Shown here in pieces: positions 1 to 64,000 of a stretch of DNA of 64,000 bases (position 1 is its first letter; each line of letters starts with the position of its first letter). The DNA comes from Aminivibrio sp. (GTDB taxonomy: Bacteria > Synergistota > Synergistia > Synergistales > Aminobacteriaceae): NCBI RefSeq assembly GCF_016756745.1, contig NZ_JAESIH010000041.1, positions 7,104 to 71,103 of the forward strand. The letters are read 5' to 3'. Both the position numbers and the translations under genes were made by a program. Below the pieces are notes generated by a model. It worked only from the letters and a program-made list of their open reading frames with translations. It was not told the DNA's origin and searched no databases.

Positions 1-2
1 TG

Positions 3-104
3 CCCGCTCTCAAGGAGCGGATCAGCGCGCGGATCGAGGTCGTTCCCCGGACCGGCGGCAGAAGCCTGATCACCGGCCCGGGGTGCCTTTGCCTGTCATC
101 CTGA
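3..104 (+). CDS. 3' end of an unidentified protein gene (partial)
   Basis: The third frame is open from the window edge to a TGA at 102-104 and gives a basic, protein-like tail containing LKERISARIEVV. The last few residues and the stop fall inside the palindromic repeat that begins at 95, so the C-terminus is repeat-encoded and the gene may have been shortened. With about 33 residues visible, no family can be named, and the frame may not be coding at all. Confidence 0.3.
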   Translation, partial: PALKERISARIEVVPRTGGRSLITGPGCLCLSS

Positions 105-222
105 CGGCGTGGTTCTCGCCGGAAGGACCTCGGTTTGCCCCTAAGGGACGAAAAACCAACCCCGAGATCCCTCCCCTTCAGGGATGCTACGCGATCGTCC
201 GTGAACCCTGCCTCGGGATGAC
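95..222. repeat. GTCATCC/GGATGAC palindromic intergenic repeat, single copy
   Basis: The unit starts GTCATCCTGA and ends CGGGATGAC, so its ends are inverted repeats. Inside it carries GAAGGACCTCGG, CCCTAAGGGACGAAAAACC and GAGATCC. The same segments in the same order occur in the repeat array at 32370-32637, so these belong to one family. It lies between the partial gene at the window edge and the 3' end of the PHP gene. Confidence 0.75.
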
Positions 223-332
223 TGACTTACTCTGTCGTCCCGAAAGGGGACTGGAATGTGGAAGAGTTGAAAGAGGGAGGGGTGCAAACCAGCAAGGGCT
301 GGAAAATTCCGGAACAATCGGCTGACGGGTGT

Positions 333-1025
333 TCAGAAAACGTACTGTCGTTCCTGTTCCTTCCGGCGTGATGAGGCCTCTATTAGAGGCACCCGGTCCG
401 CAGGTGCCGTATGGGTGCGATACTGACCGTCTTCAAGAACAACGGGTTCAACAAGGCCTGCACGGATAGCACGGATCAGGTCCCGCTCGTTTCTTACAGG
501 TTGAAGAAACCGTGTCGCACAGAGCCCCACACGCTCCGGAAGGTGCGCGTCGCTTCCTCCGAGGCGGGCCAATCCCAGTTCGAAGGCGAGATCCGATGCC
601 ATGATGTTGTGATGCCGGCGGGTGCTTCCATTCAGGGCTTCAATGCCGTGCAGGCCACGGAGCCCCAGTATTTCATTTCCCAGCCCTCTGCCGTTGTCGC
701 GAAAAGGGTGTGCGCTTACGGCGCATCCTCCCTGCCGGTTGACGATGGAAACAAGCTCATCCGCATGCATCGCGCGATCGGGCACCTTGTCAAGGCCGAA
801 GATGAGCAGGTCTCCCTCGAACGTCAGGAATTCCATGCCGACCAGAACAAGGAAGTCATGCCTGTGCGTCAACTGCTCGGCAAACCGCCGCATTCCCATG
901 TGCTCATGATCGGTGACGCATAACCCGTCAAGCCCTGTCGCTTTTCCGCGAAGTATTGCCTCGCGGATAGGGAGAGGACTGTCGTAGGAAAATTCTTTTG
1001 AATGAACGTGGGTATCAAGAATCAT
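333..1025 (-). CDS. PHP-domain metal-dependent phosphoesterase
   Basis: This 230-residue protein has the PHP signature: an N-terminal DTHVHS metal motif, TDHE at about residue 40, a VSAHPFRDN motif in the middle and GGSDAHLPE near the C-terminus. Proteins of this family usually hydrolyse phosphate esters with two or three bound metals; the substrate here is unknown. ATG at 1025 is preferred over an upstream TTG at 1061 because GGAG lies about 8 bases before it and the start begins directly at the metal motif. A consensus promoter (1070-1098) drives it. The next gene, a glycosyltransferase, is transcribed divergently. Confidence 0.85.
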   Translation of the reverse strand: MILDTHVHSKEFSYDSPLPIREAILRGKATGLDGLCVTDHEHMGMRRFAEQLTHRHDFLVLVGMEFLTFEGDLLIFGLDKVPDRAMHADELVSIVNRQGGCAVSAHPFRDNGRGLGNEILGLRGLHGIEALNGSTRRHHNIMASDLAFELGLARLGGSDAHLPERVGLCATRFLQPVRNERDLIRAIRAGLVEPVVLEDGQYRTHTAPADRVPLIEASSRRKEQERQYVF

Positions 1026-1069
1026 TGCCCGCTCCGGTGTCTGGATGTGATAAAAGCACAACGAGCGGA

Positions 1070-1098
1070 ATTATACTTATAAAACATTAGAATGTCAA
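1070..1098 (-). promoter_or_regulatory. Consensus sigma-70 promoter for the PHP gene
   Basis: On the minus strand TTGACA (1098-1093) is followed by a 17-base spacer and TATAAT (1075-1070), an exact match to both consensus hexamers. The predicted start is near 1063, leaving a short leader before ATG 1025. This also argues against the TTG start at 1061. Confidence 0.8.
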
Positions 1099-1211
1099 AG
1101 ATGGATGCGGGTTGTGTTACGGGTTGTTCCGGGAGAAAGGTGCATCTCTTTTCGGGTATGCTTTATGCTACGATTGACCTCATCCGGAGCAGGACGAAAG
1201 GGGAGAATACC

Positions 1212-2117
1212 GTGCCCGAAGTGACCGTTGTCATTCCGCTCTTCAACAAGGGGCCCTATATCGGACGGGCGCTCTCATCCGTCCTGAACCAGGGCCTGCA
1301 GAATATTGAAATCCTGGTCGTGGATGACGGATCCTCGGATGATGGCCCCGAACAGGCAGCGGCCTTTTGTGACCAGCGCGTCCGCCTGATCCGTCAATCT
1401 CACGGAGGCGTTTCCTCCGCGCGAAATAACGGAATCCGGACTGCCGGCTCACACTTTATCGCTTTCCTCGATGCGGACGACGAATGGCATCCCGGTCACC
1501 TGGAAACCCTGCTTCGCCTTCATGCATCCTTCCCGGGCGCAGGAATCTGCGCCACGTCCTACATGTTCATCCTGCCTGACGGGAGCACGAGAATGCCGAC
1601 ATTCTCCGGATTTCCCGGTCCGACCTGGGAAGGGCTTCTGCCTGACTACTTCAGGGCTGCAGCTATGGGCAAACCGCCGGTCTTTACTTCTGCTGCCGGA
1701 GCTCCCAAAAAAGTGCTGCTCGAGGCAGGGCTCTTTGCCGAGGGGGTCCACCTTGGAGAGGATCTTGACCTCTGGGGACGGATTGCACTGGAATACCCGG
1801 TCGCGTTCAGCCATTTCGGGCCTTCCTGTTACAGAAAAGACGCCGGTAACCGCCTTTGCAGGCGCATTCCCCGGGAGCGGGAACTGCCCTTTGTTGCAAC
1901 TGCCCGTGCCGGGCTTTGCGAAGGAACGGTGCCGGACCACCTGGTTCCTTCGCTTCGGGCCTACTGCTGCAAGCTGATCTATCTTTCCTGCAGGCATCTG
2001 CTGCGAACGGGGCGAACGGAAGATGCGGCCCTGCTGCTTCACAACTCGGGGTTTGAACGCGAAGAAAACGGCCACATCATGAGAATACGGACTGCCATTG
2101 CCGGAAAGGAGAGCTGA
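1212..2117 (+). CDS. Family 2 glycosyltransferase
   Basis: This 301-residue protein has a GT-A fold typical of family 2: VTVVIPLFNKGPYI at the N-terminus, VVDDGSSDD at about residue 35 and FLDADDEW at about residue 85 (the metal and nucleotide-sugar aspartates). It probably transfers a sugar in surface polysaccharide synthesis. GTG at 1212 is chosen because AGGGGAGA sits just upstream and the family fold starts immediately after it; an upstream in-frame start would add 40 unrelated residues. The second glycosyltransferase starts 3 bases after the stop, so the two are co-transcribed. Donor and acceptor cannot be read from the sequence. Confidence 0.85.
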   Translation: MPEVTVVIPLFNKGPYIGRALSSVLNQGLQNIEILVVDDGSSDDGPEQAAAFCDQRVRLIRQSHGGVSSARNNGIRTAGSHFIAFLDADDEWHPGHLETLLRLHASFPGAGICATSYMFILPDGSTRMPTFSGFPGPTWEGLLPDYFRAAAMGKPPVFTSAAGAPKKVLLEAGLFAEGVHLGEDLDLWGRIALEYPVAFSHFGPSCYRKDAGNRLCRRIPRERELPFVATARAGLCEGTVPDHLVPSLRAYCCKLIYLSCRHLLRTGRTEDAALLLHNSGFEREENGHIMRIRTAIAGKES

Positions 2118-2119
2118 GA

Positions 2120-3355
2120 ATGAAGATTCTTCACCTCTTGAGCCAGCGGCCGGATTCCACAGGGAGCGGGACAACGCTTCAGGCCATCCTCATGGAATCG
2201 GAAAAATCCGGACATGAAAACATGGTCGTGGCTGGCATACAGGAAGGTGCTCTCCCGTTTTTTCCCGGCCTTTCAAATCTTCGGACCCGTTTCGTCACCT
2301 TCGGGGGAGGAGACCTCCCCTTCCCGATGCCGGGTATGAGCGACGTTATGCCCTATCCGGCAATGAGGTTTTCCGACCTGACGGACCGGCAGCTCTCATC
2401 CTATAACGATGCCTTCAAGACGGCGGTTCTGGAGTCTGTTGACCGGTTCCGGCCGGACATTATCCACTCGAACCACCTCTGGCTGGCCACGTCTCTCGCC
2501 CGCCGCTCCCTTCCGGGCATCCCCATGGTCGCCACGTGCCACGGCACAGATCTTCGGCAAATGCGCACATGCCCCGGGTTCAGGCCGGATGTTGTCTCCG
2601 GGTGCTCAGGCCTTGACGGAGTATTTGCGCTGTATTCAGGGCAGGTGGAGGAGATACGGCAGGTCTACGGCATCCCTGCCGAACGGATCCACGTCACAGG
2701 CGCCGGATTCCGGAGCGAACTGTTTGTTCCGGGAGAGAAAACGGCAGATATCCCGACAATCGTCTACGGGGGAAAACTGAGCCGTGCCAAGGGGGTACCC
2801 TGGATGCTCCGGGCATTCGCTTCCGTCACCGACCTGCCGTGGACGCTGCTTCTCGCAGGAGGAGGAACCGACCCCGAACGGGCCGAATGCATCGAGCTCG
2901 CCGGGAGGCTCGGGAAACGGGCAATCATCGCGGGGCCTTTGAAACAGGAAGAATTCGCGGCCGCCCTGTCCGGGGCGAACATTTTCATCCTCCCCTCCCT
3001 TTACGAGGGACTTCCCCTGGTACTCCCCGAGGCTCTTGCCTCCGGCTGCCTCTGCCTTGCCACCGACCTGCCGGGTGTCAGGGACATCCTCAAAATTGCA
3101 GGAAAGGACTGGCTCCGGCTAATTCCCTGCCCTCCCCTTGAAGGCGTTGATACTATCGCGCCGGGATACGAATCGAAATTCGTCAGCGACATTGCTGCAA
3201 ACCTGAGGAAGGTACTGACGGACCTCGTCGCCGGAACGCTATCGGCGGAATCGTACAGAGAACTTGCTGAACGGCTGAAAAACATCACATGGCAGGCGGT
3301 GTTTCAGAGGATGGAGAAGGTGTACTACACGCTGGCAACCGTCAAATCCCGGTGA
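2120..3355 (+). CDS. Family 4 (GT-B) glycosyltransferase
   Basis: This 411-residue GT-B protein starts MKILHLLSQRP and has the family 4 C-terminal nucleotide-binding region, with YGGKLSRAKGV at about residue 215 and the conserved glutamates in PSLYEGLPLVLPEAL at about residue 293. It probably transfers an activated sugar to a surface glycan. AAGGAGAGC overlaps the end of the upstream glycosyltransferase, giving an operon of two. A tandem repeat region with no gene follows. Confidence 0.87.
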   Translation: MKILHLLSQRPDSTGSGTTLQAILMESEKSGHENMVVAGIQEGALPFFPGLSNLRTRFVTFGGGDLPFPMPGMSDVMPYPAMRFSDLTDRQLSSYNDAFKTAVLESVDRFRPDIIHSNHLWLATSLARRSLPGIPMVATCHGTDLRQMRTCPGFRPDVVSGCSGLDGVFALYSGQVEEIRQVYGIPAERIHVTGAGFRSELFVPGEKTADIPTIVYGGKLSRAKGVPWMLRAFASVTDLPWTLLLAGGGTDPERAECIELAGRLGKRAIIAGPLKQEEFAAALSGANIFILPSLYEGLPLVLPEALASGCLCLATDLPGVRDILKIAGKDWLRLIPCPPLEGVDTIAPGYESKFVSDIAANLRKVLTDLVAGTLSAESYRELAERLKNITWQAVFQRMEKVYYTLATVKSR

Positions 3356-3390
3356 AGGGGAAAAAGCGAGATCCTTGCTGCGCTCGGGAT

Positions 3391-3745
3391 GACCAACCGG
3401 GGTGCTGGCGTCCCGAACCGATCGCAGCGACGGATTGCGCAGCATCTCCGGAGGGGGAGGATCTCGGGGGGTGATTTTTAAGATTCTAGAAACAGGTCCT
3501 TCACTCCGCTCAGGACGACAGACAAAACCGGATCCCTCCCATTCGTTGGGGGATGACCTACCGGGGTGCTGACGTCCCGAACCGATCGCAGCGACGGATT
3601 GCGCAGCATCTCCGGAGGGGGAGGATCTCGGGGGTGATTTTTAAGATTCTAGAAACAGGTCCTTCACTCCGCTCAGGACGACAGACAAAACCGGATCCCT
3701 CCCATTCGTTGGGGGATGACCAACCGGGGTGCTGGCGTCCCGAAC
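3391..3745. repeat. Tandem repeat, about 164-bp unit, 2.2 copies
   Basis: Units begin at 3391, 3555 and 3718 (periods 164 and 163). The first two are nearly identical; the third stops after 28 bases. Each holds GGGTGATTTTTAAGATTC and the inverted segments CGGAGGGGGAGGATCTC and GGATCCCTCCC. The pattern of AGATCC and GGATGAC motifs links it to the GTCATCC/GGATGAC family. Short frames through it come from the repeat, and nothing else gene-like is visible in 3356-3800. Confidence 0.85.
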
Positions 3746-3800
3746 GGATGCCGGAAACGAACCCGTCCGTCCGTAAAACGTTTTGCCGGAGCTGAACCCT

Positions 3801-4454
3801 TTATTCCTCCACCCACTTCCTCAGGTCTTCCCTCTGACCGGCCACGAGAATCATGTCCCCGGACTCGATGGTGGTCTCCGCCCTGGGAATGAACCGTTTC
3901 CCGCCTCGGTTAATGGTGAGGATCACCGCGTTGTAACGGACTCTGAAATCAAGCTCTGCCAGGGTCTTGCCTGTCATTTCTGGGTTGGGGCGGATTTCGC
4001 CCACATAGAAGAGCGACCCCGGGACCTGGGCGAAGTGGGACATCCACGGGAGGACAAGCAGCTGTGCCAGCCGTTCTCCCATGTCCCGCTCGGGAAAGAT
4101 GACCCTGTTGGCTCCCACCCGGGCGAGAACCCGGGCATGAATGTCGTTTTCCGCCCGGGCGATGATATAGGGAACGCCGAGGTCCTTCAGGCTGGTGGTT
4201 GCAAGAATGCTGGCCTCGACGCTTTCTCCTATGGCGACCACCGCGACGTCGGCTTCCTTGGCGCCGCATTTGGCAAGAGCCTCGGCGTCGGTGGCGTCCG
4301 CCTGAACGCACATGTCAACGAGTCCGGCGGTTTCCTCGACACATTCATTGTCATTGTCTACAGCTATGATCTGGTTATGAAACTCGGAGAGGGTTTTGCA
4401 CAGAGACTTGCCGAACCGGCCCAAACCGATGACCAGCACCACTTTTTTTTTCAC
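3801..4454 (-). CDS. TrkA/KtrA-type potassium channel regulatory subunit
   Basis: This 217-residue cytoplasmic RCK protein has an N-terminal Rossmann domain with VIGLGRFGKSL and the nucleotide-binding acidic position in IAVDNDNE, then a C-terminal RCK_C domain (about 135-217, ending near MILVAGQREDL). Such subunits bind NAD(H) or ATP/ADP and gate a KtrB/TrkH potassium pore. GTG at 4454 is used because GGAGG lies 7 bases upstream; the longer reading frame adds a poorly conserved tail. No pore gene is nearby, so the partner must be elsewhere. The remains of a KdpD/KdpE-like pair lie just upstream, another potassium-related trace. Confidence 0.85.
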   Translation of the reverse strand: MKKKVVLVIGLGRFGKSLCKTLSEFHNQIIAVDNDNECVEETAGLVDMCVQADATDAEALAKCGAKEADVAVVAIGESVEASILATTSLKDLGVPYIIARAENDIHARVLARVGANRVIFPERDMGERLAQLLVLPWMSHFAQVPGSLFYVGEIRPNPEMTGKTLAELDFRVRYNAVILTINRGGKRFIPRAETTIESGDMILVAGQREDLRKWVEE

Positions 4455-4538
4455 GTTCGTTCCTCCATGAGGGTAGGTGAGGAGATTCCGGCGCACCCGT
4501 CCTGCGGATGATACCGGAATTCAGGCGCCGCTGCGGCT

Positions 4539-4721
4539 TCAGTGGGTTTTGACCCAGCGTTCGGCCTCGCTCGGAGACGAGTCCCCGTCCCCGGTGAAGA
4601 CTAGGACGTCATCGTCTTTATACAGAACGATGGAATGATCCGAAAAAAACAGGCGAAGGCAGCCGTTTTCGTCGAATGAGAAAGAGCGGCACTTTTCGGC
4701 AAGATCACCAAGACACAGCAT
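4539..4721 (-). CDS. Small hypothetical protein
   Basis: This 60-residue acidic protein starts at ATG 4721 with GGAGTGGGGAAGG before it and ends SEAERWVKTH. It looks like a single beta-rich domain (RLFFSDHSIVLYKDDDVLVF). It lies 84 bases upstream of the TrkA-like gene on the same strand, so the two may be co-transcribed. No family was recognised. Between it and the KdpE remnant, 4722-4928 shows only AT-rich sequence with TATAAT-like matches. Confidence 0.5.
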   Translation of the reverse strand: MLCLGDLAEKCRSFSFDENGCLRLFFSDHSIVLYKDDDVLVFTGDGDSSPSEAERWVKTH

Positions 4722-4928
4722 CCTTCCCCACTCCTTCCTTTCCCGATTTTCCACCGCCTTTTCGCGGCATGATATTAACATTATAGACCACCAGAGGGCA
4801 AATTAAGACACCGTCAAGAAAGAAGCCGTGACCTAAGGACTCTCTGATTTAAGGAACCTCTGAATAATGTCGATTAATGTGTTAAAAATGGGTCGCGTGA
4901 GGACAAAATATTTTTTGTCAGCCCTTCC

Positions 4929-5215
4929 TCAGGTCTTGTCGCTTTCGTTGCCCCTGACCGAGAGGATCAGGATGGGCGAGTTCATCCAGGTGCGCAGTTC
5001 CCGGCAGACGTCCCTGCCGTCCATGCCAGGGAAGGGAGAGGTCGAGGATGACGAGTTCCTGGTTGGTTTCGATGGCCTTTTCGATGCCTTCTGCACCGCC
5101 GGAGGCAAGGGGCACGTCGTACTTCCGCAGGGAAAGAATGGACCGGAGGGTCCTCCTGACGGATTCTTCGTCGTTGATGACCAGTATTCTGATGCTTCTT
5201 TTCCGGGGCGCTCAT
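4929..5215 (-). pseudogene. Decayed KdpE-like response regulator
   Basis: Minus-strand reading gives a receiver domain: RILVINDEESVRRTL, then ELVILDLSLP, which continues in another frame as GMDGRDVCRELR and SPILILSVRGNESDK. One extra base near the start and one extra base in the phosphoacceptor loop (CCCTGG for CCTGG) break the frame. A TGA at 4931-4929 ends it just after the ILSVR strand, so the rest of the receiver and the whole DNA-binding domain are missing. It follows a decayed histidine kinase in the normal KdpD-KdpE order. Confidence 0.75.
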
Positions 5216-5560
5216 GAGAGGTCGTCCTCCGTCCCCTCCCTGATGTGCCCGGCAGGGAGATGATGAAAACCGCTCCTGAAGGCGTATTGTCTTCGACACG
5301 GATTGTCCCCCTCGTGGACCCTGGCGATTTTTCGAAGCGATGGGCAATCCGAGCCCCGTTCCGCCGGGAAGAGGTCCCGAGTGAATTCTCCGGAAGAACT
5401 TGGTAAAGATCATGTTTTTTCATCGTCAGGTATTCCCGGGCCGTTGTCGCTGGTGCGGATGTCGAGTCCGGACGCGCTTTTTTCCGCTCCGACGAGCCCG
5501 GGGGCGAAGATGAACGGATGTTTTTTTCGCCCAGTGCCTGGTTTTTTTGTAGTAGGTCAT
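5216..5560 (-). pseudogene. Decayed KdpD-like sensor kinase C-terminus
   Basis: Pieces of a histidine kinase ATPase domain occur in order but in different frames: SSPPGS (after a degraded N-box), LDIRTSDNGPGIPDDEK (G1 box), IFTKFFRRIH then GGTGLGLPIAS (G2 box), and GTIRVEDNTPSGAVFIISLPG. At least three frameshifts and a stop separate them. The sensor and membrane regions are gone. The gene order and the GGTGLGL context suggest the KdpD group, but another kinase family is possible. Confidence 0.7.
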
Positions 5561-5571
5561 CCCATGTGCCC

Positions 5572-6174
5572 TTACAGGCTGCATTCCCGGTCAAAACTGA
5601 ACAGCACGGCCCGGCAGGGTGCGCCTTCCGCTCCCCGGATTTTGAGGGGGGCCGCCGAGAGGAAATATTCCCCGTCGGGAACCTCTTCCAGCCACAGGGA
5701 TTCGATGAGGGCCACGCCGCCTGAAAGGAGAGGGAGGTGAATGCCCGCTTCGTTGTCCAGCGGGGCCACGGAGGAAGAGTCCGTTCCCAGGGTGAGTATT
5801 CCCCGGCTGAGCAGAAAGGCCGCCCCCGACGGGGCGAGAAAGGATGTGCCGCCCGATTTCAGCAGCAGCCGCATGGTTCCTTCCGGGAGGTTGTTCCTGA
5901 GGTGTTCTTCAGTGATGAGGGTGTGTCCCGGAACGGAAAGGACGTGGCAGGGGCCGATAAAATGGTCGAGGGGCATGCCGGCGATATCCTGCCCGTCGCG
6001 GCGGAAGTGTAGAAAAGCGTCGCAGTGGGTGCCGGTATGGAGGCTGCAGGAAAGGGAACTGAGATTGAAGTCCGCTCCCCTGCGCATGTCGAAGACGGTT
6101 TGCAGTTCCGGCTCCCGGTCGCCCGGGTAGACGGGCGACGAAAGAAGCTCCCTGGTGATGTCGTAGCATTTCAT
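5572..6174 (-). CDS. Cyclase / kynurenine formamidase-family hydrolase
   Basis: This 200-residue protein has the family's metal motif HTGTHCDAFLHF at about residues 47-58 (HxGTHxDxxxH) and the later LGTDSSSVAP and SGGVALIESLWLEEV segments. The family includes bacterial arylformamidases (KynB) and other Zn/Mn-dependent amide or lactone hydrolases, so the substrate is open. Length is normal for the family. AAAGGAAG precedes ATG 6174. It lies just downstream of the interrupted DUF4236-like gene on the same strand. No tryptophan-degradation genes are nearby. Confidence 0.8.
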   Translation of the reverse strand: MKCYDITRELLSSPVYPGDREPELQTVFDMRRGADFNLSSLSCSLHTGTHCDAFLHFRRDGQDIAGMPLDHFIGPCHVLSVPGHTLITEEHLRNNLPEGTMRLLLKSGGTSFLAPSGAAFLLSRGILTLGTDSSSVAPLDNEAGIHLPLLSGGVALIESLWLEEVPDGEYFLSAAPLKIRGAEGAPCRAVLFSFDRECSL

Positions 6175-6198
6175 GAACAGGGCTTCCTTTCCGGTCCC

Positions 6199-6982
6199 TT
6201 ACAGGGAGAAGGGCTCAACCGATTTGAAGATGCCCGTTTTCGTCATGTTCCGGCGGGTTTCAAAGCCGCCGACGGCTTCCCCAGGATCGATACCCGCCGG
6301 GGCAAAGGAATTGGTGTCGTCCCACCGGTCCCTGTGTACCCGGAGGCTGAAAAGATACTGGTCCTCTTCCCGTCCCGGTTCGCCGTATCCGGACAGGGTG
6401 CAGGCAAGGGGTGCCGTGAGCGGAAGGGGGCGGAGTTGAATGTCGATGATCACCTGGATAGATCCGTTCTTCCCGTCTGCGGCGTTCCTGCCCTCCGAAA
6501 CCCCGTCCGGCCCGAAGGAAGGAACTCCTGCGTTCTTTGAGCCGCCGGGCCAGGGAATGGGAAGTTTCTTGCGGTAGAAGATGCCCGATCCGAGAATGGT
6601 CACGTTCGCACGGACACCCCTGCCGACTCCTTTCGAACCCACTGCGGCGCTGACGCCGCACCCTAAATCCGCAGGTTTTTCAGGCAGAGGGAGTGTCGCC
6701 GGGCATAAGGTGAATTCGCCCCGCCAGGGGCGAAGAGATTATCCCCTGGGGGACAGCGCCCGGGGGAGAGAAACCGACACGGATGTCGGTTTCACAAGCA
6801 GGCAACCGGCGAACGCAGGGAGCCGTGTTGATCGCTTGGGCAGTTGTCAAGGACGACAATCTGCACCCCCCGCCCAAGCGAGCACCGGTGACGCTCCCTC
6901 TGCCTGCGGATTTAGGGCACTTGCTCAGGTTGGCCCTGATTCCCGGCGCGATGGGGATGGTCTTTCGAAAAGGGATGCTCAC
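6199..6982 (-). pseudogene. DUF4236-like gene interrupted by a mobile element
   Basis: The 5' piece (6982-6917) starts at GTG and reads SIPFRKTIPIAPGIRANLSK, the typical start of DUF4236 proteins. The 3' piece (6661-6199) continues CGVSAAVGSKGVGRGVRANV, then ILGSGIFYRK, as in that domain, and ends EPFSL. The element at 6662-6916 sits between them with GCAC on both sides. Removing the element and one GCAC joins AAG TGC GGC in frame. The 3' piece has its own possible GTG starts (6642, 6603), so a shortened protein might still be made. The function of DUF4236 is unknown. Confidence 0.8.
6662..6916 (+). mobile_element. CCTAAATCC-family structured element, copy A (long form)
   Basis: The 255-base element starts CCTAAATCCGCAGG and ends CCTGCGGATTTAGG, a perfect 14-bp inverted repeat. 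Inner arms pair through GGGAGTGTCGCC and GGTGACGCTCCC. It keeps the GAAACCGACA/TGTCGGTTTC hairpin and has extra modules: a TTCGCCCC/GGGGCGAA hairpin near 6717-6735, and a segment near 6794-6840 that is also seen in copy C. It is flanked by GCAC on both sides and interrupts a DUF4236-like gene. It encodes no convincing protein, so any transposase must act in trans. Confidence 0.85.
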
Positions 6983-7095
6983 GGTGTTCTTCTCAACCTC
7001 CTTTTCGGAAAAGCCTGTCGTTCTTTCGTCACGAAGGGGAAAAGCTTCAAAGCCGGTTCCGCCGGAGCCCCGCCTCGTGGAAAGGAAAGAGATGC

Positions 7096-8037
7096 CTACG
7101 CATCCTCCTCCTCGGGGTCGACGAGAAGGTAGTCCCACCGTTCTTCGGTGATCTTCCTCCCCCAGATGGTATGGTTCACTTCCTCCGTGGGGGAGAAACC
7201 GTAGAGTTCGTAGAGATGACGGGCTTCCCTGAGTTCGGAGAAGGTCCAGAGGAAGATGCGGTGGTAGAGGTTCATCCTGCAGAATTCCATGGCTTCGTCC
7301 ATGAGCCGCCTACCGATGCCCATGCTCTGGAATTCCGGATGGACGAGAAGCCAGCGGAGCTTTGCCGTCCTGTCGTCCTCGTGGTCTATGGCTATGGACC
7401 CCACCACGGCGCCGTTGTGGTCCGCAACCCAGGCTCCGCCTTTCCCTCCCTCCCGGTTTTTCAGAAAGCGGGCCATGCCGTCAAAGAGGTAATACTCGAA
7501 GGTGCTGTCGAGGTTGTATTCTCTTATGTAGAAATCCATGTGCTGCCATACCACGAGACCCAGTTCTCCCGGCTTCGCGGGCCGGATGATCACTTCTCCG
7601 GGTTCGCAGGTCAGTATGCTCCGGATGGTGTCCATGGATCGCAGCAGGGCTTCCACGTCCACCTTCGTCATGGGGGCCAGTAGTTCTGAAACCTTCTGGT
7701 CCGATGCTTTTTCCAGGGCAGTGAGGACATGTTCGCCTCGGGGAGTGAGGCGGAGAATATAGGCCCTGCCATCCAGGGGAGACCGTTCCTTTTCCAGGAG
7801 TTCATCGTGTTCGAACCGGCGGATGATCCTGCTGAGGTATCCCGGGTCGAGCCCGAGCTCGACGTTGATCTCGCTCGCGGTAGGGGTTCCTTTGTGCTTG
7901 ATTTCGTAGAGGACCCGCGCTTCGGCAACGGAGAAGGGGCTGTTGAGTACCGACTGGTTGACTGCTCCTATGACGCCGGTATAGAATCTGTTGAAGCTGC
8001 GGATTTGCTTCGTGATCTTTTCAGGAATGTCCTTCAC
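7096..8037 (-). CDS. MarR-GNAT fusion: transcription regulator with acetyltransferase domain
   Basis: This 313-residue protein has two parts. Residues 1-150 form a MarR winged helix (FSVAEARVLYEIKH, TASEINVELGLDPGYLSRIIRRFE, DGRAYILRLTPRG). Residues 155-313 form a GNAT acetyltransferase with LRWLLVHPEFQSMGIGRRLM, the acetyl-CoA loop, and ARHLYELYGF. This two-domain family is known; targets are unknown. GTG at 8037 is chosen because AAAGGAGG lies 9 bases upstream; ATG 8067 has no such site. A promoter with TTGACA and TACTAT lies at 8073-8101. With ATG 8067 the leader would be only a few bases, which also favours the GTG. Confidence 0.88.
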   Translation of the reverse strand: MKDIPEKITKQIRSFNRFYTGVIGAVNQSVLNSPFSVAEARVLYEIKHKGTPTASEINVELGLDPGYLSRIIRRFEHDELLEKERSPLDGRAYILRLTPRGEHVLTALEKASDQKVSELLAPMTKVDVEALLRSMDTIRSILTCEPGEVIIRPAKPGELGLVVWQHMDFYIREYNLDSTFEYYLFDGMARFLKNREGGKGGAWVADHNGAVVGSIAIDHEDDRTAKLRWLLVHPEFQSMGIGRRLMDEAMEFCRMNLYHRIFLWTFSELREARHLYELYGFSPTEEVNHTIWGRKITEERWDYLLVDPEEEDA

Positions 8038-8072
8038 TTGTTTTGCCCTCCTTTCAGATACTCTCATGCTTT

Positions 8073-8101
8073 ATAGTATTCCGGTTTATTGATGATGTCA
8101 A
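8073..8101 (-). promoter_or_regulatory. Sigma-70 promoter for the MarR-GNAT gene
   Basis: On the minus strand TTGACA (8101-8096), a 17-base spacer and TACTAT (8078-8073). The predicted start lies about 30 bases before GTG 8037. MarR proteins often repress themselves, but no clear operator palindrome is visible here. Confidence 0.65.
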
Positions 8102-8152
8102 GCAAAATATGCAATTCTTTCTTTATTGTCGTCGCTTTTCTTTCAGATGTCC

Positions 8153-9436
8153 TCACCCGGCCATTCCCGCCTTCGCCATGTCCTTGAGGACCTGGAGCTC
8201 CCCGGGGGACATGGTGCCTGCGAGATAGGCGGAGTAGGCCGTCTTGTTGGAGAGCAGGGGTTCGTCTCGGAGGGCGGGGAGCGAAACGGCAGCCTCCTCG
8301 AAGGAGGGCGTTCCCGGAACAGGTGAAAACTCGGCTATCCTCGGTTTGCCCCCATGTTCCAGGACGAACCGGATGGAACGTTCCACCGACCGGACCGACT
8401 GGCCCGGCACTCCGGCGAGGATGTAGGTCTCAAGCTGCCGGTCTGAAAAACCGGCCTTTCTGAGGGCGGCCAGGGCGGCCAGGTATTCTTCGTCCGATGT
8501 CTTGTCCGACCCTCTGTGCTGCATTTCCGGGTCCGAGCTTTCAAAGCTGAGGCGCAGTGTCTGGAATCCGCTTTTCTTCAGCATTTCGGCGCAGCCGTCA
8601 TCGATCTCCCGGACGTGGAGGCCGTTGGGGGTGTGGAGCCCGATGCCGGGGTACCGTTCGTTCAGAGTTTCAAGAAGGGGAAACAAATGCCGTTCCTTTC
8701 CTGCCAGGAGGGCGTCGTCGTAGAAGGCGAGGTCCCTTACTTCGCCGCTCGAGAGCTGTCGCGCCGCGTCCTCCGTCACGAGAGCCGGGTCCCTTCTCCG
8801 GTAGGTCGGTTCGAGAAGACGGGATGCGCAGTATTCGCACCGGAAGGGGCAGCCGAAGGTCGTGGCGAGGACACCGTACCGCAGTCCCCGGTACAGGTCG
8901 GTGGCAGGCAGGGAGAAATCGAGGTCCATGGGTTCCGTCTGGATCATGTCTGCTCCGGAGAGTTTTGCGTGTTCAGGGCAGAGCCGGGCGTACACGCCTC
9001 CGAGGATCACCGGGACGCCGGGAAACACCTGCCGCAGGGTGTCAATGCAGCTGAAGACCCCGTCGTACCAGTAGGTCATCATGGAGGTCACGAGGATAAA
9101 GTCTGGGGCAGGAAACCTTCCGAGGAGGACGCGGAAGTCCTCTTCCCCGAGGCCGAAACGGCGGTAGCGCCTCGGAATGGAGGCGAGGCAGGCGGGTTTG
9201 GGGATCTCCGTCTTTTTGACGGCGTTTCTTCCGAAGGAGAGCTCCCCCGTTCGTCCCTCAAAGATGCAGTCCGCCAGGTAGACCCGGTTCCCTTGCCGGC
9301 GGAGGAAGCCCAGCAGGAAGAGGAGACCCAGGGGCTTGGCCCAGAGGTCGAAAAAGGTGAAATCATGCACGGGAGGATTGACCCCCAGGACCACGGCTCC
9401 CGTCATTTTTCGAAAGAAGGGCGACAGATCGGACAC
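8153..9436 (-). CDS. B12-binding-type radical SAM protein
   Basis: This 427-residue protein has a cobalamin-binding-like N-terminal half (FILVTSMMTYWYDGV, VPVILGGVYARLCPEH) and a radical SAM core with C196, C200 and C203 in TTFGCPFRCEYC, which hold the [4Fe-4S] cluster. Downstream LAFYDDALL and LRLSFESSDPEMQ fit the TIM-barrel SAM-binding motifs, and YILAGVPGQS is typical of the group. The reaction is unknown; it could be a methylation, a ring rearrangement or a lipid or cofactor modification. It is a single gene, with the VIT-family transporter divergent. Confidence 0.85.
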   Translation of the reverse strand: MSDLSPFFRKMTGAVVLGVNPPVHDFTFFDLWAKPLGLLFLLGFLRRQGNRVYLADCIFEGRTGELSFGRNAVKKTEIPKPACLASIPRRYRRFGLGEEDFRVLLGRFPAPDFILVTSMMTYWYDGVFSCIDTLRQVFPGVPVILGGVYARLCPEHAKLSGADMIQTEPMDLDFSLPATDLYRGLRYGVLATTFGCPFRCEYCASRLLEPTYRRRDPALVTEDAARQLSSGEVRDLAFYDDALLAGKERHLFPLLETLNERYPGIGLHTPNGLHVREIDDGCAEMLKKSGFQTLRLSFESSDPEMQHRGSDKTSDEEYLAALAALRKAGFSDRQLETYILAGVPGQSVRSVERSIRFVLEHGGKPRIAEFSPVPGTPSFEEAAVSLPALRDEPLLSNKTAYSAYLAGTMSPGELQVLKDMAKAGMAG

Positions 9437-9600
9437 GGCGGTATCTCCTCCCCATATTCCCTCCCGTGGCCGGAAGGGGAGAAATCATGCCGTGGAGTAT
9501 AATAACAAAAACGCGCCGGTCCGGAGCGGTAGCGGGGCGGAAAAAAACTCCGTCCTCTTTTTTTGACAGGGGCGGAAATCTGTATACCGGGAGAATTCTG

Positions 9601-10473
9601 ATGATGTCTATAACCGAAGAAACACGATCCATTCTTTTGGGGTTCCAGAGGACGGAGATTACGGAGTACGCCGTTTACTCGGCGCTGGCGAGGCGGGTGA
9701 AGGGCCCGAACGGGGAACTGTTTTTGAGAATAGCCGAAGATGAAAAGAGGCACGCTTCCATCTGGGAGCGGTATACGGGGGTTTCCCTTCCTCCGGACAG
9801 GTGGAAGGTGGTCCTTTTCGTCCTGTTGGCCCTGGTGTTGGGCATCACCTTCGCCATCAAGCTCATGGAAAAGGGCGAGAAACGGGCGGAGAAGAACTAC
9901 GGCGCGGTGAAGGAGGCCATTCCCGAGGTCGCTGTGATTCTCAGGGAGGAAACGGAGCACGAGGCCGCCCTTGCCGACCTCATAGACGAGGAGCGCCTCC
10001 GATATATGAGCTCCATGATCCTGGGACTGAACGACGCCCTGGTGGAACTCACGGGAGCCCTGGCGGGCTTCACCTTCGCCCTCGGCAGCGGCAAGCTGGT
10101 GGCCATGGCGGGAAGCATCACGGGCATCGCCGCCGCCCTCTCCATGTCGGCGTCGGAGTATCTCTCCCAGAAGTCAGAGGAAGGGGACCGAAAACCCCTC
10201 AAGGCCGCAGTGTACACGGGCCTCATCTACCTGGGCACCGTTGTGGTGCTGGTCTTCCCCTATATAATTTTTGACAGCCCCTTTGCGGCCCTGTCCCTGA
10301 CACTTCTGAACGGGGTAGGCATCATTCTGTTCTTCACCTTTTTCATGTCGGTGGTCCGGGATGTCCCCTTCCGGAAGAATTTTCTCGAGATGCTCTCCAT
10401 CAGCCTCGGCGTGGCGGGCATTTCCTTCCTCATCGGGTACCTCGCCAGGCTCTTTCTCGGAGTGGAGCTCTGA
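9601..10473 (+). CDS. VIT1/CCC1-family iron/manganese transporter with ferritin-like N-terminus
   Basis: This 290-residue protein has an N-terminal ferritin/rubrerythrin-like helical domain (TEYAVYSALARR, then EDEKRHASIWERY, with E and H in metal-ligand spacing) and a second four-helix segment with REETEHEAAL. The VIT domain follows (SSMILGLNDALVELTGAL, ITGIAAALSMSASEYLSQ) with about five membrane helices. Such proteins move Fe2+ or Mn2+ across membranes. ATG 9601 is preceded by GGGAGA; ATG 9604 is an alternative. Confidence 0.85.
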   Translation: MMSITEETRSILLGFQRTEITEYAVYSALARRVKGPNGELFLRIAEDEKRHASIWERYTGVSLPPDRWKVVLFVLLALVLGITFAIKLMEKGEKRAEKNYGAVKEAIPEVAVILREETEHEAALADLIDEERLRYMSSMILGLNDALVELTGALAGFTFALGSGKLVAMAGSITGIAAALSMSASEYLSQKSEEGDRKPLKAAVYTGLIYLGTVVVLVFPYIIFDSPFAALSLTLLNGVGIILFFTFFMSVVRDVPFRKNFLEMLSISLGVAGISFLIGYLARLFLGVEL

Positions 10474-10523
10474 CGATATCGGTACGGTCAGAGACGGGTT
10501 TTGAGTGAAATGAAGGAGACATC

Positions 10524-10698
10524 ATGCAGACCTTTCTCCCCTACCCCGATTTTTCCGCTCCGCCGAGGTGCTTGATGTCCGCAGGCTTGGCAAGCAGAGG
10601 GCGGAGACCCCTACAGCTTCTGAACGGCCTCTCGCCGGAGTACGCCCTCCGGGGATGGCGGAACCATCCTGCCCGGACCATGTGGAGCGGCCATCCCT
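10524..10698 (+). pseudogene. Truncated pyrimidine-dimer DNA glycosylase-like gene
   Basis: AAGGAG precedes ATG 10524, which opens MQTFLPYPDF, the N-terminus of the small pyrimidine dimer glycosylase (T4 endonuclease V-like, PF03013) family. After a one-base loss the conserved AEVLDVRRLGKQRAET follows in another frame; an extra C returns it to the first frame as LQLLNGLSPEYALRGWRNHP and ARTMWSGHP. The TAA stop lies inside the repeat element that starts at 10696. The C-terminal half is absent. The normal role would be repair of UV-type damage. Confidence 0.75.
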
Positions 10699-10840
10699 AA
10701 ATCAGCAGGTTTCTCTCCCCTCAGGCGCCCTCTCTCAGGGGATATCTTTGCAAAGAGCGCGGAGCAGGATCTCTTCGCCCCGGGGATGGCGAATTCACCG
10801 TATGTCCGGCGGTGACGCTCCCGCTGCCTGCGGATTTAGG
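10696..10840 (+). mobile_element. CCTAAATCC-family structured element, copy B
   Basis: The 145-base element begins CCTAAATCAGCAGG and ends CCTGCGGATTTAGG (13 of 14 pair). The right arm GGTGACGCTCCCGCTGCC matches the other copies; the left arm and the internal hairpins differ (CAGGCGCC..., GGGGATGGCGAATTCACC). No flanking duplication is visible. The left end supplies the stop of the glycosylase pseudogene. The right end lies 37 bases before the TATAAT of the thiT leader. Confidence 0.75.
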
Positions 10841-10896
10841 CGGGTCTCGGGACGGTGACCGGAAAGAAAGAGAAGAGTATAATATCCTCATTCGCA

Positions 10897-11032
10897 TCGG
10901 GGGAGTTCGGAAAGGACTGAGAGGGGGCATCACAGCCCCGACCCCTGGAACCTGATCCGGGTCATGCCGGCGAAGGGAAGGTGCCCGTTTCAAGGACATT
11001 CCTCCGACGCATATCTGCAAAGGAGGATTTTT
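10897..11032 (+). promoter_or_regulatory. TPP riboswitch with expression platform, preceded by TATAAT
   Basis: The aptamer (about 10897-10983) has the thi-box landmarks ACTGAGAGGGG, GACCCCTGGAACCTG and TGATCCGGGTCATGCC followed by GGCGAAGGGAAGG. A TATAAT at 10878-10883 fits the -10 element, with a poor -35. Downstream, CCTCC at 11001-11005 is complementary to the GGAGG ribosome site at 11022-11026, and six T follow, so this short hairpin could hide the ribosome site or end transcription when thiamine pyrophosphate is bound. It directly precedes thiT. Confidence 0.92.
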
Positions 11033-11033
11033 T

Positions 11034-11549
11034 ATGCCCGGTGATAAAAACAGGATTCTCGTGGAAGGCTCCCTCGCGGTTGCCCTGTCGGTCGTCTTTT
11101 CGGCCCTGAGGCTGTGGACCATGCCCCAGGGCGGCTCCATTACCCTGGAGATGGTGCCTCTCTTCCTTTTCGCCCTGCGGAGGGGAGGAAAGGCGGGATG
11201 CTTCGCGGGAGCCGTTTCGGGCATCATGCAGCTCATGACAGGCGGCTACGTAGTGCACCCCCTCCAGGCGCTGCTCGACTATCCGGCGGCCTTCGGCGTT
11301 CTCGGCCTGGCCGGGTTCTTCGCGGGCAGCCCCCTGGTGGGGATGGCCCTTTCGGGGCTGCTGCGGTTCGGATGCCACGTCCTCTCCGGAGTGATCTTCT
11401 TCGGCAGCTTCGCCCCCGAGGGAAGCAACGTGTGGATCTACTCCTCGGTCTACAACGGCTCGTTCCTTCTTCCCACCCTTGTTGTGTCCGCCGTGCTGGT
11501 GCACCTCATTCTGCCCCGGCTTTCGGTCTTCGGGACGGGCAGGCGATAA
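11034..11549 (+). CDS. thiT: Thiamine transporter ThiT (ECF S component)
   Basis: This 171-residue membrane protein has about six hydrophobic helices and the ThiT/YuaJ pattern: LRLWTMPQGGSITLEMVPLF at residues 23-42, VHPLQALLDYPAAFGVLGL in the middle and GSNVWIYSSVYNGSFLLPTL near the end, residues that line the thiamine pocket in this family. ThiT binds thiamine and works with a shared ECF ATPase/EcfT module, which is not encoded here. The upstream TPP riboswitch supports the assignment. The 3' end overlaps the convergent mutY by 44 bases. Confidence 0.92.
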   Translation: MPGDKNRILVEGSLAVALSVVFSALRLWTMPQGGSITLEMVPLFLFALRRGGKAGCFAGAVSGIMQLMTGGYVVHPLQALLDYPAAFGVLGLAGFFAGSPLVGMALSGLLRFGCHVLSGVIFFGSFAPEGSNVWIYSSVYNGSFLLPTLVVSAVLVHLILPRLSVFGTGRR

Positions 11550-12609
11550 GCCCGGCCCTGAACAGCATCTTCCGTACTCCGGCGCTCCCGGCGGGAAGGG
11601 GAATGGAGGCGAGTTCGTCGCCCCCGGCCCATCTCCCTCCGGGAACGTTCTGTTGCAGGCCGTCCGGGGCAGGAACCACCGTCACCCGGAGAGAGACGCG
11701 CCACCGGGTGAAAGAGCACCGGACCAGGCCGAAATCAGCCCCTTCGGTTTGCGAAAGCGCGGGAGGAAGGGGCGGTTCCGCCGGAGGAGCTTCCCAGGGG
11801 AACTCTTCGAAGCCGGCCCAGAGCCCCCGGGGAGGACGCTTCCGGAGGTAGACTTTTCCTTCCCTGAGAAGGACGATCATCCGCCCTTCCGCCGTTTCCC
11901 CCTTTTCCCTCCCTGAAAAGACGGGGCGGAGCAGGACCGTCCCCCGTTCACGAGCGCGGCAGATCCCTGAAAGAGGGCATTCTCCGCACTTGGGCGACCG
12001 GGGAAGGCAGAGAGTGGCCCCGAGCTCCATCACCGCCTGGTTGAAGTCCCCTGGGCGGTCCCGGGGAAGGATGCGGACAAAGGCCTCCCGGACGGCCGCC
12101 TCGCCGGCGGAACGATCCACCGGGCTTTCGAGGTCGAGAAGGCGGGAGAACACCCTCTTCCCGTTGGCGTCCACCGCCGGAACGGGAAGGCCGAAGGCGA
12201 TGCTCGCCACCGCTCCGGCGGTGTAAGGGCCCACGCCGGGAAGGGCAAGGAGCTCCTCGTAGGACTCCGGAAGCCTGCCTCCGAGGGTAGCGGCGATCAC
12301 CTTCGCCGCCGTCAGGAGGTTCCGTGCCCTGCCGTAGTAGCCCATGCCCTCCCATGCCTTGAGGACGTCCTCCTCGGGGGCGCGGGCAAGGGCTTCCGCT
12401 GTGGGAAAGAGGGCGGTCCACCGGAGGTAGTAGTCCGCCGCCCGGGATGTCTGGGTCTGCTGGAGCATCACCTCGGAAATCCATATTTTGTACGGGTCTG
12501 CCGTCTCCCTCCAGGGAAAGGGACGCCGGACCCGGTCGTACCAGTCTAAAAGGGCTGTTGTGGTCTGCTCCCCATACCGCCCGGAGGTGAAGATTCCCTT
12601 TTCCGTCAT
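11506..12609 (-). CDS. mutY: A/G-specific adenine DNA glycosylase
   Basis: This 367-residue protein removes adenine mispaired with 8-oxoguanine. It shows WISEVMLQQTQTS with the catalytic Glu, the helix-hairpin-helix LPGVGPYTAGAVASIAFG followed by VDANGKRV with the catalytic Asp, and a [4Fe-4S] site (C-x6-C-x2-C-x5-C in LCLPRSPKCGECPLSGIC). The C-terminal half (YLRKRPPRGLWAGFEEFPWE) is the NUDIX-like 8-oxoG recognition domain. ATG 12609 has AAGGAG before it; the longer frame adds 20 unrelated residues. It overlaps the 3' end of thiT convergently. Confidence 0.93.
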   Translation of the reverse strand: MTEKGIFTSGRYGEQTTTALLDWYDRVRRPFPWRETADPYKIWISEVMLQQTQTSRAADYYLRWTALFPTAEALARAPEEDVLKAWEGMGYYGRARNLLTAAKVIAATLGGRLPESYEELLALPGVGPYTAGAVASIAFGLPVPAVDANGKRVFSRLLDLESPVDRSAGEAAVREAFVRILPRDRPGDFNQAVMELGATLCLPRSPKCGECPLSGICRARERGTVLLRPVFSGREKGETAEGRMIVLLREGKVYLRKRPPRGLWAGFEEFPWEAPPAEPPLPPALSQTEGADFGLVRCSFTRWRVSLRVTVVPAPDGLQQNVPGGRWAGGDELASIPLPAGSAGVRKMLFRAGLIACPSRRPKAGAE

Positions 12610-12710
12610 GAAATGACTCCTTCCGTGTTCTTTCGGAAAAACTGTTCTCTCTGCCGTCATAGGGTACAATAACTTACAGATTGATGCACCACCTGGGGGA
12701 GGAGAGAACC

Positions 12711-14630
12711 ATGACCGGAGCAGAAAAAACGCAGTATGATTTTTCCCTTTTCGGGGAGATGGATTCTTATCTCTTCCGTGAGGGGAACCATTGCCGCCTC
12801 TATGAAAGACTCGGCGCCCACGTCACGGAACACGGCGGGAAGCGGGGAACATACTTTGCCGTCTGGGCTCCCAACGCCGAGGAAGTGAGCGTGACCGGCA
12901 CCTTCAACGAGTGGAACAGGACCGCCAACTACCTCTCTTCCCGGAAGGACAGCTCCGGAGTCTGGGAGGGTTTTATCCCGGGAGTGGAAAAAGGTGCGCT
13001 CTACAAGTACTCCCTCCGCACCCGCGGGGGGGAGGTCATCGAGAAAGGGGACCCCTTTGCCTGCTTCTGGGAAGTGTCCCCGAAGACGGCCTCCATAGTC
13101 TGGCCCCATGAATACGAATGGGGAGACGGGGAATGGATGGCTTCCAGGAAGGAGAAAAACGCCCTGGACGCCCCGATGTCGGTGTACGAGGTTCATATCG
13201 GCTCATGGAGGAGGAATCCCGTGGAAGGGTTCCGGTCACTCTCGTACCGGGAACTCGGCCACGAGCTGGGAGACTACGCTCTGTCCATGGGGTTCACCCA
13301 CGTGGAACTCCTTCCGGTGATGGAGCACCCCTTCTACGGCTCGTGGGGATACCAGACCCTGGGCTACTTCGCACCCTCCAGCAGGTACGGCACCCCGGAG
13401 GATTTCATGTACATGGTGGACGTGCTGCACCAGAAGGGCATCGGCGTGATCCTCGACTGGGTGCCTTCCCACTTTCCGGCGGACGGTTACGGCCTGGCGA
13501 AGTTTGACGGCACATGCCTTTACGAGCACGAGGATCCCCGGAAAGGCTACCACCCCGACTGGGGAAGCTGGATTTTCAACTACGGCAGGAACGAGGTGAG
13601 GGGGTTTCTGCTGAGCAGCGCCTTCTTCTGGCTCGACCGGTTCCACGCCGACGGCCTGAGGGTGGACGCCGTGGCCTCCATGCTCTACCTGGACTACTCC
13701 AGAAAGGCGGGGGAGTGGATCCCCAACCGGTTCGGCGGCCGGGAGAACCTCGAGGCCATCGACTTTCTGAAAAAACTGAACGAAGCCGTCTACGGCGAGT
13801 TTCCCGACGTACAGACCATCGCCGAGGAATCCACCGCGTGGCCCATGGTCACCCGCCCCGTGTTCGTGGGGGGGCTGGGGTTCGGCATGAAGTGGAACAT
13901 GGGGTGGATGCACGACACCATTGCCTTCATGTCAAAAGACCCGGTGTACCGGAAGTACAGCCACGACAAGATCACCTTCAGCATCATGTACGCCTTTACG
14001 GAGAATTTCCTTCTTCCCTTTTCCCATGACGAGGTGGTCCACGGCAAGGGATCCATGCTGGGCAAGATGCCCGGGGACGCCTGGCAGAAATTTGCCAACC
14101 TCCGAGTGCTCTACGGCTATATGTTCGCCCATCCCGGCAAAAAACTCCTGTTCATGGGGTGCGAATTCGCCCAGGGGAAGGAATGGGACCATGACGACAG
14201 CCTCCAGTGGGACCAGCTTTCCATCCCGGAGCACAGGGGAATCTCCCTTCTCGTGGCGGAGCTGAACCGGGTGTATCGGCAAGAACCGGCCCTCCACGAG
14301 CGGGATTTTACTCCCGACGGCTTCGAGTGGTGCGATTTCTCCGACTGGGAAAAGAGCGTGGTCTCCTTCGTCCGGAAGAGCGCTTCCGGCGACATGATCC
14401 TGGCCGTGTTTAACTTTACCCCGGTGCCCAGGCTCCATTACCGGATTCCCGTTCCCTGCGGGGGCTACTGGCGGGAAATCCTGAACAGCGATGCAAAGGA
14501 ATACGGCGGTTCCGGGTTCGGCAACTACGGGGGGCTTCACTCGGAGGAGCTTCGGTGGAAACAGGGCGAACACTCCCTCTGCCTCACCCTTCCTCCACTG
14601 GGGATGCTGTTCCTGAAGCTGGAACGGTAA
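12711..14630 (+). CDS. glgB: 1,4-alpha-glucan branching enzyme
   Basis: This 639-residue GH13 enzyme makes alpha-1,6 branches in glycogen. It has an N-terminal CBM48 ([21 protein letters not shown]), then the (beta/alpha)8 barrel with catalytic residues in [13 protein letters not shown] (Asp nucleophile), AEESTAWP (Glu acid/base) and [15 protein letters not shown], and a C-terminal beta domain. ATG 12711 is used because GGGAGGAGAG lies just upstream; the earlier ATG at 12681 has no such site. A TACAAT at 12665 may be the -10 element. No other glycogen genes are adjacent. Confidence 0.95.
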
Positions 14631-14638
14631 AGAGGGGC

Positions 14639-14670
14639 GGACCCGACAGGGTCCACCCTTGTCAGTTTTT
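14639..14670. terminator. Possible terminator between convergent glgB and the M20 gene
   Basis: GGACCC-GACA-GGGTCC forms a short perfect hairpin at 14639-14654, and a run of five T ends at 14670 in the glgB direction. The gap between stem and T run is long, so this is weak. Confidence 0.35.
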
Positions 14671-14679
14671 CGCTGGTTT

Positions 14680-15924
14680 TCAGACCATGGCCTTCGCCAG
14701 GGAGAGCACGGCGCCCAGAACCACGTCCACGCCCTTCTTGATCTGGCCGTAGTCGGTCCACTCCTCCGGGCAGTGGCTCCGTCCTCCCTTGCTGGGTACG
14801 AAGACCAGTCCCGTGTCCGTGGCCGATGCCATGATCATGGCGTCGTGCCCTGCGCCGCTCTGCATGACCATCGACGAATAACCCCGCTTCGCCGCCTCCG
14901 CCTCGAAAAGGCCGAGGATCTCCGCCGACATCTCCACGGGACTGACGGTGAGCTTGTCGGTGACGGATATGGCGACGCCGTGCTTCTTCTCAAGCTCCTT
15001 CAGGAAGGCGGCGAAGGACCCGGTCACCTGTTCGAGCTTCTCCATGTACACCGACCGGACGTCGATGGTGAAGAACACTCTCCCAGGAACGATGTTCGCC
15101 CCGCCGGGGAAGACTTCCATCCTGCCCACGGTTCCCACCGTCCCCCCGGCGGCTTCCTTCGCCGCCCGGTCGAGGAAGAGGACTGCCTCGGCGGCGGCGA
15201 TCAGGGCGTTGCACCGCATGTCCATGGGGGTAGTCCCGGCGTGGTCCGGCCTGCCGAGGATCTCCACGTCCCTCTGGCTGATGCCCACGACGGACTTGAC
15301 AAGGCCGAGGTCGGTCCCGCTGCTCTCGAGGATGGGGCCCTGCTCGATGTGCATCTCGATGAAGGCCTTCAGACTGCCCTGGGGCCGGACTGCCTCGCCG
15401 ATTTTGTCGGGATCGAAGCCGAAGGCTTTCATGGCCTCTGCGGCGGACACTCCGTCCCGGTCTTTGAAGATATCCAGGGCTTCCCTGGTGACCTTGCCCG
15501 TCATGGCCCTGCTGCCGTACAGCCCTCCGCCGAACCGGGCTCCTTCCTCTTCCACCAGAGCGGCGAACTCCAGAGGATGCTCCGAGGCGATGCCGTTCTC
15601 ATGGAGGACCCTGGCGATCTCCAGGCCCATGACCACTCCTGCCGGGCCGTCGAAGGCCCCGCCGTTCTTCACCGAGTCGAAATGGGACCCGATCATGATG
15701 ACCGGCGCCCCGGGGATGGTTCCCTCACGCCGCCCGAACAAATTTCCTGCCGTGTCCTCGAAGACCGTCAGCCCCGCCCCCCTCATTTCAGAGGCTATGT
15801 AGTCCCTGGTCAGCCGGTCCTCCCTCGAGAAGGAGAATCTCGTCATGCCCTTCCCGGGCGTGGCCGTAAACCCGGCCATGGTTTCGATGTCCCTTTTTAT
15901 CCTCTCTGTTTTTGCCTCCAGCAT
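14680..15924 (-). CDS. M20-family amidohydrolase (allantoate / N-carbamoyl-amino-acid hydrolase type)
   Basis: This 414-residue zinc-dependent hydrolase has GSHFDSVKNGGAFDGPAG (metal His and Asp), ALVEEEGARFGG (catalytic and metal Glu), EMHIEQGP and a C-terminal SGAGHDAMIM with a metal His. This is the pattern of the hydantoinase/carbamoylase subgroup, which cleaves N-carbamoyl amino acids, allantoate or ureidoglycolate. The exact substrate cannot be read off. It is followed on the same strand, 34 bases apart, by a DMT-type exporter gene lying upstream, so the two may share a message. Confidence 0.88.
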   Translation of the reverse strand: MLEAKTERIKRDIETMAGFTATPGKGMTRFSFSREDRLTRDYIASEMRGAGLTVFEDTAGNLFGRREGTIPGAPVIMIGSHFDSVKNGGAFDGPAGVVMGLEIARVLHENGIASEHPLEFAALVEEEGARFGGGLYGSRAMTGKVTREALDIFKDRDGVSAAEAMKAFGFDPDKIGEAVRPQGSLKAFIEMHIEQGPILESSGTDLGLVKSVVGISQRDVEILGRPDHAGTTPMDMRCNALIAAAEAVLFLDRAAKEAAGGTVGTVGRMEVFPGGANIVPGRVFFTIDVRSVYMEKLEQVTGSFAAFLKELEKKHGVAISVTDKLTVSPVEMSAEILGLFEAEAAKRGYSSMVMQSGAGHDAMIMASATDTGLVFVPSKGGRSHCPEEWTDYGQIKKGVDVVLGAVLSLAKAMV

Positions 15925-15958
15925 GTCTATTCTTCCTTCTTTCCTTTTGCCGTCCGTT

Positions 15959-16828
15959 CTATTCTTCTTTTGACGCGATGAAAATCCCCGCCAGAATGAG
16001 AGCGCCCCCCGCCGCCTTGCCCAGGGTCACGGGTTCGGAGAGGAAGAGGGCCGCGAGGATGGTGCTGCCGATGGGCTCCCCCAGAAGGCAGAGTGCCACG
16101 GTCCCCCCGGAAAGCCAGCGGAGGGCCCAGTTGTAGCTCGAATGGCCGAGGATCTGGGGCACCAGGGCCATGAGAAAGAAGGCGGCCCAGGTTGTTCCCG
16201 AATACCCTGAGGGCGGGAGCCCCATGGCGGCCACGATGGCCCACAGGACAAGGGCGGATGTGCCGTAGTTCAGGGTCACGTAGCCCGTCAGGGACATCCT
16301 TGGGCGGACTCTTCTGCCGAAGAGGATGTACAGGGCGGCAAAAAAGCTTCCCAGCAGGGCGAGAAAATCACCCCAGAGGGCGCTCCCCCCGAGGGCAAAA
16401 TCGCCCCACCCTATGATGACCCCTCCTGGAAGGGCGAGAAGCAGGCCCTTCTTCAGCCGGGAAGAAAAAGGATCTCCCGTCAGCAGGGGGGAGAGCAGGC
16501 CCGTCCACAGGGGAATGGCGTTCACGATGACCACGCTGCTCGCCACGGTGGTGTAGAAGAGAGAGGAGATCCACGTGGCGAAGTGCAGGGCAAGAAAGCC
16601 CCCAGAGAGCACCACCGTCAGGAGGTCTTTTCTGGAGAGGGCCCGGGCCTCCCGAAGGGTGCCCGCCCCCGTGAAGGGCAACAGGAAAAGGGTGGCGAGC
16701 CCCGTCCTGTAGGCGGCGATCACCAGAGCCGGCGCATCCGCCATGCGGGCGAAGATGGCCCCGGTGGAGATGGCGAACACTCCCACGAAAAGGACGAGCC
16801 GGATCGATACCGGGGGCTTCTCCGCCAC
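15959..16828 (-). CDS. EamA/DMT-superfamily transporter
   Basis: This 289-residue protein has about ten hydrophobic helices in two EamA repeats (VLFVGVFAISTGAIFARM at the start; GDFLALLGSFFAALYILFG starting the second half) and GEPIGSTILAALFLSEPVT near the end, the usual DMT signature. These carriers export amino acids or other metabolites. GTG at 16828 is the start. The aldo/keto reductase gene ends 6 bases upstream, suggesting one operon with the M20 hydrolase. Confidence 0.85.
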   Translation of the reverse strand: MAEKPPVSIRLVLFVGVFAISTGAIFARMADAPALVIAAYRTGLATLFLLPFTGAGTLREARALSRKDLLTVVLSGGFLALHFATWISSLFYTTVASSVVIVNAIPLWTGLLSPLLTGDPFSSRLKKGLLLALPGGVIIGWGDFALGGSALWGDFLALLGSFFAALYILFGRRVRPRMSLTGYVTLNYGTSALVLWAIVAAMGLPPSGYSGTTWAAFFLMALVPQILGHSSYNWALRWLSGGTVALCLLGEPIGSTILAALFLSEPVTLGKAAGGALILAGIFIASKEE

Positions 16829-16834
16829 GACTGT

Positions 16835-17860
16835 CTAGGCCTTCGCCTTCCTGTGGCCGAGATACAGATCGTAGTGCTTCTTCAGCATGGTCGGAATGGG
16901 TAGGGTGTAGGGGCACTTTTTCACGCAGGCCCCGCATTCCGTGCACTTCGTCAAGGTGTCCATGTTCGCGGAGGCGAACTCCGAGGCCACCTCCGGGGAC
17001 ATGCGGCTCGCCAGCAGGGGGTAGATCATTCCCTGGGTGATGGAGACTCCCTGGGGGCAGGGCTGGCAGTACTCGCACCGGCGGCAGAACTGGCCTCCCA
17101 GTTCTTTTCGGACCGCTTCCATGGCGGCAAGGTCATCGGCGGTGACCTCGTTTGGTTTCTCATAGAACGCGACGATCTGCTCCACCGATTCCGCCGAGTC
17201 ATACCCGGGGATGGGGAAGAGGTTCTCGTGGGAACGGAGGTACTTAAAGGCCAGGGCCGCGTCGGTGATGGCCCCGCCCGCGAAGGGTTTCATGGCGAGG
17301 ATGGCAACCCCCTTTTCCCGGGCGAGGGGGTGGAGTTCCTTTGCCGCATCGGTTTCGATGAAGTTGAAGGGAAACTGGATGGAGACGAACAGGCCGGATT
17401 CCACGTGCTTCCTCGCCATGGAGAGGCTGTGGGAGGTGATGCCGATGAAGCGGATCTTCCCCGCCTTCTGTGCCTCCAGGGCCGCCTCCATGGCGCCCCC
17501 CGGAGCCAAGATCTTCTCCCAGTCCTTTTCGAGGACCACCTGGTGGAATTGGAAAAGGTCGATATAGTCGGTATTCATGCGCCTGAGACTCAGGTCGATG
17601 TGCTCCGCGGCGGAGGGGGCGTCCCGCTTCATGGTCTTGGTGGCGAGGAAAATCTTGTCTCTCACCGGGGCGAGGGCCCTGCCGATCTTCTCCTCGCTGT
17701 CGTGGTAGGCGTTCGCCGTGTCAAAGAGGGTGATGCCCAAGTCGAAGGCCCGGCGGAGGGTCCGCTCGGCATCGGCAAAGGATAGCCGGATGATGGGAAT
17801 GCCTCCGAATCCTACTTCAGACAGGGAAACTCCCGTTTTCCCGAAGGGAAAGTATCTCAT
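16835..17860 (-). CDS. Aldo/keto reductase with C-terminal ferredoxin-like domain
   Basis: This 341-residue protein has the AKR catalytic set (DTANAYHDSEEKIG with Asp and Tyr, LATKTMK with Lys, LFQFHQV with His) in the first 120 residues. A C-terminal iron-sulfur part has CRRCEYCQPCPQG and CTECGACVKKCP, enough cysteines for two [4Fe-4S] clusters. This AKR subgroup is common in anaerobes, and the substrate is unknown. It starts the three-gene minus-strand run that continues with the DMT carrier and M20 hydrolase. Confidence 0.9.
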   Translation of the reverse strand: MRYFPFGKTGVSLSEVGFGGIPIIRLSFADAERTLRRAFDLGITLFDTANAYHDSEEKIGRALAPVRDKIFLATKTMKRDAPSAAEHIDLSLRRMNTDYIDLFQFHQVVLEKDWEKILAPGGAMEAALEAQKAGKIRFIGITSHSLSMARKHVESGLFVSIQFPFNFIETDAAKELHPLAREKGVAILAMKPFAGGAITDAALAFKYLRSHENLFPIPGYDSAESVEQIVAFYEKPNEVTADDLAAMEAVRKELGGQFCRRCEYCQPCPQGVSITQGMIYPLLASRMSPEVASEFASANMDTLTKCTECGACVKKCPYTLPIPTMLKKHYDLYLGHRKAKA

Positions 17861-17948
17861 GGTCGTCAGCTCCTTCTCGCCGGACGGTTTCCGGCATTTC
17901 GTAAAGGATAGCAGAGAACTCGCCGGAGCGGAAGAGAGGAGAATGATC

Positions 17949-18164
17949 GTAAAACCGCAGGTTTTTCGGGCGGCGGGAGTGTTGCCGGGCGCAGCGCCAG
18001 GCCGAGAAACCGACAGGGATGTAGGTTTAACAAGCAGGCAACCGGCGAAGGAAGAGAGCCGCGGGACTCGCTTGAGCAGTTGTCACGGATGACAATGTGC
18101 ACCGGCGGCCCAAGCGAGCACCGGAAATGCTCCTCGCTGCCCTTCCTGTGCCGCAAATTTCAGG
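17949..18164 (+). mobile_element. CCTAAATCC-family structured element, copy C (decayed)
   Basis: Bases from GTAAAACCGCAGG to CCGCAAATTTCAGG resemble the family but carry many changes, so the ends no longer pair well. Recognisable parts are GGGAGTGTTGCCGGG, GAAACCGACAGGGATG, AGCAGTTGTCACGGATGACA and GGCGGCCCAAGCGAGCACCGG. A segment ACAAGCAGGCAACCGGCGAA is shared with copy A only. It fills most of the 386-base gap between the reductase and the sugar operon, and ends 2 bases before the -35 element of that operon. Confidence 0.75.
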
Positions 18165-18166
18165 GT

Positions 18167-18195
18167 TTGCTTTCCCGTTGCACTTTGCCTATACT
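18167..18195 (+). promoter_or_regulatory. Promoter of the sugar operon
   Basis: TTGCTT (18167-18172), a 17-base spacer and TATACT (18190-18195), with the SorC-type regulator starting about 50 bases downstream. It sits directly next to the right end of element copy C. Confidence 0.65.
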
Positions 18196-18246
18196 GTGCC
18201 TGGAGAGAAAATTATTTCAGGAACATCTTTCAAACGGAGGAACCCT

Positions 18247-19209
18247 ATGTATTCGGACGCCCTGCTGGTAAAAGCCTCGGAACTCTACTACTACTCCCGG
18301 ATGTCCCAGGCCGAGATCGGCCGGGTGCTGGGTGTCTCCGTCCCCACAGTCTCCCGCATCCTCCAGGAGGCCATGGAACGGGGAGTCATCGAGGTCCGCA
18401 TCCGGGACACCCTTACCCGGACGGCCGACGCCGAGGAGGAACTGAAAAAGAAATTCGGCCTGCTGGATGCCGTGGTGGTGGAGATTCCCCAGGACACGGA
18501 CGGCAATTTCCTCCGCAAGCTCCTCGGCAAGAAGGCGAGCGAGCTGATGCCCCGATACTTCGACCGGGGAGGAACGGTGGGCATAGGGTGCGGGGTGACC
18601 ATCAGGGAGATGATCGAGTCCCTGGACCGCTCGCGCCGTTTTCCCGACCTGAGGATCGTCCCCCTTCTGGGGGGATGGGGCAAGGAAGAGCCCGAGCGGG
18701 AAACGAACCGCCTCGCCAGCGACATGGGCAATATCCTGGGGTGCGCTTTTTCCTATCTGCTTGCCCCGGCCATAGTCAGTTCCGCGGAAGTGCGGGACCT
18801 GCTGCTGCAGGAACCCCAGATCCAACTTACCACCCGCCTGTGGGATTCGGTGAAGACGGCCTTTTTCTCCATCGGCCCCGAACTGGACAGGATGTTCTTT
18901 CCCTACATCCCGGCGGAGTACCTCGACATGGAAAAGGCCCGCAAAGTGGGAGGCGTGGGCGACGTGCTCGGCAGGATCATCGACGGGAAGGGGGAGGAAG
19001 TGCCCATCCCCTACAACGGCAGGCTGGTGAGCATCCCCTTCAAAACCCTCAAGAAAATTCCCCGCCGTGTGGGCATCGGCGGTGGGCCCCAGAAATACCG
19101 GGGAATCTACGCCGCCCTGGCGGGAAAACTTGTGAACGTGCTCATCACGGATTACGAGACGAGCGAATATCTCTTGCACCTGGAGGCGATGGAACATGAC
19201 GGTATTTGA
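18247..19209 (+). CDS. SorC/DeoR-type sugar-binding transcription regulator
   Basis: This 320-residue protein has an N-terminal helix-turn-helix (YYYSRMSQAEIGRVLGVSVP and TVSRILQEA, about residues 12-42) and a C-terminal SorC-type sugar-binding domain (VGIGCGVTIREMIESL, LLGGWG, GVGDVLGRIIDGKG, RVGIGGGPQKYRGIYAAL). These regulators respond to a phosphorylated sugar. ATG 18247 has AACGGAGGAA before it. It is first in the sugar operon and overlaps the BtpA-like gene by 14 bases, so it probably controls its own operon. Confidence 0.9.
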   Translation: MYSDALLVKASELYYYSRMSQAEIGRVLGVSVPTVSRILQEAMERGVIEVRIRDTLTRTADAEEELKKKFGLLDAVVVEIPQDTDGNFLRKLLGKKASELMPRYFDRGGTVGIGCGVTIREMIESLDRSRRFPDLRIVPLLGGWGKEEPERETNRLASDMGNILGCAFSYLLAPAIVSSAEVRDLLLQEPQIQLTTRLWDSVKTAFFSIGPELDRMFFPYIPAEYLDMEKARKVGGVGDVLGRIIDGKGEEVPIPYNGRLVSIPFKTLKKIPRRVGIGGGPQKYRGIYAALAGKLVNVLITDYETSEYLLHLEAMEHDGI

Positions 19210-20005
19210 AGAACTGTTCAAGGTAAAGAAACCCCTTCTCGGGATGGTGCACTTTCCGCCCCTTCCCGGATCCCCCCTCTACGACGCAGGGGCGGGTATG
19301 CGGAAAATCCGGGACACGGCCCTGAGGGACGCGGAAGCCTTGGTGAAGGCGGGTTTCGACGGTATTGTCTTCAGCAACGAGGGAGACCGCCCCTATCTTT
19401 CGAAGGTTGACAACGCCACTGTGGCGGCCATGAGCAGGGTCATCTCGGAAACCTCGGCGACCTTTGACGTACCCTTCGGCCTTTCCGTCCTCGCCGATCC
19501 CGAGGCCGCCGTGGCCATCGGAGCGGCGGTGGAGGCAGATTTCGTCCGTATCTTCCTTTCCTGGGTCTTCGTGGGCGACTGGGGCATTGTGGACCCGGAC
19601 GCGGGGAAGATCCAGAGGCTCAAATCCTCCCTGTCCGGGAACATGAAGGTGTTTGCCAACATCTCGGGCCATACGGAACCCCTGGGGGGCCGGAAGCTCG
19701 AGGACATCGCCAGGGGCGCGGTAAAGTTCGGCCTCGCCGACGCGGTCTGCCTGGCGGGCACCACTGCCGGGAGCGAGATTGCCGAGGACGACCTCCGGGC
19801 TGCCCGCCGGGGAGCGGGGGATGCCCCCGTGATCGCCGGCACCGGCGTGAGCGTTGAGAACGCCGAGCGTATGCTCTCCCTGGCCGATGGCGTGATCATG
19901 GGAACAAGCATCAAGTATGGCAGGGACACCTTCAAACCCGTGGACCCGGAGAAGGCCGCCGAGTTCATCCGCCGGACGAAGGAAATCAGGGACAGGCTGA
20001 AATGA
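19196..20005 (+). CDS. BtpA/SgcQ-family protein
   Basis: This 269-residue protein fits PF03437: LLGMVHFPPLPGSPLYDAG at the N-terminus, GFDGIVFSNEGDRPYL, then a TIM-barrel pattern ending VIAGTGVSVENAERML and DGVIMGTSIKYGRDTF. The family includes SgcQ, found in sugar operons, and the photosystem-I-linked BtpA; its reaction is not known. Overlaps with both neighbours (14 and 4 bases) show it belongs to the sugar operon, where a role in breaking down a phosphorylated sugar is likely. Confidence 0.85.
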   Translation: MTVFEELFKVKKPLLGMVHFPPLPGSPLYDAGAGMRKIRDTALRDAEALVKAGFDGIVFSNEGDRPYLSKVDNATVAAMSRVISETSATFDVPFGLSVLADPEAAVAIGAAVEADFVRIFLSWVFVGDWGIVDPDAGKIQRLKSSLSGNMKVFANISGHTEPLGGRKLEDIARGAVKFGLADAVCLAGTTAGSEIAEDDLRAARRGAGDAPVIAGTGVSVENAERMLSLADGVIMGTSIKYGRDTFKPVDPEKAAEFIRRTKEIRDRLK

Positions 20006-21483
20006 CCGTCCTCGAGACCCGGAACCTCACCAAGGAATTTCCCGGGGTACGGGCACTTTCCGACTTCTCCTTCACCCTGGAGAAGGGAGAGATTCATGGG
20101 CTCGTGGGCGAAAACGGGGCGGGGAAATCCACTCTGGTGAAGATCCTCGCGGGGGTTCACACCCCTACTTCGGGGTCCTTCCTTCTGAACGGCGGAGAGA
20201 TGCATTTCCGGTCTCCCCGGGACGCGGCGGACTGCATCGGCGTGGTGCACCAGGAGAGAGAGCTTGTGCCCCATTTTTCAGGGTGGGAGAACCTTTTCCT
20301 CGGCCTTGAATTTACCTCCGCCGGTTTTCTGCGGAAGAAAAAGATGCGGGAAGATGCCCTCCGGTTTGCTGAAAAATACGGCATGGACGTGGATCTCGAC
20401 GCCCCCGCGTCCGAGATGGGCAGCGGGAGACAGGAAATGCTCTCCATCCTGAAGGTGCTCTTCCGGAACCCGGAAGTGGTGATCTTCGACGAACCCACCG
20501 CCCCCCTGAGCGTGAAGGAGTGCGAAAGCCTCTTCGCCCTCATCCGGGACCTGAAGGCCCGCGGACTGGCCATTCTGTACATTTCCCATCATCTTTCCGA
20601 AGTGCTTGAACTTACGGACCGGGTAACGGTCCTCAGGAACGGGAAAAAGGTGGATACATTGGATACTTCCTCCGTGGACGAACAGGGGCTCATCCGCCTG
20701 ATGATCGACAGGGATCTCGCCGGGCAGTACCCCAAGCGTCCCATTGCGCTGGGGGAAGAGGTCTTTGCGATGGAAGGATGCTCTTCGGCGGCAGGCAGGT
20801 TCAAAGACGTGTCCTTTTCCGTCCGCCGGGGAGAGATCGTCGGGTTTGCCGGGCTCGTGGGCTCGGGCAGGACGGAACTGGCCCGGGCGGTCTTCTGCGG
20901 TCTCCCCTTCGAGGAAGGCGTCATGCGTCTTGCCGGAAAAGCCTTCACTTCCCGGAGCCCCGGAGAGAGCATCGGGAAAGGCATTGCCATGATACCGGAG
21001 AACCGCAGGGAAGAAGGGGTCGTCTCCGACCTGTCCGTGGGAGAAAACCTTGTGCTGCCCCTGCTGGGCAATTTCACCTCCCTGGGCTTTCTCCGGAAGA
21101 AGGATGCCGCCCGGCATGCCGTCTCGGTTTCGGAACGCCTGTCCATCAAATCGGCGGGGCTGTCCCAGGACGTGCGGACCCTGAGCGGAGGCAACCAGCA
21201 GAAAGTCTCGGTGGGGAAGTGGTTTGGCACACCCTCCTTACTTTGGATTTTCGACGAGCCCACCCAGGGGATCGATGTGGACGCCAAGCGGGAGGTGTAC
21301 TCCATCATGGAGGATCTCGCCGAGGGCGGGGCTGGCGTGTGGTTCATCAGTTCCGATCTTCGGGAGCTGCTCGCCATGGCCGACAGAATCATCGTCATGA
21401 GAAACAACCGCATCGCCGGGGAGTTCCGCCCCCCCTGCGACAGCGAAGAAATACTCGCCACCATGATGGGGGAGGAGAGCTGA
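20002..21483 (+). CDS. Sugar ABC transporter ATPase (RbsA type, two ATPase domains)
   Basis: This 493-residue protein is a tandem ABC ATPase of the CUT2 class. Domain 1 has GLVGENGAGKSTLVKIL and IFDEPTAPLS but a degenerate signature (MGSGRQEML). Domain 2 has the usual CUT2 degenerate Walker A (GFAGLVGSGRTELARA), an intact signature TLSGGNQQKVSVGKW and IFDEPTQGID. It powers import of a monosaccharide with the permease and binding protein that follow. GTG/ATG overlap with the upstream gene indicates translational coupling. Confidence 0.93.
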   Translation: MTVLETRNLTKEFPGVRALSDFSFTLEKGEIHGLVGENGAGKSTLVKILAGVHTPTSGSFLLNGGEMHFRSPRDAADCIGVVHQERELVPHFSGWENLFLGLEFTSAGFLRKKKMREDALRFAEKYGMDVDLDAPASEMGSGRQEMLSILKVLFRNPEVVIFDEPTAPLSVKECESLFALIRDLKARGLAILYISHHLSEVLELTDRVTVLRNGKKVDTLDTSSVDEQGLIRLMIDRDLAGQYPKRPIALGEEVFAMEGCSSAAGRFKDVSFSVRRGEIVGFAGLVGSGRTELARAVFCGLPFEEGVMRLAGKAFTSRSPGESIGKGIAMIPENRREEGVVSDLSVGENLVLPLLGNFTSLGFLRKKDAARHAVSVSERLSIKSAGLSQDVRTLSGGNQQKVSVGKWFGTPSLLWIFDEPTQGIDVDAKREVYSIMEDLAEGGAGVWFISSDLRELLAMADRIIVMRNNRIAGEFRPPCDSEEILATMMGEES

Positions 21484-21484
21484 C

Positions 21485-22444
21485 ATGTCCCAGGAAAAAC
21501 TGAATTTCCAGCGGTCGCTGACGAGGTTCGGCACCATACTCGCCCTGATCGTCATCTCGGCGGGTTTTGCCCTTGCCGTCCCCGGCTTTGCAGGCGGGGA
21601 GAACATCATGAACATCCTGCGGCAGATCGCCCTGCTGGCGGTCATTTCAGAAGGTTTTACCATGTGCCTCATCGTAGGCGAACTGGACCTGGCCTTTCCC
21701 CATATCGCCAGCCTGTCAGGGGCTCTCGTGGCGGGGCTCATCTTCGGGGGAATGCACCCCCTGGCGGCGGTGCTCTTCTCCCTGGCCGTGGGGATCGCTT
21801 TCGGCCTGGCGGCGGGACTGTTGGTGACCAAGATCGGCATCCCGTCCCTCATCACCACCCTTGCCACGGGCATTATCGCCGGAGGCATGGTCTATATGTA
21901 TACCAAGGGAGTCTCCTTCTACGGCCAGATGCCCCCATCCTTTCTAGCCCTCGGCAGGGGGAGCGTGGGACCTGTACCCTCGCTCATCTTCATCATGTTC
22001 GCTGTGGTCGCCGCGGCCCAGGTAATGATCTCGTGCACCCGCACCGGCAAGTACATGCAGGCCACGGGGGCCAACCCGGCGGCGTCGCGCCTCGCGGGCA
22101 TCAACATCGACCGGTGCAAAATCCTGGCCCTCTGTCTTTCGGGACTGGCGGCGGCCTTCACGGGCATCCTGCTCACGTCCCGCCTCGGTTCGGCCAACCC
22201 CGAGGGCGCCTCGGGGTTCATGATGGACGCTTTCGCGGCGGCCCTCCTCGGTATGACGGTCCTCAGCGTCGGCCGGGCGAATCCTTTCGGTACCTTCGTC
22301 GGTGCCCTCATGATTGGGGTCATCAACAACGGCATGACTCTCGCCGGGGCACCCTACTACACCCAGGACATCGTGAAGGGGCTCATCATCCTGCTGTCGG
22401 TCACCATTACGTCCCTTCAGGCGAAAAAGATGGCGCGGCACTGA
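21485..22444 (+). CDS. Sugar ABC transporter permease (RbsC type)
   Basis: This 319-residue membrane protein has 8-10 hydrophobic helices and CUT2 permease features: FTMCLIVGELDLAFPHIASL (the common GGIDLSVG region in altered form), GNPxA-type ATGANPAASRLAGINIDR, the ATPase-contact loop, and SVGRANPFGTFVGALMIGVI near the end. It forms the membrane channel for the operon's sugar. It starts one base after the ATPase stop codon. Confidence 0.92.
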   Translation: MSQEKLNFQRSLTRFGTILALIVISAGFALAVPGFAGGENIMNILRQIALLAVISEGFTMCLIVGELDLAFPHIASLSGALVAGLIFGGMHPLAAVLFSLAVGIAFGLAAGLLVTKIGIPSLITTLATGIIAGGMVYMYTKGVSFYGQMPPSFLALGRGSVGPVPSLIFIMFAVVAAAQVMISCTRTGKYMQATGANPAASRLAGINIDRCKILALCLSGLAAAFTGILLTSRLGSANPEGASGFMMDAFAAALLGMTVLSVGRANPFGTFVGALMIGVINNGMTLAGAPYYTQDIVKGLIILLSVTITSLQAKKMARH

Positions 22445-22502
22445 CCGCGTCCGGAAAGATCCATTGAACCGGAGCGAAACACCAATCAGGGAGGGAAGAA
22501 CG

Positions 22503-23432
22503 ATGAAAAGAACGGTACTTTTGTTGGCGGCAATAGCGGTTGTCCTCGCGGCGGCGGGGTGTGGTGAGGCGAAGGAGATTTCGGTAGGCTTCATCGCCAC
22601 GAACTTTTCGGCGGAGGCCCAGGCGAGGGTGGCCAATTCTTTCGAGAAGCTGGCAAAGGAGAAGGGCTGGGACGTGAAGATGCTTAACTCCGCCGGATCC
22701 ATCGAGACCCAGTCCAACCAGCTCGAGAACCTCTACCAGATGAAGGTTGACGCCGTGGTCATGGCCATGGCCCATCCCCAGGAAATCCGTCCCGCTCTGG
22801 ACAAGCTCGTGGAGGCGAAGATTCCCGTGATCACCATCGACTCCGGGTACGTAGACGGCGTGGTGGCCGACATCACCGCCGACAACTTCGCCATGGGGGC
22901 GAAGGCATCCACCTTCCTGATGGACACCATCGGCGGCCAGGGCAACATCATCGTCATCAAGTTCGAGAAGCACTACGGCACCCGCCGGAGGGGAAAGGTC
23001 CTCGACGTGGTCCTCACCGAGTACCCCGGCGTGAAAGTCCTGGCCGAGTACAGCGTGGTGGCCACCAAGCGCTTCATGGATGACACGAGGGCCGCGATGG
23101 AGACCTACGCAACCCGTTTTGGCGAGCAGATCGACGGCGTGTGGTGCGCCTTCGACCAGCTTGCCTACGTTGCCGGCGACGTTCTCCAGGAGAGAGGAAA
23201 CAAGAAGGCCGTGATCGTGGGCGTTGACGGCAACCAGGAGACCTTCCGGCGGATCGGCGCCGGACAGATGTCCGCCACGGTGGCCCAGCCCTTCGAAGCC
23301 ATGGCGGGGAAGGCCATAGAGCTGGTGAACTCGCTCGCCGTGGAAGGAAAGACCGTTGAGGAAGCCACGGGCGGCCGGAAGATCTTCTACATGGACGCTC
23401 CTCTCATTGACAGGACCAGCCTGCCGGAATAA
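22503..23432 (+). CDS. Sugar ABC transporter substrate-binding lipoprotein (RbsB type)
   Basis: This 309-residue protein starts with a lipoprotein signal (VVLAAAGC, Cys20 as the lipid site), followed by a type I periplasmic binding fold: FIATNFSAEAQARVANSFEK, SNQLENLYQMKVDAVVMAMA, IPVITIDSGYVDGVVADITA and KAVIVGVDGNQETFRRI. It should bind a pentose or hexose, probably of the ribose/xylose class. ATG 22503 has GGGAGGGAAGAACG before it; the longer frame would spoil the signal peptide. Confidence 0.92.
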   Translation: MKRTVLLLAAIAVVLAAAGCGEAKEISVGFIATNFSAEAQARVANSFEKLAKEKGWDVKMLNSAGSIETQSNQLENLYQMKVDAVVMAMAHPQEIRPALDKLVEAKIPVITIDSGYVDGVVADITADNFAMGAKASTFLMDTIGGQGNIIVIKFEKHYGTRRRGKVLDVVLTEYPGVKVLAEYSVVATKRFMDDTRAAMETYATRFGEQIDGVWCAFDQLAYVAGDVLQERGNKKAVIVGVDGNQETFRRIGAGQMSATVAQPFEAMAGKAIELVNSLAVEGKTVEEATGGRKIFYMDAPLIDRTSLPE

Positions 23433-23462
23433 CAACCGTACAGGAAAAAAACAGCACGCTGC

Positions 23463-23493
23463 GGGCCGTCGGAAGAACTATTCCGCGCGGCCC
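23463..23493 (+). other. Intercistronic hairpin after the binding-protein gene
   Basis: GGGCCG-T-CGGAA pairs with TTCCG-CG-CGGCCC around a six-base loop, between the binding-protein gene and the kinase gene. It has no T run, so it is more likely an RNA-stabilising or processing site than a terminator, as is common after binding-protein genes. Confidence 0.5.
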
Positions 23494-23514
23494 GTTTCAA
23501 AGGAGATGAAGTCT

Positions 23515-24948
23515 ATGCCGTTGTTTCTGGGAGTGGATATGGGAACGTCCTCCCTCAAGGCCTGCGTGATCGACGGTGAGGGCCATACAGCCGCCAGGGC
23601 GAAGGTCCCTTCAGAGACCCTTTCTCCGGAGGCGGGCATGTACGAAGTGGACGGAGAAAAATGCTGGTGGCGGGGTTTTCTCTCTCTCTGCGGGGAGATC
23701 TCCCGCTCCGTTCCCCTGTCGGAGATCGCAGGAATCTGCGTAAGCTCGGTGTGCGGCTCCTTTATCCCGGTGGACGGGCAGGGACGGCAGACCCACAACG
23801 CCATCCTTTACGGCATTGACCGGCGGGCAGTGGAGCAGGCGGATGGCCTGAACGCAAAATACGGTCCGAAGCTGGCTGCAAGGCTCGGGGGGCCCTTCAC
23901 CACCCATTCCGTCTTCCCCAAAATCCTCTGGCTGAAGAAGCATCGCCCTGATGTTTTCAGCAAAACCGCCTTCTTCATCGAGCCCAACAACTTCGTCACC
24001 TACCGCCTTACCGGGGAGCGGGCCTGGGACTTCCCCTCCGCCGCCGGGACAACTCTTGTGGACCGTCCTGTCATGGAGTGGCCACGGGACCTCTTCGACG
24101 GAGAGGGAGTGGATCCGGCCCGTTTTCCCCCTCTCCGTTGGCCCCTCTCAGTCCTTGGGCGGGTAACCGCCGGCGCCGGCCGTGAAACGGGACTCCCCGA
24201 AGGTATTCCCGTCGCCGCCGGAGCCTGCGATATCAATGCCGAGGCGGCAGCGGCCAAGGCTTTTTTTCCGGGGGACTGCGTTGTGGTCTTCGGGTCCACG
24301 GTGAGCCTCCTCCTGACCACGGAGAGGCCTGCCGAGGTTCCGGGCTTCGTCTCCGGAATGTCCCTCCTCGAGGGAACCTTCCGCATCGGGGCGGCCACAG
24401 CGTCGGGATCCCGGTTTCTTCAGTGGATGAACCGGACCTTCCGTGCGGGGGACCCGGAGGGGGAAAAATCCCCTACGGGCATTCTCATCCTCCCGTGGCT
24501 CGACGGGGCGAGAACTCCCTTCCACAATCCGGAGGCCAGGATGACCTTTTCCGGCATGGACAGCTCGGTTACCCCCGGGAGAATGATCCGGGCCGGAAGG
24601 GAAGCCCTGGGCTACGAACTTTCCTTCCTCCTTTCCAGGATCGGGGAGGTCCGATCCGTTCCGGATGTTCTCGACGTTTCCGGGGGGTTGTGCAACGACA
24701 GGACTCTCATGGGGATCATCAGTTCCATTACGGGAAAAAAGCTCCGGCTTCACCGGGATGTGGATGCCTCCTACGGAGATGCCCTCCTGGCCGCCGCAGC
24801 GTCGGGATCCCTTTCGCCGGAGAGGCTGAAAACCATGGGCGGAGAAGGGACCATGGTCTTTCCCGACCGGGGCCTCCACGAGAAATTTCTGTCCTGGAAC
24901 CGCTGCTTCAGGGAACTGGCCGAAAACGGGGGAACAACCCGGCCTTAG
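23515..24948 (+). CDS. FGGY-family carbohydrate kinase
   Basis: This 477-residue protein is a xylulokinase-like FGGY kinase: GVDMGTSSLKACVID at the N-terminus (phosphate-1 loop), YGIDRRAVEQ and FIEPNNFVTYRLTGERAWD in the middle, GACDINAEAAAAKAFFPGD, and VVFGSTVSLLL before the C-terminal ATPase part with VLDVSGGLCNDRTLM. It should phosphorylate the imported sugar. ATG 23515 follows AAAGGAG at a good distance; the ATG at 23506 is too close to that site. It ends the sugar operon and overlaps the convergent AbrB-type gene by 4 bases. Confidence 0.9.
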   Translation: MPLFLGVDMGTSSLKACVIDGEGHTAARAKVPSETLSPEAGMYEVDGEKCWWRGFLSLCGEISRSVPLSEIAGICVSSVCGSFIPVDGQGRQTHNAILYGIDRRAVEQADGLNAKYGPKLAARLGGPFTTHSVFPKILWLKKHRPDVFSKTAFFIEPNNFVTYRLTGERAWDFPSAAGTTLVDRPVMEWPRDLFDGEGVDPARFPPLRWPLSVLGRVTAGAGRETGLPEGIPVAAGACDINAEAAAAKAFFPGDCVVVFGSTVSLLLTTERPAEVPGFVSGMSLLEGTFRIGAATASGSRFLQWMNRTFRAGDPEGEKSPTGILILPWLDGARTPFHNPEARMTFSGMDSSVTPGRMIRAGREALGYELSFLLSRIGEVRSVPDVLDVSGGLCNDRTLMGIISSITGKKLRLHRDVDASYGDALLAAAASGSLSPERLKTMGGEGTMVFPDRGLHEKFLSWNRCFRELAENGGTTRP

Positions 24949-26033
24949 GTGAAAAGAAATGTCATGAGAAGGGGAAACACCATCAGGATCGTCAAGAGGC
25001 GGACCGACTGCAGAATACTCACCCTCAGGGGGTCCGCCCCCATTTCTTCCGAGATGATGGACATCTGGGAGAGTCCTCCCAGGGAAGTGGACAGCAGGCA
25101 GGTGGGGTAGTCCCACCCCGTCATCCTGTGGAGCAGAAAGCCGAGGGAGAGGCTGGCGGCCAGCATGGCGAGGGTGATGGCTATAACCGGGCCGGCCATG
25201 GTGGTGAACTGCCTCAGGGTGTCCGCAGTGATGTTGCCGGCGATGGTGATCCCGATACCTATCTGGGCTGTGGTCCGCAGGGCTCCGGGAATGGGAGGCT
25301 GTTCTTTCCCCGCCAGGTTCATGATAGACACAGCAAACATGGCTCCTGTGAGGATCCCCACGGGAAGGTGGAGGCGGAATCCCGTGAACCCTCCGGCGAG
25401 GGCCACGGCTGCCAGGACGGCAAACCCACGGGCCGAAAGCCTGTTTTCCCACCGCCAGGGAGGAAGGTCGTCGTCTGCCATATCCTGGATTTCCTGGGGC
25501 AGGGGACAGGAACATGAAGGGGCGCCCTGTGTTTTGCCTTCGCACCAGGCTGTCCACCTTCTGCAAAAGATGGGCGTGGCCAGAATGGCAGCGAGAAGCC
25601 GGAAGACCTGCAGAAGGGTAACGCTTGCCACGTCCGCTCCGAGGGACATGGAAAGCAGGGCCATCTCGGAAATGCCTCCGGCGGTGGAGCCCAGGAGAGC
25701 CGTGACGGGTGACAGGTCGCTCATGAGATAGAGCAGGCCGCCTCCCGCAAAGGAGATGGCCAGCATCCCCGCAGAGATAGTGAGGGCCGGGACGGGGAGG
25801 TCCCGAAGGATACGGACCGAGGTTCGGTTCACTTTCTGACCCACGTATGTGCCGATGACGATGTTGCTGAACCACACCAGGTACCGGAGGGGGAACTCGG
25901 GATAGAACCCCGCCAGGTTCAGGGCTGCGGCGAAAGAAAGAGAACCCAGCACTCCCGGAGCGGGCAACCTGAAACGACGGAAAACCAGACAGCCGCCGAT
26001 TCCTGCGGCGAAGACGAGAAGAATACCTGCCAT
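24945..26033 (-). CDS. AbrB-family (PF05145) membrane protein
   Basis: This 362-residue membrane protein has about ten helices in two related halves, each with the family loop pattern (GGISEMALLSMSLGADVASV in the first, LGGLSQMSIISEEMGADPLR in the second). The family was once annotated as ammonia monooxygenase and is now regarded as a membrane permease or regulator of unknown substrate. It is a single minus-strand gene between the sugar operon and the acylphosphatase. Confidence 0.85.
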   Translation of the reverse strand: MAGILLVFAAGIGGCLVFRRFRLPAPGVLGSLSFAAALNLAGFYPEFPLRYLVWFSNIVIGTYVGQKVNRTSVRILRDLPVPALTISAGMLAISFAGGGLLYLMSDLSPVTALLGSTAGGISEMALLSMSLGADVASVTLLQVFRLLAAILATPIFCRRWTAWCEGKTQGAPSCSCPLPQEIQDMADDDLPPWRWENRLSARGFAVLAAVALAGGFTGFRLHLPVGILTGAMFAVSIMNLAGKEQPPIPGALRTTAQIGIGITIAGNITADTLRQFTTMAGPVIAITLAMLAASLSLGFLLHRMTGWDYPTCLLSTSLGGLSQMSIISEEMGADPLRVSILQSVRLLTILMVFPLLMTFLFT

Positions 26034-26056
26034 GGGGATAACCTCCGGATTAAATG

Positions 26057-26332
26057 TCAGAAATGGCGTATGATGAACGACTCCTCCCCGCGTTCGGGGG
26101 GCTTTTCAATGATCGTCAATCGTGTGACCCGGGCGGAGGACGGTCCCCGGCGCAGCCAGGCCGCCATTTTGTCCAGGGCTTCTCTTTCTCCCTGGGCCTG
26201 GACTTCGACGGAACCATCGGGAAGGTTGCGAACCCATCCCGTAAGCCCGAGGGAAAGGGCCGTCCGGGCCGTCCAGTGGCGGAAGCCCACCCCCTGCACC
26301 CTTCCCTCCACGAGAAAGTGACGCCGTTCCAC
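26057..26332 (-). CDS. acyP: Acylphosphatase
   Basis: This 91-residue protein has the complete acylphosphatase signature: VEGRVQGVGFRHW (phosphate cradle with catalytic Arg) and GLTGWVRNLPDGSVEV (catalytic Asn). It hydrolyses acyl phosphates such as acetyl phosphate. Length is normal. It ends the minus-strand run lemA-htpX-acyP, starting 2 bases after the htpX stop codon, so it shares their transcript. Confidence 0.93.
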   Translation of the reverse strand: MERRHFLVEGRVQGVGFRHWTARTALSLGLTGWVRNLPDGSVEVQAQGEREALDKMAAWLRRGPSSARVTRLTIIEKPPERGEESFIIRHF

Positions 26333-26334
26333 AG

Positions 26335-27264
26335 TCAGGCGGATGCTCCCATAAGTCCCTCCAGACGCTCGATCCGGGACGAAAGGGCCGGATGGGTGCT
26401 GAAGAGGCTGTCCTTCCCCTTCTTTTTCTTCAGGAGGGGGTTCACGATGTAGAGGTGCTGCATCCCCTGGCTTGCCCCCTTCAGCTCGGTTGTGTCGGCG
26501 GTGAGCTTCTTCAGCGCGGAGATGAGCCCTGCCGGGTTCCGTGTCAGCTCCACGGCGGACGCATCGGCCAGGTATTCCCTCTGCCGGCTCACCGCAAGCT
26601 GGATAAGGGACGCCAGCAGGGGAGCGACAATGGACAGGATCACGGCCACAATGGCCAGGACAGCCTGAGCCTGCCCGCCGCCCCGGGAATCGCGGCTTCG
26701 CCTTCTGCCGCCCAGGGAGCTGTAGAATATGCTTCGCCGCACCACGTCGGCCAGAAGGACGATGGATCCCACCATCACCGCCATGAGCATGGAAAACCGG
26801 ATATCGTAGTTCCGGACGTGGGACATCTCGTGGGCCATGACCCCCTGGAGCTCTTCCCTGTTCAGCTTATCCAGCAGCCCCCTGGTGATGGCCACGGCGG
26901 CATGCTGGGGGTCCCTCCCGGTGGCGAAGGCATTCATGGCCTCGTCCTCGATGAGGTACACCTTCGGCATAGGCATCCCACCCGCGATGGAAAGCTCCTC
27001 CACCGTGTTCCAGAGCTGGGGGGCCTCTTCGTGGGAGATCTCCTTCGCGCCGCTCGACGCCAGGATGATGGAAGCGCCGAACCGCCAGGAGATGAAGAAG
27101 TACAGGCCTGCCACGGCCACGGCGATGATCACGCCCGTGAGCCAGTCGCCGCCCCAGTAGGCTCCCAGGGAGGCGCCGAAAAAGGCGAAGAGTACGGCCA
27201 TGACCCCGAAAAGCAGGATGCTCATGTGCTTGTTATGGTCGATCAACTTGTTGAAACTCGCCAT
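26335..27264 (-). CDS. htpX: HtpX-type membrane zinc metalloprotease (M48)
   Basis: This 309-residue protein has two N-terminal membrane helices (LLFGVMAVLFAFFGASLG and a second at about 40-60), the zinc site in MAHEMSHVRNYD (HExxH), two more helices, and SRQREYLADASAVELTRNPA with the third zinc ligand Glu. HtpX degrades misfolded membrane proteins. It is paired with lemA upstream, an arrangement common in bacteria. Confidence 0.93.
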   Translation of the reverse strand: MASFNKLIDHNKHMSILLFGVMAVLFAFFGASLGAYWGGDWLTGVIIAVAVAGLYFFISWRFGASIILASSGAKEISHEEAPQLWNTVEELSIAGGMPMPKVYLIEDEAMNAFATGRDPQHAAVAITRGLLDKLNREELQGVMAHEMSHVRNYDIRFSMLMAVMVGSIVLLADVVRRSIFYSSLGGRRRSRDSRGGGQAQAVLAIVAVILSIVAPLLASLIQLAVSRQREYLADASAVELTRNPAGLISALKKLTADTTELKGASQGMQHLYIVNPLLKKKKGKDSLFSTHPALSSRIERLEGLMGASA

Positions 27265-27276
27265 TGGAATCGCCCC

Positions 27277-27837
27277 CTACCGGAAGGAAACGTCTACGGC
27301 GTTCCGCTCGGAAGCGTCATCCACGGCCCAGAGGGGCCTGGGGCCGTAGCCCAGTTTCCCCGAGATCAGATTGTTGGGGAAAACGGCGATGGCGATGTTG
27401 TACTCCTTCACCGCATCGTTGTAGTACTGGCGGGCGAAGGCAATCTTGTTCTCAGTGGAGGCAAGCTCTTCCTGCAGGGCGAGGAAATTCCGGTTCGCCT
27501 TCAGGTCGGGATAGTTCTCCGACACGGCCAGAAGGGACTTCAGCGCCCCGGTGAGCTGGTTCTGCAGCGGGGCCGTCTCTTCGATCGTGGCGGCGGCGAG
27601 GGAGGCACTCCGCAGGGCGGCGATCCGCTCGAAAATCTCCCGTTCATGGGTTGCGTAGGCCTTCACAGTCTCCACCAGGTTGGGGATGAGGTCGTACCGC
27701 CTCTTGAGCTGCACGTCTATCTGACTCCAGCCGTTGTCGGCGTGGGCCTTCTTCCGGACCAGGGAATTGTAGATGTACACAGCGTAGAGTACTGCCGCCG
27801 CAAGAAGTCCGAGCAGGATATAGAGAATGTTCTCCAA
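27277..27837 (-). CDS. lemA: LemA-family membrane protein
   Basis: This 186-residue protein has one N-terminal membrane helix (ILYILLGLLAAAVLYAVYI), then the LemA helical bundle: VRKKAHADNGWSQIDVQLKR, DLIPNLVETVKAYATHE, ENYPDLKANRNFLALQEELA and ENKIAFARQYYNDAVKEYN. Function is unknown, but it often pairs with M48 proteases. The start is TTG 27837, supported by GAAGGAGGG at the right distance; no ATG fits. Confidence 0.9.
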   Translation of the reverse strand: MENILYILLGLLAAAVLYAVYIYNSLVRKKAHADNGWSQIDVQLKRRYDLIPNLVETVKAYATHEREIFERIAALRSASLAAATIEETAPLQNQLTGALKSLLAVSENYPDLKANRNFLALQEELASTENKIAFARQYYNDAVKEYNIAIAVFPNNLISGKLGYGPRPLWAVDDASERNAVDVSFR

Positions 27838-27893
27838 GGAAATCCCTCCTTCACCGGGCAATGGTTGATTTATGCCGGCATTATACCTTTTCT

Positions 27894-28712
27894 TCAGTCC
27901 AGATACAGCGGGATCCGCTCCCTGAACAGTCCGATCAGCTTCCTTGTCACGGGTCCCGGTGTCCCGTCGCCGATCACCCTTTCTCCGACCTTCACTACCG
28001 GCGCCACTTCCTTCACGCTGCCTGTAATGAACGCTTCCGTGACGCACTCCAGCTCGTCGAGGTGGAGGCACCGCAGTTCCACGTTCAGGCCGTTCTTTCG
28101 GGCGATCTCCATGACGATTTCCCTCGTGATGCCCCGAAGGACCCTGTGGTCCGGCGCCGTGATGAGATTCTCCCCTGCGATGGAGAAAAAACTGCTCGTG
28201 GCCGACTCGGTAATCTCGCCCCCGGGACAGTAAAGGGGTTCGAACGTGCCCGCCTCCCTGTGACAGAAGGGTGTCATGTAGTTGATGCTCTTTATGCGGG
28301 GAAGCTCCCTTTCCCTGGGAAGAAGGGAAAGGGCCAGTCCTTTTGAATAGACCTCCTCCGGAACAGGAGAGAGAGGAGAGAAGAGGACGAAAACCCTGGA
28401 GTGGGGAAAGGTTCCGTTCTCTTCCGAGTCTCCGGCGGTCAGGAAAGGCTTGGCGAGGCTGTCGCCGTGGATGCGGGACACCCCTTCCCGAATGACGGCG
28501 ACCATGTCCTCCAGGGGCAGGGGAAGGCTGATGCCGGAGAGCCGGGCCGATTCGGCAAGCCGCTCCAGGTGGCGGCCCATGGCGAAAGGACGGCCGCCGT
28601 AGGTCCGAACCGTGTCGAATACGGCGATCCCCCTCTGGAACGCCAGGTCCGAAAGAGGAAGCGCAGCGCGGGAATCCTCCACGAATTCACCGTTGAAATA
28701 ACAGAATGACAT
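27894..28712 (-). CDS. Class IV aminotransferase (branched-chain/D-alanine/ADC lyase type)
   Basis: This 272-residue PLP enzyme has the fold-type IV features: FNGEFV at the start, PLSDLAFQRGIAVFDTVRTYGGRPFA (the F-x-RG segment), the PLP lysine in PRIKSINYMT and ITESATSSFFSI at about residue 165. Substrate may be a branched-chain amino acid, D-alanine or aminodeoxychorismate; the sequence does not decide. ATG 28712 lacks a strong ribosome site. It lies downstream of the two tRNA genes, beyond a terminator. Confidence 0.85.
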   Translation of the reverse strand: MSFCYFNGEFVEDSRAALPLSDLAFQRGIAVFDTVRTYGGRPFAMGRHLERLAESARLSGISLPLPLEDMVAVIREGVSRIHGDSLAKPFLTAGDSEENGTFPHSRVFVLFSPLSPVPEEVYSKGLALSLLPRERELPRIKSINYMTPFCHREAGTFEPLYCPGGEITESATSSFFSIAGENLITAPDHRVLRGITREIVMEIARKNGLNVELRCLHLDELECVTEAFITGSVKEVAPVVKVGERVIGDGTPGPVTRKLIGLFRERIPLYLD

Positions 28713-28820
28713 TTGGAAGACAGCACCTCGATCCGATTTTCGATGGCTAATCCTAGCACTTTGGAGGCTGGGTCTCAACGGAAAAAACCTCCGGGCGAAA
28801 CGTTTCTTCCGGAAAGGCGC

Positions 28821-28856
28821 AAAAAAGAGACTGCCTCGAAGAGGCAGCCTCTTTCT
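28821..28856 (-). terminator. Intrinsic terminator of the tRNA operon
   Basis: In the tRNA direction, GAGGCTGCCTC-TTC-GAGGCAGTCTC forms a long hairpin with one mismatch, followed by six T. It lies 9 bases past the tRNA-Glu CCA end. Confidence 0.85.
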
Positions 28857-28864
28857 TATATTAT

Positions 28865-28939
28865 GGTAGCCCCAACGGGATTCGAACCCGTGTTTTAACC
28901 TTGAGAGGGTTACGACCTAGGCCGCTAGTCGATGGGGCC
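28865..28939 (-). tRNA. tRNA-Glu (anticodon CUC)
   Basis: The minus strand folds into a cloverleaf of 75 bases including an encoded CCA: acceptor GGCCCCA with TGGGGCT (G1-U72 wobble), anticodon stem TAACC/GGTTA with loop CTCTCAA, T arm ACGGG-TTCGAAT-CCCGT. Anticodon CTC reads GAG (Glu). Confidence 0.92.
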
Positions 28940-28947
28940 TTGCGTGC

Positions 28948-29021
28948 TGGCTGGGGAACCTGGATTCGAACCAAGATTACCTGATCCAGAGTCAGGCGTC
29001 CTGCCATTGGACGATTCCCCA
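28948..29021 (-). tRNA. tRNA-Gln (anticodon CUG)
   Basis: The minus strand gives a 74-base cloverleaf with encoded CCA: acceptor TGGGGAA/TTCCCCA, anticodon stem CCTGA/TCAGG with loop CTCTGGA, and T loop TTCGAAT. Anticodon CTG reads CAG (Gln). It is first in a Gln-Glu tRNA operon with 8 bases between the genes. Confidence 0.92.
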
Positions 29022-29060
29022 ACTTCGGCGCTTCTTGTTGCTATTGCTTGTGCGGGGAGT

Positions 29061-29088
29061 ATATTACCACAAATCAAGCGTTTGACAA
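29061..29088 (-). promoter_or_regulatory. Promoter of the tRNA-Gln/tRNA-Glu operon
   Basis: On the minus strand TTGTCA (29088-29083), a 16-base spacer and TAATAT (29066-29061), about 40 bases before tRNA-Gln. The fit is good apart from the short spacer. Confidence 0.65.
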
Positions 29089-29344
29089 GGGGCAGGGGTG
29101 AATTTTTTAGATGGCAAAAAATCGGAAGATTTAGTCTTTAAATGTTTTTTAGGATTTTTTGTTTCACTTCGCCCCCTCCAGATAACCTCAAAAGAATCTG
29201 CTTTGTTTACAGGCAGAATAGATTCCAAAAAGGAAAGGGGTACCTTGGAATCAACGAAGAAAACCACTGCTGTCCAAATTAAATCGAAATCTGAAATAGC
29301 CCCCTGAATTTCCAGGGCTTTGCCGAGCTGCTTTAGGCAGATTT

Positions 29345-29701
29345 GACAACAGGTCCCCTGTTTTCTGAAGGGGATACGGAAATGATCCGACAGCCTCCGG
29401 AACAGTTCCTCGAAAAGCTCTGCGGGACGATGACCGTTCGTATAGGAGAGGGTGGATCTTCTGGGAGGCTCCTTTATCCCCGGGTGAACGAGCTTTCAGT
29501 TACAGCAGCTGAGGCCGCCCGCGATCTCCCGGAGAGAATCCGCTCCCGGCGGATGACAGAAGAGCATGGAGATGAGCTGCGTCTTGGACCGAATCCTTTG
29601 GCGTGACGCTCAGTGCCCCATCTGGCGACCAGGTTGTCAAAGTTCACTGCTGTGAAAATCTCAGAAAGCAATTGACTGAACAGGCTCGCAGGCTTTAGCA
29701 T
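29345..29701 (-). pseudogene. IS4-type transposase remnant (N-terminal part)
   Basis: The minus strand opens MLKPASLFSQLLSEIFTAV, then NFDNLVARWGTERHAKGFG; after a frameshift comes LISMLFCHPPGADSLREIAG and GLSCCN, an in-frame TGA, then KLVHPGIKEPPRRSTLSYTN and AELFEELFRRLSDHF. This is the start of IS4-type transposases with an N-terminal DUF4372-like region. The DDE core is absent. Plus-strand frames here are shadows of it. It marks an old insertion beside the tRNA operon. Confidence 0.75.
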
Positions 29702-30236
29702 TAGAGCGCCCCTGTTTATTGTGCCTGAGATTTTTTTTGTTGGCGCACTAAGAATATCTCAAGGGCCGCTCCGGGAGGAATTTAATATTCTCAAATTCCT
29801 ATTTTGGACAAGAGTGGTATTTATTGTGCAGAGGAGTTTTCGGGAGCATGCGGAATTCAACTCATCATCGTTTTTCCCTTTCCAGAATATCGAACGCACT
29901 CTATAAATTTTGGGAATGATAGATTTTCTCCTGTACACCCTTGAATCGGCGCAAAAAGCTTAATCGACCTGGAAAGAATTTGTTATGAGGAAATTTTATG
30001 GAGGAGCGGGCAGGTTGCTCTAATTTATGTCGTTAGGCAGAGCGATGGAAAAAAGGCCTTGAAGAGAGAAAACAATACACGAGGGTTCCGAGGGAATTCG
30101 GCGAATATCTGAAGCGGTGGGATTACGTCGTAAACATCACTTGCCTTTTCATTGTTGCTTTTTGTCCGCGAAATCCGCGATGGTGGAAATATCACGCTGA
30201 AAAGTGTCTGGACAAATTTGACAAGGGGGTCTTCTG
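29702..30236. other. AT-richer stretch without a recognisable gene
   Basis: Only short frames occur (the longest is about 60 codons with no recognisable motif). The sequence is visibly richer in A and T than the flanking 20 kb. Its left edge holds what was probably the upstream end of the IS4-type element; no clear terminal inverted repeat was found. A purine-rich ribosome site (AAGGGGG) at its right edge belongs to the next gene. Confidence 0.5.
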
Positions 30237-31022
30237 ATGGCTGGAATTACCGCTTTTGATATTATCGGAGAACTGAAATCCCTCGAAGAAAAAGGAATTA
30301 TCGATTCAGGGGTAAGAAAAAAGTGGGGAGCGAAAGTAGTCAATGAAGGCGTCACTGAGGAAATAATCGAACAGATGGCAATCTTCAAAATGAGAGAAAT
30401 GGAAATCAGGCAGGGAGAGCAAATCAGGGATGCGGAAAAGAAAAGAGCTGTCGAGTCTCAGAGGGCTGAGCCTTTTACGACTGAGTCAATAACATCAGAA
30501 ATCCAAACGGTGGAACCCGAGCCTATTCCCACAAGCGTCACGGTCTCGGATATCATAACTGAATTAAAGCGGCTTGTAGAAAACGGTGTTATTGATTCGA
30601 AGATAGGAAAAAAATGGGAGTCAAAAGCAGTAAAAGAAGGTGTTACTGAAGAAATAATTTCCCACATAACGGCCTTTAGAAAACGGGAGAATGAGGTCAG
30701 GAAAGAAGCGGAACAAATCGCCAAGTCGAAAACGGGGCCTGGTTCTGGATTTTCCTCTGGAAATACGAAAGCTGAAGGCACGACATCGTCTATTATAAGT
30801 ATAATCGCTTTGGTCCTGGGGATTATGGGATTTATTGTTCCTTTTATCGCGGCGGTTTTTATTGTTCCGGTAGCTCTGGCACTAGGGTGTGTTTCAGTTC
30901 ACAGGAAGGAAAAATTCGGGAAAGCCGCCGTCGTTCTCGCTCTGATAGGTATTGCTTGGATGGTCTTTGTGTCCAGCGAGCTTATAATAATTTATAAGGA
31001 CCCCTTGCACCCAATTTTTTGA
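30237..31022 (+). CDS. Membrane protein with duplicated N-terminal motif, frameshifted from its C-terminal domain
   Basis: This 261-residue protein contains a repeated block: residues 5-55 (FDIIGELKSLEEKGIIDSGV... KWGAKVVNEGVTEEII) and about 100-150 (SDIITELKRLVENGVIDSKI... KWESKAVKEGVTEEII). Two membrane helices follow (SIIALVLGIMGFIVPFIAAV; AAVVLALIGIAWMVFVSSEL), like DUF4190-type proteins. It ends in a run of six T; a seventh T would continue the frame into the domain at 31022-31225. Function is unknown; the N-terminal motif may be a short helical protein-interaction repeat. Composition is AT-rich compared with its neighbours. Confidence 0.6.
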   Translation: MAGITAFDIIGELKSLEEKGIIDSGVRKKWGAKVVNEGVTEEIIEQMAIFKMREMEIRQGEQIRDAEKKRAVESQRAEPFTTESITSEIQTVEPEPIPTSVTVSDIITELKRLVENGVIDSKIGKKWESKAVKEGVTEEIISHITAFRKRENEVRKEAEQIAKSKTGPGSGFSSGNTKAEGTTSSIISIIALVLGIMGFIVPFIAAVFIVPVALALGCVSVHRKEKFGKAAVVLALIGIAWMVFVSSELIIIYKDPLHPIF

Positions 31023-31225
31023 CTTCTTCATCAGAATCTCAGCTTGTCACTATGGCAAAATACAATCAGATTTACGATGGGAGTTCTTATGGAGATGTTG
31101 TCAGAATTATCGGTTTCCGTGGTGAGGAACTCAGCAGAAATTCCACCGCCGACTATACCATCGCCATGTATGCTTGGGCGAATAAAAATGGCTCCAGCAT
31201 GACTGGAGTGTTTCTCAATCAATGA
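31022..31225 (+). pseudogene. Detached C-terminal domain (DUF3862/BLIP-like) of the preceding gene
   Basis: The frame reads TSSSESQLVTMAKYNQIYDG and then SSYGDVVRIIGFRGEELSRN, with YTIAMYAWANKNG and GVFLNQ, resembling the small DUF3862-type domain that usually ends secreted or membrane-anchored proteins. The final strand of that domain is missing (early TGA). It is in a different frame from the upstream gene only because the T run at 31015-31020 has six T. A free-standing start (TTG 31019 or ATG 31052) is possible but less natural. Confidence 0.55.
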
Positions 31226-31252
31226 GGGAATCTGCACTGGGTCTAATCGAGG

Positions 31253-31345
31253 ACGAAGGATTACCGCCTTCTTGAGGAAATTAACGATCATCAACTGGTA
31301 ATAATTGCCGTTGATTTTGCTCATCGATCAGAGATCTATAAATAG
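31253..31345 (+). pseudogene. RelE/ParE-type toxin C-terminal fragment
   Basis: The frame gives TKDYRLLEEINDHQLVIIAV then DFAHRSEIYK and a stop, the C-terminal strands of RelE/ParE-superfamily toxins (DYRxxYEIxDxxLxIxxVxxxxHRxxxY). Nothing upstream continues the fold, and no antitoxin is present. It is a relic of a toxin-antitoxin module. Confidence 0.6.
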
Positions 31346-31432
31346 TTGCGCACCATGGCTGATTTGCATGTTTTTCTGTGTCAAGTCAATTGGATGGATC
31401 GGAAGCTGAAAATTTTCAGGGGAGGAACTTAG

Positions 31433-31993
31433 ATGATCGAAGCTGTCAGGACCAGGCGAAGCGTGCGCAAATTTACCGGCAAGGACGTGGAGGACGAGCT
31501 TGTCCTTCAACTTCTTGAGAGTGCCCGGCTGGCCCCGTCGGGGCACAATACCCAGCCGTGGCGGTTCATCGTGGTACGGTCCCCCGAAACTAAACGGGCG
31601 CTGGCGAAGGCAGCCCACGGCCAGTCGTGGATGGAGGCGGCACCCGTGTTTCTCGTCTGCGTGGCCGATGTCCGGTGCCGCATACAGGACGAGCCCGGCC
31701 TCGAGGTGAACGAAACGAGCCCTCACTTCGCTCTGAAACAGGTGATCCGGGACACGGCCATCGCCGTGGAGCACGCGGTGCTGGAGGCGGAGAACTTGGG
31801 CCTTGGCACGTGCTGGGTGGCATGGTACGAGCAGGCGGATGTCCGCCCCATCCTCGGGATTCCGCCGGACAGGTTCGTGGTGGCTATCCTGCCCCTGGGA
31901 TACCCTGCCGAGGCTCCCGGAGAACGTCCGCGGAAGAAGCTGGACGAGATCGTCATGTTCGATAAATGGGAGGAAAAGTCTGAAAAGGCATAA
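31433..31993 (+). CDS. Nitroreductase-family FMN oxidoreductase
   Basis: This 186-residue protein has the nitroreductase pattern: TRRSVRKFTGKDV and LLESARLAPSGHNTQPWRF (FMN phosphate and ring contacts) at the N-terminus, DTAIAVEHAVLEAENLGLGT, then ILPLGYPAE and RKKLDEIVMFDKW at the end. Such dimers use NAD(P)H to reduce nitro compounds, quinones or other acceptors. GGGGAGGAACTTAG precedes the start. It follows the AT-rich remnant region and is followed by a repeat array. Confidence 0.88.
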   Translation: MIEAVRTRRSVRKFTGKDVEDELVLQLLESARLAPSGHNTQPWRFIVVRSPETKRALAKAAHGQSWMEAAPVFLVCVADVRCRIQDEPGLEVNETSPHFALKQVIRDTAIAVEHAVLEAENLGLGTCWVAWYEQADVRPILGIPPDRFVVAILPLGYPAEAPGERPRKKLDEIVMFDKWEEKSEKA

Positions 31994-32006
31994 AAATGGT
32001 CTTGTT

Positions 32007-32637
32007 GTCATCCTGAGGAGCCGTAGGCGACGAAGGATCTTGTTTTTGAGGCAGTCCAAAAACAAAAGCGAGATCCTTCCCTCCTGGATGCTCCGCGATC
32101 GCTTCGCTCAGGATGACAATGGTCTTGTTGTCATCCTGAGGAGCCGTAGGCGACGAAGGATCTTGTTTTTGGGGCAGTCCAAAACCAAAAGCGAGATCCT
32201 TCCCTCCTGGATGCTCCGCGATCGCTTCGCTCAGGATGACAATGGTCTTGTTGTCATCCTGAGGAGCCGCAGGCGACGAAGGATCTTGTTTTTGGGGCAG
32301 TCCAAAACCAAAAGCGAGATCCTTCCCTCCTGGATGCTCCATCCGCTTATCTCAGGATGTTTCGCGAGTGTCAACCTGAGACAGGCTTTCTTGGCCGAAG
32401 GATCTTGCCCTTGCCCCTAAGGGACGAAAGACCCACTCTGAGATCCTCCCCTCGCTGGGCTCGGGATGCTGCGCGATCGTCGCAGGGCTCCTCAGGATGA
32501 CACGAGCGGTTTGTCAACCTGAGGCCGGATTTTTGGCCGAAGGATCTTGCCCTTGCCCCTAAGGGACGATAGACCCACCCCGAGATCCTCCCCTCGCTGG
32601 GCTCGGGATGCTGCGCGATCGCTTCGCTCAGGATGAC
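32007..32637. repeat. Array of five GTCATCC/GGATGAC palindromic repeats
   Basis: Units lie at 32007-32117, 32130-32240, 32253-32360, 32370-32501 and 32513-32637. The first three are near-identical with a period of 123 (111-base unit and a 12-base linker containing GGTCTTGTT). Each unit starts GTCATCCTGAGG and ends CTCAGGATGAC, with GAAGGATCTTG opposite GAGATCCTTCC inside, so each can fold into one long hairpin. Units 4 and 5 start GTCAACCTGAG and carry a GCCCCTAAGGGACGA insert also seen at 95-222. Frames across the array are repeat-derived. Confidence 0.9.
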
Positions 32638-32691
32638 AAGCAAGAGCCAAGCAAGAGCCAAGCAAGAGCCAAGCAAGAGCCAAGCAAGAAC
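32638..32691. repeat. 11-bp tandem repeat
   Basis: AAGCAAGAGCC is repeated four times perfectly with a partial fifth copy, immediately after the palindromic array and just past the 3' end of the cupin gene. It looks like a slippage tract. Confidence 0.85.
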
Positions 32692-32695
32692 GAGG

Positions 32696-33022
32696 TTATT
32701 TCTGTTCCTGCTGCAGTTTTTTGAAGTCCTCCCGGACGGGGCAGAAAATGTCGATGACGAGGCAGTCCTCGTGGGCGAAGCCTTCGTGTCCCTCGTCTCC
32801 GGCGAAGACGATGCCCTGACCCGGGGAAAGAATGACCTTTTCCTTGCCGGTCCCGAGTTCAAGTTTTCCGGCGAGCAGCAGGCTGGTCTGCTCGTGCGGA
32901 TGGGAATGGAAGGAAAGTTCCGTTCCCTTTTTGATCTCCCACTGGGCGAAAGTGAATCCTTCGGAGTGGACGAATTTGCCTATGAATCCCGGCCTGCCTG
33001 TAAATTTCTCGATGGTTGCCAT
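32696..33022 (-). CDS. Small cupin-domain protein
   Basis: This 108-residue single-domain cupin has both motifs: GTELSFHSHPHEQTSLLLAG (motif 1 with metal histidines and glutamate) and GQGIVFAGDEGHEGFAHED (motif 2). Such small cupins bind a metal and may be isomerases, dioxygenases or sensors; the role is unknown. ATG 33022 has GAGGA eight bases upstream; ATG 33037 is an alternative. It is divergent from the threonine operon. Confidence 0.85.
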   Translation of the reverse strand: MATIEKFTGRPGFIGKFVHSEGFTFAQWEIKKGTELSFHSHPHEQTSLLLAGKLELGTGKEKVILSPGQGIVFAGDEGHEGFAHEDCLVIDIFCPVREDFKKLQQEQK

Positions 33023-33103
33023 GTCAAATGTCCTCATGTCTGCACGCACCCTTTCGATTGAATTTGACGGCGCCGACGTTAGTAGGAGGATGGGGCGCCA
33101 CCC

Positions 33104-33132
33104 TTGACACAATACGGTCTCACGAGTATATA
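33104..33132 (+). promoter_or_regulatory. Promoter of the threonine operon
   Basis: TTGACA (33104-33109), a 17-base spacer and TATATA (33127-33132) give a near-consensus promoter upstream of the T-box leader. Confidence 0.8.
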
Positions 33133-33169
33133 AGTAAGAATCAATTTCGTTTCCAATAATATGTCATTT

Positions 33170-33413
33170 ACGCGATGAAGGGAAGAGTACCTTTTTTTAA
33201 GCGGCGGACAGAGATGGGGGACCAAAGCTGAGAATCCTCCTCCGAGCGGGAAAGGGAATACCACCCCTGAGCGGGCGCCGAAGTCCTGAGGGAGGGAAGG
33301 CGCCGGGGTCCGCCCCCTACAGCGGGATCGAGCAGCCGATTTATTCGGAAGTGGAGTGGGACCGCGATGAGCCTGCATCGTCTCCAGCATGAGGACGATG
33401 CAGGCTTTTTTTT
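33170..33413 (+). promoter_or_regulatory. Threonine T-box leader with terminator
   Basis: The leader has Stem I landmarks GCGATGAAGGGAAGAGTA and GGACAGAGATGGGGG, a specifier region GGGAATACCACC in which ACC (33260-33262) is a threonine codon, and the T-box GTGGAGTGGGACCGCG (33351-33366). A perfect 13-bp terminator hairpin (33370-33406) plus eight T ends it, just before the thrC ribosome site. Uncharged tRNA-Thr should stabilise the antiterminator and allow thrC-thrB transcription. Confidence 0.88.
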
Positions 33414-33427
33414 GAGGAGGGAGATTC

Positions 33428-34477
33428 ATGAGAAAAGGCATTCTGTATTCGTACGAGCGTTTTTTCCCCCTTACCGAGCGGACTCCCCGTCTTTCCCTGT
33501 GCGAGGGGGACACTCCCCTTGTTCCGCTACGGAACATCGGCCGGGATCTCGGTGTGGAGCTGTACGGCAAGTATGACGGCTTGAACCCCACGGGGTCCTT
33601 CAAGGACCGGGGTATGGTGCTGGCGGTGTCGAAGGCCCTGGAGGAGGGGGCGAAGGCACTCATCTGCGCGTCCACGGGGAACACCTCCGCCTCGGCGGCT
33701 GCTTACGGCGCCGCTGCGGGAATTCCCTGCTTCGTTTTGCTGCCGGCGGGGAAGGTGGCCACGGGAAAGCTTGCCCAAGCCCTGATCTACGGCGCCCGGG
33801 TAATCGCCGTCCGGGGCAATTTCGACAGGGCCCTTGAAATGGCCCGGGAGGCTTCCAGGGAAAAGGGAAGCCTCGCCATCGTGAACTCTGTCAACCCGTA
33901 CCGGCTGTTCGGCCAGAGGAGCGCTTCGTGGGAGATCTGCGACGAGCTGGACGGCGCGCCGGACTGGTTGGTTCTGCCCGTGGGCAACGCCGGAAACATC
34001 AGCGCCTACTGCGCCGGTTTCGAGTTTTACAGAGAGATTGGTCGTATAGGCAAACTCCCGAGGCTGATGGGCGTCCAGGCTGAGGGGGCGGCTCCCCTGG
34101 CGAAGGGAAGCCCGGTGGACGAACCGGAGACGGTGGCTACCGCCATCAGGATCGGCCGCCCCGTGAGTGCCGACAAAGCACGGCGGGCCGTGGAAATCAC
34201 GAGCGGCCAGTTCCTCTCCGTTTCCGACGACGAGATTCTGGATGCCCAGAAAATGCTGGCTTCGTCGGACGGTATCTTCGCCGAACCTGCTTCCTGCGCG
34301 CCTCTGGCCGCACTGGTGAAGCTCCGGAAAAACGGAAGACTTCCCGGGGGGCTGCGGATCGTCATGGTGCTCACCGGTAACGGCCTGAAGGATCCCGATT
34401 CCGCGGTGAGCAGGGTGGATCTGCCGGTGGAGATCGACGGGACTCCCGAGGCGCTGGCGGAGGTGCTCGGGCTGTGA
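33428..34477 (+). CDS. thrC: Threonine synthase
   Basis: This 349-residue PLP enzyme makes threonine from O-phosphohomoserine. The PLP lysine is in KYDGLNPTGSFKDRG, followed by ICASTGNTSASAAAYGAAAG, VNPYRLFGQRSASWEI and LVLPVGNAGNISAYCAGF. Length fits the short bacterial type. GAGGAGGG precedes ATG 33428. It follows the T-box leader and overlaps thrB by 4 bases (GTGA), so the two last steps of threonine synthesis are co-translated. Confidence 0.94.
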   Translation: MRKGILYSYERFFPLTERTPRLSLCEGDTPLVPLRNIGRDLGVELYGKYDGLNPTGSFKDRGMVLAVSKALEEGAKALICASTGNTSASAAAYGAAAGIPCFVLLPAGKVATGKLAQALIYGARVIAVRGNFDRALEMAREASREKGSLAIVNSVNPYRLFGQRSASWEICDELDGAPDWLVLPVGNAGNISAYCAGFEFYREIGRIGKLPRLMGVQAEGAAPLAKGSPVDEPETVATAIRIGRPVSADKARRAVEITSGQFLSVSDDEILDAQKMLASSDGIFAEPASCAPLAALVKLRKNGRLPGGLRIVMVLTGNGLKDPDSAVSRVDLPVEIDGTPEALAEVLGL

Positions 34478-35934
34478 TCCCGCTCCGGGTGAAGGTGCCC
34501 GCGTCGAGCGCAAACCTCGGCTCGGGTTTCGACACGGTGGGGCTGGCCCTTTCGCTCTATAACTTCTTCGATGTCCTGGAGGTCCTGCCTCCGGGACGGT
34601 ACGAGGTGGATGTTGTGGGTGAGGGAGGCGGCGAGGAATCCCTTGTGACCCGCAACGGCGTGATCCAGAGCTACGAACGGGCCTGCAGAGAGTGGGGCAT
34701 GGAGCCTCCGGGGCTTCACCTCAGGACCATGAACGCCATTCCCATGAAGCGGGGCCTGGGCAGTTCGTCTTCGGCCATCGTAGGCGGTGTGGCCATCGCC
34801 AATGAACTGCGGGAGCGTCCCTTGCCGAAGGAGGAGCTTCTTCCCATGATGGTGGCCATGGAAGGCCATCCTGACAACGTGGTGCCCTGCTGCCTCGGCG
34901 GCATGGTGGTGAGCTGCTGGGACGGCGGGAATCTCCGTTTCGTCCGGATGCCGCCCCTCCCCCCGGACATGGTCGCCGTGGTGGCTGTGCCGGCGGTGGA
35001 GCTGAGCACGGAAGATGCCCGGAAAGCCCTGCCGAAGGAAGTCTCCATGAAGGACGCGGTTTACAACCTGAGCCGCTCAGCCCTCCTGGCAGCTTCCTGG
35101 GCTACGGGGAACTGGGACAATCTTCCCTGGGCCATGGACGACCGGCTTCACCAGCCTTTCAGGGCGCGGCTTTTCCCCGGAGGCGAGGCGATTCTCGAAG
35201 AGGTCCGCCGAATTCCCCAGTGTTCGGGGGTGGCCATCAGCGGCTCGGGGCCGAGCGTGCTTGCTTTTGCCCGGGGCGAGGCCCACAGGCTTGCGGAGCT
35301 CATGTGTTCCATCTTCACCCGGTCCGGCGTCCGGTCCCGTTTTTTTGTCCTCTCGGAGGATTCCGCCGGGGTGACGGTGGCAAAAAACGTCAGCGGTACC
35401 GATATTTTCCGCTCTCTCAGGAAAGGAAGTGCGTTCCCCATGGCTTTCGGTGTAGACGGTTCCGGCAGGTGCGTCGTGGAAGAAGTGATCAGCGACATGG
35501 ACGTGGCGAAGATTGCCGTTCTGGGGGTTCCCGATGTTCCCGGCGTTGCGGCCAGGTTGTTCTCCGATCTTGCCGCTGTGGGCGTGGGTGCGGAGATGAT
35601 AGTCCAGAGCGTCATGAGGGGGCAGATGAACGACATCGCCTTCATCGTGAAGCAGAGCCTTCTTGGGGACGCCATCGCCATCTGCAGGTCCTTCTCTTCA
35701 GGCGTGGGGGCCCAGGGAGTCACCTTCGACGCGGAGGTGGCGAAGGTAGCCCTGAAGGGGGATCTTATCTCAGGGTGTCCGGAGATTCCGTCCCAGATGT
35801 TCTCCGTCCTTGCGGGGTGCAGGATCAATATCGACATGATAGCGGCGGCCTCCACGGTCATCGCCTGCATCGTGGCCTCCCCCGACATGGAGGGAGCCGC
35901 ATCCGCCCTGTCCCAGGCGTTTCTTCGCTCCTAG
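34474..35934 (+). CDS. thrB: Homoserine kinase fused to tandem ACT domains
   Basis: This 486-residue protein starts with a GHMP kinase (about 1-310): VPASSANLGSGFDTVGLALS, MKRGLGSSSSAIVGGVAIAN (ATP loop) and VAISGSGPSVLAFA, typical of ThrB, which makes O-phosphohomoserine. From about residue 345 it continues with two ACT domains of the aspartokinase type (AKIAVLGVPDVPGVAARLFS, MIVQSVMRGQMNDIAFIVK, then SQMFSVLAGCRINIDMIAAA). The usual ThrB is about 300 residues, so the tail is extra. The ACT pair probably binds threonine or lysine and controls the kinase. GTG 34474 overlaps the thrC stop. Confidence 0.9.
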   Translation: MIPLRVKVPASSANLGSGFDTVGLALSLYNFFDVLEVLPPGRYEVDVVGEGGGEESLVTRNGVIQSYERACREWGMEPPGLHLRTMNAIPMKRGLGSSSSAIVGGVAIANELRERPLPKEELLPMMVAMEGHPDNVVPCCLGGMVVSCWDGGNLRFVRMPPLPPDMVAVVAVPAVELSTEDARKALPKEVSMKDAVYNLSRSALLAASWATGNWDNLPWAMDDRLHQPFRARLFPGGEAILEEVRRIPQCSGVAISGSGPSVLAFARGEAHRLAELMCSIFTRSGVRSRFFVLSEDSAGVTVAKNVSGTDIFRSLRKGSAFPMAFGVDGSGRCVVEEVISDMDVAKIAVLGVPDVPGVAARLFSDLAAVGVGAEMIVQSVMRGQMNDIAFIVKQSLLGDAIAICRSFSSGVGAQGVTFDAEVAKVALKGDLISGCPEIPSQMFSVLAGCRINIDMIAAASTVIACIVASPDMEGAASALSQAFLRS

Positions 35935-35997
35935 CCCCTATGGCGGAGAGAAAAAATCCTGTACAATAGGAAAAAATTCCGTATGGGAGGCTGTCCC

Positions 35998-36735
35998 ATG
36001 AGATATGTCCGCTTCTCCGTTTTCTTTGTTCTGCTTGCTCTTTTTGCGGTTTCCCCTCTTTTTGCCGAGGATCTGGAGCTTACCTCCGACAAAATGCGGT
36101 ACGAGTCTGAATCGGGGGACTTCTGGGCCGACGGGAACGTGAAGGTCACCCGGGGAACCCTGATGGCCACCTCCAAGAGTGCGGACGGGAACATGAACCG
36201 GCAAATCTTCACCATGAGGGGGGGGGTCCACGTCTTCGGCGCCTGGCAGAACGACAAGGTGGACATGAAGGGGCAGACCCTATCGGGAGTGTTCAGCGAG
36301 CCCCAGGAATTTATCTTCGACGGGGGAGTGAAAGGCTTTTGGGGTTCCCGCCAGGTGGATGCCGACATGCTCCGGATGAAGGGCGACTACTTCTGGGGGA
36401 CAAAGCTCCGCCGATACGCCGACACGAAGGAAGGGTACGTTCTCGTCTGCGACGCCCTGGAGGGAAAGCTCGCCAACGGCGAGATCGATGAGTTCACTGC
36501 TACCGGGAACATCTATTTTCTTTTCACACCGAAGCAGGGCGACCCCACGGAATTAAGGGGGAGCAAGGCCGTCTATTCCAAGGCGAGGGGAACCCTGGTA
36601 GTGTCCGGCGGCGTGACCGCCGTGCAGGCTGCCCGGTCCCTGAAATCGGAGACCTTGATATTCTTCCCCGAAAAGAACCGGGTGGAGGCTACGGGCAAGC
36701 CCCGGCTGATCTTCAAGATGGAAGGATCGAAATGA
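35998..36735 (+). CDS. lptA: LptA/OstA-type LPS transport protein
   Basis: This 245-residue protein has a signal peptide (RFSVFFVLLALFAVSPLFAE) and OstA-like beta-jellyroll repeats (LELTSDKMRYESESGDFWAD, GNVKVTRGTLMATSKSADG, ELRGSKAVYSKARGTLVVSG). LptA bridges LPS across the periplasm. ATG 35998 has GGGAGG before it; the upstream ATG does not. It overlaps lptB by 4 bases, the standard pairing, and is evidence for an outer membrane. Confidence 0.85.
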   Translation: MRYVRFSVFFVLLALFAVSPLFAEDLELTSDKMRYESESGDFWADGNVKVTRGTLMATSKSADGNMNRQIFTMRGGVHVFGAWQNDKVDMKGQTLSGVFSEPQEFIFDGGVKGFWGSRQVDADMLRMKGDYFWGTKLRRYADTKEGYVLVCDALEGKLANGEIDEFTATGNIYFLFTPKQGDPTELRGSKAVYSKARGTLVVSGGVTAVQAARSLKSETLIFFPEKNRVEATGKPRLIFKMEGSK

Positions 36736-37457
36736 GCAAGGCAATAAACGCCCGGTCCCTCTGCAAGGCCTACAAGGGCCGCACAGTGGTTTCCGAGGTG
36801 AACCTGGACGTCCACATGGGCGAGATCGTGGGGCTCCTCGGCCCCAACGGGGCGGGGAAGACCACTACCTTCTATATGATCGTCGGACTTGTCAAGCCCG
36901 ATTCGGGGGTTGTCTCGATCAATTCACGGGAACTTACGGCCTTGCCGGTCTACCGCAGGGCCCGTCTGGGCGTGGGGTATCTCCCCCAGGAGGCGTCCAT
37001 CTTCCGGAACCTCACGGTGAGGGAAAACCTCGAGCTTGTGCTCCAGGAGAACCCACCCCCCGAGGAACCGGCGAGCAACGTGGTGGACAAGCTGATAGAG
37101 GATTTCGGCCTCCAGAAGATCACCAACATCCCCGGCTATTCTCTCAGCGGAGGGGAGCGTCGGCGGGTGGAAATCGCCAGGAGTCTCGCCATCCTGCCGG
37201 ATTTTCTCCTTCTGGACGAGCCTTTCAGCGGCATCGACCCCATCGCCGTCTACGACATCCAGCAGATCATTCTCACCCTGCGGAAGAAGGGATTCGGCAT
37301 CCTGCTGACGGACCACAACGTCCGGGATACCCTGGCCATCACGGACAGGGCCTACCTCATCCACCAAGGTAAAATCGTCATCGAAGGCTCTCCCCAGGAT
37401 GTGGCGGAGAGCGAAGTGGCACGGAAGTTCTATCTGGGCGACCGGTTTTCCTGGTAG
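36732..37457 (+). CDS. lptB: LPS export ABC transporter ATPase LptB
   Basis: This 241-residue ABC ATPase has Walker A GPNGAGKTTTFY, Q-loop VGYLPQEASIF, signature YSLSGGERRRVEIAR and Walker B FLLLDEPFSGIDP, with the LptB-typical GFGILLTDHNVRDTL and a C-terminal tail. It drives LptFG-mediated LPS extraction. The 3' end overlaps the convergent protease gene by 28 bases. LptF/LptG are not adjacent here. Confidence 0.95.
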   Translation: MSKAINARSLCKAYKGRTVVSEVNLDVHMGEIVGLLGPNGAGKTTTFYMIVGLVKPDSGVVSINSRELTALPVYRRARLGVGYLPQEASIFRNLTVRENLELVLQENPPPEEPASNVVDKLIEDFGLQKITNIPGYSLSGGERRRVEIARSLAILPDFLLLDEPFSGIDPIAVYDIQQIILTLRKKGFGILLTDHNVRDTLAITDRAYLIHQGKIVIEGSPQDVAESEVARKFYLGDRFSW

Positions 37458-37900
37458 CGCTCCAGTTCACCCGTGCGTCCAGAGCGGAGTGCGTCGGCGA
37501 CCCGTTTCACTGCGTCAGCCGCTTCCGGTGAGAGCCTGTCGCCGAACCCCCTTCTCGCCGGCTGGATGCCGATGACGATTATCTCCATGGTGTCCCTGAA
37601 AGGCTCCAGGAGGAGGGATAGGGGGATGCCGTGGCTGCTGAAGGGAATGTCCCCCGTGTCCTCCAGGCTCATTCGGCGGACCGATCCTCCCGGAAGTCCC
37701 AAGTCGGCGGCATCGGCCACGATGAGGACCCGGGGCGGATTTTTTCTGAGGGGCGCGATGTGGTTTTCCGGCGTGGTTTCGCAGTTCACCGGGGTAATCC
37801 CTTCGGCGGGGAATGCCTCCAGTTCGGCGAAAAGGGCGGGGCCGACGCCGTCGTCCAGAAGGATAGGGCTGCCGATGCACCACAGGATTGTCCGGTTCAT
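37430..37900 (-). CDS. Hydrogenase maturation protease-like protein (HycI/HybD family)
   Basis: This 156-residue protein has the peptidase M52 pattern: LWCIGSPILLDDGVGPALF with a metal-site Asp, NCETTPENHIAPL, VLIVADAADLGLPGGSVRRM with a second Asp, and FSSHGIPLSLLLEPF with the His. Members clip the C-terminus of [NiFe] hydrogenase large subunits. No hydrogenase genes are in the window. ATG 37900 has AAGGAG upstream. It overlaps lptB at the 3' ends. Confidence 0.8.
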   Translation of the reverse strand: MNRTILWCIGSPILLDDGVGPALFAELEAFPAEGITPVNCETTPENHIAPLRKNPPRVLIVADAADLGLPGGSVRRMSLEDTGDIPFSSHGIPLSLLLEPFRDTMEIIVIGIQPARRGFGDRLSPEAADAVKRVADALRSGRTGELERYQENRSPR

Positions 37901-37965
37901 GGGTTTCACACTCCTTGCACGTCCGCGGCGCGGAGTGCGGATCAATTTCGGGGAGGCCGCTGACA

Positions 37966-39552
37966 GTGGCGAGATCGACTTCAACCATGGTGCGTCACGC
38001 CCTCTTCATGATGGCGGGAACGCTGGCGAGCAGGGTTCTCGGCTTAGTGAGAGAGATCGTCACCGCCGCGTGGTTCGGCGCGTCGGGGATACTCGATGCC
38101 TTCAATGTGGCCTTCACCCTCGCGAACCTTGCCCGGCAGCTTCTCGCCGAGGGGGCCCTTTCCGCATCCTTCGTTCCCGTCTTTTCCAGGGTCCTGGCCG
38201 ACAGGGGACAGAAAGCGGCGGAGGAGCTTGCCCGCCAGGCCTTTACCGTCCTACTGGCGGCCACGGGTCTGGCCGTTCTCTCAGGTATCGTTCTGTCGCC
38301 TCTCCTGGTAGGCATTATGGCCCCGGGATTCGATCCTGTCAAAACCTCCCTGGCGGTGTCCCTCACCCGGTGGATGTTCCCCTTCCTCATGTTCGTCTCC
38401 CTGGCGGCCCTCGCCATGGGCGTGCTGAACAGCATGGGGTCATTCCTCGTGCCGGCCCTGGCGCCGGCCTTGAGCAACCTTGTCTACATCGTCCTGGTGC
38501 TTCTGGTCGCTTCCTCATGGGGAGTGCGGGGCCTCGCGGCTGCCGTCCTCGCCGGGGGAGCGTGCCAGTTCGCCCTGCAGTGGGGGTGGACGGGAAAAAT
38601 GGGGGTCTCTCTCCTTCCCGCAAAACCCGACCTCCGGGACCCGGACCTGCGGAGGATGCTCTCCCTGTTCCTTCCCTACGCCGCCGGACTCTCCCTCAAC
38701 CAGGTCAACCCTGTGCTCAGCAGGATGCTTGCCTCTTTTCTCCAGGAGGGGGCCATCTCGGTGCTGAACTATGCCAACCGGGTCATTCAGCTTCCCTTGG
38801 GTTTGTTCGTCATCGCGGTCTCCCAGGCAGTGCTTCCCCAGCTTTCCCGGTGTTCCGCCGACAGCGTGGACGAATTCCGTGAGATCATAAGGGATTCCCT
38901 GCGGTTTGCCCTGTTCGTGATCCTCCCGGTCACCCTCGGGATGATCCTGGTTTCCAGGGAAATCGTCCACCTTCTTTTCTTCAGGGGAGCCTTCGGGACG
39001 TGGGCATGGGAGGGGACGGCCCATTCCCTGGCCATGTATTCCGTCGGCCTGCCGGGCATGGCATGTTCCACTGTGGTCATGAGGGGACTCTATGCCCGCA
39101 GCCTTCCCAGGCAGGCCCTGTGGGTCACCCTGACGAGCGTGGCCGCCACGGCCCTGTTCTCCCTGATCCTCATGAAGCCCATGTCCTTCGGGGGGCTCGC
39201 CCTGGCCACCTCCCTCTCCTTCAGCCTTTCGGGGTGGGTTGGGGTGAGGCTGCTCTCCAAAAACCTCGGGACCGGCCTCGGAATCTTTTCCCTTTCATGG
39301 GCCGGAAAGATGGCCGTCTCCCTTGCGGTGACCGCAGGGGTAGTCTTCGTGTATACTATTGGAATGCCCTATCCGGCGGAGGGAAGCCTTTCCCTTCGGG
39401 GAGCGTGGCTCGGAGGCATCTTTCTGGTCTCCTGCGCCGCCTACGGGGTGAGTACCGGACTGTTGCGCTTCCAGGAATGGGGCTGGCTTCGGGGTGCCCT
39501 GGCCCGGAAAAAGGGCGGCAGAGAACCGAAACGATCCGACAGGGAGGAATGA
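37966..39552 (+). CDS. murJ: Lipid II flippase MurJ
   Basis: This 528-residue membrane protein with about 14 helices is MurJ, which moves lipid II across the inner membrane for cell-wall synthesis. It has the N-terminal LASRVLGLVREIVTAAWFGA, ANLARQLLAEGALSASFVPV, and PLGLFVIAVSQAVLPQLSR. GTG 37966 gives the usual N-terminus ARSTSTMVRHALFMMAGTL with GGGGAGG nine bases upstream; ATG 37987 is possible but has a weak site. The next gene starts 3 bases after its stop. Confidence 0.92.
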   Translation: MARSTSTMVRHALFMMAGTLASRVLGLVREIVTAAWFGASGILDAFNVAFTLANLARQLLAEGALSASFVPVFSRVLADRGQKAAEELARQAFTVLLAATGLAVLSGIVLSPLLVGIMAPGFDPVKTSLAVSLTRWMFPFLMFVSLAALAMGVLNSMGSFLVPALAPALSNLVYIVLVLLVASSWGVRGLAAAVLAGGACQFALQWGWTGKMGVSLLPAKPDLRDPDLRRMLSLFLPYAAGLSLNQVNPVLSRMLASFLQEGAISVLNYANRVIQLPLGLFVIAVSQAVLPQLSRCSADSVDEFREIIRDSLRFALFVILPVTLGMILVSREIVHLLFFRGAFGTWAWEGTAHSLAMYSVGLPGMACSTVVMRGLYARSLPRQALWVTLTSVAATALFSLILMKPMSFGGLALATSLSFSLSGWVGVRLLSKNLGTGLGIFSLSWAGKMAVSLAVTAGVVFVYTIGMPYPAEGSLSLRGAWLGGIFLVSCAAYGVSTGLLRFQEWGWLRGALARKKGGREPKRSDREE

Positions 39553-39555
39553 ACC

Positions 39556-40086
39556 ATGATGTTGAAAAAAATCGCTGCGCTCCTGCTTGTGCTAGTTTTC
39601 TTCGCCGCCGCCGGCACCGCCGGTGCGCAGGAATTGGAGCGGCTTCTGGAACAGCGGACGGCAAACCTCTGGTTTGAAGGGGAGCCCCTTGGAGACCTCA
39701 TCATCGGGGCCAGGGCCCATTTTGCCTTCATTTACGTGGACGGAAAGCTCGTCGAGGCGGCCTGGTCCGACCCCATGGCCCCCGACTGGTTGAAGAACAA
39801 TGTGAGCTTCTACGGAGGCAAGGAAACAAGAAAGAAGACCATGTTCATCATTCGGGTCAGAACGGTGAAAAACCTCACGCTGGAACATTCCATGATTTCC
39901 ATAGGCTCCCACGTGCTCACCCCGGAGGACGTACTGACAAACCGGCATTTCGTCCCCGTGGGGGAGCTGCCCCCCGACCTGACGGCCGAGTTTGCCGTGG
40001 TCGTTCCCGCAGCGGCGGTGAAGGGAAAGACGGTGCGCTTCGCCGTCGGGGACTATGCGACTGAACTGGAACTGCCGAAGAGATGA
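39556..40086 (+). CDS. Exported hypothetical protein
   Basis: This 176-residue protein has a clear signal peptide (KKIAALLLVLVFFAAAGTAG with AQE after it) and a soluble, beta-rich remainder (TMFIIRVRTVKNLTLEHSMI, GELPPDLTAEFAVVVPAA). No family was recognised. It lies between murJ and tsaD, overlapping tsaD by 4 bases, so it is translated from the same message. Confidence 0.8.
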   Translation: MMLKKIAALLLVLVFFAAAGTAGAQELERLLEQRTANLWFEGEPLGDLIIGARAHFAFIYVDGKLVEAAWSDPMAPDWLKNNVSFYGGKETRKKTMFIIRVRTVKNLTLEHSMISIGSHVLTPEDVLTNRHFVPVGELPPDLTAEFAVVVPAAAVKGKTVRFAVGDYATELELPKR

Positions 40087-41108
40087 TCTCACCGCAGCGG
40101 GGATTCCTTACCCTCGGCATCGAAAGCAGCTGCGACGACTCCGCCGTGGCCGTTCTGCGGGGCCAAAGGGACGTGGTCGCCGAGCTTCTTTCGAGCCAGG
40201 TGGGAGCCCACGCCCCTTACGGAGGGGTCATTCCGGAATTTGCCGCACGGATGCACCTCGAGGCGTTTCTTCCCCTCACAGAGGAAGCGTTCCGGAGGGC
40301 CGCCGTGAGGGAGCCGGCGAAGGAGATCGGTCTCATCGCCGTGACAGCAGGTCCTGGGCTCATGGGATCCCTCCTCGTGGGGGTCATGGCGGCCAAAGCC
40401 CTCTCCCTTGCGTGGAATGTGCCTCTCATCGCCGTGAACCACCTCGAAGGGCATATGTTCGCCAACGTGGTTTCCTTTCCGGAACTTGCTCCCCCTTTTC
40501 TCTGCATGATCGTGTCCGGAGGGCACACGGAGATCGTCCTTGCGGAGGATTTCGGCAAGTATGTCTTTCTCGGCGGAACCAGAGACGACGCAGCAGGAGA
40601 AGCCTACGACAAGGTCGCCAAGGTTCTCGGCCTGCCCTATCCCGGCGGGCCCGTCATGGATCGTCTCGCGGCTTCCGGCAATCCGGGGGCTTTTGACTTT
40701 CCCGTTCCCATGAGGGGAAGTTCGGCGGGGATCGTATTCAGCTTCAGCGGTCTGAAGACCGCGGCGGCGACGGAAATCGGCCGCCTGCGGGCCGAAGGGA
40801 AGCCGATCCCGGTGGAGGACATCTGTGCGTCCTTCCAGAGGGCCGTGGTGGAATCTCTGGTGGGGAAGCTCGCCCTGGCGGTGAAGCAGACCGGGATAAA
40901 CACCGTGACCCTGTCGGGAGGTGTCGCCGCCAACAGCGCCCTGAGGGCGGCGATGAAGGCGCAAAGAGGGTGGAACGTCTTTCTGCCCCCGGTAAACCGC
41001 TGCACCGACAATGCCGTGATGATAGCCGCCGCAGGCTACAGCGCCTACCTGCGAGGCGCCCGGACGCCCCTGGATTTTTCTCCCGACCCTTCGTGGAGTC
41101 TTTGGTGA
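40083..41108 (+). CDS. tsaD: tRNA N6-threonylcarbamoyladenosine transferase TsaD
   Basis: This 341-residue protein has all TsaD landmarks: LGIESSCDDSAVAVL at the start, VNHLEGHMFAN (metal His pair), CMIVSGGHTEIVL, GGTRDDAAGEAYDKVAKVLG and VTLSGGVAANSALR. It makes the t6A modification of ANN-decoding tRNAs with TsaB/TsaC/TsaE, which are not in the window. The groESL promoter follows. Confidence 0.95.
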   Translation: MISPQRGFLTLGIESSCDDSAVAVLRGQRDVVAELLSSQVGAHAPYGGVIPEFAARMHLEAFLPLTEEAFRRAAVREPAKEIGLIAVTAGPGLMGSLLVGVMAAKALSLAWNVPLIAVNHLEGHMFANVVSFPELAPPFLCMIVSGGHTEIVLAEDFGKYVFLGGTRDDAAGEAYDKVAKVLGLPYPGGPVMDRLAASGNPGAFDFPVPMRGSSAGIVFSFSGLKTAAATEIGRLRAEGKPIPVEDICASFQRAVVESLVGKLALAVKQTGINTVTLSGGVAANSALRAAMKAQRGWNVFLPPVNRCTDNAVMIAAAGYSAYLRGARTPLDFSPDPSWSLW

Positions 41109-41203
41109 AGCACATTTCAGGTGAAAAACTCGATAAATCAAAGAAAAAGGGAAGAATAACGAGATAACCATCCATAATTCTTCATATTTCCCCTCTCCCG
41201 GTG

Positions 41204-41232
41204 TTGAGATTCCGCCCCTCCACCCGTAATAT
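41204..41232 (+). promoter_or_regulatory. groESL promoter
   Basis: TTGAGA (41204-41209), a 17-base spacer and TAATAT (41227-41232). The start should fall near 41239, just before the CIRCE operator, so the operator is in the transcribed leader. Confidence 0.7.
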
Positions 41233-41245
41233 CTATTTCGGTCAT

Positions 41246-41272
41246 TTAGCACTCGCTTCGAATGAGTGCTAG
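41246..41272. promoter_or_regulatory. CIRCE operator (HrcA site)
   Basis: TTAGCACTC-N9-GAGTGCTAG matches the CIRCE consensus TTAGCACTC-N9-GAGTGCTAA at all but the final base. HrcA bound here represses groESL until heat or misfolding stress. The hrcA gene is not in the window. Confidence 0.93.
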
Positions 41273-41307
41273 CATCCGGTAAAATATTCTTAGGAGGGAT
41301 TTGTACC

Positions 41308-41598
41308 ATGAATCTGAAACCGCTTGGAGACAGGATCGTAGTCAAGGTCGTCAACCATGAGGAAAAGACCAAGGGCGGCATCGTTCTTCCCGACACCGCC
41401 AAGGAAAAGCCCACCGAGGGCGAAGTTATCGCCGTCGGCAGCGGCAAGGTTCTCGAGAACGGCCAGAAGCTTCCCCTTGAGGTGAAGGTCGGCGACAGGA
41501 TCATCTTCAGCAAGTATGCCGGCACCGAAGTGAAGCTTGACGGAGATGAGTACGTCATTTTCAGCGAGCGGGACGTGCTCGCCATCATCGAGAAGTAG
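41308..41598 (+). CDS. groES: Co-chaperonin GroES
   Basis: This 96-residue protein has the GroES pattern: [14 protein letters not shown], the mobile loop [18 protein letters not shown] that contacts GroEL, and [23 protein letters not shown] 41308 has AGGAGGG before it; a longer frame starts inside the leader and is unlikely. It is followed by groEL after 28 bases. Confidence 0.97.
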
Positions 41599-41620
41599 TT
41601 CCATCTTCCAGAGGAGGTAG

Positions 41621-43258
<1,638 letters not shown>

Positions 43259-43306
43259 AATCCATCCCCCAGCGGGAAGGAAGAAATGGTATAAATGGTA
43301 TAGTGA

Positions 43307-43338
43307 AGCCTCCCGGAGGAATCCGGGAGGCTTTTTTT
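43307..43338 (+). terminator. Terminator of groESL
   Basis: AGCCTCCCGG-AGGAAT-CCGGGAGGCT is a perfect 10-bp hairpin followed by seven T. Confidence 0.92.
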
Positions 43339-43547
43339 CAGTGGAAGGGGCGTTCATGAAAGAACCGGGAACGGACGGAAGTTCCGGAATGACGGCGCAG
43401 GGGAGAGGCAGACAGGTTTTTCCCTTTTCAGGGCGTTCCACGTCGGGAAGGCCCTGGATGTCCTCCGCATGGAACAGGGCTGTCCTTCGCCTCCGGGCGG
43501 GGAGAGGTCACCCTGGAGGGGACCGGGGCCTGGGGATTTAGGAATGT
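43339..43547. other. Gap with a possible gene relic and an older element end
   Basis: A 66-codon frame starts near 43341, but it has no recognisable family and unusual composition. GGGGATTTAGG at 43532-43542 is the right-end sequence of an older CCTAAATCC-family copy whose body is lost or unrecognisable. No gene can be supported. Confidence 0.4.
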
Positions 43548-43712
43548 CCTAAATCTGCAGCTTTTTCTGGCAGAGGGAGTGTCGCCAGGCACAGCGCCCG
43601 GGCCGAGAAACCGACAAGGATGTCGGTTTCAGGTGCAGTTGTCAAGGACGACAATCTGCACCGGCGGCCCAAGCGAGCACTGGTGACGCTCCCCGCTGCC
43701 TGCGGATTTAGG
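43548..43712 (+). mobile_element. CCTAAATCC-family structured element, copy D
   Basis: The 165-base element starts CCTAAATCTGCAG and ends CTGCGGATTTAGG. It keeps GGGAGTGTCGCC opposite GGTGACGCTCCC, the GAAACCGACA-AGGA-TGTCGGTTTC hairpin, and the GGTGCAGTTGTC/GACAATCTGCACC hairpin. AATGT is repeated on both sides, and a right-end fragment of another copy lies just upstream. It ends 82 bases before guaA. Confidence 0.85.
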
Positions 43713-43794
43713 AATGTTCCCTTCTATGGAGCCGGAAAGGGCTTTCTGATAAGATACCTGTGCTATACACCCCATTGATTCGGAGGAATGGTTT

Positions 43795-45324
43795 TTGGAC
43801 AACATTGTCATTCTTGATTGCGGTTCCCAGTTCACCCAGCTCATCGCCCGCAGGGTCAGGGAACTGAAGGTGCACAGCGAAATCCTTCCCTGGGATGTTT
43901 CCCTCGGGGAGATTGAAAGCCGCAGGCCGAGCGGCATCATCATCTCGGGAGGCCCCATGAGCGTCACCGACGAGGATGCCCCCGCCGTGCCGGAAGGATT
44001 ATTCTCACTGGGAGTGCCCGTGCTGGGCGTCTGTTACGGAATGCAGCTCATCACCAGCATGATGGGTGGCAGGGTCACCTCGGGAAAGGCAAGGGAGTAC
44101 GGCAGGACGGAGATAGCCGTGTCGGGCAAGTCCCTCCTTTTCGAGGGGACGCCGTCCTCTTTCGAGGTCTGGATGAGCCACGGCGACCACATCGAAGAGC
44201 TTGCACCGGGATTTTCCCGGGTCGCCGAGACATCGAAGGGCGTTCCGGCTGCCATTGAGAACCCCGAAAAGGGCATCTGGGGGCTCCAGTTCCACCCCGA
44301 AGTGGTCCACACCCGTTTCGGCACCGAAATTCTCTCCAACTTCCTTTTCCGGGTCTGCTCCTGCTCCCCCGACTGGGACCTGGGGAACTGGATCGACATC
44401 ATGGTGGAGGAAATCCGGCAGAAGACGGGCGACGACCGGGTCATCTGCGGCCTGTCGGGCGGCGTTGATTCGTCGGTAGCGGCGGTTCTCACGGCCCGGG
44501 CCATCGGCGACAGGCTCGACTGCATTTTCGTGAACAACGGCCTGCTCCGCCTCGGCGAGGCCGAGGAAGTGCTGGAGCAGTACAAGCAGCTCAATCTCAA
44601 GGTTCATTACGTGGACGCCTCCCGGACGTTCCTGTCCGCCCTCGCCGGAGTCACCGATCCGGAGAAGAAGCGGAAGATCATCGGCGAAACCTTCATCCGG
44701 GTCTTCGAAAAGGAAGCCGCCCGATTCGAGGACGCCGCCTGGCTCCTCCAGGGGACACTCTATCCCGACGTGATCGAGAGCGGCCATAAGGGAAAGAACG
44801 CCTCGGTCATCAAGAGCCACCATAACGTGGGCGGACTGCCGGAGGACATGAAACTGAAGGTTCTTGAACCCCTCCGGGATCTCTTCAAGGACGAGGTCCG
44901 ATCCACCGGTCGTCTTCTCGGCGTGCCGGAGGCCATCGTGTCCAGACAGCCCTTTCCCGGCCCGGGGCTCGCCGTGCGGTGCCTCGGCGAGATCGACGGG
45001 ACGAGGCTGGACACCCTCCGCCGCGCGGACGCCATCTTTCGGGAGGAGATCGCTTCCTGGGAGGGGTATCCCTCCATCTGGCAGGCCTTCGCCGTTTTGC
45101 TGCCGGTGAAAACCGTGGGCGTCATGGGCGATTCCAGGACCTACTCGGAAGTGGCCGTTCTCCGGGCGGTGGAGTCCCACGACGGGATGACCGCCGACTG
45201 GGTCCGGGTGCCCTACGACATCCTCGACCGGACAGCCCGCAGGATCTGCAACGAGGTGAAGGGAGTGAACCGGGTGGCGCTCGACGTGACGAGCAAGCCG
45301 CCCTCCACCATAGAGTGGGAATAG
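43795..45324 (+). CDS. guaA: GMP synthase (glutamine-hydrolysing)
   Basis: This 509-residue enzyme converts XMP to GMP. The N-terminal class I glutaminase has the Cys in LGVCYGMQLI and His/Glu in LQFHPEVVH; the ATP-pyrophosphatase has the PP-loop CGLSGGVDSSVAAVL; the C-terminal dimer domain ends NRVALDVTSKPPSTIEWE. Start is TTG 43795, with GGAGG ten bases upstream; no ATG fits. It starts a run of plus-strand genes with the MobB-like protein 60 bases behind. Confidence 0.96.
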   Translation: MDNIVILDCGSQFTQLIARRVRELKVHSEILPWDVSLGEIESRRPSGIIISGGPMSVTDEDAPAVPEGLFSLGVPVLGVCYGMQLITSMMGGRVTSGKAREYGRTEIAVSGKSLLFEGTPSSFEVWMSHGDHIEELAPGFSRVAETSKGVPAAIENPEKGIWGLQFHPEVVHTRFGTEILSNFLFRVCSCSPDWDLGNWIDIMVEEIRQKTGDDRVICGLSGGVDSSVAAVLTARAIGDRLDCIFVNNGLLRLGEAEEVLEQYKQLNLKVHYVDASRTFLSALAGVTDPEKKRKIIGETFIRVFEKEAARFEDAAWLLQGTLYPDVIESGHKGKNASVIKSHHNVGGLPEDMKLKVLEPLRDLFKDEVRSTGRLLGVPEAIVSRQPFPGPGLAVRCLGEIDGTRLDTLRRADAIFREEIASWEGYPSIWQAFAVLLPVKTVGVMGDSRTYSEVAVLRAVESHDGMTADWVRVPYDILDRTARRICNEVKGVNRVALDVTSKPPSTIEWE

Positions 45325-45384
45325 GATGAACGGGGGGGACGGCACGGGACGATCATAGCCTGCAGAAAGGGAAGGAATGGTTTC

Positions 45385-46020
45385 ATGCCTCTTCTAATCG
45401 CTGTTTCCGGATTTAAGGACGGGGGAAAGACCACCCTCGCCCTCGCGCTGCTGCAGGAAATTCTTTCCGCCGGTTTGAGCGCCGGTTTTGTAAAGCATAC
45501 TGGGGAGGATGTCCTTTCCCCGAAGGGGACCGACACGGGCAGGGCCTCCGCCCTCGGAATTTCCGCCGTCTACTGGGGCAGGGACGGGGCCCTCCTTGAA
45601 ACGGGGACCGGAGAAATCTCCAGGGAAAAGATACTGGAATTCTTTCCCGGCAAGGACGTCGTGATCGTGGAGGGGGCCAAGAACATTCCCCTCCCCAGGA
45701 TTTGGGTGGGTTCCCCTGAGGATCTGCCGCCGGACGTGAAGGGCGTATTCGCCTTTTTCGACCGCACCGGGGCGGGCGGAGATGGAAACCGCATTTTCGT
45801 CCCCGGGCGGGAGAAGGAACTTGCGGGGCAGATTATCGAAATGTACGAAAAAGCCGAGGGGGATCAGCCTGCCTCCCTGTTCGTGAAGGGAAAGCGGATT
45901 CCCCTGAAGCCCTTTGTCTCGGGGATGATCGCAGGATGTCTCGCCGGGCTTGTCCTTCCCCTGAAGGGAGTGAACTCGCTGAAAGGAGGGGCGGAAATTT
46001 ACCTGAAACAACGGAAATAA
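45385..46020 (+). CDS. MobB-like P-loop protein
   Basis: This 211-residue protein has a Walker A loop VSGFKDGGKTTLALALL, VIVEGAKNIPLPRIWVG (MobB-type Walker B region) and a C-terminal KGKRIPLKPFVSGMI and LKGVNSLKGGAEIYL segment like MobB and related cofactor-insertion GTPases. MobB helps make molybdopterin guanine dinucleotide; no other molybdenum genes are nearby, so its role here is uncertain. Confidence 0.75.
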   Translation: MPLLIAVSGFKDGGKTTLALALLQEILSAGLSAGFVKHTGEDVLSPKGTDTGRASALGISAVYWGRDGALLETGTGEISREKILEFFPGKDVVIVEGAKNIPLPRIWVGSPEDLPPDVKGVFAFFDRTGAGGDGNRIFVPGREKELAGQIIEMYEKAEGDQPASLFVKGKRIPLKPFVSGMIAGCLAGLVLPLKGVNSLKGGAEIYLKQRK

Positions 46021-46150
46021 GGCATTTTCGGGCAGTCCATGCTTGTTTTTTGTATTTTTACTCCCTATAATTACTTTCGCACCGGGTTTTGTCCATATTT
46101 TTTTCTTCAGTCGTGGACGCTAGTCTCATCATATCGAGGAGGTAGTGGAA

Positions 46151-48112
<1,962 letters not shown>

Positions 48113-48135
48113 AGGAAAAAGAAGAGTACAATACT

Positions 48136-48169
48136 GGGGGGAAGGGAAACCTTCCCCCCGAATTTTTTT
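48136..48169 (+). terminator. Terminator of hppA
   Basis: GGGGGGAAGG-GAAA-CCTTCCCCCC forms a perfect 10-bp stem with a GAAA tetraloop, then AATTTTTTT. It lies between hppA and dnaG, 19 bases before the dnaG start. Confidence 0.92.
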
Positions 48170-48187
48170 GTTTTCAGGAGGATCAGG

Positions 48188-49918
48188 GTGCAGTCCGACG
48201 ACGTCCGCCGCATCAAGGAACGACTCGATATCGTGGAAGTGATAGGGGATCATGTCCGCCTGAAGAAGGCCGGGGCGAACTTCATCGGCCTCTGCCCCTT
48301 TCACGAGGAGAAGACCCCGTCCTTCTCCGTCTCCCCGTCCCGGCAGACCTTTCACTGCTTCGGTTGCGGCCAGGGAGGCGATATCTTCACCTTCGTGATG
48401 GAGAAAGAGGGCCTCGGCTTCAGGGAGGCCCTGGAAATCCTCGCATCGAGGGCGGGAGTGACCCTTTCCGCCGCCGGGAGAGGGGAGAAGAGGGGCCGGA
48501 ACCTGACGGACATTATGGAGATGGCCTGCTCCCATTACCGGGACCTTCTCCGGGGGCCCGAGGGAGAGGCTGCCCGGGCCTATCTCGCGAGACGGAACCT
48601 GCCCCCTGAAACCTGGGAGCGTTTTGAGCTGGGGTGGGCCCCATCATCCTGGGACTCCCTCTGGAACAGCCTCTTCAGGCAGGGCGTCCAGCCGAAGGAG
48701 GCCCTGGATGCGGGGCTCGTGCTTGAGGGGAAGGGGGGACTCTACGACCGTTTTCGTGGCAGGGTCATCTTCCCGGTCCGGGATATCGCAGGGCGGCTTC
48801 TTGCCTTCGGAGGGCGGCTCATCGACGGCGAGGGGGCCAAGTACATCAACAGCCCGGAGGGAGTGCTCTACAGCAAGAGAAAAAACCTCTACCTCCTGCA
48901 CCGGGCGAAGGAGGCAGCCCGGGCTTCGGGGCGGCTGATCCTCGTGGAAGGCTATATGGATGCCATTCGGCTCCATCTGGGAGGATTCGAGGAGACGGCC
49001 GCATCCCTGGGAACGGCCCTCACCGAAGACCAGGCAGCGCTCATCCGCAGACTGACGGACCGGTGCTGCATCTGCTACGACTCCGACCTCGCCGGGCAGG
49101 AGGCGGCCATGAGGGGGATGTACGTCCTCCAGAAGGCGGGACTGGACGTTCGGGTCGTGGAGCTCCCCAGCGGGAAGGACCCGGATGACCTTCTCTCTCT
49201 TCCCGAGGGAAAGGATCTCTTCGGGAAGGCCCTCGAATCAGCCAGGCCGCTGATTCTCCATCACGTCTACCTTCGCGGGGAGATGCTCCGTTCCCCGGAG
49301 AAACGCCGAAAGGCCACCGACGAGATTTTGTCGGGCCTGGGCAGCCTGTCCCCGGTGGACGTGGCTCCGTACCTGGCGAGGGTCGCCTCCGCCATGGGCA
49401 TCTTTCCCCATGAACTCAGCAGCCTCCTGGAAGACTACCGGAAGAGGGGCGCGGGCCGGGAAACCACGGCCCCGGCGAAGGGAAAGCGTGCCCCGGCCGA
49501 GAAGGAACATGAGACTGACGAAGTGGAGGCCGCCCTCTGCGCCCTGTTGTGGAAGGACGACCACATCCGAAGGACCGCCGACGAAATAAAAGTCCTCTCC
49601 CTTCTTGAGGACGAACGGCTCCAGACGGTGGCCGCCGCCCTTCTTTCCGCCCCCTCCAGGGATGAAGTGGAGGCCCGCTGGCATTCCCTCGGCGAAACCT
49701 TCCCTCTCAGGGCCATCGCCCGCGGAGGGGACTGGTGTGAAGGGCTCGGGGAAAACCAGGCCGCCTGGGACGTGGTTCTGGGCATCCTCGCCAAGAAGAA
49801 GGCCCGCCGGGAATATGAACGCATCAGGGAAAAACTTTCCCGGGGGGAGGCGGACAGGGAAGATCTTCTGAGGTTCCGGGAGGTGGCCATGCTGCTCAAG
49901 AGCAATCCCCGGGAATAA
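48188..49918 (+). CDS. dnaG: DNA primase DnaG
   Basis: This 576-residue primase has an N-terminal zinc site (C36, H39, C57, C60 in [14 protein letters not shown] and [10 protein letters not shown]), the catalytic core with [19 protein letters not shown] and the [18 protein letters not shown] with [11 protein letters not shown], and a C-terminal helicase-interaction region. It makes RNA primers for replication. Start is GTG 48188 with AGGAGGATC before it. Unlike in many genomes, no rpoD follows; an S4-domain gene does. Confidence 0.96.
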
Positions 49919-50005
49919 GGAAAAATGACTTTGTGAAAGAATTGAAAAATGAGGACGAGGTTTGATATACTTTTCGTTGGTTTCAAAACCGGAGGAAGAA
50001 GAATC

Positions 50006-50284
50006 ATGAGACTGGACAAATATCTGAAACTTGCCCGCCTCGTTAAGAGGCGCACCGCGGCTCAGGAAATGGTCACCCTCGGCGCAGTGAGGATCAACGG
50101 CAGGCAGTGCAAGCCCGCGGCGGAGGTTCGGGCCGGGGACGTTCTCGACATAGCCTATCCGTCGAGGATCCTGACCGTGGAGGTCCTCTGCGACGATGAA
50201 AACGCACTGAAGCGGGGCGCTCCCGGAGGGGCCTACGGCGTTCGGGAGGAACGGCGGGCGGATCCGGCGGAGAAACCGTGGTAG
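50006..50284 (+). CDS. S4-domain RNA-binding protein (RqcP/YabO-like)
   Basis: This 92-residue protein is almost entirely an S4 domain: MRLDKYLKLARLVKRRTAAQ and GAVRINGRQCKPAAEVRAGD. It fits RqcP (YabO), which works in ribosome-associated quality control, or the related Hsp15. ATG 50006 has GGAGGAAGAA before it. It lies between dnaG and eno, 57 bases before eno. Confidence 0.8.
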   Translation: MRLDKYLKLARLVKRRTAAQEMVTLGAVRINGRQCKPAAEVRAGDVLDIAYPSRILTVEVLCDDENALKRGAPGGAYGVREERRADPAEKPW

Positions 50285-51625
<1,341 letters not shown>

Positions 51626-51647
51626 TATCCACGAAGGAGGAAACGAG

Positions 51648-52028
51648 ATGAAAGAAATTATTTCCACCGCAGCGGCCCCAGCGGCCGTAGGCCCTTACAG
51701 CCAGGCCGTAAGGGCAGGGAATTTCCTTTTCTGCTCGGGACAGATTCCCATCGACCCTGCCACGGGGAATTTCGTCGAGGGCGGAGTGGAGCAGCAGGCG
51801 GAACAGGTTCTGAAGAACGTCAGGGCGGTTCTCGAGAGTGCCGGTTACTCCCTTTCCGATGTGATCAAGGCCACCGTTTTCGCCGCAAGCATGGGAGATT
51901 TCGCCGTGGTCAACGGCGTGTACGCGAAGCACTTCGACAAGGAACCGCCGGCGCGGTCCTTCGTGGAAGTGAGCGCCCTGCCCAAGGGCGCCCTCGTGGA
52001 AATCGAAGTCGTCGCCTGGAAGGAATAG
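51648..52028 (+). CDS. ridA: RidA-family enamine/imine deaminase
   Basis: This 126-residue protein has the RidA pattern: AAPAAVGPYSQAVRAGNFLF at the start and ARSFVEVSALPKGALVEIE with the catalytic Arg near the end. RidA hydrolyses reactive 2-aminoacrylate-type intermediates from serine/threonine dehydratases. GAAGGAGG precedes ATG 51648. It follows eno and precedes rex. Confidence 0.95.
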   Translation: MKEIISTAAAPAAVGPYSQAVRAGNFLFCSGQIPIDPATGNFVEGGVEQQAEQVLKNVRAVLESAGYSLSDVIKATVFAASMGDFAVVNGVYAKHFDKEPPARSFVEVSALPKGALVEIEVVAWKE

Positions 52029-52034
52029 CTTCCG

Positions 52035-52057
52035 GGGCGGAGAATACCTCCGCCCCT
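52035..52057 (+). terminator. Hairpin after ridA
   Basis: GGGGCGGAG-AATAC-CTCCGCCCC is a perfect 9-bp hairpin just past the ridA stop. There is no T run, so it may be a weak or factor-dependent stop, or an RNA stabiliser. Confidence 0.5.
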
Positions 52058-52085
52058 TCACCATCCCACTGAAGGAAGTGCGGAA

Positions 52086-52712
52086 ATGAAGATAGCTGAA
52101 CCCACAATTGAACGGCTTGTACAGTACCAACGCCTGCTGGAGCAGCTTGTCGCCGAAGGACAGAAAGTTGTTTCCTCCCAGGAAATGGGCGAGATGCTTT
52201 CCTTCAAGGCCAGCCAGGTGAGAAAGGACCTTTCCTATTTCGGAGAGATCGGCAAAAGGGGGGTCGGATACCACGTTGACCGGCTCCACAAGCATATCAG
52301 CCGCATTCTGGCCTCACCCAGGAAATGGTCCATCGGGCTCGTCGGAGTGGGAAAGCTCGGGGAAGCGCTGCTTGGATACCAGGCCTTCCGGAACGACAAA
52401 TTTCGCATCAGGGCTCTTTTCGACGTGGACACGGAAAAGATCGGAAAGGAAATTCAGGGCATCCCCTGCTATTCTGCGGAAGACATTGCGGAGATCGTCC
52501 GGGAGAAGGAAATAGAGGTCCTGATACTCACCGTCCCCGGAGGAGCTGCACAGCACGTGGTCGACAAGGCAGCCGAGGCGGGGACGGTGAAGGGGATTCT
52601 CAATTTCGCGCCGGTCTCCCTTTCCGTTCCGGAGAATGTGCTTCTCGCGGCGGTGGACATTTCCGTCGAGCTCGAGAAGCTGCTTTTTTTCCTCAAGCAC
52701 AAAGAAGAGTAG
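52086..52712 (+). CDS. rex: Redox-sensing repressor Rex
   Basis: This 208-residue repressor has an N-terminal winged helix (VVSSQEMGEMLSFKASQVRK and GKRGVGYHVDRL) and a Rossmann domain with GLVGVGKLGEALLGY that binds NADH/NAD+. A C-terminal helix ends the protein. Rex senses the NADH/NAD+ ratio and represses fermentation genes when it is low. It is transcribed before the yajC-secDF genes. No Rex operator is evident in the window. Confidence 0.95.
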   Translation: MKIAEPTIERLVQYQRLLEQLVAEGQKVVSSQEMGEMLSFKASQVRKDLSYFGEIGKRGVGYHVDRLHKHISRILASPRKWSIGLVGVGKLGEALLGYQAFRNDKFRIRALFDVDTEKIGKEIQGIPCYSAEDIAEIVREKEIEVLILTVPGGAAQHVVDKAAEAGTVKGILNFAPVSLSVPENVLLAAVDISVELEKLLFFLKHKEE

Positions 52713-52781
52713 TATTTGATAGAATATCATGGTCCCCTTCGGGGCCTTTGAACCAAAATACTTTGAGGAGGCGTTTTTTTC

Positions 52782-53144
52782 ATGAATCAGCAGTGCGGAC
52801 AGACAGCTGGAGGACAGGGCAATCTTATGGGAATGCTTTTTCCCCTCGCGATATTCGTCGTTATCTTCTACTTCTTCATCATCAGGCCCCAAAAGAAACG
52901 GCAGAGAGCCCAGGAGGAACTTCTCGCGTCCCTTTCCAGGGGCGACCAGATCGTAACCATCGGCGGATTTTTCGCTACCATCAGGGAAGTAAAGGATGAC
53001 AGCATTGTCGTGGAAATCGCCGACGGAGTGAAAGTCCGGATACTGAAGTCCGCAGTGGCCACCAAGCGTTCCGCGGCAGCCCCCCAGCAGAAGGAGTTCG
53101 CCCCCAGGGAGGATGCAGGCAAAACGGAAGAGGAGAAAAACTGA
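52782..53144 (+). CDS. yajC: Preprotein translocase subunit YajC
   Basis: This 120-residue protein has one membrane helix (LFPLAIFVVIFYFFIIRPQ) followed by KKRQRAQEELLASLSRGDQI and TIGGFFATIREV, the YajC pattern, and a charged C-terminal tail. It associates with SecDF. GAGGAGGC lies upstream. secD follows after a hairpin at 53174. Confidence 0.93.
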   Translation: MNQQCGQTAGGQGNLMGMLFPLAIFVVIFYFFIIRPQKKRQRAQEELLASLSRGDQIVTIGGFFATIREVKDDSIVVEIADGVKVRILKSAVATKRSAAAPQQKEFAPREDAGKTEEEKN

Positions 53145-53173
53145 CCTTTTCCCAGGTGAGGAAAGACACCGGT

Positions 53174-53211
53174 GCGGAGAGGGTCGCCTCCGGGCGGCCG
53201 CTCCGCTTTTT
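53174..53211 (+). terminator. Terminator-like hairpin between yajC and secD
   Basis: GCGGAG...CTCCGC with an inner GGTCGCC/GGGCGGCC stem, then five T. It sits in the 118-base gap and could lower secDF expression relative to yajC. Confidence 0.6.
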
Positions 53212-53262
53212 CCGGTCCTTTGATATGCACTAATTTCGCGGTATGTCCAGGAGGGAAGAATT

Positions 53263-54660
53263 ATGCTCAGAAGAGACCGCTGGCGGCTCGGTTTAGTCGC
53301 CATCGTGGTTGTTGCGGCTCTCGTGACGGTGTTTCCCATATCGGGAAAGATCAACCTCGGGCTTGACCTGAAGGGCGGCGCGCACATCGTCCTTCAGGCG
53401 AAGGAATCGGAGGACAGCAAGGTGACGGAGGACAGCATCGAAAGGCTCCTCGCCGTCCTGCGGAACAGGGTTGACCAGTACGGCGTGGCCGAACCGGTCA
53501 TTCAGAGGGAAGGCCGGGACAGAGTCATAGTTGACCTTCCCGGAATACAGGATCCTGACGCGGCTCTCGAACTCATAGGCAAGACAGCCGAACTGGAGTT
53601 CCGGTCCGTCATCGAGGCCACCGCCGCCGTTCCCCCCGGCCCCCAGAGGCCGAACTACGACAGCGACGAGGAATTCCAGAGAGCGGAGACCCGATGGAAC
53701 GAAGCCAGGTCCCAGATCGAGGCGGCCAGGGAAGCTCTCGCCAAACGGAGCGAAGAAATAACCGGCTCCAGGGTGTCCAGGGACGATGAAGGCCGATACT
53801 ATCTTCTCGGCCCTGTGCTGGTGAGCGGAAAAGACCTCGTGGACGCCAAGACCCGGTACGACAACCTGGGCAGACCGGTGGTGGGCCTCACTTTCAGTTC
53901 CGAGGGCGCGAAGCTCTTTGACAGGGCCACAGCGGACAACGTGGGTCGGCAGATTGCCATCGTCCTTGACGGCGTGGTTATCTCGGCCCCCGTGGTCCAG
54001 GAGAGGATTACCGGCGGCAATGCCCAGATTTCCGGACGGTTCAGCGCTGCGGAGGCAAGCCGGCTTTCCATTATGCTCCGGGCCGGAGCCCTTCCCATCG
54101 CCGTCGAAGTCATCGAAAACAGGTCCGTTGGGCCGAGCCTCGGCGAAGACTCCATCAACTCCGGAATCCGTGCCGGTCTTATAGGCGCATCCCTGGTGTT
54201 CCTTTTCATGCTGCTGTACTACCGTACCCTCGGCATTGCGGCGGATGCTGCCCTTGCGGTGGCCATCCTCCTCGTCTTTGCGGGCCTCATCTCCCTCAAG
54301 GCGACCCTCACCCTTCCCGGAATCGCGGGTATCGTTCTGACCATAGGCATGGCCGTGGACGGCAACGTGCTCATCTATGAACGGATGAGGGAAGAGACCA
54401 GGGCGGGAAAGACTCCTCTCGCGGCCATCGATGCAGGCTTCAAGAAAGCCCTGACAACCATCCTTGACGCCAACATCACAACCCTCATCGCCGCCGCCGT
54501 GCTCTTTTACTTCGGCAGCGGACCGGTCCGCGGCTTCGCCGTGACCCTGAGCATCGGCATCGTGGCGAGTGTCTTCTGCAACGTTCTCGTCACCAGGGCG
54601 CTCCTCCAGTACTTCATTGGAGGACGGGGCGCGGCGGGTTCCCTGCTGCCCCGCTCGTGA
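53263..54660 (+). CDS. secD: Protein translocase subunit SecD
   Basis: This 465-residue membrane protein has an N-terminal helix, GKINLGLDLKGGAHIVLQAK, a long periplasmic domain with VIVDLPGIQDPDAALELIGK, NAQISGRFSAAEASRLSIML and six C-terminal helices with GIRAGLIGASLVFLFMLLYY and TIGMAVDGNVLIYERMREE. It uses the proton motive force to help export through SecYEG. It is followed by secF after 18 bases. Confidence 0.96.
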   Translation: MLRRDRWRLGLVAIVVVAALVTVFPISGKINLGLDLKGGAHIVLQAKESEDSKVTEDSIERLLAVLRNRVDQYGVAEPVIQREGRDRVIVDLPGIQDPDAALELIGKTAELEFRSVIEATAAVPPGPQRPNYDSDEEFQRAETRWNEARSQIEAAREALAKRSEEITGSRVSRDDEGRYYLLGPVLVSGKDLVDAKTRYDNLGRPVVGLTFSSEGAKLFDRATADNVGRQIAIVLDGVVISAPVVQERITGGNAQISGRFSAAEASRLSIMLRAGALPIAVEVIENRSVGPSLGEDSINSGIRAGLIGASLVFLFMLLYYRTLGIAADAALAVAILLVFAGLISLKATLTLPGIAGIVLTIGMAVDGNVLIYERMREETRAGKTPLAAIDAGFKKALTTILDANITTLIAAAVLFYFGSGPVRGFAVTLSIGIVASVFCNVLVTRALLQYFIGGRGAAGSLLPRS

Positions 54661-54678
54661 GAGGAAGGAAAGACGATC

Positions 54679-55548
54679 ATGAGAATTTCTAACATCAACT
54701 TCATGCAGCACCGCAAAACCGCTCTTCTTCTCAGCCTTGTCTGTGTTGTGGCAAGCCTTGGGCTCATATTCTTCAAGGGGCTGAACCTCGGCATCGACTT
54801 CACGGGAGGCAACGTGGTGCAGGCCGAGTTCGCCCAGCCGACGGCCATCGAGGACATCCGGCAGGTCCTGAACTCTGTGGGGCAGGGCGGTTCCGTCATC
54901 CAATCCTACAGTGAGCGGGGCGTCATCATCCGGATAAGCGCCAACGAGGAAGAAGCCCGCAAGCAGGCCGTGAACGCCCTTCGTACCAAATTTCCCGGCA
55001 TTCAGATCATACGGCTGGAAAAAGTCGGTCCCGTGGTGGGCGCCGAGCTGAGGCAGGAGGCCTTTATAGCCCTGATCCTCGCCCTGGCGGGCATTTTGGC
55101 CTACATCACCGTCCGCTTCCAGTTCCGCTTCGCCGTGGTGAGTGTGGCGGCCCTTCTTCACGACGCCGTCATCACCCTGGGAATTTTCAGCATTACCGGC
55201 ATGGAGATTTCCTCGTCCTTCATCGCGGCCATTCTTACCATCGTGGGATATTCGCTCAACGACACCATCGTCGTCCTGGACCGCATCCGGGAGAACTGGA
55301 AAAACCTCAGGCGCGAGGGGATCGTCGATCTGCTCAACAACTCAATCAACCAGACAATCTCCAGGACCATCAACACGTCGGTCACTACCCTTCTTCCCGT
55401 AGTCGCTCTCTACGTCTGGGGCGGCGAGGTCCTCAGAAGTTTTTCCTTCGCTCTGCTGGTGGGCATTCTGGTGGGAACCTACAGCTCCATCTACGTAGCA
55501 TCAGGCCTTTTGGCGGAATGGTGGATGAAGTCTCCCCAGAAGGGCTGA
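54679..55548 (+). CDS. secF: Protein translocase subunit SecF
   Basis: This 289-residue membrane protein has LNLGIDFTGGNVVQAEFAQP at the start, VGPVVGAELRQEAFIALILA, GYSLNDTIVVLDRIRENW and SRTINTSVTTLLPVVALYVW, the SecF hallmarks, with six helices. It forms a complex with SecD and YajC. A terminator follows at 55566. Confidence 0.96.
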   Translation: MRISNINFMQHRKTALLLSLVCVVASLGLIFFKGLNLGIDFTGGNVVQAEFAQPTAIEDIRQVLNSVGQGGSVIQSYSERGVIIRISANEEEARKQAVNALRTKFPGIQIIRLEKVGPVVGAELRQEAFIALILALAGILAYITVRFQFRFAVVSVAALLHDAVITLGIFSITGMEISSSFIAAILTIVGYSLNDTIVVLDRIRENWKNLRREGIVDLLNNSINQTISRTINTSVTTLLPVVALYVWGGEVLRSFSFALLVGILVGTYSSIYVASGLLAEWWMKSPQKG

Positions 55549-55565
55549 TTTTTCTCAGTACTCCA

Positions 55566-55595
55566 GGGCCCCCTTCAGGGGGCTCCTTTTTTTAT
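55566..55595 (+). terminator. Terminator of the secDF genes
   Basis: GGCCCCC-TTCA-GGGGGCTCC then seven T, 20 bases past the secF stop. Confidence 0.85.
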
Positions 55596-55630
55596 TCTCT
55601 TCCCGGCGCCTCTCTGCAGACTCCCCGGCA

Positions 55631-55668
55631 GGGCACCGGTGACGCTCCTTCCTGTCTTCGGATTTAGG
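55631..55668 (+). mobile_element. Right-end fragment of a CCTAAATCC-family element
   Basis: GGGCACCGGTGACGCTCCTT and CGGATTTAGG match the last 40 bases of the family. It lies just 8 bases before copy E, as at copy D. Confidence 0.6.
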
Positions 55669-55675
55669 GGAATAA

Positions 55676-55841
55676 CCTAAATCCGCAGGTTTTTCAGGCA
55701 GAGGGAGTGTCGCCGGGCACAGCGCCCGGGGGAGAGAAACCGACACGGATGTCGGTTTCAGGTGCAGTTGTCAAGGACGACAATCTGCACCGGCGGCCCA
55801 AGCGAGCACTGGTGACACTCCCCGCTGCCTGCGGATTTAGG
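55676..55841 (+). mobile_element. CCTAAATCC-family structured element, copy E (best preserved)
   Basis: 166 bases with perfect 14-bp ends (CCTAAATCCGCAGG, CCTGCGGATTTAGG). Inner arms GGGAGTGTCGCC and GGTGACACTCCC extend the stem. Inside are three hairpins: CCGGGC/GCCCGG (55713-55729), GAAACCGACA-CGGA-TGTCGGTTTC (55736-55759) and GGTGCAGTTGTC-AAGGAC-GACAATCTGCACC (55761-55791). AATAA flanks both sides. This copy serves as the family reference. It lies between the secF terminator and the promoter of the trehalose cluster. Confidence 0.9.
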
Positions 55842-55855
55842 AATAACGACTTTAA

Positions 55856-55885
55856 TTGTAGAACAAGGAAATTATGTGTTATACT
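55856..55885 (+). promoter_or_regulatory. Possible promoter of the trehalose cluster
   Basis: TTGTAG (55856-55861), an 18-base spacer and TATACT (55880-55885), about 70 bases before the first gene of the cluster. AT-rich context; a second TATAAT-like match follows at 55888-55893. Confidence 0.5.
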
Positions 55886-55956
55886 CATATAATACCGATA
55901 AAGCCGAAAGATGAAACGGAGATAAATTCATCGACTGCATAAAGGAGGTTACAGCC

Positions 55957-56634
55957 ATGAACACTACTGGAGCCGACGGTCCTTTCAGATTTATGGAATG
56001 CTCTATTCTGCCCGTGAGTACGGGCCTTCGAGCACAGACTCTCAGGGAACTCCGGTCCGCCATCCCCGAAATACCCGAAAGTTCCCTCTACTATCATTTC
56101 TGGGGCAGAATGCTCCGCCCTCATATCGCCGAGTCTGAGTTCAACAACGATTTTGCTTCCTGGGCCGATGGAGGCCTGGGGGACATCGAGCTGGCGGAAG
56201 TCCTCAGCGCGATCAATCCCGTGAAGTGCAAGGACTTCGCGGAACTTCGGTCGATCCTTGAGGATATCCTCGAGTCTCGCATCGACCAGGGGGATTTTTT
56301 GAGCTGGAAGAAGGCGGATAGGGAATTCTATTTTATTGCCTGCAGAAAGTTCATGTTCGCTACGGGGAAGGTCGCTTCCTCCCTGGAGGATTTTCCCGCA
56401 GCGGTCAAAACAGCCACCCGGCAGAGTTTCTTTCACCACTTTCTCGACGGCCGGCGACGTTCTCCCGAGGGAAAGGACGACTTCACCCTCTGGCTCGAGC
56501 AGTTCGGCGAGACGACCGCCGAGGTGAGGAGGCTCCTCGGCAGGGTGGATTCCTATCTTTTTTCCCTCGGAGAACTGAAGGGACAGATTGTCTCCATTCT
56601 CGAGAAGGGGCTCCGGAAGGGAGGAAAGAAATGA
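55957..56634 (+). CDS. DUF5752-like protein of the trehalose cluster
   Basis: This 225-residue protein resembles DUF5752: PFRFMECSILPVSTGLRAQT, LYYHFWGRMLRPHIAESEFN, NDFASWADGGLGDIELAEVL and a second half with FFHHFLDGRRRSPEGKDDFT and LWLEQFG. Function is unknown; family members usually lie next to TreT-type trehalose synthases, as here (4-base overlap with treT). AAGGAGG precedes ATG 55957. A role in trehalose regulation or in a complex with the synthase is an inference. Confidence 0.75.
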   Translation: MNTTGADGPFRFMECSILPVSTGLRAQTLRELRSAIPEIPESSLYYHFWGRMLRPHIAESEFNNDFASWADGGLGDIELAEVLSAINPVKCKDFAELRSILEDILESRIDQGDFLSWKKADREFYFIACRKFMFATGKVASSLEDFPAAVKTATRQSFFHHFLDGRRRSPEGKDDFTLWLEQFGETTAEVRRLLGRVDSYLFSLGELKGQIVSILEKGLRKGGKK

Positions 56635-57872
56635 TGTCCGACATGCTGAAGCAGTACGGCGAAATTATCGGTTTTCATGCCACGGACAGCCTGCTGGTCA
56701 TAGCGGAAAAACTCAGGGGAAAGAAGATCGTCCATGTGAACTCCACCAAGGAGGGAGGCGGAGTGGCGGAAATCCTCTCTTCCATGGTTCCCCTCTCCCG
56801 GGAGCTCGGGCTGGACGTTTCCTGGGAGGTTATCGAGGGGGACGAACCCTTCTTCTCCTGCACGAAAACGCTGCACAATTCTCTCCAGGGAATGGCCGGA
56901 GGCCTTTCCGACGGACAGATCGCCTCCTACACGGAAACGAATCGAAGGAACGCCGAAAGGCTCAAGGACTGCCTCGAAGAGGCGGACTACGTTTTCATCC
57001 ACGATCCCCAGCCGGCGGCCCTGCTCGGAATGATTCCCGGACGGAAAGGGAAATGGATCTGGCGGTGCCATATCGACGTCAGCGCCCCGAACAGGTCTGT
57101 GTGGCGGTTCGTGAAAAGGCAGGTCGAAGGGTACGACGCGTCCATCTTTTCTCTGTCCGATTTCGCCCAGCCTCTGCCGCACCCCCAGTTCCTCATTACG
57201 CCGAGCATCGATCCCCTGAGCGAGAAGAACATCCCACTCTCCAAGACGGAGATTGAAAAGACCTATCGGGAACTGGGGGTGCCCCGGGACAAGCCGATCA
57301 TCCTCCAGGTTTCCCGTTTCGACCGGTTCAAGGATCCCCTGGGGGTCATAGAAAGCTACCGGATAGCGAAGGAATACGTTGATATCAGGCTTGTTCTCGC
57401 TGGAGGCGGAGCGACGGACGATCCCGAATCGGGCCAAGTGCTCTCCGCCGTCCAGGAGGCTGCGGCCGGCGATCCCGACATTGCGGTCCTGGTGCTTCCG
57501 CCGGACGCCCATCGGGCCATCAACGCCCTCCAGTCCGGTGCCGACGTGATCGTTCAAAAGTCAACCAGGGAGGGTTTCGGTCTTACGGTGAGCGAAGGCA
57601 TGTGGAAGAGAAAACCGGTCATCGGAGGCGACGTCGGGGGCATCCGGCTGCAGGTCATCAACCGGTTCAACGGCTTCCGTGTACGCTCCCCCGAGGGCGC
57701 CGCCATCAGAATAAGGTACCTCCTGACCCACCGGTGGAAGAGGGAGAGAATGGGCGTGAACGCCAGACAGTACGTCCTTGAGAATTTCCTGATTACGGGC
57801 CAGCTGCGGAACTACCTGTCCCTTCTCGTGACCCTGGACGGAGGGGAAGGGGAGTGGGAGCGTTGGATATAG
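56631..57872 (+). CDS. treT: Trehalose synthase, glycosyltransferase type (TreT)
   Basis: This 413-residue GT-B protein has VHVNSTKEGGGVAEILSSMV, the TreT-type acceptor loop, WRCHIDVSAPNRSVWRFVK, LQVSRFDRFKDPLGVIESYR, VLAGGGATDDPESG and STREGFGLTVSEGMWKRKPV with the nucleotide-sugar glutamates. TreT joins NDP-glucose and glucose directly to make trehalose and can run in reverse. It overlaps DUF5752 and otsB. Confidence 0.85.
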   Translation: MMSDMLKQYGEIIGFHATDSLLVIAEKLRGKKIVHVNSTKEGGGVAEILSSMVPLSRELGLDVSWEVIEGDEPFFSCTKTLHNSLQGMAGGLSDGQIASYTETNRRNAERLKDCLEEADYVFIHDPQPAALLGMIPGRKGKWIWRCHIDVSAPNRSVWRFVKRQVEGYDASIFSLSDFAQPLPHPQFLITPSIDPLSEKNIPLSKTEIEKTYRELGVPRDKPIILQVSRFDRFKDPLGVIESYRIAKEYVDIRLVLAGGGATDDPESGQVLSAVQEAAAGDPDIAVLVLPPDAHRAINALQSGADVIVQKSTREGFGLTVSEGMWKRKPVIGGDVGGIRLQVINRFNGFRVRSPEGAAIRIRYLLTHRWKRERMGVNARQYVLENFLITGQLRNYLSLLVTLDGGEGEWERWI

Positions 57873-58660
57873 GACATCCCCGAATGGGTCTTTCGGATCT
57901 GGAAGGTTTCTTCGAATCCTTCCGGGGAGTCGGAGTCAGCCCTCTGCTCGTAAGCGACTATGACGGCACGCTCGTCCCTTTTCGCAGGGAAAGGGACGAG
58001 GCCGTCCCCTCCCGGGAAACCAGAGACTTGGTCAGGCGAATCGGAGAAGCTGGGGGGGAGTTCATTCTCCTCACGGGGAGAGAGGCGTCCGAGGCGGCTT
58101 CCCTGCTTGGAGTGCCTGCGGAAATATGGGGGTGCCACGGATGGCAGCGCCGTTCCCCCGGAGGAGAGACGATCACCATGCCCCTGTCGGGCGCGGAGGA
58201 AGATGCTCTACGGTTGCTTCCGGATCTGTTCCGCTCCTTTCCTTCCGATGCCGTGGAAAGGAAGCCCGTATCGATCGCTCTTCACTGGAGAGAGCGGCCC
58301 GATGTGCTGGAACAGTACGGAAAGCTGGAGAAGTCCATTATTGAGAGAGCTTCGTCAGCAGGCCTTGAAAAACTCCCCTTTGATCAGGGGGTTGAGTTCC
58401 GCCTTCCGTCATGTACCAAGGGGGAGGCCATGAAACGGATACTGGCTGCCCGAAGTTTCAGGGACCCCGTCTGCTATCTCGGAGATGACGTGACGGACGA
58501 AGATGCCTTCCGGGCGCTCGACGGAAGGGGCGTGGGGGTTCTCGTATCGGCTCTTCCGGCGGCGAGCGCCGCCGTTGTCAGAATACGCCCGGAGGAAGTC
58601 CCGGAATTCCTCCGGAAATGGATTGCCGCTCTTGAAGCCGAAAGAAGGGAATCGCCGTGA
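57854..58660 (+). CDS. otsB: Trehalose-6-phosphate phosphatase
   Basis: This 268-residue HAD phosphatase has the nucleophile in LLVSDYDGTLVPF, LLTGREASEA, GCHGWQRR and the C-terminal CYLGDDVTDEDAFRAL with the magnesium aspartates. It removes phosphate from trehalose-6-phosphate. GTG 57854 inside the end of treT is chosen because GAAGGGGA lies just before it; ATG 57884 lacks a site. It overlaps otsA by 4 bases. Confidence 0.9.
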   Translation: MGALDIGHPRMGLSDLEGFFESFRGVGVSPLLVSDYDGTLVPFRRERDEAVPSRETRDLVRRIGEAGGEFILLTGREASEAASLLGVPAEIWGCHGWQRRSPGGETITMPLSGAEEDALRLLPDLFRSFPSDAVERKPVSIALHWRERPDVLEQYGKLEKSIIERASSAGLEKLPFDQGVEFRLPSCTKGEAMKRILAARSFRDPVCYLGDDVTDEDAFRALDGRGVGVLVSALPAASAAVVRIRPEEVPEFLRKWIAALEAERRESP

Positions 58661-60165
58661 AGCGAAAAGCAAGACTGCTGGTGGTGTCCAACCGGCTTCC
58701 GGTGACCCTCTCCTGTGAGGAGGGGAAGTGGAAAGGATACCCGGCCTCAGGGGGGCTGGTCAGCGCCATGACCCCCGTGCTGAAGAACAGGGGCGGTTTC
58801 TGGGTCGGGTGGCCCGGAACCGGTTCGGGTGCTCGTCTTGCCGATATTCGGGATATCCTCGGCCCGGTGTCGGAGGAAAGCGGGTACCGCTTTCTTCCCG
58901 TTATGCTCACCAGGGAAGATGTCAATGACTTCTACTACGGATATTCCAACTCAGTGCTGTGGCCGCTTTTTCACGACCTCCAGAGCCGCTGCGATTTTTC
59001 TCCCCGCTACTGGGACGGCTATATCCGTTCAAACGCCAAGTTCGCCAGGGTCGTCCTGAGACACGCCTCGGAGGACGACTTTATATGGGTGAACGATTAC
59101 CAGCTCATCCCCCTGGGAGCCATGCTCCGGGAGAAGAATCCCGGGCTCAGGACATCCTTTTTTCTTCACATTCCTTTCCCGAGCGTGGATGTGTTCATGA
59201 AAATGCCCAGGCGCAGCGAAATCCTCGACCAGATGACCCGGTACTCCTTCATGTGCTTCCAGACTGGAAGAGACAGAAAGAATTTCCTTGACTGCCTGAG
59301 GGTCTTCCGCCCGGAATACCAGGTGTCCGGCCGGGGGCACATCGTGAAGGTCCGCCTCGGGGACCGCTCCTTTTCCGTGGGGAGCCTTCCCATCAGCATA
59401 GATTACCAGGCCTACTCCTCCTTGGGAGGATCAAGAAGCGTGGTAGCCCGGTCAAAGGAAATACGGCAGGAGATCTTCGGAGAAAAATTCATCCTCGGCG
59501 TGGACAGGCTGGACTATTCAAAGGGAATCCCGGAAAAGCTCAGGGGCTTCAGGAGATGTCTTGAGCTATATCCCGAACTCCGTGAGCGGGTTACCTTGTA
59601 CCAGATCGTGGTCCCGAGCAGGGAGGCGGTGGAACAGTACCAGACCCTCAAGGAGGAAATCGAGCTGCTCATCAGCCGAATCAACGGTGAGTTTGCCACA
59701 ACCCGGTGGGTTCCGGTGAACTGGCATTACGGCTCCGTGTCCAGGGAGGAGCTCGCCGCCATGTACCGGGCGGCGGATATGGCCCTCGTGACGTCCCTCA
59801 AGGACGGGATGAACCTTGTCTGCAAGGAGTACTGCGCCTGCAAGGGAAGGGAGCCGGGAGTCCTCATTCTCAGCGAGTTCACCGGCGCCGCCCTCCAGCT
59901 CTCACGGGGAGCCGTCCTGGTGAACCCCTATGACGTGGACGCCGTTGCCGGAGCCATCAGGGGGGCGTTCTTCATGGAAGACAGGGAGAAAAAGGAGAGA
60001 ATGCGGTATCTCCGAAAGTCCATTGCCCGGCAGGACGTCTTCTGGTGGGTTGATAATTTCCTTCGGGCAGCCGCCGGGAAAAAACTGGAAGATTTTCCCG
60101 AACAGACCATTCCCTCCCTCTGGCCCGGCGTGGCGGAGGGGGAGCAAAACGACCCCGGATTGTAG
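58657..60165 (+). CDS. otsA: Trehalose-6-phosphate synthase (GT20; OtsA or GgpS type)
   Basis: This 502-residue GT20 enzyme has LLVVSNRLPVTLS, SGGLVSAMTPVL, FWVGWPGTG, WPLFHDL, FIWVNDYQLIPLGAMLR, FFLHIPFPS, ILGVDRLDYSKGIPEKLRGF and VTSLKDGMNLVCKEYCACKG, the full OtsA pattern. It joins UDP-glucose and glucose-6-phosphate; glucosylglycerol-phosphate synthases are close relatives, so this remains possible, but the OtsB partner favours trehalose. GTG 58657 overlaps the otsB stop. Confidence 0.92.
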   Translation: MKRKARLLVVSNRLPVTLSCEEGKWKGYPASGGLVSAMTPVLKNRGGFWVGWPGTGSGARLADIRDILGPVSEESGYRFLPVMLTREDVNDFYYGYSNSVLWPLFHDLQSRCDFSPRYWDGYIRSNAKFARVVLRHASEDDFIWVNDYQLIPLGAMLREKNPGLRTSFFLHIPFPSVDVFMKMPRRSEILDQMTRYSFMCFQTGRDRKNFLDCLRVFRPEYQVSGRGHIVKVRLGDRSFSVGSLPISIDYQAYSSLGGSRSVVARSKEIRQEIFGEKFILGVDRLDYSKGIPEKLRGFRRCLELYPELRERVTLYQIVVPSREAVEQYQTLKEEIELLISRINGEFATTRWVPVNWHYGSVSREELAAMYRAADMALVTSLKDGMNLVCKEYCACKGREPGVLILSEFTGAALQLSRGAVLVNPYDVDAVAGAIRGAFFMEDREKKERMRYLRKSIARQDVFWWVDNFLRAAAGKKLEDFPEQTIPSLWPGVAEGEQNDPGL

Positions 60166-60167
60166 AC

Positions 60168-60225
60168 GCTCCCAAAGCCTCAATTGTTCCTGGCAGAGAG
60201 AGCGTCGCCGGTGTTTGCGGTTTGG
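60168..60225. repeat. Possible decayed element fragment after otsA
   Basis: GACGCTCCC...GGCAGAGAGAGCGTCGCCGG shows the family's arm motifs (GACGCTC and GAGCGTC pair) and CCTGGCAGAGAGAG like the left arm, but no terminal repeat is preserved. It may also act as a weak stop for the trehalose cluster. Confidence 0.4.
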
Positions 60226-60289
60226 AGAATTCTGCGGGAGTTTACTTCTCAGGGGGCACAGACTACAATATAAATACGCTGATTTGCAG

Positions 60290-60318
60290 TTGCGCGGAGC
60301 CCGGGCGTACCTTATACT
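60290..60318 (+). promoter_or_regulatory. Possible promoter for recJ and rel
   Basis: TTGCGC (60290-60295), a 17-base spacer and TATACT (60313-60318). Good -10, only half-matching -35. It precedes the short frame at 60385. Confidence 0.5.
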
Positions 60319-60384
60319 GCGGCTCCGCATGTGTCTTTTTTTGATGTTTTCCGGCAGGAAAGACCGATTCCGGGGAGGAATTTC

Positions 60385-60510
60385 ATGAGGAACCCAAGTC
60401 CGGCCGCCGTTTTTATGGCGGCTTGCGCGACTGTGATTTCATTTCATCACGGGAAAGAACAACCTGTTCCCGCAGCGTGGTTCCGTACTGCGGGGGAATT
60501 GTTCCTGTGA
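60385..60510 (+). CDS. Short 41-residue frame coupled to recJ
   Basis: ATG 60385 follows a strong ribosome site (GGGGAGGAATTTC). The frame of 41 residues has a hydrophobic stretch (AAVFMAACATVISF) and ends FRTAGELFL. Its stop overlaps the recJ GTG (GTGA), the usual form of translational coupling. It may be a leader peptide, a small membrane protein, or only an upstream initiation site. No family was recognised. Confidence 0.45.
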   Translation: MRNPSPAAVFMAACATVISFHHGKEQPVPAAWFRTAGELFL

Positions 60511-62159
60511 CGTCTCTTTGCAGGACGGACCGACTCCGAATCGTCCGGCCCACCTCTTCGGCGAGGGCCATCGCCGAAAGGGAGGGGTGTTCCCTGCTGG
60601 CTGCAGCGGTGCTGGAATGCCGGGGCAGCCTGGAGGGGAATTTTTCGTTCCACCGGCCGTCTCTTACCGGTCTTCTCGAAGGGCTGGACCTGGGCCGGGG
60701 GGCCGCCGAGGCAGCCGGGCGCTGGAAGAAACTCCCCGACCTGGGAAAAGTGCTCGTCTACGGTGATTACGACGTGGACGGCGTGGCCTCCACCACCCTC
60801 GCCATGGAAATCTGCCGAACAAAGGCGAAACAGGTACGCTTCTTTATCCCCCACCGCCACGAACAGGGGTACGGCCTCCACGAGTCGGTCATGGACAAGC
60901 TTCTCCCCATGGGATGGGATACCCTCGTCGTGGTGGACTGTGGCTCCAAGGACCGGGAGATTCTCGAAAAGGCAGCCGCCGCAGGGGTCAACGTCTTTGT
61001 CTTCGACCACCACCAGCCGGAGGAAGGAAAGGACTTCCACGGCTCAGTGGTGAATCCTCACGGCAGCGACGGGTGTTCCTTCGGCAAAGCCCTCTGCGCT
61101 ACAACCGTCCTGTGGGCCTGGGCATGGAAATTCGACATTCTTCCCCGGAATCGGATGGAAGCAATGACGGATCTTGCGGCCCTGGCCACCCTGGCGGACT
61201 GCATGCCCCTCAACGCCCTCAACAGAGAACTCGTAAGGGAGGGGATTTCTCTGATGAAATCCCGCCCGCGACCCGGACTTGCGAGACTGTTTTCCCGGCT
61301 GGGGCTTGCAGGGCAGGCTCTCTCCGAGGAGTCTCTCACCATGAAGGTCATCCCCTGCCTGAACGCGGCGGGAAGAATGGAGCTTGCCGATACGGCGGTG
61401 GGCGTGCTCCACGGCAGGTCGGGCGCCGACGAAAAGGTGGAAACCCTGCTTTCCCTGAACAAAAAGCGCCAGGTGCTTTCCGGGCGCATTTCCGGGGAGG
61501 CGGAGGAATTGCTCAGCGGTCCCTTCAGCCACGTGGCCCTCGGTGAATCCTGGCCGGTAGGGGTGCTCAGCGGCGTCGCAAGCCGGCTGTGCAGCATGAA
61601 ATCGTCGCCGGTGGTGCTGGCTGCCCCTGTACGGGGAGGCATCCGGGGAACCCTGAGGGTACCGGAGGGGGGCGACGCCATGAAGGTGCTCGACTCCGTT
61701 TCCTCCATGCTTGACGCATGGGGAGGCCACCAGTATGCCGCCGGCTTTTCCGTGACCAGGGAAAACTGGCCGGATGTCTCCAGGTGCCTTGAAGATGCCC
61801 TCTCTTCCATGGAACTGGAAGAGCCCCCGGTGACCGCCCTGGAGATGAGCCCTGACGAAATCGCCCTCGATTCCTGGAAGGAAGTAAGCACCCTCGGCCC
61901 CTTCGGCAACGGCAACCCGGCGCCCCTTTTCTTCATCGCCCGGACGGGGGGCGAGAAAATGCTCCCCCTGGGACGGGACGGCCGTCATCTCCAGATAGAG
62001 ACGGGTGGGGCGCGGCTCCTTGCTTTTGACGGGAAAAGCGCTATGGATGCCATGACGGCTTCCGGGGGATGGGTGTACCGTCCGCGGCTGGATTACTGGC
62101 AGGGCCGCGAAAGGCTGCAGTACGTGGTTGATTATGTCGTCGTGGACGACATCACCTAA
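60507..62159 (+). CDS. recJ: Single-stranded-DNA exonuclease RecJ (DHH family)
   Basis: This 550-residue protein has the DHH catalytic motifs VLVYGDYDVDGVASTTLAME, LVVVDCGSKDREI, VFVFDHHQPEEG and ADLAALATLADCMPLN, followed by DHHA1 (GGIRGTLRVPEGG, WGGHQYAAGFSV with the GGH motif) and an OB fold ending YVVDYVVVDDI. RecJ degrades single-stranded DNA 5'-3' in repair. GTG 60507 gives the usual N-terminus; an upstream frame adds 28 odd residues. The rel gene follows 15 bases later. Confidence 0.88.
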   Translation: MTSLCRTDRLRIVRPTSSARAIAEREGCSLLAAAVLECRGSLEGNFSFHRPSLTGLLEGLDLGRGAAEAAGRWKKLPDLGKVLVYGDYDVDGVASTTLAMEICRTKAKQVRFFIPHRHEQGYGLHESVMDKLLPMGWDTLVVVDCGSKDREILEKAAAAGVNVFVFDHHQPEEGKDFHGSVVNPHGSDGCSFGKALCATTVLWAWAWKFDILPRNRMEAMTDLAALATLADCMPLNALNRELVREGISLMKSRPRPGLARLFSRLGLAGQALSEESLTMKVIPCLNAAGRMELADTAVGVLHGRSGADEKVETLLSLNKKRQVLSGRISGEAEELLSGPFSHVALGESWPVGVLSGVASRLCSMKSSPVVLAAPVRGGIRGTLRVPEGGDAMKVLDSVSSMLDAWGGHQYAAGFSVTRENWPDVSRCLEDALSSMELEEPPVTALEMSPDEIALDSWKEVSTLGPFGNGNPAPLFFIARTGGEKMLPLGRDGRHLQIETGGARLLAFDGKSAMDAMTASGGWVYRPRLDYWQGRERLQYVVDYVVVDDIT

Positions 62160-62174
62160 CGGAGCGTGGACGAA

Positions 62175-64000
62175 ATGGACCCGAAAGAACTCAGCGGAAG
62201 CATCCTCGGGGAACAACAGGAACTGGGAGCGGGGGAAAAACTGCCCCTCAGGGGCGAGGAACACTCCGAAATGGACCGGAAGGCCTCCGGAAAACTGAGG
62301 GACAGCTACATTGGTCGTATTCCCGAGGAGGACCGGGCCATCTCGGTGAAGTTTGCATGGCACGAGCTGTGGTCCAAGGTGGTCCATTACCTTTCCCGGG
62401 AGGAACTCATGACTCTCGGAGAAGCCCTGGTCCTCGCCGGGGCGGCCCACAAGGACCAGAAACGCTCCACCGGCGACCCTTACATCGTCCACAGTATCAA
62501 CGTCGCCTCAATCCTCGCCGAAATGCAGCTCGACGTGGTCACTCTCGTCGCAGCCCTCCTTCACGATGTCCTCGAGGATACCGATATCACCATCGAAAAA
62601 CTGGAAGGCGCCTTCGGCGCGGACGTGGCCACCCTCGTGGACGGTGTGACCAAGCTTGGGAAGCTTCCCTTCAAATCCTTCGAGGACTACCAGGCGGAAA
62701 ACCTCCGCAAGATGTTCGTGGTCATGGCCAAGGACATCAGGGTGGTCCTCATCAAACTGGCCGACAGGCTGCACAACATGCGCACCCTGGGCGCCCTGAG
62801 GAAGGACAAACAGATGCGCATCGCCAGGGAGACCCTGGAGATCTACGCTCCCCTGGCCCACCGCCTGGGCATCTACCAGGTGAAGAGGGGGCTCGAGGAT
62901 CTGGCCTTCAAGTACGCTGACCCCGAAATGTACTACGAGATCCGGAGACGGGTCCGCAAAAAGCTGCCCGAGCGGGAGACCGTGGTCCGGAAAGCCATGG
63001 AGGTTCTCAGCGCCAGGTTGAAGGAAGAGGGCATCCACTGCAAGGTCACGGGCAGGGCGAAGCACTTCTTCAGCATTTACGAGAAAATGAATCGCAAGAA
63101 GCTGCCGGTGGAGCAGCTCTACGATCTCCTGGCCCTCAGGGTGGTGGTGGACGACATCGCGGCGTGCTATACCGTGCTGGGTATCGTCCACACCATCTGG
63201 AAGCCCATCCCCGGGCAGTTCGACGACTATATCGCAAACCCGAAGAGCAATATGTACCAGTCCCTCCACACCACGGTGGTGGGGCCCACGGGAGAGCCCC
63301 TGGAGGTGCAGATCCGTACCTGGGAGATGAACTCCCTGGCGGAGTACGGCATCGCTGCCCACTGGCGGTACAAGGAAGGGGGAGGAAGGCTTGACGATCT
63401 CGACGCCAAGCTGACCTGGATACGCCAGGCCCTCGAAGGGGACCACGACGGAGCCGCCGAGCCCTCGGAGTTCCTGGAACGTCTCAAGGACGACGTTCTC
63501 TCGAGCGATGTCTTTGTCTTCACGCCCCAGGGAGAGGTGGTTTCCCTGCCCAGGGGATCCACCCCCATCGACTTCGCCTACGCCATCCACACCCAAGTGG
63601 GTATGCGGTGTGTCGGGGCCATGGTGAACAACAGGATCGTGGCCATGGGTTACGAGCTCCAGAATGGGGATATAGTCAAGATCATCACTTCTCCCCAGGG
63701 AGCGCCCTCCAGGGACTGGCTGAAAATCGCCAGGAGCAGCAAGGCCCGGAGCAAGATCCGTGCCCATTTCCGCGCACTGGAAAAGACGGAGCGGATCGAA
63801 AAGGTCCAGAGGGGCAGGGACCTGCTTGAACGGGAACTCCGCCGGAGGGGGACTCTGGAGTTCGAGGCCTTCGAGGAACTGCTTCCCCTGCTCAACAAGA
63901 TTGCCAGGGATACGGGCCAGTCCAACGGGGAGGATCTGCTTTCCGCCATCGGCGCGGGACACCAGAGCGTCTCCCTCATAGCCCAGCGCCTCGCGGGCAA
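62175..64000 (+). CDS. rel: RelA/SpoT-type (p)ppGpp synthetase/hydrolase, cut by the window edge
   Basis: 608 codons are visible. After a 70-residue N-terminal extension comes an HD hydrolase domain with GDPYIVHSINVASILAE and ALLHDVLEDTDI (His130, Asp131, Glu134, Asp135), all present. The synthetase domain has GRAKHFFSIYEKM, YDLLALRVVVDD, NMYQSLHTTVVGP and LEVQIRTWEMNSLAE, with QFDD at residues 348-351. A TGS domain follows (DVFVFTPQGEVVSLPRGSTP). The C-terminal regulatory part runs off the end. It makes and degrades the stringent-response signal. Confidence 0.93.
   Translation, partial: MDPKELSGSILGEQQELGAGEKLPLRGEEHSEMDRKASGKLRDSYIGRIPEEDRAISVKFAWHELWSKVVHYLSREELMTLGEALVLAGAAHKDQKRSTGDPYIVHSINVASILAEMQLDVVTLVAALLHDVLEDTDITIEKLEGAFGADVATLVDGVTKLGKLPFKSFEDYQAENLRKMFVVMAKDIRVVLIKLADRLHNMRTLGALRKDKQMRIARETLEIYAPLAHRLGIYQVKRGLEDLAFKYADPEMYYEIRRRVRKKLPERETVVRKAMEVLSARLKEEGIHCKVTGRAKHFFSIYEKMNRKKLPVEQLYDLLALRVVVDDIAACYTVLGIVHTIWKPIPGQFDDYIANPKSNMYQSLHTTVVGPTGEPLEVQIRTWEMNSLAEYGIAAHWRYKEGGGRLDDLDAKLTWIRQALEGDHDGAAEPSEFLERLKDDVLSSDVFVFTPQGEVVSLPRGSTPIDFAYAIHTQVGMRCVGAMVNNRIVAMGYELQNGDIVKIITSPQGAPSRDWLKIARSSKARSKIRAHFRALEKTERIEKVQRGRDLLERELRRRGTLEFEAFEELLPLLNKIARDTGQSNGEDLLSAIGAGHQSVSLIAQRLAG

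Follow-up and report, generated by a model that had tools for sequence, protein, structure and literature searches.

What is the multi-hairpin element that recurs between the genes of this DNA, a structured RNA, a mobile element or both, and why does it lie where it does? The window, a 64,000-nucleotide stretch of Aminivibrio sp., comes from contig 41 of a draft genome of 2.94 Mb (G000). A sequence-only reading had placed five copies in it, at 6662, 10696, 17949, 43548 and 55676, and all five were found in the sequence. The focal copy, copy E (55676–55841, forward strand, 166 bp), starts with CCTAAATCCGCAGG, finishes with CCTGCGGATTTAGG and is flanked on the left and right by the direct repeat AATAA (55671–55675 and 55842–55846). 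The shared 13–14-bp ends noted earlier are thus real, and we recast them as the terminal inverted repeats (TIRs) of a transposon with 5-bp target site duplications (TSDs); the duplications had gone unnoticed. The other copies also lie on the forward strand. Copy D (43548–43712, 165 bp, TSD AATGT) is upstream of a guaA-like gene (43795), copy A (6662–6916, 255 bp) carries extra hairpin modules and a 4-bp TSD, GCAC, and copy C (about 17949–18164) has decayed ends. The inner stem GGGAGTGTC/GACACTCCC and the perfect 10-bp hairpin (GAAACCGACA-CGGA-TGTCGGTTTC, 55736–55759 on the forward strand of copy E) were both seen, but copy B (10696–10840, 145 bp) has no such hairpin and a different interior. 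The common orientation of the copies holds within the window only; genome-wide, they run both ways.

A blastn search of the G000 genome with copy E returned 59 matches; about 28 cover the full length, with identities of 91–100%. Allowing one mismatch, we counted 134 + 146 occurrences of the 13-base end CTGCGGATTTAGG in this genome and 4 + 7 of the reversed control sequence. Therefore, the genome contains about 140 elements or end-pairs, far more than expected by chance. Automatic matching on the fetched stretches assigned exact 5-bp TSDs to 51 of 113 delimited copies, with a few more having duplications of 4 or 6 bp; in congeners, automatic matching assigned 5-bp TSDs to 21 of 28 copies. A DNA search of 60 relatives detected the element in two congeners only, with many copies there, and it was absent from the 56 genomes of other genera. 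No match was found in a plasmid collection. An exact 26-base pattern of the element had no occurrence in a named genome collection, which possibly does not include this genome and its near relatives.

The elements are short and non-coding, mostly 50–300 bp, with TIRs and no transposase ORF inside, as in miniature inverted-repeat transposable elements (MITEs). They fall into size classes of about 50, 145, 165, 207–215, 255–261 and 277–286 bp, in which the larger forms combine the smaller forms' modules with additional hairpin units. The family is therefore modular, as had been proposed. Copy B has an interior related to the middle of the large form in inverse orientation. The forms of about 50 bp have no internal hairpins, and several of them keep TSDs. 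At the other extreme, a copy in congener G001 (L236:474-918, contig C1) is 446 bp long, has the TSD TGACC and contains seven tandem 48-bp hairpin modules. Hairpin units may thus be lost, gained or tandemly amplified, which would give sizes from about 50 to 446 bp. In another copy (L056:470-759), the interior is flipped relative to its own ends, suggesting module inversion. The family resembles the BOX elements of Streptococcus pneumoniae, modular MITEs with fixed ends and internal stem-loop modules that vary in number, and the seven tandem modules of the G001 copy resemble the boxB expansions of BOX (PMC3049150, which describes these modules). BOX belongs to a different host phylum, and the comparison covered the architecture.

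Several draft contigs stop about 126 bases into a longer element that carries the same terminal repeat as the MITE. We found an intact version of such an element (G000:C76:3871-5782; L119:271-2182), an insertion sequence (IS) of about 1.9 kb with one 533-aa ORF and the MITE's ends; further IS ends of this type lie at contig termini. The 533-aa protein matched Pfam PF13701 (E 7e-19, 67.8 bits, cut-off 34.7) and the NCBIfam IS1380 model NF033539 (E 4e-51, 174.1 bits, 6 below the curated cut-off of 180), and no HUH family matched it in the profile search. As judged by these profiles, the parent transposase is an IS1380-type DDE enzyme. The type of transposase (PF13701/NF033539), the length of about 1.9 kb and the short TIRs of the parent IS are like those of the IS1380 family (e.g. 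ISEcp1 and ISPme1). TSDs in this family are 4–5 bp long. The intact C76 IS itself has only an imperfect TSD (CCGGT/GCGGT), and an IS in congener G004, 59% identical, has the 5-bp TSD CAAAT. The nearest relatives of the transposase are in Synergistaceae/Synergistetes assemblies, and a plasmid collection gave one weak match. Among the other IS1380 relatives (L128–L185), ends could be proposed in few only. For one of them, an Acetomicrobium IS (L129:2392-4340) with a 36%-identical transposase and the TSD TTAAT, a promoter is predicted near offset 13 from the right end; as a single copy, this IS was left out of the promoter-offset counts below.

Compared by eye, the MITE and the parent IS have the terminal repeat in common and little else. 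Because so little is common beyond the TIR, the MITE interior does not resemble an internal-deletion remnant of the parent. A match to an IS-derived MITE consisting of the two ends only had been named as what would refute the first interpretation of the hairpins; the TIR is indeed common to an IS, but the MITE interior exceeds the two ends. The common TIR and the TSD length suggest that the MITEs are non-autonomous and are probably moved in trans by the IS1380-type transposase, which would recognize the TIR of its own IS and of the MITEs and would make 5-bp target duplications. Together with the TSDs and the size classes, this parent IS bears out the MITE-like mobility suggested earlier.

The sequence-only reading had also suggested that the element may be an RNA. 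One alternative explanation is therefore a cis-regulatory or small RNA carried as a mobile element, with selection acting on its hairpins. The fold is very stable (z −8.8 for the focal copy, −7.6 for the 281-bp form), the hairpins are conserved, and paired columns are slightly less variable than unpaired ones (0.070 versus 0.105). However, the reverse strand of the focal copy folds equally well (z −9.9), which fits a near-palindromic DNA element. Compensatory changes, which had been proposed as support for a selected structure, gave weak covariation, mainly in one helix. RNAalifold analysis of 48 full-length copies from three genomes gave 49 pairs, of which 2 were compensated, with a negligible covariation term of −0.22 of −35 kcal/mol. 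When the fold of a single full-length copy was used, a double change was present in 11 of 94 pairs, not clearly above the 8.3 expected from shuffling (44 of 500 shuffles reached as many). Cell-based covariation measures did exceed all shuffles, and some double changes fell within one long helix, but they came mostly from three adjacent pairs of this helix that are common to subfamilies. No Rfam family reached the gathering or permissive thresholds. In addition, the copies lie upstream of predicted promoters and so are not transcribed from those promoters, and the approximately 50-bp forms retain TSDs in several cases although they lack the internal hairpins. These results do not support a selected RNA, and we consider this explanation quite unlikely; the hairpins may still have a role in the DNA. 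One such role, as single-strand signals for a protein in a transposition of the REP/RAYT or IS200/IS605 kind, would suit the multiple hairpins per unit. It is highly improbable, because the 5-bp TSDs and TIRs suit a DDE transposase that works on double strands, the protein of the parent IS is of the IS1380 type with no HUH family match, and the TIR alone is common to parent and MITE.

The flanks of the elements revealed where the insertions are. The flank analysis covered the MITE family and the parent-type IS of G000 and its congeners. A sigma70-like promoter pointing away from the element, with its −35 at offset 13–16 on either side, was predicted in 81 of 140 insertions, with about 1% expected. 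The −35 hexamer usually starts exactly 14 bp from the element end. On a generic, E. coli-like promoter scale, 40 of 140 flanks on the right and 28 of 136 on the left scored at least 8 at offset 14, against an expectation of 0.18 per position. An exact TTGAC was present at offset 14 in 34 flanks (20 right, 14 left), and no other offset from 0 to 39 had more than two per side. Full promoters facing inward (TTGACA with up to two changes plus TATAAT with up to one) were almost absent. When the confident promoters were grouped by spacer length (10, 19 and 7 promoters with spacers of 16, 17 and 18), the −35 offset stayed at 14, indicating that the −35 box sets the register. Of the strong −35 sites at offset 14, 67% were accompanied by a −10 at proper spacing, versus 12% of hexamers of equal strength at other places in the flanks. 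The promoter-associated fraction was 0.60 in copies with a TSD and 0.56 in those without, and it was alike in G000 and congener copies. About 40% of insertions had no recognizable promoter at this address. The sequence-only reading was partly supported, and the promoter distance, the most striking property of the family, was not in it.

In the window, a predicted promoter (TTGTAG-N18-TATACT, 55856–55885, forward strand) has its −35 at 14 bp past copy E, upstream of a DUF5752 gene at 55957. Another (GTGACC-N17-TATAAT, 10855–10883, forward strand) starts 14 bp past copy B and is directly followed by a TPP riboswitch (RF00059, 10889–10996). Copy D has a weak predicted promoter at offset 13, ahead of the guaA-like gene, and the decayed copy C has one at offset 1–2. 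For copy A, no promoter was found at the fixed offset.

Full-length IS copies showed the same register. For the full IS, nine right ends were delimited exactly in its own genome; seven of them had TTGACA at exactly 14 and one more had TTGCCC. Two of the ends with TTGACA at 14 (L110 and L113) are apparently within coding sequence, with a reading frame that continues into the IS; the −10 of these sites is poor, and a promoter benefit is not evident. About half of the congener IS ends had a promoter, with the −35 at 13–15, and the 59%-identical IS of G004 (L292) adjoins a poor −35 together with a TATAAT that is perfect and stands exactly at the −10 position. We also compared orthologous sites, and both sites examined were empty in congeners and retained the promoter. 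At the first (L006), where G000 has a MITE before a conserved small gene, congener G002 has the empty site with the promoter kept, and in congener G003 an IS right end lies at this promoter at the same 14-bp offset as the G000 MITE. At the second, that of copy B, G001 and G002 have no element, and the promoter of the TPP-riboswitch transcript is conserved.

Neighbouring elements followed a similar rule. In 15 of the 18 cases in which another element lay within 10 bp, the two were exactly 5 bp apart (a few pairs were counted from both sides). This spacing is the one predicted for a second insertion at one address, which would leave, in order, the old end, a TSD, the new element, a TSD, 9 bp and the −35. 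In the window, the end GGATTTAGG, a remnant of an older element, is located at 43534–43542, with a gap of precisely one TSD (5 bp) before copy D, and a remnant with the same sequence is located at 55660–55668, 7 bp from the left end of copy E. These two remnants fit serial insertion at one address.

Taken together, these data make it very probable that the MITEs are mobilized by the IS1380-type machinery with insertion targeted to a position 14 bp upstream of sigma70 −35 elements. The machinery would pick its target through the −35 element and would cut upstream of it, at distances of 9 and 14 bp (near −50) with a 5-bp stagger, so that the element end 14 bp before the −35 corresponds to the 5-bp TSD plus 9 bp. 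An element inserted in this way would be set just upstream of a working promoter, with neither promoter nor gene broken. The alternative is random insertion followed by selection, in which the copies that survive, or that are useful as insulators or UP-like elements, are those just upstream of promoters. Most copies do adjoin genes, the place upstream of a −35 is harmless, and the presence of both −35 and −10 (67% versus 12%) is in line with this alternative. However, the peak is one base wide, whereas purifying selection would yield a step and not a spike. The two IS copies in coding sequence have TTGACA at the same offset, the promoter fraction is equal with and without a TSD, and neighbouring copies are exactly one TSD apart. 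We infer that the placement reflects targeting rather than retention, and we regard selection after random insertion as unlikely.

Within the targeting model, the −35 may be read by the transposase directly or via RNA polymerase (sigma region 4 or the alpha-CTD). The preference for complete promoters over isolated −35 hexamers favours guidance by the polymerase, as do the sites at 10855–10883 and at the G004 IS, because both pair a poor −35 with a perfect −10. Direct reading of the hexamer is favoured by the two coding-sequence IS copies, because they adjoin TTGACA with a poor −10. We therefore propose only tentatively, as a possibility somewhat short of even, that the RNA polymerase holoenzyme at the promoter is the target-selection factor of the IS1380-type transpososome.

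The targets of precisely targeted bacterial transposons are usually a single gene, a repeat or a feature of replication. The Ty3/Ty1 retrotransposons, eukaryotic retroelements that are directed by transcription factors and target Pol III genes, insert at a set distance from promoters, where the upstream place is harmless. The fixed-distance insertion at promoters is alike here, but the element is a bacterial DNA transposon and the reference point is a −35 box. If RNA polymerase is the target factor, this system would be a bacterial counterpart of the Ty3-style promoter targeting in yeast retrotransposons. In the open-access literature searched, we found no description of a fixed promoter distance for bacterial transposons, nor, for the IS1380 family, of a spike 14 bp upstream of the −35 or of a large MITE family. 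A review of prokaryotic MITEs reports an intergenic preference (PMC10969869), and the promoter register is absent from the parts of the BOX paper available to us (PMC3049150). Outward promoters are reviewed for IS elements (PMC9330008); known IS1380 members are described as supplying such promoters, whereas the element here appears to choose them. With −35 boxes as its target, an element could reach many sites where it does no harm and could rewire regulation through replacement of all sequence beyond about −50; it would also mark promoters where a genome lacks transcriptome data.

The window also contains a second repeat family, unrelated to the MITE, at 31990–32358, 32388–32621, 3386–3749 and 94–175. 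It consists of 123-bp units in tandem and related pieces that contain GGATGCTCCGCGATCGCTTCGCTCAGGATGACAA.
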